DNA from: Brevinematales bacterium
Lineage (GTDB): Bacteria > Spirochaetota > Brevinematia > Brevinematales > Thermospiraceae
NCBI GenBank assembly: GCA_013177995.1
Contig: JABLXN010000033.1
Span: 1-32,389 of the forward strand
DNA: 32,389 nucleotides
Direction: 5' to 3'
In this document: piece after piece, positions 1 through 32,389 of the stretch
Layout: each line of letters starts with the position of its first letter
Position numbering within the stretch: position 1 is the first letter of the stretch
The notes under the pieces: generated by a model
Told to the model about the DNA's origin: nothing
The model's database searches: none
Seen by the model: the letters and a program-made list of their open reading frames with translations, nothing else
Translations under genes and position numbers: made by a program

Positions 1-127
1 TTTCCCCAGAAAAAACTTGTTTATCTAAAACGTTCCCTGTATACTACAGCTAACAAAAATCTTTTGGGCCAGGGTTAACTTCTTATCCTTTTCTCCCTCT
101 TCCAGGTCTCCTGTTGGAAACGTAATC
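1..127 (-). mobile_element. End of an ISLre2/ISH6-like insertion sequence, cut by the window edge
   Basis: This stretch is the reverse complement of the left end of the complete element at 21557-23061, with only scattered differences. It ends in the same terminal sequence (GATTACGTTT read inward from 127). In the complete copy the transposase stop lies about 185 bp inside this end. The transposase of this copy should therefore lie just left of the window, on the plus strand. The sequence right after 127 belongs to the MITE family, so this IS probably landed inside a MITE. Confidence 0.8.
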
Positions 128-238
128 CCTATTTTTTGAATAGAAAAGACAAATAAGCCCCTGTAAACAGAAAAAACGGGGAAGAGGGGCGTAGCCCCTG
201 ACCTAAAAAGGGCAAGAAAGCACCCGCGCAAGGGTCTC
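128..238 (+). repeat. Partial MITE copy (3' part)
   Basis: It matches the 3' half of the complete 202-bp MITE at 14553-14754, including the internal hairpin around GGGGCGTAGCCCC. It ends with the terminal inverted repeat GCGCAAGGGTCTC (226-238). The 5' half with the 30-bp hairpin is missing, and the copy starts exactly where the insertion sequence to its left ends. Confidence 0.75.
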
Positions 239-266
239 GGTATTGTTTTTGCTCTTTTCTTCTTTC

Positions 267-295
267 TTGCGATATCTTGTTTTTTGCTTTATGAT
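267..295 (+). promoter_or_regulatory. Promoter of the Na/phosphate symporter gene
   Basis: TTGCGA (267-272), a 17-bp spacer, then TATGAT (290-295). Transcription would start around 302, about 20 nt before the chosen GTG start at 322. Confidence 0.6.
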
Positions 296-321
296 AACAT
301 ACTTTGAAAAAGGAGCCAGGC

Positions 322-1989
322 GTGGCACAGGTGTGGTTTGGGATATTTAATTTCTTGGGTAGCCTTGGAATCTTTCTCTTTGGTATTCGCATCATGAGCG
401 AGGCTATCCAGAGAGCAGGAAGCGAGAGAATCAAAAGTGTTCTTGGTTTTTTTACGAAAACCCCACTTGGGGGTGTCCTTGTAGGGTTGGGGATTACAGG
501 TATTATTCAATCGTCATCGGCGACGACGGTGATGGTGGTTACATTGGTGCATGCCCAGCTTATGAATCTCACGCAGGCGATCAGTGTGATCATGGGGGCG
601 AATATTGGAACGACCCTGACTGCCTGGATTGTGTCGTTTTTTGGGTTCAAGTTTGATATAGGGCTTCTCACTATGCCTGCTATTGCTATTGGTTTTCCTA
701 TGGCTTTTAGCAGTCGGGAGAGGTGGCGAAATTTTGGGGAGTTTTTGGTTGGTTTTGGGCTTCTCTTTTTTGGTCTTGGACTTCTCAAAGATGCTGTGCC
801 AGATCTCAGAAACCATGTGGAGGTTCTTGGTTTTATCCAGAAAATCTCAGGCTTTGGGTTTGGTTCTGTAGTACTGGCGGTGATTATCGGTACTATTTTG
901 ACTATTATCATTCAATCTTCAAGTGCGGCTATGACAATTACTATCGCTCTTGCGTACAAAGGTTGGATTCCCGCAGAGATTGCTTTTGGTTTTGTACTGG
1001 GAGAGAATATTGGAACAACCATCACGGCTTATCTTGCGTCGCTTCATCTCAATATCAGCGCGAAACGGGCGGCGAGAGCCCATATGCTTTTCAATTTGAT
1101 TGGGGTAGCATGGATGCTTGTGGTGTTTTATCCCTTTGTAGGACTTGTGGATAGACTGATCCCTGGGCCGCTTCAGGTGCCAGAACATCTTCCTTTTCAC
1201 CTTTCGGCTTTTCATTCGCTTTTCAATATCTGTAATACTGTTCTTCTTATATGGTTTATTCCCCAGCTTGCGGCTATTGTGAGTTGGTGGGTCAAGCCGA
1301 AGAAACTCACTGATGAGACCTATGAAATCAAGCCTATTCGGGTAGGGATGCCTGATTTTGCAGAGGCTAATATCGGAATGGCTAAAAGGGAAATAGGTCG
1401 GATGATTGGTATGACCTATGAGATGGCTCTTCAGTTTCTCCGTGTGGTGAAAGAAGATCTCAAGGTCATTGAGGAAACGGAACTTCATATCCAGGAACAG
1501 GATGGGTATATTGAGCAGATGAGAGAAACACTCTCCCGTTTTTTGGCGGAGTGTCGAACAACTATTGTGACAGAGAAACAGAGTTATGAGATCAATGCGT
1601 ATTTGATTCTCATTGGAGAAATCAGAAGTATCAGTACCAGTATCAGTATGCTTTTTTCTCTTTTGAAGAAGAAGAAGAAAAAGAAGCTGAAGTTTCATAA
1701 AAATGGCATGGAAGAGATTATCCAGTATACCTATGAAGTGCTGGATTTTCTTAAGTATAATGTGGACTATCTCCAGGAGAGGCTTCAAGATCATAGTATT
1801 GAACTAGCTCAAAAGATGGAAAAGGCCATCAACTCCAAGCGAAATCGGCTCCGAAAATTGGTGGAAAACAAGCTGATCAAGGGGGCTGATATTGAGGGAG
1901 AGATTATCTACATGGAGATGGTGAAACATCTCGAGCATATCGGGGATTTTTGTTATACGATAGCAAACTATCTGGAGGACCTTGCTTAG
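322..1989 (+). CDS. Na/Pi symporter family protein with PhoU-like C-terminal domain
   Basis: An inner-membrane sodium-dependent phosphate (or other anion) symporter of the NptA/YjbB type, about 555 residues. The N-terminal ~330 residues are hydrophobic and hold the two inverted family repeats. Each has the diagnostic QSSSA motif (QSSSATT near residue 63 and QSSSAAM near residue 197). The C-terminal ~200 residues are charged and helical, as in the PhoU-like domain usually fused to these transporters. An in-frame TTG lies at 304, but AAGGAG at 310-315 sits 6 nt before GTG 322, so I chose GTG. The aldo/keto reductase gene follows after 3 bp. The substrate is inferred from family only. Confidence 0.9.
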   Translation: MAQVWFGIFNFLGSLGIFLFGIRIMSEAIQRAGSERIKSVLGFFTKTPLGGVLVGLGITGIIQSSSATTVMVVTLVHAQLMNLTQAISVIMGANIGTTLTAWIVSFFGFKFDIGLLTMPAIAIGFPMAFSSRERWRNFGEFLVGFGLLFFGLGLLKDAVPDLRNHVEVLGFIQKISGFGFGSVVLAVIIGTILTIIIQSSSAAMTITIALAYKGWIPAEIAFGFVLGENIGTTITAYLASLHLNISAKRAARAHMLFNLIGVAWMLVVFYPFVGLVDRLIPGPLQVPEHLPFHLSAFHSLFNICNTVLLIWFIPQLAAIVSWWVKPKKLTDETYEIKPIRVGMPDFAEANIGMAKREIGRMIGMTYEMALQFLRVVKEDLKVIEETELHIQEQDGYIEQMRETLSRFLAECRTTIVTEKQSYEINAYLILIGEIRSISTSISMLFSLLKKKKKKKLKFHKNGMEEIIQYTYEVLDFLKYNVDYLQERLQDHSIELAQKMEKAINSKRNRLRKLVENKLIKGADIEGEIIYMEMVKHLEHIGDFCYTIANYLEDLA

Positions 1990-1992
1990 TTC

Positions 1993-2838
1993 ATGGTGTA
2001 TCGCTTGCTTGGGGAGAACGGTCCTCGTGTTTCGGTGATTGGGTATGGTGGTTGGGCCCTGGGAGAAGAGGGATGGCCGGATGTGGAGAGTTTGCTTGCC
2101 CTTCGTTCTCTGGAAGAGGCTTTTGATCGGGGGATTACCCTGTATGATACAGCCCCTTTCTATGGACGGGGGCTTTCGGAGGAGAGGATTGGGACGGTTC
2201 TCTCTTCTGTTCGCAAGCAGATTGTGATTGCTACCAAATGCGGCATTCAGTGGGATGATTCTCGTATATGGCTCTCTCTTAGCCGTGATGATATCCTGCG
2301 GGAGGTTGAGGATAGCCTTCGTCGTCTGAAAACTGATTATATTGATCTTTATCAGGTGCACTGGTATGACCAGAAAACACCGCTTCTTGAGGTCTCTAAA
2401 ACGCTTCAGGAACTCAAAAGGCAGGGGGTTATTCGCCATATAGGGGTGTGCAATTTTTCTGTGGGGCTTCTCGCCAAAGCCGTCAAGTGGATGGATGTGG
2501 TCAGTGTGCAGACAGAATACAATCTTGTCAACAGGAAGGCAGAAGAGGAGATTCTCCCCTTTTGTCAAAAGGCGTCTATAGGCTTTCTTGCCTATAGCCC
2601 TTTGGCTCAAGGGTTTTTGGCAGGCAGAGCCTTTGATCCCCAGAGCTATGTGAAGGATGTACGAAAACATCATCCCCTTTATAAGACTGGACAGTGGCGC
2701 CAGATAACAGGGGGAAAAGAGGAGGCTTTTCGTTTTTTGCTTCGTGCGGAGGGGGTGACGGCTTTCTTAGTGAGTATGACCAAACCTTCTCATGTTCGAG
2801 AGAACGTGGAGATAGTGGAGGCTTTTTTCTCATCGTAG
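1993..2838 (+). CDS. Aldo/keto reductase
   Basis: An NAD(P)H-dependent oxidoreductase of the aldo/keto reductase superfamily, 281 residues. The four catalytic residues are visible: Asp52 and Tyr57 in YDTAPFYG, Lys82 in ATKCG, His123 in QVHWYD. It resembles the bacterial group annotated as general stress or YajO/IolS-like reductases, and is somewhat shorter than the usual 310-330 residues at the C-terminus. It starts 3 bp after the symporter stop and probably shares its transcript. A GGAGGA at 1975-1980 is the best ribosome-binding site, at a rather long distance. The physiological substrate cannot be told. Confidence 0.9.
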   Translation: MVYRLLGENGPRVSVIGYGGWALGEEGWPDVESLLALRSLEEAFDRGITLYDTAPFYGRGLSEERIGTVLSSVRKQIVIATKCGIQWDDSRIWLSLSRDDILREVEDSLRRLKTDYIDLYQVHWYDQKTPLLEVSKTLQELKRQGVIRHIGVCNFSVGLLAKAVKWMDVVSVQTEYNLVNRKAEEEILPFCQKASIGFLAYSPLAQGFLAGRAFDPQSYVKDVRKHHPLYKTGQWRQITGGKEEAFRFLLRAEGVTAFLVSMTKPSHVRENVEIVEAFFSS

Positions 2839-2872
2839 GGGGATTTTTCGTAGGAGGAGAGGGCTTTCAAAG

Positions 2873-2901
2873 TTGTATTTTTTTTCCCTTTTCCTTATAA
2901 T
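2873..2901 (+). promoter_or_regulatory. recA operon promoter
   Basis: TTGTAT (2873-2878), a 17-bp spacer, TATAAT (2896-2901). I see no clear LexA-type palindrome next to it. Confidence 0.65.
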
Positions 2902-2936
2902 CTCTTTTATTAAAAGGAAAAAAGAGAGGAAAAACT

Positions 2937-3980
2937 ATGGCGGATACTTCGGAACGTGAAAAAGCCCTTCAGGCGGCGATAGCCCAGATAGAGAAGCAGT
3001 TTGGCAAGGGTGCCATCATGAAGTTGGGGGACAGGGGCAAAACGAATGATATTCCTGTTATCCCTACGGGTGCGCTCACCCTTGATCTTGCCCTTGGTAT
3101 TGGGGGGATTCCTATTGGGAGAGTCACAGAGATTTATGGGCCTGAGTCTTCGGGAAAGACGACACTCACGCTTAGTATCATTGCCGAGTGCCAGAAACGA
3201 GGGGGAATCTGTGCCTTCATTGACGCTGAACATGCCCTTGATCCTTCGTATGCGAAAAGCCTTGGAGTGGATGTGGACAATCTCTATATCTCTCAGCCGG
3301 ATACCGGCGAGCAGGCTCTTGAGATTGTGGAGAGTCTCATCCGGAGTAATGCCATAGATCTCATTGTGGTGGATTCCGTGGCAGCTCTTGTTCCCAAAGC
3401 GGAGATCGATGGGGATATGGGGGATGCGGTGATGGGGATGCAGGCCCGTCTCATGAGTCAGGCCCTGCGAAAGCTTACCGCTATTCTCAACAAGACCAAA
3501 ACGGCTTTGATTTTCATTAACCAGATTCGAATGAAGATCGGAACCTATGGAAATCCAGAAACCACCACCGGTGGGCTTGCGTTGAAGTTTTATGCCTCTA
3601 TTCGTATGGAGATCCGCAAGAAGGATACCCTCAAAAAGGGAGAAGAGAACTACGGCAATCGTGTGAAGGTGAAGGTGGTGAAGAATAAATTGGCCGCTCC
3701 TTTCCGTTCGGCTGAGTTTGATATTCTCTTTGGGAAGGGGATTTCCAAAGCGGGTTGTCTTGTGGACGCCGGGCTTGTCTGTGGGGTTATTGAGAGACAT
3801 GGGACATGGTATTCTGTGAATGGAGAAAGGGTGGCGCAGGGAAGAGAAAACCTTGTGTCTCTCATAGAGAGTAAACCTGATATGTATCAGAAGATCGAAG
3901 AGGCCATCCGAAAGCGTCTCTCTGAATCCCCTCAGTTAGACTTTGGTTCTGATGATGATGAAGGGAGTGCTGAGGCATGA
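2937..3980 (+). CDS. recA: Recombinase RecA
   Basis: The DNA strand-exchange ATPase of homologous recombination and the co-protease of the SOS response, 347 residues, which is full length. The Walker A motif GPESSGKTT lies around residues 68-76. The [10 protein letters not shown] segment of DNA-binding loop 2 and an acidic tail rich in Asp/Glu are present. The ribosome-binding site AGAGGAAAA precedes the ATG. Its last 4 bases overlap the start of argC (ATGA), so the repair gene heads an operon otherwise devoted to arginine and NAD synthesis. Confidence 0.98.
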
Positions 3981-5017
3981 AACGCTTTCGTGTGGGCGTA
4001 TGCGGAGGAAGTGGATACACCGGTATTGAACTTCTTCGCTGGCTAAAACAACACCCGGCTTTTGAGGTGGTGTTTGTCACTTCTGAGAGCCAGGCGGGAA
4101 AAACGATAGGGAGTTGTGAACCCTATCTTTTTGAGTATGCGGATATGGTCTATGTTTCCCTTGAGGCTGAGTCAAACTTCAGGGGTGTTGATCTCGTCTT
4201 TCTTGCCCTTCCGCATGAGGCTTCGGCGGCTATTACCCCTCGTTTTCTTCAGGCGGGTATCAAGGTAGTGGATCTCAGTGCGGCCTATCGAATCAAAGAC
4301 AAAACGGTCTTTGAGAAGGCTTATGGGTTTACTCATCCCTCTTTTGACCTAGTGAGTGAGGCGGTGTATGGACTTCCGGAACTTCGAAAAGAGAGGGTGG
4401 CTATGGCCCGTCTTGTAGCCAATCCGGGGTGTTATCCTACCAGTATCCTTCTTCCTGTTTTACCCCTTCTTGAGGAAGGACTGGTGAACGAAGGTCCTGT
4501 GATCGCTGACTCAAAGTCTGGGTTTTCTGGGCGTGGGAGAAAAACCGATATTCCCGGTCTTTTCTCAGAGATGAATGAAAATTTCTATGCCTATAGTGTG
4601 GGAAATCACAGGCATCAGCCAGAGATTGCCCAGGAGGTTTCGTTCTCAGCGAAGAGGGAGATATCCGTTATATTTACTCCCCATATTCTTCCTCTTGATA
4701 GGGGAATACTCTCGACTATCTATATACCTTTTGACAGGGATCCGACAAAAGAGGTGTATGCTGTCTGGCAAAAGAGCTATGAGAAGGCCCCTTTTGTTCG
4801 TATTCTTCAGGGGAGATTTCCTCAACTCAAGTGGGTGCAGCATACGAATGAGGTTCATATGGCTTTTACGTATCTTGCTTCTCAAAAGATGGGTGTTATT
4901 GTCAGTACGATAGATAATCTTGTAAAAGGGGCTTCTGGTCAGGCTATCCAGAATGCCAATCTGATGATGGGGCTGCCTGAAACTACGGGACTGATAATTC
5001 AAAAAGGAGTGGAATGA
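3977..5017 (+). CDS. argC: N-acetyl-gamma-glutamyl-phosphate reductase
   Basis: The third step of arginine synthesis: NADPH-dependent reduction of N-acetylglutamyl phosphate to the semialdehyde. 346 residues, full length. The N-terminal Rossmann motif GGSGYTG is present, and the catalytic Cys152 sits in NPGCYPTS. A second conserved segment, [11 protein letters not shown], carries the expected histidines. It overlaps recA by 4 bp at the 5' end and argJ by 4 bp at the 3' end, so the three are translationally coupled. Confidence 0.97.
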
Positions 5018-6240
5018 TGGAAAAGATGCGTGTTATTGAAGGAGGGGTCAATACCCCGAAAGGATTTCGTGCCACGGGGGTTTCCTGTGGGCTCAAGGAG
5101 GGTGGATACAAGGATATTGCCCTGCTCTATAGTGAAGTTCCCTGTGAGACGGTATGTGCTTTTACCCAGAATCGGGTGAAGGCGGCACCTATTTTAGTCA
5201 ATATGGAGCGGCTTGAAAATAAGATACAGGCTATCATCACCAACAGCGGGAATGCCAATTGTGTGACAGGGGAAGAAGGTATCCAAAATGCAAAAGAGAT
5301 GGTGGCTCTCACCGAACAATATCTTGGTCTTGCGCCTGGTTCTGTGATGGTGGCCTCCACCGGGGTGATAGGAAGAAAGTTAGATATGGATAAGATTCGC
5401 TATGGGGTACAGCGAATCTGCAATTCTATTCGGGCTGATAATGATGTGCGTAGTTATGCGACAGCGATTATGACAACTGACACCAAGATCAAAACCCTGG
5501 CCTGTGAATGCGAGATCGGAGGAACACCTGTTCGGTTGGGGATTACGGCCAAGGGAGCCGGTATGATCAAGCCGAATCTCAAGATTCCGCATGCGACGAT
5601 GTTAGTCTATATCACTACGGATGCGGTTATCTCAAAGGAGATGCTTACCCTTGCGCTTGAGGATGCCATAAACCTCTCCTTCAATAGAATTTCAGTAGAT
5701 AATGATACCAGTACCAATGATAGCGTGTTTCTGTTGGCCAATGGTATGGCGGAAAATCCCCCTATCACCCAGGAAAATGAGGATTTCGAGACCTTCAAAG
5801 AGGCCCTCATCTTTCTCTGTCAGGAGATAGGCAAGATGATTGTCAAAGATGGGGAGGGGGCTACCAAGGTGGTGAAGATTGAGGTAAAAAATGCGCTTAC
5901 CTCCACGGATGCTGAAAAGATTGCCAGGAGTGTGGCGGATTCGTATCTTGTCAAAACGGCTATCTTTGGCCAGAACCCCAACTGGGGGCGTATTCTTGCC
6001 GCCCTGGGATATTCGGGAGCGAAGTTTGAACTGGACAGGGTAGTGGTGAGTCTCAATGGGGTAGTGTTGTTTGAGAATGGAGAGCCACAAAAAAGTGGGA
6101 TCAGTCAGGCAGATACCATCATGCGGGAGAATGAGATAACCATTGGAATTGATCTCAATATCGGGCACAAGGATTATTTTGTCTGGACATGCGATCTCTC
6201 CCATGACTATGTGAAGATCAATTCGCATTATATTTCGTAG
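5014..6240 (+). CDS. argJ: Bifunctional glutamate N-acetyltransferase / amino-acid acetyltransferase
   Basis: ArgJ transfers the acetyl group from N-acetylornithine to glutamate, recycling it in arginine synthesis; many homologues also make acetylglutamate from acetyl-CoA. 408 residues, complete. The self-cleavage site is visible as KGAGMI followed by PHATML, with the nucleophilic Thr195 that becomes the N-terminus of the beta chain. The oxyanion-hole segment STGVIG is upstream. It begins inside the argC stop, and a deacetylase gene starts 10 bp after its end. Whether it is mono- or bifunctional cannot be read from sequence alone. Confidence 0.97.
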   Translation: MMEKMRVIEGGVNTPKGFRATGVSCGLKEGGYKDIALLYSEVPCETVCAFTQNRVKAAPILVNMERLENKIQAIITNSGNANCVTGEEGIQNAKEMVALTEQYLGLAPGSVMVASTGVIGRKLDMDKIRYGVQRICNSIRADNDVRSYATAIMTTDTKIKTLACECEIGGTPVRLGITAKGAGMIKPNLKIPHATMLVYITTDAVISKEMLTLALEDAINLSFNRISVDNDTSTNDSVFLLANGMAENPPITQENEDFETFKEALIFLCQEIGKMIVKDGEGATKVVKIEVKNALTSTDAEKIARSVADSYLVKTAIFGQNPNWGRILAALGYSGAKFELDRVVVSLNGVVLFENGEPQKSGISQADTIMRENEITIGIDLNIGHKDYFVWTCDLSHDYVKINSHYIS

Positions 6241-6250
6241 GAGAAAGAGC

Positions 6251-6982
6251 ATGCGAAAACATTGGTGGCTTCTCTTGCTTGTGGTGGCTGCCTATGCCCA
6301 GCAGAGCCAGATGTATGTCTTTTGCTATCACACGTTTTCCACAAATCTCTCTTCTCCCTACAATTTCCGGCCGGAGGTATTCAGAAACCATCTTGAGAGT
6401 TTGAGGAATGCAGGCTATCGTTTTGTGTCCTGGCAGGATGTGCTTTCCACTAATCTCAAAGGGAGCAGAAATATTCTGATCACCATTGATGACGCCAATG
6501 TCTCTGTCCGAAATGTTGAGGGAGTTTTGGATGAGTTTGGGATAAAGCCTATCCTTTTTGTTTACCCGGCTATTATCGGAAGGGTACACTATGCCCTGAC
6601 CTGGGAGGACATTCAAAGGCTTCAGAACAAGGGATGGACGATTGGAGCCCATGGATATTATCATCTCTATGTGAATCAGAAGTTGTATGAAACGGACAGA
6701 AATGGTTTTTTTCGTGAGATTGGGATGAGTAAGCGGGTACTGGAAAAGAGATTGGGTACTTCCGTGAGGCTTTTTGGGTATCCCTTTGGACTGTATAGTC
6801 CTGTGACTATTGAGACCCTTCAAAAAGAAAACTACGCCTATGCCTTTACCATAGCGGGGAAACCGGCGGTATGGCCACCCTCTGATCCCTACCAGATTCC
6901 CCGTTACCTCATGACCCCTCAGATGTGGCATCACCTTGTTCGGCTTTTGATAACGACCAATAACGTAGCCCATAAGGAGTAG
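6251..6982 (+). CDS. Secreted polysaccharide deacetylase (NodB-like)
   Basis: A carbohydrate esterase family 4 type enzyme, 243 residues, that would remove N-acetyl groups from peptidoglycan or another surface polysaccharide. A signal peptide is evident at the N-terminus (MRKHWW, a leucine/valine/alanine core, cleavage near AYA-QQ). NodB motif 1 appears as TIDDAN (Asp80, Asp81), motif 2 as HGYYH (His134, His138), and motif 3 as GYPFG around residue 175. Motif 1 has Ala-Asn where Gly is usual. The gene abuts nadE with no gap and its 3' end supplies the AAGGAG for it. Confidence 0.88.
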   Translation: MRKHWWLLLLVVAAYAQQSQMYVFCYHTFSTNLSSPYNFRPEVFRNHLESLRNAGYRFVSWQDVLSTNLKGSRNILITIDDANVSVRNVEGVLDEFGIKPILFVYPAIIGRVHYALTWEDIQRLQNKGWTIGAHGYYHLYVNQKLYETDRNGFFREIGMSKRVLEKRLGTSVRLFGYPFGLYSPVTIETLQKENYAYAFTIAGKPAVWPPSDPYQIPRYLMTPQMWHHLVRLLITTNNVAHKE

Positions 6983-8743
6983 ATGGTGAAAAACCTCAGG
7001 GTAGCTCTCTGTCAGGTGAACCCTACGGTGGGAGAGATTTCCTCTAACACGGAGAAAATTCTTGGTTTCTGGAGACAGGCAAATCAGGATGGGGCTCATA
7101 TAGCGGTGTTTCCAGAACTCTCTCTTGTGGGTTATCCCCCTGAGGATTTGCTGTACAAAACGGAGTTTCTTGAGGCCAACAAGGAAGCCTTGGCAAAACT
7201 CGTGGGGCATTCAAAACACCTGTCCACCGCTCTTCTTGTGGGGTTTGTTGATCAGGATGAGAGTGGCATCTATAATGCCGCGGCTCTCGTTGCGGGTGGG
7301 AAGGTTGTTTCTGTTTATCACAAGATTTTTCTCCCGAATTATGGGGTGTTTGATGAGAAGCGCTATTTCAATGAGGGAAAACACCTTTCTCTCTGTGAGA
7401 TAAATGGTATCAAAACAGCCATCACGATATGTGAGGATATCTGGTATCCTGATGGTCCCATGCATTATGCCTGTCTTCTTGAGGATGTTCAGGTGGTGTT
7501 CAATCTCAGTGCTTCTCCTTTTCACAAGGAGAAGCCCCTTCTTCGTGAAAGAATGCTTGCCACAAGGGCATCGGATGAGAATGCAGCCGTGGTGATGGTG
7601 AACATGGTGGGTGGGCAGGATGAGCTGGTCTTTGATGGGAACTCTTCTGTCTTTGGTTCCAAGGGGGAATGTTTCTGTCGGCTGAAGGCATTTGAGGAGG
7701 ATTACCAGTGTGTGGATATTGTTCCTACCAATATTCTTCTTCATAGGCTCAAGGATGCCAGACGCAGGCAGGAAAAGCTCTATTTTCAGAAGGCCACCTT
7801 GCCCTGGGAGATCCAGAAGACAACGCTTGAGATAGAGACTCATCCAAAAGCCCCTATGGTAAGTGTCGTGGAACCCATGCCGGAGGATATCCCCCTTTTG
7901 TACAAGGCGCTTGTGGTGGGGACTCGTGATTATGTGGAGAAGAATGGTTTCAAAGAGGTGATTATTGGGATCAGTGGGGGGATTGATTCGGCTTTAGTAG
8001 CGACGATTGCCGTGGATGCTCTTGGGGCTAGTCGTGTGCACGGGCTTTTTCTTCCCACTAAGTTTTCTGCTGATATCAGTCGTGAGGATAGTTTTGCCTT
8101 AGCCAAAAACCTTGGTTTTCATCTTGAGGAACTCTCCATTGAGGGACTTTTTACCCATTACCTTGAGGAACTCAAACCCTTTTTCAAGGATACGCCCTTT
8201 GGCTTGGCTGAGGAGAATCTTCAGTCACGTATTCGTGGGAATATTGTGATGGCGCTTTCAAACAAGTTTGGGTATTTGGTTCTCACCACGGGCAATAAGA
8301 GTGAAATGAGTACAGGCTATGCTACGCTGTATGGGGATATGGCAGGGGGATTTGCGGTGATCAAGGATGTGCTCAAAACGGAGGTTTATGCCCTTGCAAG
8401 GTATAGAAATAGCCTTTCGCCGGTTATCCCTGAACGGATACTCACCCGTCCCCCTTCAGCTGAACTGAGGCCAGATCAAAAGGATACCGATAGTCTTCCA
8501 CCCTATGAGGTGCTTGACCCACTGATTCAGGCGTATGTGGAGGAGGACCTTTCTCTTGAGGACATGTACAGGATGGCTCCTTCGGCTGAGGTGGTTCACA
8601 GGGTGATCAAGATGATTCATACAAGTGAATACAAACGACGCCAGGCCCCTCCTGGTATCAAGGTGAGTGTCAGGGCTTTTGGGAAGGATAGGCGTATGCC
8701 TATCACCAATCGTTTTTCGGTGTCTTCTCGGAAGAAAATTTGA
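6983..8743 (+). CDS. nadE: Glutamine-dependent NAD(+) synthetase
   Basis: The last step of NAD synthesis: ATP-dependent amidation of nicotinate adenine dinucleotide using glutamine. 586 residues, two domains. The N-terminal nitrilase-type amidotransferase has the triad Glu45 (PELSLVGYPPEDL), Lys114 (YHKIFLPNYG) and Cys150 (TICEDIW). The C-terminal synthetase has the PP-loop GISGGIDSAL near residue 329 and the TTGNKSEMSTGY segment. AAGGAG at 6974-6979 precedes the ATG, which directly follows the upstream stop. It is the last gene of the recA-argCJ run; the tRNA promoter begins 3 bp before its end. Confidence 0.97.
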   Translation: MVKNLRVALCQVNPTVGEISSNTEKILGFWRQANQDGAHIAVFPELSLVGYPPEDLLYKTEFLEANKEALAKLVGHSKHLSTALLVGFVDQDESGIYNAAALVAGGKVVSVYHKIFLPNYGVFDEKRYFNEGKHLSLCEINGIKTAITICEDIWYPDGPMHYACLLEDVQVVFNLSASPFHKEKPLLRERMLATRASDENAAVVMVNMVGGQDELVFDGNSSVFGSKGECFCRLKAFEEDYQCVDIVPTNILLHRLKDARRRQEKLYFQKATLPWEIQKTTLEIETHPKAPMVSVVEPMPEDIPLLYKALVVGTRDYVEKNGFKEVIIGISGGIDSALVATIAVDALGASRVHGLFLPTKFSADISREDSFALAKNLGFHLEELSIEGLFTHYLEELKPFFKDTPFGLAEENLQSRIRGNIVMALSNKFGYLVLTTGNKSEMSTGYATLYGDMAGGFAVIKDVLKTEVYALARYRNSLSPVIPERILTRPPSAELRPDQKDTDSLPPYEVLDPLIQAYVEEDLSLEDMYRMAPSAEVVHRVIKMIHTSEYKRRQAPPGIKVSVRAFGKDRRMPITNRFSVSSRKKI

Positions 8744-8768
8744 CAAAAGCGTTGGGTTTCGTTATAAT
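8740..8768 (+). promoter_or_regulatory. tRNA promoter
   Basis: Perfect consensus TTGACA (8740-8745), 17-bp spacer, TATAAT (8763-8768), 23 bp before the tRNA. The downstream zinc-ribbon gene is probably transcribed from it too. Confidence 0.8.
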
Positions 8769-8791
8769 ACTACTTCCTGGAAACAGGGAAT

Positions 8792-8865
8792 GGGCCCATA
8801 GCTCAGCCGGTTAGAGCAACTGACTCATAATCAGTGGGTCCCTGGTTCGAGCCCAGGTGGGCCCA
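8792..8865 (+). tRNA. tRNA with CAU anticodon (Met or Ile2)
   Basis: A 74-nt cloverleaf. The acceptor stem is GGGCCCA/TGGGCCC, the D arm starts GCTCAG and includes GGTTAGAGC, and the anticodon loop CTCATAA has CAT at 8826-8828. The T arm contains GGTTCGAGCCC. CCA is not encoded. A CAU tRNA with this elongator-type structure is either elongator methionine or the isoleucine tRNA whose C34 is changed to lysidine. The sequence alone does not settle which, but it is not an initiator type because the first acceptor pair is a normal G-C. Confidence 0.93.
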
Positions 8866-8893
8866 TGTTTCCTATTCTCAAAGGAGGCTATTC

Positions 8894-9658
8894 ATGATAT
8901 CATTCGCCAGTGGAATCCGTCTTGACAAGATAAAGAAACTTGTGGAATATCAGAGACTCTACAATCGTGAACAGGAGATTCGTCGCAAGTACGCTGAAGA
9001 AGAAAAAAAGATGGAGAGGCTTCTTGCGGATAATGCCAAATTGGTGGCAAGAAAAAATGATCTTGAGATGAATATCTATGCCACCCAGAAAAAGCTTGAG
9101 GATGAACAGCAGAAGAAGGCACAGATAGAACAACGGATCAAGGACCTTGATGAAAACAAGGACAAGGTGAAGATTACCCGCCAGATCAAGGCCTGGGAAA
9201 AGGAGATGGAAACGCTCCAGCAGGATCTCAACATGATCATTCACCAGATAGACTACGAAACCAAGAAACAGAGCGATACCCTTGAGGAACTCAATCAGAT
9301 CAATGCCAGCATGGCTGAGAATGATGCCAAAATCAAGGCTCTCCGTGAAACCATTGCGGCTATTGAGGCTGAACATCGGGATGAGCTTGTGTTTATCAGC
9401 GAGACCAAAAAGAATATCGCCTCTGAGTTTGATGTCTCTGTGATTGAATACGTGGATCTTCTTCTTGAGAAGACGAAGGGGATGGCTATTGTGTCGGTTC
9501 TGGATGGGGATACCTGTTCCGGGTGCTACACTATCCTTCCTACCATGATTCAGGGAGAGATTGGACCGAATCTTCCTGTGGAGGAGATTGAACTCCAGCA
9601 ATGTCCCCATTGTTTCCGTTTTCTCTACTATCCCGAATGGCTTGAGAGAGACGAATAG
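8894..9658 (+). CDS. Coiled-coil protein with C4 zinc ribbon
   Basis: A 254-residue protein of the widespread bacterial C4-type zinc-ribbon family (DUF164/CdsZ-like). Residues ~10-190 form a long charged coiled coil of two antiparallel helices. The C-terminus carries two CxxC pairs (Cys208/211 and Cys237/240) in CSGC and CPHC. The family is thought to bind nucleic acid or act in RNA metabolism; the exact role is open. A longer frame runs back into the tRNA, but AAAGGAGG at 8880-8887 fixes the start at ATG 8894. Confidence 0.88.
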   Translation: MISFASGIRLDKIKKLVEYQRLYNREQEIRRKYAEEEKKMERLLADNAKLVARKNDLEMNIYATQKKLEDEQQKKAQIEQRIKDLDENKDKVKITRQIKAWEKEMETLQQDLNMIIHQIDYETKKQSDTLEELNQINASMAENDAKIKALRETIAAIEAEHRDELVFISETKKNIASEFDVSVIEYVDLLLEKTKGMAIVSVLDGDTCSGCYTILPTMIQGEIGPNLPVEEIELQQCPHCFRFLYYPEWLERDE

Positions 9659-9907
9659 GGCGTAAGTCTCTGTTTCTCTTTTTCTGAATCTTTCTGTGTC
9701 CGGGGAAGAAAAAAGATTTCTTTTCTTTTTTTTAGTTTTCTTTTCCTTTCGAGGGGAGTGAAAAACGTTTTGTTTGTAGGTTTTCCTCTCCCTTCTGGGT
9801 TATCCACTCAGGCAAGATTTTTCCTCTAAGCGTGCTTTTGCCAAAGAGGTTTTTCTGAAACTCTTGGTAGCCTCGTTTGGAAAGTGCTCTTCTTGGGAAA
9901 AGTAATC
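9659..9907. other. Intergenic gap between convergent genes
   Basis: 249 bp between the zinc-ribbon gene and the end of the minus-strand metalloprotease gene. It contains pyrimidine-rich runs (around 9700-9750) but I see no convincing hairpin terminator and no credible gene. Confidence 0.5.
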
Positions 9908-12526
9908 TCAAAAGCTTGAGGCTATACCAAGAGAGGTGTACCACCCATCCGTGGTATACTGGTATTCCCAGAGGGTGGTGAGGGGAAGCACATACCCCAA
10001 AAGCCATTTGGCGTAGATCTGGACATAGGCTCCATAGAACTCTCGCAGAGTATTCGGTCTTGAAAGGAGAAGGGCGTACGACCCCACGACAGCACCTACC
10101 GATTCAAAGTAAACAGGGAAATGCTTGTAGCCTGCTTCCACAGAAAGGGGCAGAATCCAGAAGCCATGGGTGCCCACCACGCCGTTGTAGAGAGAGCGCC
10201 CCCAGTAGGTTGGGGAATTTTCCGGGAGGGTTTCTGTGAGAACGGTATAGTTTCTCAGGGTGTCAAGGGGGGAGAAGAAGCTCACATTTCCCCAGCCACC
10301 AAGAATGCCAAGCGAGAGTCCTTTTGTGGAGTAGACGAGATTCCCATAGGTGTAATAATTCTTGCTATTGTCCACATAAGCCTGAAGAAAGAGCGGTCCC
10401 TGGAAAATGTCATACGGAGTGGAGAGATAAGCCTGGGAGATAGCCCAGACAAGGCTGGTGGTATAGCCAAAAGAGAAACCTTGTGTGAACTGAAAGGCAT
10501 TTCTCCAGGCAACCCTTTCCCTGAAAGAAACATCCCACTGGTAGGAAAAGCCGGTCACAAGATTTCCTGGTTCAGGTCCCAAGGGAGTAAGATACCCCCC
10601 ATAGCCCACAAAGGTAGAGAAGGGATAAAAATAGCGATTTTGCCACTCTCCATACCACGTCATGGTTTGCCACGGCGATAAATAGTGGAGTTCTATATAG
10701 GTGGAGTTTTCCTGGAGGGGATCCTCATTGTAGAGGAAAAGGCTGCTATCCCAGAAAATATAGCCGTAGAGAAGGGCAATCGGATCAGGGTAGAAAAGGG
10801 GAATTCTCACTGCCGGGAGTTGATCGGAGAACTTTCTTGCTGAAGAGGGGTGGAGAACAAGGTTTTCCTGCTGATAAGGGGTAAAGTCAAGGGCAAGACT
10901 TTCTTTTTTTTCTTCTTTTCTGGGGAGTTTGCTGATAACCTCATCTTTTTTGATTGATACACACTGCGACTTTTCGGCATATCGTTTGATCACATAGAGG
11001 TGTGTATCGAAAACCCCTATCTGATAAAAGCCACCACTTGTTTCTACCCCAAAAACGTCAAGCCTTTCCTCCTCAAGAGAAAAGAGCCCAATTCTCCCCA
11101 AGCTGTTGCCCTCTCGTGGGAAGAGGGTAAGCCATACCTTGTTTTTTTCTACGGCGAGGGAGGTTATCTCATACGCTGAGAGATCATAGAACGTCATTTC
11201 TCCGCTCTCAACATTTCCCACACCAAGATAAGGTCTATTGGTGATGAGAATGACACACACAAACCTCTGATCGTCCACAAAACGGGGAAAGAGGTATTGT
11301 CTATACGGATGTGCCTCGAGAAGGGTTTTTGAAAGGCCATTGTCCTCGAAAACAAGACGGCTTTCAAACCCATCCACCTTGACCATGAGAAGACGGTTTC
11401 CCTGAATATCCATATCCCTTACGTGGGGGAGAAAGGTCTTCTTTCTGTTCTGGTAGAGCACAAAGCCGTCCTGGGGTTTGCCTTCTTTGAAACGAATTCG
11501 TCTGAAGGCTATGGCTACCCCATCGGAGGCCACATCTTCTCCGTCTCCCAGGTACACAAGCTTCTGGTTTTTCCACTGGTAGACCTTGTCTTTTTCTCTA
11601 TCGATAATATACAATCCGTTTTTTGTACTCCGGAGGGAGAGGGATTTTCCTTCTTTGAGGAGTTTTTCTTCGATAGGGAGGGGGACCACTTCAAGAAGAA
11701 AATTGGAACGAAAAGAAGCCCATTCTTTGTCTATAGAGGTGCCGTAAACCCTCTGAAAGGAGGACTGAAAACTATAGGGCCAGAACCTTGTGGCACTTAC
11801 CTTGAAAAGTTCGCCATATTTTTCCCAGCCATATTTTTTCTGAAGGTAATCACTAAAAAAACCGCCATAGATATAGTGATAACCTCCCTTGCCATAGCGA
11901 ATTTGGGCTACATCGCTATAGGCTTCAAACCTGTTCTCAAGGAGATGCTGAATGAGGATGGCTCTGTGGGAGGGGGAGTTTACCCTTCCATGACCTGAGG
12001 CACTCTCACCGCTTACCGTCACCCCTTCAATCATCCACCAGGGGAGTTGAACATACTGTGGAGAGAGAAAATCCCCCATAAGGAAAGAAAGAAAGTCCCA
12101 TTCTGCTGTTCTCACACTGAGGGAAATAGCATGAAGAAGTTCATGAGTGAAGAGGGCTTTGAGAGCGTCATCGGAGGGAACAAGCATGGGATCTGAGAGG
12201 TACTCATAGAGGATGATGGTATTTCGGGGAAGAGAGGTAAACATCCCGTTCATGATTTCAATATCCGGGGTGATGATGACAAGAAAACGATAGGTTTTGG
12301 AAAGGCCAAGCCGGTTTATCCATTCTTCATAGATGGTATCAGCCATGGAGACGAGCCTTGCCACCGTGTTGGTTTGAGAAGAGGCATAGAGAATACGAAA
12401 GTGTTTGGTGCTTACCTCCTGAACCTCTGTGCTTCTATGAAAGAGTGGTCCAGCCCAGAGGGAGAGGGGGAGAAGAAGTCCAAAAATGATAGGGCTGAGG
12501 TAATATTTTTTTTTCTGTTCTGTCAT
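9908..12526 (-). CDS. Large secreted gluzincin-like metalloprotease with beta-propeller and outer-membrane barrel-like C-terminus
   Basis: 872 residues. Residues ~8-26 are a signal peptide. Residues ~40-280 look like a zinc metallopeptidase domain of the HExxH...E type: HELLH with His128, Glu129 and His132, and a third ligand candidate Glu167 in WWMIEG, the usual gluzincin arrangement. Residues ~290-530 are short beta-rich repeats suggesting a TolB-like propeller. The last ~280 residues have alternating aromatic strands and end in Phe, as in outer-membrane barrels. I infer a surface-anchored protease, or a protein keeping that fold. The start overlaps the stop of the restriction enzyme gene (ATGA at 12523-12526). 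No close named family was recognised. Confidence 0.75.
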   Translation of the reverse strand: MTEQKKKYYLSPIIFGLLLPLSLWAGPLFHRSTEVQEVSTKHFRILYASSQTNTVARLVSMADTIYEEWINRLGLSKTYRFLVIITPDIEIMNGMFTSLPRNTIILYEYLSDPMLVPSDDALKALFTHELLHAISLSVRTAEWDFLSFLMGDFLSPQYVQLPWWMIEGVTVSGESASGHGRVNSPSHRAILIQHLLENRFEAYSDVAQIRYGKGGYHYIYGGFFSDYLQKKYGWEKYGELFKVSATRFWPYSFQSSFQRVYGTSIDKEWASFRSNFLLEVVPLPIEEKLLKEGKSLSLRSTKNGLYIIDREKDKVYQWKNQKLVYLGDGEDVASDGVAIAFRRIRFKEGKPQDGFVLYQNRKKTFLPHVRDMDIQGNRLLMVKVDGFESRLVFEDNGLSKTLLEAHPYRQYLFPRFVDDQRFVCVILITNRPYLGVGNVESGEMTFYDLSAYEITSLAVEKNKVWLTLFPREGNSLGRIGLFSLEEERLDVFGVETSGGFYQIGVFDTHLYVIKRYAEKSQCVSIKKDEVISKLPRKEEKKESLALDFTPYQQENLVLHPSSARKFSDQLPAVRIPLFYPDPIALLYGYIFWDSSLFLYNEDPLQENSTYIELHYLSPWQTMTWYGEWQNRYFYPFSTFVGYGGYLTPLGPEPGNLVTGFSYQWDVSFRERVAWRNAFQFTQGFSFGYTTSLVWAISQAYLSTPYDIFQGPLFLQAYVDNSKNYYTYGNLVYSTKGLSLGILGGWGNVSFFSPLDTLRNYTVLTETLPENSPTYWGRSLYNGVVGTHGFWILPLSVEAGYKHFPVYFESVGAVVGSYALLLSRPNTLREFYGAYVQIYAKWLLGYVLPLTTLWEYQYTTDGWYTSLGIASSF

Positions 12527-13161
12527 GGAAGTTGCTCCAATCTTTTTATTTCCTGCTGTATTTGGGAGATGACTTCAGTGTTATAAATTACTTTTTTATC
12601 TTCTTTTTTGATAGAAAAGATATAAAATACTTTTCCTCCAAATTGTTTGCTGAAGGCCTCGGATGTTCTCTGGTGTTGTTGTTGCAGTGTTTGTGCGTAC
12701 TGAGGGGCATGTTCAAAGGTTATGGGCTTTATTTGCAGACCAATATAAAATTTTCTCACCTGAATATAAAAGTCCACATTATATTTTCTATCCCATTCAT
12801 CGGATGCAGGGTAAATGGTAGTTCCAAGTAATTCTTGAAGTTGTTCATAGATGGTTTTCTTTTCAGTTATGTAGCCTTCGAAAGTTTTCTTTATGACAAG
12901 GTTTTTGATGTATTCAATACAATCTTCTTCTGTAATGGATTGGATTTCTGCATGAAGAACTTCTGATATTTTGGTGTAGAGTTTTCTTCCCAACTCTTCT
13001 AAATGTGCTTTTGAACGTACATTTTCATAATAATACTGTTCCCATTCTTCTATATTTTTGGGAGAGCATTTTCTGATTTCTTCGGATACAGGACCCACAT
13101 TCTTTTTTTTCTGCAGACCCCAGCGGTTGATGGCAATATTTAGTATCCACTCTTTTGACAT
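12523..13161 (-). CDS. MjaI-family type II restriction endonuclease
   Basis: A 212-residue protein that I recognise as similar to the MjaI restriction endonuclease family, whose founding member cuts CTAG. The opening segment MSKEWILNIA...NRWGLQKKKNVGPV is typical. A PD-(D/E)xK-like core is visible as Asp130 (NVDFYI) with Gln143-Ile-Lys145 (GLQIKP). It lies directly downstream of its methyltransferase, overlapping it by 22 bp, which is the usual pairing. Its codons are markedly richer in A/T than the housekeeping genes around it, consistent with transfer. The CTAG specificity is inferred from the family. Confidence 0.85.
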   Translation of the reverse strand: MSKEWILNIAINRWGLQKKKNVGPVSEEIRKCSPKNIEEWEQYYYENVRSKAHLEELGRKLYTKISEVLHAEIQSITEEDCIEYIKNLVIKKTFEGYITEKKTIYEQLQELLGTTIYPASDEWDRKYNVDFYIQVRKFYIGLQIKPITFEHAPQYAQTLQQQHQRTSEAFSKQFGGKVFYIFSIKKEDKKVIYNTEVISQIQQEIKRLEQLP

Positions 13162-14444
13162 ATCATTTCCTCGGTTTGAAGAAAACGCTCTTTGAGGGAA
13201 TATTCAGAGTCTCTATCTGCCTCAACAAAACCATATTTTATAAGATGCAGGTTTATGAAGGTTTTATTTTTGAGATAGAGATACACAAGGAGATTCCCTT
13301 CTTCGTCATATTTATTTATATCAAATTTCAGGAAAATTCTTTGTCCGGAGGTTTTCTGTTTCAGAAAGTCAATAGCAGCTTGTTCTTTTTGAGGATTTGT
13401 TTTGATTCCTATCAGTCTTACTTTGAGGCCATTATTGAGGAGGAGTGTTGTCGGAGAAAGAATTTCTTTGATAGTATAATAAGTGGGAGTACTATTTTTC
13501 TCTTCGCTACTTACGCGTGAACCAAAAGAAAGCTTGCGAGGGTCTACTTTCTTGTCAAATCTTGTTTTGTCAACAAAAATGTAAGGGAGGCGACTAATGT
13601 GTTTATCCCAGTCTATATTTTGTTTTTCTTTTTCTATGAAAATAAAATCAGCGGTGGATGTTTTTTCTTCTATAGCCAGTTTCTTTTTGATGATGGGGAG
13701 AAAAGAGGAATTGATTTCATATCCTATGGAATTCCTGTGAAGGTTTACGGCAGCTAAAGAGGTTGTTCCGCTTCCCAAAAAGGGATCAAGAACAGTGTCC
13801 CCTACAAAACTAAACATTTTGATAAGCCTTTTGGGAAGTTCTTCCGGGAACATGGCGATATGTTCGCTTTGCCTTTCTCCGTTAAAATACCAGTGACCGT
13901 TAAAATATTCATTCCATTCTTCTTTGGAAAGCTTTGAAAGTTCTTTGATTTCTTTAGAAACTTTTGGGGGAGGACCAGGTTTTTTGAATATAAGAATGAA
14001 TTCATAATCAATTTTTATGATACCATTTCTTGGATAGGGAAAGCTTCCCATAATGCTGGCTCCACCGGTGGTATTCATTGTGGTGGGTTTTTGCCAGATA
14101 ATAGCCCCCATATAATCGAATCCAATGGTTTCACAAAACTTGATGATTTCTTCGCGAATAGGGATGATCTTGTATCTGCCGTAATAGACGGATCTGGCAA
14201 ATTGATCACCAATGTTAATACAGAGCCGGCAACCGTCCATAAGGACTCTATAACATTCGTTCCATACTAAGTTAAGATGATTGATATATTCTTCATACGT
14301 GTGATTGAAACCAATTTGATCTTCGTGTCCGTAGTCTTTGAGTTGCCAGTAGGGCGGGGAGGTGATAATCAGGTGAACACTCTGATCGCGCACTTCTGAC
14401 ATGTGTCTTGAATCACCTATGATGATAGTATGGTGCGTTTTCAT
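13140..14444 (-). CDS. Type II DNA methyltransferase (N4-cytosine/N6-adenine) with C-terminal SNase-like domain
   Basis: 434 residues. The N-terminal ~260 residues are a beta-class DNA methyltransferase: catalytic TSPPYW at residues 28-33 precedes the AdoMet-binding DPFLGSGTT at 220-228. SPPYW favours N4-cytosine methylation, in line with MjaI-type partners. Residues ~320-434 resemble a staphylococcal-nuclease (thermonuclease) fold: VRLIGIKT, then a helix, FLKFDINKYDEEGNLLVYLYL, then INLHLIKYGFVEA. The arginine expected after the YDxxG turn is replaced (Asn384), so nuclease activity is doubtful and DNA binding is more likely. AAGGAGAA precedes the ATG at 14444. Together with the nuclease gene it forms an AT-rich R-M cassette. 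Confidence 0.88.
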   Translation of the reverse strand: MKTHHTIIIGDSRHMSEVRDQSVHLIITSPPYWQLKDYGHEDQIGFNHTYEEYINHLNLVWNECYRVLMDGCRLCINIGDQFARSVYYGRYKIIPIREEIIKFCETIGFDYMGAIIWQKPTTMNTTGGASIMGSFPYPRNGIIKIDYEFILIFKKPGPPPKVSKEIKELSKLSKEEWNEYFNGHWYFNGERQSEHIAMFPEELPKRLIKMFSFVGDTVLDPFLGSGTTSLAAVNLHRNSIGYEINSSFLPIIKKKLAIEEKTSTADFIFIEKEKQNIDWDKHISRLPYIFVDKTRFDKKVDPRKLSFGSRVSSEEKNSTPTYYTIKEILSPTTLLLNNGLKVRLIGIKTNPQKEQAAIDFLKQKTSGQRIFLKFDINKYDEEGNLLVYLYLKNKTFINLHLIKYGFVEADRDSEYSLKERFLQTEEMICQKSGY

Positions 14445-14473
14445 GCAATAATTCTCCTTGCCATCTTCTCAAT

Positions 14474-14502
14474 ATTATAGTTGTATGAAATGTTTTTGTC
14501 AA
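14474..14502 (-). promoter_or_regulatory. R-M operon promoter
   Basis: On the minus strand: perfect TTGACA (14502-14497), 17-bp spacer, TATAAT (14479-14474), about 30 bp upstream of the methyltransferase ATG. Confidence 0.8.
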
Positions 14503-14552
14503 GAAACACTTTGGGAGCTTTTTGTGAAGATTTTCTCAATTTTTTCTTTTTT

Positions 14553-14754
14553 GAGACCCTTGCACAGGTGCTTTCTTGACCTTTCTGGGTCAGGGGCTAT
14601 GCCCCTGAAACCCCGCTTTTTCTGTTTACAAAGGCTTATTTGTCTTTTTTTATCTAAAAAATAGGCTTATTTATTATGGAAAGGAATATTTTTTATACTA
14701 TTTTCTGTTTTTTATTACTTTCTTGAGACCTTTGCACATTCGTGCAAAGGTCTC
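14553..14754 (-). mobile_element. Complete 202-bp MITE related to the IS5-family element
   Basis: Read on the minus strand it opens with a 30-bp hairpin (GAGACCTTTGCAC, a 4-nt loop, GTGCAAAGGTCTC; 14754-14725). It continues through an AT-rich part and a GGGGCATAGCCCC hairpin and ends with GTGCAAGGGTCTC at 14553. Its 13-bp ends match those of the IS5 element at 24319-25684, so it is probably moved by that transposase. Related partial copies lie at 128-238, ~23160-23271 and 32264-32389. It fills the gap between the divergent R-M and ruvA promoters; the hairpin followed by T's at 14755-14761 may act as a terminator for plus-strand transcription. Confidence 0.82.
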
Positions 14755-14767
14755 TTTTTTTCAAAAC

Positions 14768-14796
14768 TTGCATTTTCCTTTTTTCTGCCCTATGAT
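14768..14796 (+). promoter_or_regulatory. ruvA operon promoter
   Basis: TTGCAT (14768-14773), 17-bp spacer, TATGAT (14791-14796), immediately right of the MITE. Confidence 0.65.
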
Positions 14797-14818
14797 AAAA
14801 AGAAAAAGGCAAGGATGT

Positions 14819-15418
14819 ATGCTTTCCTTTCTTTCTGGTAGGGTTGTGGAAGTCAATGAAGAGAGCGTGGTTCTTGACTATCAGGGTATGGGATTTCTGG
14901 TTACGGTTCCTCTCTCTGTAGCGAAGAAACTCACGGCTGGTGAGAAGGTAACGCTTCATACCCATCTCATGATTCGGGAGACAGAGGTGGCTTTGTATGG
15001 GTTTTTGGATGCAGCGGATAGGAGGCTTTTTCTCTCGCTTCAGGAGGTGAGTGGGGTGGGGCCAAAGCAGGCTCTTCGGATTCTTTCGGAGTTTTCTGCT
15101 TCTGAGCTTCGGGAGATTATTATCCAGGGCGATGGGTTTCGCTTAGGACAGGTCAAGGGGATTGGACCAAAAACGGCATCAAGGATTATTCTTGAGCTTC
15201 AGGACAGGATGAAAAAAATCCCCATCGAGGGGGAAAAGGTGTCGCCACTTGCAGAGAGACGGCTGGAGCTTTTGATGGCGATGCGGGTTTTGGGCTATAC
15301 GGATCAGGAGTGTAGCAAGGCCATTGATGGTCTTCTTCAGGATACGGCGACGAGAAACCTTTCTCTGGAGGATCAGGTGAAGCATCTGTTGGCTATTCTT
15401 TCCAGGAGGTCTTCATGA
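14819..15418 (+). CDS. ruvA: Holliday junction DNA helicase subunit RuvA
   Basis: The Holliday-junction-binding subunit that recruits the RuvB branch-migration motor. 199 residues, normal length. It starts with the OB-fold segment MLSFLSGRVVEV and has the two helix-hairpin-helix motifs EVSGVGPKQA and KGIGPKTASRII. The C-terminal RuvB-contact domain is intact. A longer frame begins at 14723 inside the MITE, but the family N-terminus and AAGGA at 14811-14815 fix ATG 14819, although that spacing is tight. No ruvB or ruvC is adjacent. It overlaps the thioesterase gene by 4 bp. Confidence 0.95.
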   Translation: MLSFLSGRVVEVNEESVVLDYQGMGFLVTVPLSVAKKLTAGEKVTLHTHLMIRETEVALYGFLDAADRRLFLSLQEVSGVGPKQALRILSEFSASELREIIIQGDGFRLGQVKGIGPKTASRIILELQDRMKKIPIEGEKVSPLAERRLELLMAMRVLGYTDQECSKAIDGLLQDTATRNLSLEDQVKHLLAILSRRSS

Positions 15419-16173
15419 CGCCACGGTATGAGAACAGGTTTGATGTTCGGTTCACGGAAAAAAGTCCCATCGGGACTATCCCTGTGGCCACCCTCTGTCG
15501 TTATCTTCTTGAGGTGGCCGATGACCATGCGTATCAATTGGGGGTGGATTTTGAGAGCATGTTTCGCCGGGGAATGACCTGGGCACTTCTTCGTGTCTGG
15601 ATGGAGATACCGGAGAATCTGTCTTCTTTTTCTGAGATAGTGGTCTCCACCTGGTCAACGGCAAGAGAGGGACTCTATGTCTATCGAGATTATGCTCTCT
15701 CTTCGCATGGGGAGACGGTGGCACGGGCAACTTCTCAGTGGGTGGTTCTTGATAAGACGACACGAAAACCCATTCGTCCCCCAGAGTTTATGAATACGCT
15801 CTATGAAAAGCTCTACGGTGATACCCCACCAGAGAGATTGAAAGTGGCCTTCACGCGATGGAATCAGATAGATCCTGCGTGTTATCCACACCGATCTCAG
15901 CGGGATATTCTTGTGCGGCGGAGTGATACGGACCTCAATGGGCATACCAATACGGCGGCTTATATTGAATTCATGGAGGAGGCTATACCACTTGAATGGT
16001 ATCAGAGAAGGCATATCCGTTATTTTGAGCTTCATTGTTTGGCTGAGAGTTTTGAGGGGGATGAACTTCTGTCTCTTGTGGAGATTTCTTCTGATGAGAG
16101 GGAGATGATTCATACCCTGGTTCGCAAAAAGGATAATACTACGATTGCCAAGGGGAAAAGCCTGTGGCAGTGA
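15415..16173 (+). CDS. Acyl-ACP thioesterase
   Basis: Releases fatty acids from acyl carrier protein; bacterial members of this FatA/FatB-like family often occur in anaerobes. 252 residues in two hotdog folds. The second-fold signature SDTDLNGHTNTAAYIEFMEEA carries the candidate catalytic Asp173, Asn175 and His177. It overlaps ruvA by 4 bp and the recombinase gene by 10 bp, so all three are on one transcript. Confidence 0.9.
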   Translation: MTPRYENRFDVRFTEKSPIGTIPVATLCRYLLEVADDHAYQLGVDFESMFRRGMTWALLRVWMEIPENLSSFSEIVVSTWSTAREGLYVYRDYALSSHGETVARATSQWVVLDKTTRKPIRPPEFMNTLYEKLYGDTPPERLKVAFTRWNQIDPACYPHRSQRDILVRRSDTDLNGHTNTAAYIEFMEEAIPLEWYQRRHIRYFELHCLAESFEGDELLSLVEISSDEREMIHTLVRKKDNTTIAKGKSLWQ

Positions 16174-17081
16174 GTCACGAGACCATTCGATCTGAATTTG
16201 AGCGATATCTTCGGTATGAGAGACAGCTCTCGGAGAATTCCGTGGAGGCTTATCTTGAGGATGTGGGGGATTTTCTCTCTTTTCTTGAAGAGGAGAAGAT
16301 GGAGCTTCTCTCTCTCGGGTATGATGAGGTGATGGAGTTTGTTATTTCTCTCTATGAGCGGGGGCTTGTGGCTCGAAGTGTGGCAAGAAAAATTTCAGCT
16401 CTCAGGGGGTTTTTTCTTTTTCTTCTCCGGATGGAGTGGATAAAGGAAAATCCCCTTGACCTTCTGGAAGCCCCCCGATATCTCAAGAAGCTTCCATCGT
16501 ATCTCACCGTGGAGGAGATTGAGGCCATGATTGTGCCGGTGGAGGAGAGTTTTCAGGAGGTGAGGGATAGCTGTATCATTGAGTTTCTCTATTCCTGTGG
16601 GCTTCGGGTGTCGGAGTTGTGCCGTCTCTCGCTTCATGATATTCTCCGGGATGAGAGGCTTCTTCGTGTGCTTGGCAAGGGGAACAAGGAAAGGCTTGTG
16701 CCTATTGGGGCCCGTGCGATGGAGTGGCTTTCTCGTTATCTTCCCTATCGGGCAGCTCTTTTAGCGGGCAAGAAGAGTCGGGATGAGGTTTTTCTCTCGA
16801 GGCTTTGTCGTCCTCTCAGTCGTGTTTCTGTGTGGAGTATTGTGAAGGAAAGGGCTCGTCGAGCAGGGATTGACAAGGAGATCTCCCCTCATACCCTCAG
16901 GCATAGCTTTGCCACGCATCTCGTGATGGAAGGGGCAGACCTTCGGGGTGTTCAGGAGCTTTTGGGACATGCGGATATCTCGACCACACAGGTATATACT
17001 CATGTGTCTTCTTCCTATCTCAGGCGGGAGCATGAAGCCTATCACCCCCTTGAACAGCAAGAAAAAAAGAAAAAGCCTTGA
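16164..17081 (+). CDS. Tyrosine recombinase XerC/XerD
   Basis: A site-specific recombinase for chromosome dimer resolution, 305 residues. The N-terminal SAM-like core-binding domain (residues ~5-95) precedes the catalytic domain. All active-site residues are visible: Arg148 (CGLRVSE), Lys172 (GKGNKER), His243 and Arg246 (HTLRHSFATHL), His269 (LLGHADI) and Tyr278 (TQVYTH). I start at GTG 16164, inside the thioesterase gene; GTG 16170 is an alternative. The sequence does not say whether it is the XerC or XerD partner, and no attachment site is seen nearby, so this is most likely the housekeeping enzyme. Confidence 0.93.
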   Translation: MAVSHETIRSEFERYLRYERQLSENSVEAYLEDVGDFLSFLEEEKMELLSLGYDEVMEFVISLYERGLVARSVARKISALRGFFLFLLRMEWIKENPLDLLEAPRYLKKLPSYLTVEEIEAMIVPVEESFQEVRDSCIIEFLYSCGLRVSELCRLSLHDILRDERLLRVLGKGNKERLVPIGARAMEWLSRYLPYRAALLAGKKSRDEVFLSRLCRPLSRVSVWSIVKERARRAGIDKEISPHTLRHSFATHLVMEGADLRGVQELLGHADISTTQVYTHVSSSYLRREHEAYHPLEQQEKKKKP

Positions 17082-17411
17082 AAGTGGCTGTTTTTGGGAG
17101 AGGGGATGAGGGGGGATTGTGGGAGAAAGAGGGTGTTTTGCTGAAACATGGTAATAGCCAGAAAGTAATTTTTGCTGTTAAGCGAAAAGATACGTTTGGG
17201 GAAAGAAAAGACTTTTTTGCCTTTTCTATGAGGAGGAGGGTGGGGCTTTTTTCTTGTGGGGAGAGACTCTTTGTGATGGGATGGAGAGCACTTTTTATGT
17301 TCTCATATTGGCTTTTTATGTACCATTTTATCACAAAAAGAGAACAAAAACCTTGCAAAAAGTCCCTCTTTTGTCTATACTATAGGCAACCCTATGAAAA
17401 GGAGGAAGACC
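17082..17411. other. Intergenic region with one dispersed motif
   Basis: 330 bp between the recombinase and the RseC-like gene. An open frame runs through it from a TTG at 17078, but it has no ribosome-binding site or recognisable features and continues past the next gene's start, so I do not call it. The region holds one copy of the dispersed TTTTGCTGAAACA...ATAGCC motif (17136-17159) and the promoter for the next operon. Confidence 0.6.
17353..17381 (+). promoter_or_regulatory. Promoter of the RseC-DRTGG-PHP operon
   Basis: TTGCAA (17353-17358), 17-bp spacer, TATACT (17376-17381), 30 bp before the first ATG. Confidence 0.65.
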
Positions 17412-17870
17412 ATGAGAGAGCTTGGGAGAGTTCGTGAAGTGTATCGTGATCGTGTGGTGATTGATATTGTGGAGCATAGTGCCTCCTCCTGTAATCAGTG
17501 CAGTCTTCATGGGCATTGTCATATAGAGAATGGGGAAAGAAGGCTCACCCTCTGGACAAAAGGAAACTGGAGGGTTGGTGATGAGGTGTGGGTAGAGATG
17601 AAAGAGACGGTTCTGATAGAGATTGCGACCCTTCTTTTTCTCATTCCGACGATTCTTTTGATTGTGGGAAGTGCCGTGATGAGCCAGTGGTTGCCAACGC
17701 TGTGGAGTGTGGGGGGAGCCCTTGTCCTCATGGGGCTTTACTTCTGTGTGCTTCGGTGTCTCACCCCACGGATTTTGCGTCGGTTCAGGCTTATTCCAAA
17801 AGAGAGTGTTTCGGAGGTGTACGATGACATCAGTCACTATACACGATATCCAGAAAACCTTAGATTGTGA
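17412..17870 (+). CDS. SoxR-reducing system RseC-like membrane protein
   Basis: 152 residues. The N-terminal half has the RseC/MucC cysteine pattern (Cys27, Cys30, Cys36 in CNQCSLHGHC), likely binding a metal or Fe-S cluster. Two hydrophobic segments follow (roughly residues 75-97 and 100-117), as in RseC, which associates with Rnf/SoxR-reducing electron-transfer machinery. AAAAGGAGG at 17397-17405 fixes the ATG. It heads an overlapping operon with signalling-type genes, so a redox-linked role fits. The next gene begins inside its last 47 bp. Confidence 0.78.
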   Translation: MRELGRVREVYRDRVVIDIVEHSASSCNQCSLHGHCHIENGERRLTLWTKGNWRVGDEVWVEMKETVLIEIATLLFLIPTILLIVGSAVMSQWLPTLWSVGGALVLMGLYFCVLRCLTPRILRRFRLIPKESVSEVYDDISHYTRYPENLRL

Positions 17871-18177
17871 GATTCTCTATGAAGCCAACACCACTCCTAT
17901 AAAAGGAGTGGTGGCTTCAGGGCTCATGAGCGATGTACTCACCACGGAGATGGAGGATTTTCTGCTTGTATGCAATCTCGCCAATGCTCAGGTGGTGAGA
18001 ACAGCCTATATGGTGGGAGCTCCATCTATTCTTGTCACGAATGCCAAACAGGTTCCCCCGGATTTTCTTGAGCTGTGTCAGGCACATCATATCAATCTGC
18101 TTCGAACGGACTATTCGCTTTTTGAGGCCTGTGTGCTGTTGGGTGAACTCTTTCCTGTGAAGCGGAGGCAGAGGTGA
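17824..18177 (+). CDS. DRTGG-domain protein (first copy)
   Basis: 117 residues, a stand-alone DRTGG domain (the regulatory module also found in phosphotransacetylase-like proteins and in CBS proteins). Key stretches are VASGLMSDVLT, LLVCNLANAQVVRTAYMVGAPSILVTNAKQ and INLLRTDYSLFEACVLLGEL. It is paralogous to the gene at 19088-19420 but more diverged. The start at ATG 17824 is chosen because the domain begins there; a longer upstream frame overlaps the RseC-like gene. It overlaps the CBS-ATPase gene by 4 bp (GTGA). Such domains flank hydrogenase operons in anaerobes; the ligand is unknown. Confidence 0.8.
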   Translation: MTSVTIHDIQKTLDCEILYEANTTPIKGVVASGLMSDVLTTEMEDFLLVCNLANAQVVRTAYMVGAPSILVTNAKQVPPDFLELCQAHHINLLRTDYSLFEACVLLGELFPVKRRQR

Positions 18178-19091
18178 AAAATCCTATTCCCATCAGTGCT
18201 GATAAGTCCGCCAATGCGGTGATGGAGATTCTTCTTCGGCTCAAGGTTCGTGATGCCATGCAGAAGAAGATCTATACCGCTTCTCCTGAGGATACAATGC
18301 GGACAGTTCAACATATCATGAAGCAGAAGAAGATTTCCGGTGTTCCTATTGTGGAGGGGCAGCATTTAGTCGGGATAGTGTCGGTGAACGATATCATCAA
18401 TGCCCTGGACGGGGGGTATATCAACGATCCTGTGAAAATGCACATGTCCACCAATCTCATTGTGCTTGAGGATGATATGCCTTTGTCGTTTGCCCTTTCT
18501 TTTTTCAACAAGTTTTCCTACAGGCGTTTTCCTGTGATCAACAGGGACAAGCATCTTGTGGGGATGCTCACCAGTCGGGATATTCTTTCGGCTCTGGTAG
18601 CGGAGCTCAACAAGGAGATCAAAAGTCTTGAAAACAAAATCAAGGAGCGTCCCGATGTTTCTGAGGCTATCTATCGTGAGTTTACCATTAAACGGTATGA
18701 TTTTGAACACGCGGGACAGGCTTCTTTTGAGTTGAAGCGGCTTCTCAAGGAAAAAAAGATAGCCCCTCCTCTCATACGACGGGCTTCTATCGCTTCGTAT
18801 GAACTGGAGATGAATATTGTGATTCACTCCGTGGGAGGCAAGATGAGTTTTATCATTGATGATCAGAAGATAGAGATTATCGCCAAGGATGATGGACCGG
18901 GAATTGCCGATGTGGAGGCGGCTCTCAGAGAGGGTTTTTCTACCGCCAGTGAGTGGATTCGTTCGCTTGGGTTTGGGGCAGGTATGGGACTCCCCAATAC
19001 GAAGAGGGTTTCTGATGAGTTTCGGATCTCGTCTGAGGTGGGAAGAGGGACAGAGATACAATCGATTATCTATCTGGAGGGAAAATCATGA
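18174..19091 (+). CDS. CBS-pair protein with HATPase (anti-sigma/serine-kinase type) domain
   Basis: 305 residues. Residues ~20-145 form a CBS pair (VRDAMQKKIYTASPEDTM, then a second copy ending MLTSRDIL), expected to sense adenine nucleotides. Residues ~170-305 are a GHKL-type ATPase like RsbW/SpoIIAB: N-box ASYELEMNIVIHS, G1 box DDGPGI, G2 box GFGAGMGLPNTK. It could be a serine kinase or anti-sigma-like switch. It starts with GTG and overlaps DRTGG genes by 4 bp on both sides, so the three likely act together. Confidence 0.85.
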   Translation: MKNPIPISADKSANAVMEILLRLKVRDAMQKKIYTASPEDTMRTVQHIMKQKKISGVPIVEGQHLVGIVSVNDIINALDGGYINDPVKMHMSTNLIVLEDDMPLSFALSFFNKFSYRRFPVINRDKHLVGMLTSRDILSALVAELNKEIKSLENKIKERPDVSEAIYREFTIKRYDFEHAGQASFELKRLLKEKKIAPPLIRRASIASYELEMNIVIHSVGGKMSFIIDDQKIEIIAKDDGPGIADVEAALREGFSTASEWIRSLGFGAGMGLPNTKRVSDEFRISSEVGRGTEIQSIIYLEGKS

Positions 19092-19420
19092 CAGTCACAG
19101 AAATCGCCAAAGCGCTTGGTTTTGAGGTGGTGAATACGAGTTATGCCGATGGGGAAGTGACGACGGGGTATACCTCTGATCTCTTGAGTGATGTGATGGC
19201 CAATGCGGAGGAGGGGTCTCTTTTGATAACTATTCAGGCCCATAAGAATACGATTGCGGTGGCCACGATGGTGGGGGCATCGGCTATTCTCATCTGCAAT
19301 GCCCGACAGATCCCAGAGGATATGATTCAGGCGGCGGATAGTGAGTCTCTTCCTCTTCTCAGGACACCTCTCAATCAGTATCAGGCTTCTTATCGCGTGC
19401 ATGATCTCATCAAGGCATGA
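19088..19420 (+). CDS. DRTGG-domain protein (second copy)
   Basis: 110 residues, a canonical stand-alone DRTGG domain with TTGYTSDLLSDVMANAEEG, IQAHKNTIAVATMVGASAILICN and LPLLRTPLNQYQASYRVHDL. It is closer to the family consensus than the first copy in this operon. It overlaps the upstream ATPase gene and the downstream PHP gene by 4 bp each. Confidence 0.85.
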   Translation: MTVTEIAKALGFEVVNTSYADGEVTTGYTSDLLSDVMANAEEGSLLITIQAHKNTIAVATMVGASAILICNARQIPEDMIQAADSESLPLLRTPLNQYQASYRVHDLIKA

Positions 19421-20151
19421 GGCTAAGGGCTGATCTTCATATCCACTCGTGTCTTTCTCCTTGTGGGAGTCTGGAGATGTCTCCAAAGCGGATCGTAGAG
19501 GAGGCTCTCTCTCGAGGTCTTGATATTGTGGCTCTCACGGATCACAATAGTGCACTCAATTGTCCGGCTTTTTTTTCCTATGCTCGACGAAAGGGTATTC
19601 TCCCCCTTTGTGGGCTTGAGGTCGCCTCTCGTGAGGAGGTGCATATTTTGGGGCTTTTTGAGAGCCCTGAGGAGGCGTTATCTGTAGGGGAGTGGGTGTA
19701 TGAGTCTCTTTCCCCTCTCTCGTTTGATCCTGAGAAGTATGGGGATCAGGTGTATGTGGATGAGGACGAGGTGGTGTTGGGTGAGGTGGAACGTTATCTT
19801 GGGCAGGCCTGTGGGTATTCACTGGAGGAGATTGTCAGGGCCATTCATGAGAGGGGGGGACTTGCCATTCCATCGCATATTGACAGGCCCGGTAGTGGGC
19901 TTCTGGATAATCTTGGGTTTCTTCTTGCCCCTGAAGAGACAGGCTTTGATGCGATTGAACTTTCCAAGAGTTATTGGCTCTCGCCCTATCCGATAGCGAA
20001 TATGGAGGGTTATCCCTGTGTGGCTTCGTCTGATGCCCACTATCCAGAGGGGATTGGGTGTCTTGTGACGGTGCTTGAGATGGAGGAGAAATCCTGGGAA
20101 GGGTTTTGTGAGGCACTGAAAGCGGGAAGAGTGGGGGTGGAAAGGGGGTGA
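19417..20151 (+). CDS. PHP-domain metal-dependent phosphoesterase
   Basis: 244 residues. The PHP metal-binding motifs are all present: His8 and His10 (DLHIHSCLSP), Asp42-His43 (TDHNS), Glu68 (GLEV), His76, then PSHIDRP and SSDAHY near the end. Free-standing PHP proteins hydrolyse phosphoesters such as nucleoside 3',5'-bisphosphates; the substrate here is unknown. It is the last gene of the operon. In many anaerobes the genes after this PHP gene encode a [FeFe]-hydrogenase; here a CRISPR remnant follows. Confidence 0.88.
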   Translation: MRLRADLHIHSCLSPCGSLEMSPKRIVEEALSRGLDIVALTDHNSALNCPAFFSYARRKGILPLCGLEVASREEVHILGLFESPEEALSVGEWVYESLSPLSFDPEKYGDQVYVDEDEVVLGEVERYLGQACGYSLEEIVRAIHERGGLAIPSHIDRPGSGLLDNLGFLLAPEETGFDAIELSKSYWLSPYPIANMEGYPCVASSDAHYPEGIGCLVTVLEMEEKSWEGFCEALKAGRVGVERG

Positions 20152-20216
20152 GATGGGGTGGTTTTTCAGGGGGTATTCTTGTTTGACGAAAGTGTCATTT
20201 TTCCTTTGCGAAATAA

Positions 20217-20244
20217 TTGACATTTTTTTGAAACTTCTTATAAT
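20217..20244 (+). promoter_or_regulatory. Strong promoter upstream of the hairpin RNA and cas1 fragment
   Basis: Perfect TTGACA (20217-20222), 16-bp spacer, perfect TATAAT (20239-20244). Transcription would start about 20251, at the first base of a hairpin. The same bases read on the minus strand form a T-rich tail after that hairpin, so the site could also serve as a minus-strand terminator. Confidence 0.7.
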
Positions 20245-20250
20245 AAAAAA

Positions 20251-20340
20251 TGCCACGCCCAAAAAAGCGTGGCAAGGTTGTCCCGTGGGACAATACCTGC
20301 GACCAGTAAGAGGTCTTACTGGAACTTGCAGAATCTATTG
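20251..20340. ncRNA. Candidate tracrRNA with CRISPR anti-repeat
   Basis: Three hairpins in a row: 20251-20274 (GCCACGC/GCGTGGC), 20278-20293 (TTGTCCC/GGGACAA) and 20303-20322 (CCAGTAAG/CTTACTGG). A CTGCGA/TTGCAG stem encloses the third. Bases 20319-20333 (CTGGAACTTGCAGAA) are an exact complement of 15 nt of the CRISPR repeats at 25696-25797, as expected for an anti-repeat. The strand is open. Plus: consensus promoter in front and a G-U pair that is A-C on the other strand; the anti-repeat would be 3', as in type V. Minus: the anti-repeat would be 5', followed by hairpins and a U-run, as in type II. Confidence 0.6.
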
Positions 20341-20366
20341 AAAATTTCCGAAATAGGAGAAAAACG

Positions 20367-20708
20367 ATGAAGCATATTCTTGTGACAGAATATGCTGAAT
20401 ACCTCAGACTTGAACAGGGGATGCTTTCTGTATGGCATGAGGGGAAAAAACAACGGGAGTATCCGCTCAGCAAAATCAAGACTCTCACCGTGTGCCGAAG
20501 GGGGGTGGGACTATCTTCTGATTTGATTGTTCAGTGTGCTCTTCGGGGTATTCGATTGTTTTTTCTTGATTTTCGCGGGATTCAGGTGGCAGGAGTTCTA
20601 CCTCTTAATACTCATGCTGTGAGCAAGGTGAGAAAAGCCCAGTTTGCTTTTATGGAAAGTCTGGGATCTCGAGAAAGGGCCAGGGCTTTTTTGGGGTATA
20701 ATCAGTAG
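20367..20708 (+). pseudogene. cas1: CRISPR-associated Cas1, N-terminal fragment
   Basis: 113 residues matching the N-terminal domain of the Cas1 integrase (usually about 300-340 residues). It opens with MKHILVTEYAEYL, followed by short beta strands, then VGLSSDLIVQCALRGIRLFFLDFRG and the start of the helical linker. The whole C-terminal catalytic domain, with the metal-binding Glu/His/Asp residues, is missing, so it cannot integrate spacers. The frame ends just before an abrupt change to very AT-rich sequence near 20705, the likely insertion point of foreign DNA. An AGGAG lies 9 bp before the ATG. The truncated N-terminus does not identify the CRISPR type. Confidence 0.85.
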
Positions 20709-20738
20709 AATTTTTAAGTTATAAAAAATTTTATACAT

Positions 20739-20774
20739 ATATAAGTTGTAGAATAGATAGGAAAGGAGGATTTT
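20739..20774 (+). repeat. Leader repeat in front of the first AT-rich gene
   Basis: ATATAAGTTGTAGAAT (20739-20754) followed by GATAGGAAAGGAGG and the ATG. The same arrangement recurs at 23272-23306 before the second AT-rich gene, which suggests a shared or duplicated control region. Confidence 0.65.
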
Positions 20775-21556
20775 ATGTATAGCCGAACAGATTATATTCT
20801 TACAGAGGAAGTTCTCAATAAATATGGTTTTGCTTTTATTGAAAGGAAAGATGTTTCTGGAAATGTTGAAGATATAGAAGGATTTAGTGAAAAAGAATAT
20901 GTAGATATATATAAAACATATACATATGGTCATATTAGTGGAATGTATAAGTTTGTTATTTATGTTTATTATATTGAAATTGATGGTGTTTTGTATCAGA
21001 AGTTAGAAAAAGCAATTGAAATTTATAAAGTTGATATAAAAAATTATACTCAAAGTTTGTATCATAAAGATGTTTTTAATTCTTTTGAAGATTATTTTAT
21101 AAATAATAGAGATTATTTTATTGGTTATGTATTTAATGTTTTTGGTAAACATACAATTTTTATTGGAGATTATTGTTTTTTGTCTCATAAATACGAATTT
21201 GGTGGATATTATTTACTGTTTTTTACACCAATTTATGCAAAATATTACTTTGATACATATCTTTTAGGTTATATACCTTTTTATAAAAAGACAAGGTTTA
21301 TTATTATGGAAGCAATAGATACTTGGTCTTTTGTGGTTGATATTGATGAATTTGATAGACTTTATAATGAAAGATATATTTCAACTTATTTTTATAGACC
21401 ATCTGCTGTTGAGCATTTAGTTAATACAGAAGATTTTACTGATTTATCAAAAGTGTTTTATTTCTTTAATAAAGCAATTGAAAGGTATCTTAAAAAGAAT
21501 GGTAAGGAAGAAGATTATAATAAATATTTTGCAAATATTAACTATGAAGAAGCATT

Positions 21557-23061
21557 GATTACGTTTCCAACAGGAGACCTGAAAGAGAGAGAAAAGGATA
21601 AAGAAGTTACCCCTGGCTCAAAAGATTTTTGTCAACTGTAGTATACAGGGAACATTTTAGATAAACAAGTTTTTTCTCTGAGGAAAAATCCCCCTTTCAG
21701 GCCATAAAACAGGGGAATAAGTACGTACTATTCCCATTTTTTTACATCACATCCTGCCAGTAGACACCATCGATAGCCTCATCACGGTTATAGTAGTAAT
21801 GCAAACGTACAGCAAGAACATTGGTTGCCCCTTCTCTTTTCCATACACCTACATCCATTCTCTGGTTTATGGTTCTCATCACCCGTTCTGCCCTTGAGGT
21901 TGTTCCTGGTAAACCTTCTTCACTGTCACAGGCAAACATGTCTTTTTGAGCACGTAGAAGATAATAAAAACAATGTTTATGCCTTTTTTCTTGAAATAAA
22001 GAGAGAAGATTCTGGATATGCTGCTTTCGCTGACTTTGATAGCCAAGTTTTGTTTGCCAGTCATTTTTATACCCCAAGAAACAGGCTTTTCCTGTTTCAG
22101 CGACAATATTTGTCCACTCACGAGAACGATATCTCACTCCATCAAGACGAAGAAAATGCTTCAATTGATAACTCACATGCCACAAACATCGTTGAAAAAC
22201 AATACCGGAATATTTGCCCTGGTTAATCCCTCTGTCTCCATCGACAACAAGAAAAAACCGAGAAAAAGAGTGTTTTTCTCGAATAGGCTTAAGAAGTTTG
22301 TCCCAACCTGCATGGTAATTATCCACAAGAAGGCCCGCTATTCTTGTATTTTTTCCTGTCAAAGGGGAGGCTTGTTGTCTCTCCTGCAAAAGAATTTTGA
22401 CCTCTTCTCCTTTTTTCTTGCTCTGAACAGGAATACCCGTTCCATCGGCCTCCCCACAGGGTTTTTCTTTTTCCGATAGGCTGAAATGTATCTTTTTCCC
22501 AATATTTTGAAGGTTTTTCCAGAGGGTGCTGAGGCCGATTTTATAGCCTGTGAAGGAAAGAATCCGGGCAGCTACTCGATAGGTGGTAAGAGCCCCAGCT
22601 AAAGCCACTCTGTAGATATCTTTCAGGATTTGTCTTTTTCGCTTTTCTACACCAAGAAGAGATCTCGTAAGAAAAAGTTTTCTTCCACACTTTTTGCATT
22701 GAATCTGGAGTTGAGGAAGAGTGATCTTTCCAAAGGGCATCAGAACAAAAACAGTGTTTTTTCCATGCTTTGTTTTCCATATGAAGTGATGTTTTTCTCC
22801 GCAGGTACAGGTGATATGACCTTTTTTTATTTCTTTTTCTGCCGCTTCTACAGAAATCTGATACACAAATGACTCAAACACTCCTTTGATAGCCTGGAGA
22901 AAAACCGCTACCAGTGTCTCAAGTTTTGTATCAGGGTAGTCAAAGTGAAGGTGAATTCTTTACGCATGGGTTCCTCCTTGTGTCCTATTATCGGCCAGGG
23001 AGGAACTTTTTTTGCTTTTCCTCATCTTCCCACTGCAGGTCTCCTGAAAAAAACGTTACCG
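21557..23061 (-). mobile_element. ISLre2/ISH6-like insertion sequence, 1505 bp
   Basis: The boundaries are set by an 8-bp direct duplication, GAAGCATT (21549-21556 and 23062-23069). They are also set by imperfect inverted ends: GATTACGTTT then CAGGAGACCTG on the left, GGTAACGTTT then CAGGAGACCTGC on the right, read inward. The left end recurs at 1-127. It carries one transposase gene on the minus strand. The 8-bp duplication and ~24-bp ends fit ISH6 better than classical ISLre2 (9 bp); family placement is tentative. Confidence 0.85.
21742..22967 (-). pseudogene. Transposase of the 1505-bp IS, probably frameshifted near its start
   Basis: The main frame (to 21742, 379 codons from a GTG at 22881) is a DDE-type transposase. 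It has a zinc-knuckle region (CTCG, CKKCG), a central VDGDRG, RCLWHVSYQL and a C-terminal GTTSRAERVMRTINQRM. The GTG has no usable ribosome-binding site, whereas a good AAGGAGG and ATG (22967) lie upstream. From that ATG the frame reads MRKEFTFT and stops after 19 codons, while the main frame can be followed back through HFDYPDTKLETLVAVFLQAI. A one-base shift around 22945 therefore separates start and body. Either the copy is dead or expression needs frameshifting; I favour a mutation. Confidence 0.75.
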
Positions 23062-23159
23062 AAGCATTACCAGAAGAAATATTTAGTGTTTCTAAAAAAT
23101 AATTATATAAAAATTTTTAAAAAATTTTTAAAAAAATATTCTTGTCAGCAATAAACAAT

Positions 23160-23271
23160 TCTATTTTTTTTGAATGAAAAAGACAAATAAGCCCTTGTAG
23201 AGAAAAAGTGGGGTTTCAGGGGCGTAGCCCCTGATCCAGATACAGGAAGAAAGTATTCCTGCAAGGGTCTC
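23160..23271 (+). repeat. Partial MITE copy (3' part)
   Basis: It matches the 3' half of the 202-bp MITE, including AAAAAGACAAATAAGCCC, the GGGGCGTAGCCCC hairpin and the terminal GCAAGGGTCTC ending at 23271. The 5' hairpin end is not present to the left, where only low-complexity A/T sequence is found (23104-23159). It sits flush against the leader of the next gene. Confidence 0.72.
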
Positions 23272-23306
23272 ATATAAGTTGTAGAATGATAGGAAAGGAG
23301 GTTTTT

Positions 23307-23792
23307 ATGAAATGGTTTAATGTGAGATTTCTTAAATACAAAAAAGGAAGAAGTATTTATTTTAAGGAAGATATTACAGGTAAAGAAGAAAGAGTTTTGA
23401 GTGGTAAAACCGATTTTGTTTGGGTTGTTCTTGGTGTTTTGTATGAAGGTTTTTGTAATTTAATTTTTATTTTCATTATTTCGTTTATTATTTATGGTAT
23501 GATACCATCAGCATTTTATGTTATGGTTCCCATTGCTGTTTTTCAATTATCAACTAAATCTTTTTATTCATTTTTCTTTATGTTATTTGCTATGTTTATG
23601 AATTCGCTTGTTTTATGGTTTGTTTTGTATATAAATTATATTTTATATGCTTTATTTTATAAAGGTGGATTTTCTATTCATAGGGCATTTGAAAAAATTA
23701 AACTTATTATTAAGTATAGAAAGAGTAAAGAATATGTAAGATTTATTTTAGACAATGAACCATATAAATTTTATGATTTATTGAGGAAATAG
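23307..23792 (+). CDS. Unrecognised membrane protein of the AT-rich island
   Basis: 161 residues, MKWFNVRF at the start, then a charged segment (residues ~10-35) and three or four hydrophobic segments (roughly 38-62, 66-85, 90-115), ending in a Lys/Arg-rich tail. An in-frame ATG at 23286 exists, but AAAGGAGG at 23293-23300 points to ATG 23307. The next gene begins 9 bp after its end and also encodes a protein starting MKWF, so the two are likely co-expressed. No family recognised. Confidence 0.7.
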   Translation: MKWFNVRFLKYKKGRSIYFKEDITGKEERVLSGKTDFVWVVLGVLYEGFCNLIFIFIISFIIYGMIPSAFYVMVPIAVFQLSTKSFYSFFFMLFAMFMNSLVLWFVLYINYILYALFYKGGFSIHRAFEKIKLIIKYRKSKEYVRFILDNEPYKFYDLLRK

Positions 23793-23801
23793 GAGGTTTA
23801 T

Positions 23802-24227
23802 ATGAAATGGTTTGATAGATTTGCAACAATTTTCTTTGTGTATAGTTTTGTTATTATTTCTGTTTTGTGGTATGCTAATAATAACAAAGAGATTAAATAT
23901 TATAACAATTTATATGATTATAATGTAAAAATTGTTAGATTATTTTTAAAAGAAACATTGATTGATTTTTTAAATGGTGTAAAAGATAATAATGATTTTT
24001 CAATTCTTGAAGCATATAAAATTTTTGATAAAAAGTTTAATTATTTATATTTATTACCAGAGTATGTAAGAAATTTATTTAATTATGATTTTATGTCATA
24101 TTATGAACCAGTTAGAAGTGATTTTACTGGTTTTTATTATAATCATGTTATAATTACGAATGATTTTGATAAGTATTATGAAAAAGTGGTTTCAAATTTA
24201 TATTTATGGAGGAGTTATGATAAATAA
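23802..24227 (+). CDS. Unrecognised membrane-anchored protein of the AT-rich island
   Basis: 141 residues. One N-terminal hydrophobic segment (residues ~7-26) serves as membrane anchor or uncleaved signal. It is followed by a Tyr/Asn/Asp-rich soluble part with no motif I recognise. It has an AGGAGG ribosome-binding site and very AT-rich codons. A further start with GGAGG lies at ATG 24217 inside its end, but that frame soon enters sequence of different composition and then the IS5 element; if a third gene existed it has been lost. Confidence 0.68.
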   Translation: MKWFDRFATIFFVYSFVIISVLWYANNNKEIKYYNNLYDYNVKIVRLFLKETLIDFLNGVKDNNDFSILEAYKIFDKKFNYLYLLPEYVRNLFNYDFMSYYEPVRSDFTGFYYNHVIITNDFDKYYEKVVSNLYLWRSYDK

Positions 24228-24399
24228 TATACCCTGCATCCGTGGAAATAACCTTTGTCCTTGGCTAAAAGAAGAAAAAATCCCCCTCATAACCTCAAAA
24301 AAGCGGGACAAAAAGAAAGAGACCCTTGCACGGGTAGCGATTTGTTAGCAAGATAAAGCGAAAAAAGAAAGCGGGAAAAGCAGTATTTATTTCCCTTAC

Positions 24400-24427
24400 T
24401 TGAAATTAAAAGAAAATGTGTTATACT
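24400..24427 (+). promoter_or_regulatory. Transposase promoter inside the IS5 element
   Basis: TTGAAA (24400-24405), 16-bp spacer, TATACT (24422-24427). Confidence 0.5.
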
Positions 24428-24459
24428 ATAAGGCAGGAACGAGGCAAGAGGAGGCCCAT

Positions 24460-25500
24460 ATGCCAATCAAAACGAGCAGCCCAGGATTTTCCGATTATGA
24501 AATCGAGTTAAAGAGAAAACCGAAGAAAAGCATTTTAGATAAAATCAATCAACTTATTGACTGGTATGAAATTGAGAAGATTTTATCTCATTCCTACAAG
24601 GCGGGGAAAAGCCCCAAAGGAGAAAAAGCCTATCCTCCGCTGATTATGTTCAAAGTCCTTATTCTTCAGCATCTCTATAACCTTTCTGATGAGCAAGCGG
24701 AAGAATCACTTCGAGACAGGCTTTCCTTTCTCAGGTTTTGTGGTTTCCATGTGAGCGATGAAATTCCTGATTATACCACAATTTGTCGTTTTCGGAATAG
24801 ACTCTTGAAACTTGATCTTTATCAGGTACTTTTTGATGAATTTAACAAGCAACTTGAGGAGAAGGGACTTATTGTGAAGAAGGGTACACTTATTGATGCT
24901 ACAGTGATAAAGAGTTCTCGACGACCTAAAAAGACAGTTGATGCCAGGATATTGCCGGAAGATAGAAAAGAGGAGGATCAGCAAGAGGGAAAGGAAAATT
25001 CTTCGGAGATAAGATATTCTGATGATAAAGACGCTCGATATCTTAAGAAAGGGAATCAGGTATTTTATGGATACAAATCTCATGTAGCGGTTGATGGGCA
25101 GGGAAGGTTTATTATAGGGGGGCATATGACGCCAGCAAATGTTCCGGATATGAAGGAGATGGGAAAACTTTTGAAAAATCTCAAGTTACGTGAGGGGAGT
25201 TTTGTTGTGGCGGATAAGGGTTATGCATGGGCAGAAAATGTAAAACTTGTGAGGCAACAGGGTTTCGTGAACTTTATTATGAAAAAAGCGGCGAGGAATA
25301 GACCTCTCACAGAGAAAGAGAAGAAGCAAAACAAAGCGATAAGTACGCTTCGTTATCGAATTGAGCAGGTGTTTGGACATCTGAAAAAGCATATGGGATT
25401 TGAGAGAGTAAGGTATGTTGGACTCGAAAAAGCTCAGATAGAGTTTCAACTCAAGGCGATGGCTTATAATCTCAAGATGGCAGCCCTTATGCTTGCATAA
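24460..25500 (+). CDS. IS5-family transposase
   Basis: 346 residues, intact. The N-terminal domain has the typical YPPLIMFKVLILQHLYNLSD and ESLRDRLSFLRFCGF, followed by PDYTTICRFRNRL. The DDE triad is Asp146 (GTLIDATVI), Asp252 (VVADKGYAW) and Glu302 (LRYRIEQVFGHLK). A longer frame begins with a TTG at 24400 inside the promoter. The AGAGGAGG at 24447-24454 selects ATG 24460. With intact ends and gene, this element may be active and could mobilise the MITEs. Confidence 0.93.
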   Translation: MPIKTSSPGFSDYEIELKRKPKKSILDKINQLIDWYEIEKILSHSYKAGKSPKGEKAYPPLIMFKVLILQHLYNLSDEQAEESLRDRLSFLRFCGFHVSDEIPDYTTICRFRNRLLKLDLYQVLFDEFNKQLEEKGLIVKKGTLIDATVIKSSRRPKKTVDARILPEDRKEEDQQEGKENSSEIRYSDDKDARYLKKGNQVFYGYKSHVAVDGQGRFIIGGHMTPANVPDMKEMGKLLKNLKLREGSFVVADKGYAWAENVKLVRQQGFVNFIMKKAARNRPLTEKEKKQNKAISTLRYRIEQVFGHLKKHMGFERVRYVGLEKAQIEFQLKAMAYNLKMAALMLA

Positions 25501-25695
25501 GGAAAGAGGAGCGAGAAAAAGGTCAAAAGAGAAGAAAAAAGGCTTTTGAGGAGGAAAAAGGTCTTAGAAAATGCATTGGATGCCCTAACAAACATAGTCG
25601 GCGCTCAGATATTTTTCTGTTTTCTTTCGAAGAATTCGCTAAAGAGGAAAAGAGAGACAGAGAAAAGAGTCGTGCAAGGGTCTCAAAAAATATAA

Positions 25696-25797
25696 GTCAT
25701 ATTATAAGGTCTTTTTTCTGCAAGTTCCAGCTTCTGAGATAGCCTATAGACAAAATTCAGAGTCATATTATAAGGCCTTTTTTCTGCAAGTTCCAGC
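25696..25797. CRISPR. Two-repeat CRISPR remnant
   Basis: Two 36-bp repeats (25696-25731 and 25762-25797), identical except at the 15th base (T/C), flank a 30-bp spacer (25732-25761). The length pattern is that of class 2, especially type II. Read on the minus strand each repeat starts GCTGGAACTTGCAGAA and contains TATAAT near its end, 17 bp after TGGAAC. That would be a built-in promoter firing into the next spacer, as known for type II-C arrays. The 15 nt complementary to the candidate tracrRNA at 20319-20333 lie in this part. The left repeat ends 11 bp from the IS5 element, which may have removed further units. Confidence 0.75.
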
Positions 25798-25976
25798 TCA
25801 TCATACAAAGGCACGCAATCAACGCCGTTAGTGTCGTTTCAATCAAACTGTTCAGGTGTGAGTAAGAGGATAAATTTGACCTTCGTACTATATCCTCTCC
25901 ACAGGAAAGTTTCAAAGGGTATGACCTAAAGGGGGGATGAGATTTTTCAGCAGGTGTGATAGCCTGCACGGCAGGA

Positions 25977-26099
25977 GGCCTGGTCTGCCGCCGCTCGACT
26001 GTGGAGTTGATTCCCCAGGCGGAGCCCCCACAGCTTCACATATATTATCGCACAAAAGGAGAAAAAAGTCAAGCGGTGGAGGGTGTTTTTTGAAAAAAT
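25977..26099 (+). repeat. 123-bp direct repeat, left copy
   Basis: Nearly identical to 27199-27322. The core includes a CTGTGG...CCACAG stem around GATTCCCCAGGCGGAGCC, then TATATTATCGCACAAAAGG, a purine run and GGTGGAGGG. About 90% of positions agree by eye. Confidence 0.85.
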
Positions 26100-26116
26100 T
26101 TTGTCGTTCCACGGTT

Positions 26117-26137
26117 GTTCCACATATGAAACTGAAT
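26117..26137 (+). repeat. Short dispersed repeat shared with 32209-32229
   Basis: 21 identical bases (GTTCCACATATG then AAACTGAAT), with weaker similarity continuing to about 26160 (TTCACCTTTCCTG). The second copy is at 32209-32229, upstream of the coiled-coil gene. Confidence 0.6.
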
Positions 26138-26230
26138 GGCTATTTTCACCTTTCCTGTGAAGGGAAATAACCCCATAGCTTTCTATTCCGATGCCTATAG
26201 ACTTGCTTAAAAACATTACGGCAAGAGAGA

Positions 26231-26694
26231 GCTATTACCCTGTTTCAGCTAAACCATGGTTCTTTGCTGAAACATCGTCATAGCCTTTTTCCTGCCCCTG
26301 CTCGCGGTGCCACCTGAGAGAAGCCCCGGCAGGGGACACGTGCCAGGCGGACCTGGTGGGAGAGGGCTATGTTCTTTCACCCCCCCCTTTTTTTCTGTAC
26401 CCCACTTCGACTTCGCTCAGTACCCACCGGGCCGCTTTTGCGGTAGTGTGTCCTTTGCCGTGGAGTGGGAAAGTCCTTCCGAAGTGAGGGCACAGGAGGT
26501 GCCCGTGGCGACCTCTTGTGTTGCTTTTGCCCTCAAGCCCACCGAAGCGGAGCCGCGGGGGTTTTGCTGAAACAGAGTAATAGCCGTGGTCGGCTTTTCT
26601 CCCTGAAACAAGGTGATAGCCACTGCTTGAGTTTGTATGGGGAGAGATTAAACGTTCAACCCATGGGGTGTTTTGCTGAAACAAGGTCATAGCC
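26231..26694. repeat. Cluster of the TTTTGCTGAAACA...ATAGCC motif
   Basis: Five copies of a ~24-bp motif with consensus TTTTGCTGAAACA, two variable bases, GT, one variable base, ATAGCC. They lie at 26231-26253 (minus), 26263-26285, 26562-26585, 26602-26621 (missing the first bases) and 26671-26694. A sixth lies far away at 17136-17159. Spacing is irregular. Confidence 0.65.
26263..26352 (+). repeat. GC-rich duplicated block, left copy
   Basis: Starts with the ATAGCC motif and continues through CTGCCCCTGC, GCGGTGC, GAGAAGCCCCGG and GACACGTGCC. The same order of segments recurs at 26672-26760 with more divergence and small insertions. Confidence 0.6.
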
Positions 26695-26760
26695 TTCCCC
26701 GCCCCTGCCTGCGGTGCGCCGTAGGAGAAGCCCCGGGGTGACACGTGCCCTGCGGGTTGG
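26672..26760 (+). repeat. GC-rich duplicated block, right copy
   Basis: Diverged copy of 26263-26352, with the motif, CGCCCCTGCC, GCGGTGC, GAGAAGCCCCGG and GACACGTGCC in the same order. Confidence 0.6.
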
Positions 26761-27198
26761 TAACGGAAGCCATTGTCTTTTCACCACTGGCCGAACCACA
26801 GGAGGTGGTGAGGAAGCCCGGGGTCAGGCATGGAGGACTGTCCCCCGGCGGCTACAGAAGAGAGCGGGGCTACAGGCTTTTGTTTCAGCCCGCACTGTGG
26901 GAGACAGGTCGGTGGCTACAGAAACCGCCGCAGGGGCGGGGGTGGGGTTTTCAAAAGGGGCGGAGCCCCTTTTGTCCCGCGCGGAAGCGCTTCATGAAAG
27001 AGGAGAAAGGGGAGAAAATAACGAAAAAGAGAACAAATGTTCAATTATGGGGTAAAGGAAGCGGATCTGAAATACGTTATATATTGGGTTTTACGACCGA
27101 TGGTGGAACACGCCTTGCGAAGGGGGAGTTTGTTTTTTTTGAGAGTGAGCATTGAGATAAAAATGTTTCAGGAAAAGCTGAGAGCCGTCGTAGCCGTT

Positions 27199-27322
27199 GG
27201 CCTGGACAGCTACCGCTCCACTGTGGAGTTGATTCCCCAGGCGGAGCCCCCACAGCTTCGTATATATTATCGCACAAAAGGAGAAAAAAGTCAAGTGGTG
27301 GAGGGGGGGTTTTTGAAAAAAT
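27199..27322 (+). repeat. 123-bp direct repeat, right copy
   Basis: Second copy of 25977-26099, about 1.22 kb away in the same orientation and ending 34 bp before the ileS promoter. Confidence 0.85.
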
Positions 27323-27355
27323 ATGAAAGGAGGAATTCTTATAAACCAGAGACTT

Positions 27356-27384
27356 TTGCATTTCTTTTCCCTTTGCCGTATAAT
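27356..27384 (+). promoter_or_regulatory. ileS promoter
   Basis: TTGCAT (27356-27361), 17-bp spacer, TATAAT (27379-27384). The leader to the ATG is only about 28 nt, so there is no room for a T-box riboswitch. Confidence 0.7.
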
Positions 27385-27418
27385 AAAAAGAAACCTTTTT
27401 CTATGAAAGGAGTGATTC

Positions 27419-30190
27419 ATGGACTACAGTAAGACGGTTAACCTACCCAATACCCCATTTTCCATGAAGGCTAACTTGGTTGAGAAGGAACCAAAGATTC
27501 TCGAGATGTGGGAGAAGAATCGCATTTATTTCAAGCAGTTGGAGAAAAGAGCCAAGGCTCCTACTTTTATTCTCCATGATGGTCCCCCGTATGCCAATGG
27601 GGAGATTCACCTTGGAACGGCTCTCAACAAGATTCTCAAAGACATGATTGTGAAATACAAGTTCTTTCGAGGATACAAAACGCCCTTTGTCCCGGGGTGG
27701 GATTGTCATGGGCTTCCTATTGAACTCAAGGTCGTGGATCAATTGGGAGGGAAGGCCCATGAGATTCCTGTGAAAAAGCTTCGGGCTGAGTGTCGCAAAT
27801 ACGCTGAAAAATATGTAGGTATTCAGCGAGATGGGTTCCGCAGGCTTGGCTGTATCGGTGATTGGGAGAATCCCTATCTCACCATGTCTCATGAATACGA
27901 GGCCGCTATTGTGGAGGCTTTTGGGCGTATTGTAGAGAAAGGGCTCATCTATCGTGGGCTTCGTCCGGTGCACTGGTGTCTTCACTGTGGGACGTCGTTG
28001 GCAGAGGCCGAGATTGAATACCATGATCACCGTTCACCTTCGATTTATGTGAAGTTCCCGGTGGAAAAGCATGGGGTTTCGGATCTTGCCGGCAAAGAGG
28101 TTTTTGTTCTCATCTGGACCACAACACCCTGGACGCTTCCTGCCAATACCGGGCTTTCCTTCCACCCGGAGGAAACCTATGTCGCTGCTGAGATTGGAGG
28201 GGAATACCTGATTGTGGCAGAAAAACTTCTCTCTTCTGTGGCTTCTGTGAAAGAGGGCAAGGTGGGCAAAACCATTCCCCTTTCTCGAAAAGATCTGGAA
28301 GGTTTTGTGGTGAAACACCCATGGATTCAGCGAGAGTCCAAGATTGTGTTTGGAAAGCATGTGACCATGGATACGGGAACGGGAATTGTGCATACCGCTC
28401 CCGGTCATGGTATGGAAGACTATCTCATCGGCAAGGAAACAGGGCTTGAGATGCTTTCCCCTGTGAATGATAAGGGAGAGTTTACCCCTGAGGTTCCCGA
28501 GTTTGAAGGGATGAACGTCTTCGAGGCGAACGAGAAGATTATCGTCTTTCTCAGTGAGAGAAACAGGCTCTATGCCCGGGCGGATATAGATCATAGCTAT
28601 CCACACTGCTGGCGATGTAAAAATCCTATCATCTTTCGTTCCAAGCCCCAGTGGTTTTTCAAGGTTTCTGATCCGGCGTTGGCCAAAAAGGCTCTTGAGA
28701 CACTTCCCCATATTCAGTGGATTCCAGCGTGGGGACAGACCCGTATTGAAAACATGCTCAAGGACAGGCCTGATTGGTGTCTTTCTCGCCAGCGGCATTG
28801 GGGAGTGCCTATTCCAGCTTTTTATTGCGAGTACTGCAATGAACCTCACCTTGATAAAAAGACGATCGACCATATCATTGGGCTCATTCATGAACACGGG
28901 ATCGATGTCTGGTTTGATAGAGAACCAGCCGAACTTTTGCCGGCTGGAACGGTGTGTCACAATTGTGGCGGCAAGACCTTCCGCAAGGAAACAGATATTC
29001 TCGATGTGTGGTTTGACTCAGGGGTGAGCAATATTGCCGTTCTTGACAAACATCCCATGCTCCATTCTCCTGCTGATGTGTACCTTGAAGGAAACGACCA
29101 GTACCGGGGATGGTTCCAGGCTTCTCTCTGGCCTTCGGTGGCCACCAAGGACAAGGCTCCTTTCAAGGCGGTGATTACCCATGGGTGGGTGTTGGATGAA
29201 CAGGGACGCCAGATGCACAAGAGCCTTGGAAATGCGGTTTCTCCCAAGGAGGTGTATGACAAATTTGGGGCTGATGTGCTTCGTCTCTGGGTGGTGACAG
29301 AGGATTACCGGGGGGATTTGCGCATTGGGGCAAACCTTATCCAAAAGGCTGTGGATAGCTACCGCAAGGTGAGAAATACCTTCCGTTTCATCATGGGGAA
29401 CCTTGATGGTTTTTCACCGGACAAAAAAGTTCCCGTGGGTAAACTCAAACCTGTAGATGCCTACATGCTCTCTGAACTTGCTTCTCTGACCGAGAGGGTA
29501 ACCACTTTCTTTGATCAGTATGAATTCTATCGCGGATTTCGTGAGCTTTATAACTTCTGTGCGGTGGATCTCAGTGCTTTTTATCTTGATATTCTCAAAG
29601 ACCGATTGTATATCTACGAGAGGGAAAGCTATGAGAGGCTCTCTGCTCAGACGGTTCTGTATGAGATGCTTCGTGTTCTGACCATTCTCTTTGCTCCTAT
29701 TCTTTCCTTCACCATGGAGGAGGTGTACCAGACCTATTTTGCCAAGGGAGAAGGAGACAGTGTGCTTCTTCAGGATTGGCCTGTGATTCCTGCTGAGTGG
29801 AGAAACGAAAACCTCGCCAAGGATTTCAAGGCACTTCTTGATATTCGGGAGAGTGTGCTCAAGGCTATTGAGGTTTTGAGGTCAAGGGAAAAAGACTTAG
29901 GCGGTTCCCTTGAGACAAAGATTCTTCTTGAGGCAAAGAATCCCTATACTAAGGAATTGCTTGCCAAGTACAAAGAGGATATCCGGTTCTTCTTTATTGT
30001 CTCTCAGGTGGAATATACAACTGTCTCTTCTCCGGATGCTGAGGATGACAATGTGAAGGTGCAGGCAAAACTCGCCGATGGAAAAAAATGCGCTCGATGC
30101 TGGAATTATTCTGTCCATGTCGGGGAGTCGTCTGAGTATCCTGATCTCTGTGAAAGGTGTGCACCTATTGTCAAAAAAATGAAGGTGTAG
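27419..30190 (+). CDS. ileS: Isoleucyl-tRNA synthetase
   Basis: Class I synthetase charging tRNA-Ile, 923 residues, full length. The HIGH-type motif is GEIHLG (His64-Leu-Gly). An editing (CP1) domain follows with TTTPWTLPANTG. The KMSKS loop reads QMHKS (residues 598-602) within GRQMHKSLGNAVSP. The C-terminal zinc finger has the two pairs CARC and CERC. AAAGGAG lies 7 bp before the ATG. The next gene follows after 2 bp, so both are on one transcript. Confidence 0.97.
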   Translation: MDYSKTVNLPNTPFSMKANLVEKEPKILEMWEKNRIYFKQLEKRAKAPTFILHDGPPYANGEIHLGTALNKILKDMIVKYKFFRGYKTPFVPGWDCHGLPIELKVVDQLGGKAHEIPVKKLRAECRKYAEKYVGIQRDGFRRLGCIGDWENPYLTMSHEYEAAIVEAFGRIVEKGLIYRGLRPVHWCLHCGTSLAEAEIEYHDHRSPSIYVKFPVEKHGVSDLAGKEVFVLIWTTTPWTLPANTGLSFHPEETYVAAEIGGEYLIVAEKLLSSVASVKEGKVGKTIPLSRKDLEGFVVKHPWIQRESKIVFGKHVTMDTGTGIVHTAPGHGMEDYLIGKETGLEMLSPVNDKGEFTPEVPEFEGMNVFEANEKIIVFLSERNRLYARADIDHSYPHCWRCKNPIIFRSKPQWFFKVSDPALAKKALETLPHIQWIPAWGQTRIENMLKDRPDWCLSRQRHWGVPIPAFYCEYCNEPHLDKKTIDHIIGLIHEHGIDVWFDREPAELLPAGTVCHNCGGKTFRKETDILDVWFDSGVSNIAVLDKHPMLHSPADVYLEGNDQYRGWFQASLWPSVATKDKAPFKAVITHGWVLDEQGRQMHKSLGNAVSPKEVYDKFGADVLRLWVVTEDYRGDLRIGANLIQKAVDSYRKVRNTFRFIMGNLDGFSPDKKVPVGKLKPVDAYMLSELASLTERVTTFFDQYEFYRGFRELYNFCAVDLSAFYLDILKDRLYIYERESYERLSAQTVLYEMLRVLTILFAPILSFTMEEVYQTYFAKGEGDSVLLQDWPVIPAEWRNENLAKDFKALLDIRESVLKAIEVLRSREKDLGGSLETKILLEAKNPYTKELLAKYKEDIRFFFIVSQVEYTTVSSPDAEDDNVKVQAKLADGKKCARCWNYSVHVGESSEYPDLCERCAPIVKKMKV

Positions 30191-30192
30191 GT

Positions 30193-31548
30193 ATGTCACT
30201 CAAGGTCAGTGTTTCAGGGATTCGTGGTATCTGGGGGGAGAGCCTCACCCTTGAGGTTCTCCGGGAGTATACCTGCGCTTTTGGGATGATGCTTCGGGAG
30301 AGGGCCACAGGGAATCAGGTGAAGGTCCTGTTGGGTCGGGATGGTCGTAAAACAGGGCCTCTCATTGCCCGTTATGTGGCCAGTGTCCTGAATGCCATGG
30401 GGATTGAGGTTGTAGATGCGGGGCTTGTGCCAACCCCTTCTGTGCTTTTTGGTGTCCGGGAGTGGCATCTTGATGGAGGGATTATTATCACAGCCTCACA
30501 TAATCCTATTGAGTGGAATGCCCTCAAGTTTGTGGTTCGGGGAGGGACGTTTACTACCGAAACGGATCTTGAACACCTCCTTTCCTTGAAGGGCAAGCCT
30601 TTTGCCCATGCTTCCTGGAAACACATTGGCGATACACAAATGACGGCCGACATAGCTGAGGCTCATATGGAGAGGGTGCTTTCTGTGGTGGATAAAAAAG
30701 CCATTCAGGAGAAGAGGTACACCGTGGTGCTTGATCCTGTCAATAGTGCAGGTGGCCCTATCACCACAAAGCTTCTTGAGGCGTTAGGGTGCCGGGTGAT
30801 AGGGGTGAATATGGAACTCACTGGTGAGTTTGGTCGTGTGGCTGAGCCTACTCCTGCCAACCTTGCCCATCTTCCAGAACTTGTGCAACGTTATCAGGCC
30901 GATGTGGCCTTTGCCCAGGACCCTGATGCGGATAGGTTGGTGATAGCCGATGAGACAGGGAGAATCTTGAGTGAGGAGTGGACATTGGCCCTTGCGGTTC
31001 GACATATTCTTTCAAAAATCCCAGGTCCTGTCGTGGTGAATCTTTCCACTTCTCTTGTGAGTGAAATCTTTGCTGCTCAGGCAGGGCAACCGTGCTACTA
31101 TGCCAAGGTGGGAGAGGCGAATGTCGTCGAAGAAATCAAAAAGCGTGGAGCTGTCATTGGTGGGGAGGGGAACGGAGGGGTTATCTATCCTCGGGCCAAT
31201 TTGGGACGGGATAGCCTCGTGGGCATTGCTCTCACTCTTGAGGCCATGGCTACGTCTGGCAAAAAACTTTCTACCCTTGTAGAGGATTTTCCCCGTCTGT
31301 TTTCTCTCAAGGAAAAGTTTTCAGGGAGTCTTGATATAGGGACTCTCACAGAGAAATTAAAACAGCTTTTCCCTACGGCTTCGTTTCATACCCTCGATGG
31401 GGTACGGATGGATATAGCAAGAGGAAACGAGAGACTGTGGGTACATCTCAGAGCTTCCAACACGGAGCCGGTGGTGCGACTCATCGGAGAGTCAACAGAC
31501 GAGAAGTGGCTTTTAGAGGTGAGGGAAAAGTTGCAGGCTCTTTTTTAG
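30193..31548 (+). CDS. glmM: Phosphoglucosamine mutase / phosphohexomutase
   Basis: 451 residues of the alpha-D-phosphohexomutase family, which converts glucosamine-6-phosphate to glucosamine-1-phosphate for cell-wall precursors, or acts on mannose or glucose phosphates. The phosphoserine loop is TASHNP (Ser102), the metal loop is DPDADR (around residues 243-248), the sugar-binding loop GGEGNGG, and the phosphate-binding RASNTEP near the end. Typical bacterial GlmM has DGDGDR at the metal loop; DPDADR is more like archaeal or general phosphomutases, so the substrate is not certain. An in-frame start at 30157 lies inside ileS; ATG 30193 matches the family N-terminus. Confidence 0.88.
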   Translation: MSLKVSVSGIRGIWGESLTLEVLREYTCAFGMMLRERATGNQVKVLLGRDGRKTGPLIARYVASVLNAMGIEVVDAGLVPTPSVLFGVREWHLDGGIIITASHNPIEWNALKFVVRGGTFTTETDLEHLLSLKGKPFAHASWKHIGDTQMTADIAEAHMERVLSVVDKKAIQEKRYTVVLDPVNSAGGPITTKLLEALGCRVIGVNMELTGEFGRVAEPTPANLAHLPELVQRYQADVAFAQDPDADRLVIADETGRILSEEWTLALAVRHILSKIPGPVVVNLSTSLVSEIFAAQAGQPCYYAKVGEANVVEEIKKRGAVIGGEGNGGVIYPRANLGRDSLVGIALTLEAMATSGKKLSTLVEDFPRLFSLKEKFSGSLDIGTLTEKLKQLFPTASFHTLDGVRMDIARGNERLWVHLRASNTEPVVRLIGESTDEKWLLEVREKLQALF

Positions 31549-31590
31549 AAAAAGAAAGGGATCTGGACACAATACTTTTGCTTGTGGGTT

Positions 31591-32124
31591 TTAGAGCCAT
31601 TTGATGATGGCAGTGGAGAGAGAAAAAAGAATACCAATAAACCACATCATCATCGTAAACCTTTTATTCATATCATCAAATCGTTTATTCATGTCTTCGA
31701 AACGCTTATCCATAGTTTCAAATCTTTTATTCATATCTTCAAATCGCTTATCCATAGTTTCAAATCTTTTATTCATGTCCTCGAATCGCTTGTCAATTGC
31801 TTCAAATCGTTTATTCATATCTTCAAAGCGCTTATCGATTGCTTCGAACCGTTTATTCATATCTTCAAAGCGTTTATCAATAACCTCAAAGCGCTTTTCC
31901 AGAGCTTCAAAACGAGTATTCATGACCTCCACGACGGTTTTCAGGTCACTTCGGATGCCCTGGAGTTCAAGAACAATACGATTCTCTTTTTGCTGGGCTG
32001 TTTCTTTCATTTCTACCTGGTTCAGCAAAAGCGTGAGAAAATGCCTTGCTGATTCTTTGTCTTTTTTCTCAAGCACTTCAAGAAATTCTTCTTCAAGAAC
32101 TTCATACATTTCTTGAGTGAGCAT
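31591..32124 (-). CDS. Heptad-repeat coiled-coil protein with C-terminal membrane anchor
   Basis: 177 residues. Residues ~65-155 consist of about a dozen near-perfect seven-residue units of the type KRFEDMN / KRFEAID, predicting a long coiled-coil rod. The last ~20 residues (MMMWFIGILFSLSTAIIKWL) form one membrane segment, so the rod is tail-anchored. The DNA shows the units as 21-bp tandem repeats (about 31660-31920), which can gain or lose units by slippage. A GGAGG precedes the ATG at 32124. Similar short tail-anchored coiled-coil proteins (DUF1640-like) are common; function unknown. It faces glmM convergently with 42 bp between them. Confidence 0.85.
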   Translation of the reverse strand: MLTQEMYEVLEEEFLEVLEKKDKESARHFLTLLLNQVEMKETAQQKENRIVLELQGIRSDLKTVVEVMNTRFEALEKRFEVIDKRFEDMNKRFEAIDKRFEDMNKRFEAIDKRFEDMNKRFETMDKRFEDMNKRFETMDKRFEDMNKRFDDMNKRFTMMMWFIGILFSLSTAIIKWL

Positions 32125-32142
32125 GGCTTTCCTCCATGGCTA

Positions 32143-32171
32143 ATTATACCATAGCCGAAAAGAAAAGTCAA
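32143..32171 (-). promoter_or_regulatory. Promoter of the heptad-repeat protein gene
   Basis: On the minus strand: TTGACT (32171-32166), 17-bp spacer, TATAAT (32148-32143). Confidence 0.7.
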
Positions 32172-32208
32172 ATGGCAGTTTTTCGATGACAAAAGAGCCT
32201 TTGTTGTC

Positions 32209-32229
32209 GTTCCACATATGAAACTGAAT
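32209..32229 (+). repeat. Short dispersed repeat shared with 26117-26137
   Basis: 21 bases identical to 26117-26137, in the same orientation, with weaker similarity on the right side. Confidence 0.6.
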
Positions 32230-32263
32230 ACCTTCGCCTTTTCTGAAAGTATTATGGCAAAAT

Positions 32264-32389
32264 GAGACCTTTGCACGAATGTGCAAAGGTCTCAAAAAAG
32301 TAATAAAGAAACAAAAATTAGTATCAAAATATTCCGTGCTGTAATAAATAAACCAATTTTTTTGAATAAAAAAGACAAACCGGCCCTTG
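32264..32389 (+). mobile_element. MITE copy truncated by the window edge
   Basis: Opens with the same 30-bp hairpin as the complete copy (GAGACCTTTGCAC, GAAT, GTGCAAAGGTCTC at 32264-32293). It continues through AAGTAATAAAG, ATAATAAATAAACC-like sequence and AAAAAGACAAA, in the same order as the minus strand of 14754-14553. The 3' half should lie just beyond the window. Confidence 0.8.

Follow-up and report, generated by a model that had tools for sequence, protein, structure and literature searches.

A probable orphan type II tracrRNA gene, II-C-like and fossil, beside a truncated II-B-type cas1 in a Brevinematales genome

The DNA analysed here (the window) is a whole contig of 32,389 nt (C27) from the draft genome of a Brevinematales bacterium (2.38 Mb in 57 contigs, with completeness rated at 100%). 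A PHP-domain gene (19417–20151, plus strand), which adjoins cas9 in the sister species G001, was used as syntenic anchor. It is followed by a structured segment and by a cas1 gene of II-B kind truncated at its 3′ end (20367–20708, plus strand, 113 aa). Past the cas1 break lie AT-rich small ORFs without family matches, two transposases and a two-repeat CRISPR array. The transposases, one ISH6-like (21742–22881, minus strand; NCBIfam 1.3e-39, below the curated cut-off) and one of the IS5 family (24400–25500, plus strand; NCBIfam 1.8e-84, above the cut-off), occupy the gap left by the 3′ end of cas1 and the remaining operon. The AT-rich small genes (20775–24227) are set into the CRISPR relic and gave no Pfam or NCBIfam match; two of them share one leader, ATATAAGTTGTAGAAT..GATAGGAAAGGAGG. 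Just past the ISH6-like transposase, positions 22937–23063 match the end of contig C7 (L028:4-130), beside a type I-B locus, at 99% identity, which suggests a recently mobile element.

Other repeats are dispersed over the window. Copies of a repeat with the core GCTGAAACANNGTNATAGCC were located at 17131–17159, 26257–26285, 26557–26585, 26593–26621 and 26666–26694, and inverted at 26231–26255. With at most one mismatch, 238 copies were counted in the genome (118 on the plus and 120 on the minus strand), against 6 and 3 in two sister species and none in G007. Several of them are paired in inverted orientation at a distance of about 36 nt, and the repeat looks like a REP-type family expanded in this species. 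A second dispersed element of about 100–200 bp lies at 128–238, 14552–14754, 23120–23272 and 32264–32389, the last copy ending the contig; its identity to DNA that flanks the type III-A cas1 of contig C1 is 79–91%. In-frame 21-bp tandem repeats at 31591–32124 encode a repetitive coiled-coil-like protein (DKRFEDMNKRFE...).

The array is read on the minus strand and consists of two 36-nt repeats with a period of 66 nt. Copy 1 (GCTGGAACTTGCAGAAAAAAGGCCTTATAATATGAC, 25762–25797) and copy 2 (GCTGGAACTTGCAGAAAAAAGACCTTATAATATGAC, 25696–25731) differ at one base (C-to-T on the plus strand, G-to-A on the minus strand). The sequence between them (25732–25761, minus strand) is the sole remaining spacer, of 30 nt. 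It gave no exact match in viral contigs and no convincing match in phages. The repeat core was not found as an array elsewhere in the genome. The repeat pattern had one isolated match in viral contigs, on a phage-like contig and without an array, which was set aside as chance. A possible leader promoter, TTGAAA-17-TATAGT, reads into the array at 25887–25915 (minus strand), its 10/12 match being close to what such scans give by chance.

Between the PHP gene and cas1, both strands were scanned for promoters from 20100 to 20760. The only promoter-like site was a consensus sigma-70-type promoter, TTGACA-16-TATAAT (12/12 match), at 20217–20244 on the plus strand. Its expected start coincides with the foot of the first of three strong hairpins. 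The plus-strand fold of 20240–20366 reached −45.8 kcal/mol (z −7.1), and none of 200 shuffles was as stable; the minus-strand fold reached −42.5 kcal/mol (z −5.85). In the plus view, the third hairpin contains CTGGAACTTGCAGAA (20319–20333). The reverse complement of this 15-mer occurs exactly in both repeats, 5.4 kb away (25716–25730 and 25782–25796). No further match was found in the window at up to three mismatches, a looseness at which shuffles give 1.3. Over the whole genome, the 16-nt core with at most one mismatch was found at four sites: the two repeats, the anti-repeat and a site within an open reading frame on a different contig. The preliminary description of this segment, made from the letters of the sequence, had named the consensus promoter, the three hairpins, the 15-nt complement to the repeats and a broken cas1 behind them; each of these was borne out. 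It had also called the segment tracrRNA-like and orphan and left the strand open, listing arguments for the plus strand with a type V geometry. The likeness and the orphan state were upheld by the analyses below. Of the arguments for the plus strand, the promoter is real, but homology, duplex and terminator favour the minus strand.

Read on the minus strand, the segment shows the layout of a type II tracrRNA: anti-repeat, nexus-like hairpin, second hairpin and terminator, in this order. The gene, as matched to its homologue in G006 (see below), would extend over 20244–20342. The anti-repeat UUCUGCAAGUUCCAG (20319–20333) is exactly complementary to both repeats, and a G-U pair with U20318 extends it, so that in the cofold the minus-strand RNA pairs with repeat nt 1–16 (16 pairs). 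The energy of this duplex was −27.9 kcal/mol, as compared with a mean of −8.1 and a minimum of −19.1 for shuffles. The duplex begins at repeat base 1 with the G-U pair, and AAG and a 4-bp nexus-like stem come next. Cas9 guide RNAs typically show such a terminal G-U pair with AAG behind it. In the crRNA-bound fold, the nexus-like hairpin is GACC-UCUUACU-GGUC (20301–20315). The second hairpin is GGUAUUGUCC-CACG-GGACAACC (20276–20297; cofold), whose inner UCC-NACG-GGA is kept in G006. An intrinsic terminator, a 10-pair stem followed by TTTTTT (20245–20274), aligns with the terminator of the G006 tracrRNA. The U-run may be, at least partly, a by-product of the A-run behind the plus-strand −10 box, and the ileS promoter at 27356 likewise carries TATAATAAAAA. 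Upstream of the anti-repeat, no minus-strand promoter site was better than 7/12. With no recognisable promoter on this strand, the gene probably lost its own promoter together with cas9. An Rfam scan of the window matched only a tRNA.

The homologue was found in a genome of the same order, G006, which has an intact II-C cas9 (713 bits). It also keeps cas1, cas2 and 15 repeats GCTGGGACTTGTGGATTTTTTTAACTAAGGTATAAT with a period of 66 nt; these repeats and the cas genes lie on opposite strands. Its tracrRNA gene (L095:11123-11213, plus strand) lies directly upstream of, and divergent from, cas9 and comprises a promoter (TTGACT..TAGAAT), the anti-repeat ATCCACAAGCCCTAGT, AAG, hairpins and a terminator. 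The G006 repeats begin with GCTGGGACTTG; they have the first 11 nt in common with the window repeats (10/11), as well as the 36-nt length and the 66-nt period. With the window sequence as its only input, a covariance model (R2; minus strand, 99 nt) was made and applied to loci of the genus, order and phylum, 356 kb in total. The covariance search of relatives proposed earlier thus gave one significant match, the G006 tracrRNA, at 32 bits (E=1.2e-4, with calibration short and E-values rough). The match runs end to end, terminator included, and with the filters off on the G006 locus E was 5.4e-6. Plain local alignment of the two sequences scored 24, a value reached in 15/1000 shuffles on the minus strand and 61/1000 on the plus strand; the support for homology therefore comes mainly from structure and sequence together. 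A mirror model of the plus strand likewise picks out the corresponding mirror site of G006 (27.3 bits), so the covariance model alone cannot choose the strand. A likeness between the plus promoter of the window and the G006 tracrRNA promoter was discounted as the generic resemblance of T-rich promoters.

Conservation of the RNA had been expected in relatives with the same repeat, and G006, the sole other genome found with this repeat type, does conserve it. Among 393 genomes of the phylum, the tandem pattern GCTGGNNCTTG had 13 matches in G006 and one, the repeat pair, in the window's genome; it occurred in array fashion only there, and the single matches in three further genomes were chance-like. 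Because both genomes served to design the pattern, its distribution shows rarity and is no independent support. Outside G006 no clear homologue of the RNA was found, so that conservation rests on one relative. A two-sequence model (R1) run on 296 genomes gave three weak extra matches at gene ends away from cas genes, which were treated as terminators. A fourth, also weak (17.7 bits; E=0.066 in a search of 243 kb), immediately precedes a cas9 in L097 in divergent orientation and may be a distant tracrRNA. DNA searches for the segment in 40 relatives returned promoter-like or chance pieces only, and plasmid records gave no match.

The cas1 fragment starts 33 nt from the anti-repeat and is of another subtype. 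It matched the Pfam Cas1 profile (48.9 bits) over the first third only, ending at profile position 103/283, and its similarity to Cas1 ends at about residue 109 (window position 20693). With the Cas1 from the II-B locus of G007 it shares 73% identity. In the Cas1 tree, of which the fragment fills 31% of the alignment columns, the two group together (100/99) inside the II-B clade (100/99) and apart from the II-C Cas1s; the window therefore does not carry a II-C-type Cas1. A search of the genome contigs with the fragment gave one distant Nitrospirales match. The G007 locus (L035) has the order cas9/csx12 (446 bits, above the curated cut-off), cas1, cas2, cas4, array. In G001 (C6, L048:1-325), a II-B cas9 begins right after the PHP gene; the contig ends inside this cas9, and the remainder of the locus is missing from the assembly. 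A promoter similar to the plus promoter of the window lies between the PHP gene and cas9 of G001. With a II-B cas9 promoter in the equivalent place, the plus promoter of the window can be explained otherwise than by a plus-strand RNA and, by analogy, probably belonged to the former cas operon.

Seven II-B or II-B-like loci are present in the phylum (L035, L049, L050, L051, L077, L078, L079), one of them cut off before the array. Their repeats are of the GTTTCAG type, 37 nt long with a period of about 71–75 nt, and a tracrRNA-like anti-repeat lies between cas4 and the array. Hairpins such as CCCTCC..GGAGGG in some of these loci, and palindrome-like TTCGAAA/TTTGCGAAA motifs, were also seen in this interval. 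The window RNA was considered as a II-B tracrRNA and rejected as such: the seven II-B tracrRNA regions, inspected with local scores for two, were unlike it.

No significant remains of cas2, cas4 or cas9 were detected in the window by tblastn, the only real match being the cas1 residues up to 20693. The preliminary description had also proposed a search of the rest of the genome for the effector and the repeat. In the 57 contigs of the draft, cas9 was found neither with a II-B protein query nor with a II-A/C family model, and the window RNA is therefore regarded as an orphan; no further array of the repeat was present either. The remaining cas1 genes of the genome are parts of I-B and III-A loci, two types that are not known to use a tracrRNA.

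Our preferred reading, to which we give a probability of about three in four, is that the segment is an orphan type II (II-C-like) tracrRNA gene on the minus strand, most likely a fossil, in a mosaic relic. The minus strand is favoured because of the anatomy of the G006 gene, the geometry of the duplex in the window and the minus-strand terminator. As a II-C-like tracrRNA and array stand beside a II-B-type cas1, the window is a cross-subtype mosaic. The junction lies between the anti-repeat and the start codon of cas1, in a 33-nt interval that by analogy with G006 would be expected to hold a tracrRNA promoter and a cas9. In the working system, the 5′ anti-repeat would have paired with the first 16 nt of the repeat in the crRNA (5′-GCUGGAACUUGCAGAA-3′). 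The tracrRNA:crRNA duplex would then have been processed, and Cas9 would have bound the nexus and the hairpins. In known systems such duplexes are processed by RNase III. With cas9 gone, the promoter apparently lost, cas1 cut and the array reduced to two repeats, the segment is most likely a fossil whose RNA is transcribed weakly or not at all. That stems and anti-repeat are undamaged suggests a recent loss and does not by itself imply a continuing function.

The main rival, though an unlikely one, is a plus-strand type V tracrRNA in a Cas12l-like locus (effector, tracrRNA, cas1, cas2, cas4, array) whose upstream effector was deleted. In Cas12l loci, which have a II-B-like gene order, the tracrRNA lies on the coding strand between the effector and cas1, directly upstream of the latter (PMC9724661). 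The perfect plus promoter at the right distance and the II-B-like cas1 agree with such an arrangement; the homologous, II-C cas9-linked tracrRNA of G006, however, has the sense of the window's minus strand, and no plus-strand terminator follows the anti-repeat in 20100–20760. The duplex also speaks for the minus strand. A G-U pair had been put forward in favour of the plus strand, and this holds for the free fold but not for the duplex with the repeat, where the extra G-U pair on the minus strand gives 16 pairs, against 15 on the plus strand. At the 3′ end of the repeat, the 15-bp plus duplex would lie directly against the spacer, whereas for tracrRNA-using type V systems a short duplex of 5–7 bp is described at the spacer-proximal end (PMC11246509). 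No Cas12 effector gene is apparent within the window.

That the RNA is still made and used, either by a Cas9 supplied in trans (from a mobile element) for silencing or guiding or as a regulatory RNA, is distinctly unlikely. A continuing role at another locus or in regulation had been raised in the preliminary description, and the stems and anti-repeat are indeed undamaged despite the loss of cas9; a recent loss would equally leave them intact. The suggestion found no support: neither cas9 nor a minus-strand promoter was detected, I-B and III-A systems are not known to use a tracrRNA, and the RNA was seen in just two species of the searched set. We consider very improbable a natural hybrid in which a II-C-like Cas9 and tracrRNA once worked with a II-B-type cas1-cas2-cas4 and the tracrRNA has since been kept for a Cas9-independent or trans-acting role. 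There is hardly any case for the alternative that the segment is no tracrRNA gene but belonged to the former cas operon as an attenuator-like leader with an acquired repeat-like piece: promoter and hairpins do stand directly before cas1 on the plus strand, but such a leader would leave the exact 15-nt anti-repeat and the end-to-end homology to a cas9-linked tracrRNA to be accounted for.

Reading the segment as an orphan II-C-like tracrRNA gene settles the identity of a striking structured stretch and most likely also its strand. Most likely, the window RNA is what an immune system left behind, a fossil in good preservation, and not a new class of RNA. The locus captures type II decay together with the mixing of modules: a II-C-like guide-RNA part has a II-B-type cas1 as its neighbour, and in the sister species G001 the corresponding site retains a II-B cas9. 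Exchange of cas9 in situ beside a stable cas1 has already been described (PMC12669027), so that the mosaic represents a known process in an unusual form, across subtypes. If the orphan RNA were expressed, it would allow a test of whether tracrRNAs outlive Cas9.

Among known systems, Cas12l loci resemble the window in having a noncoding RNA directly upstream of cas1 and a nexus-like hairpin beside the anti-repeat; they differ in the coding-strand tracrRNA, the terminator-like hairpin after the anti-repeat and the type V effector, none of which is shown in the window. The II-B loci of G007 (L035) and G001 (C6) have a cas1 clade (G007) and an equivalent chromosomal site (G001) in common with it, but their repeat type and the position of their tracrRNA, between cas4 and the array, are unlike those of the window. 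The G006 tracrRNA has its promoter and cas9, whereas that of the window adjoins a II-B-type cas1, with no cas9 or promoter of its own found. Like the window RNA, the G006 tracrRNA is directly upstream of, and divergent from, the cas operon. Both genomes carry 36-nt repeats of the form GCTGGRACTTG... with a period of 66 nt (a 30-nt spacer in the two-copy array of the window), and the two RNAs have in common the anti-repeat, the AAG at the start of the nexus, the UCC-NACG-GGA hairpin and the terminator, in identical order.
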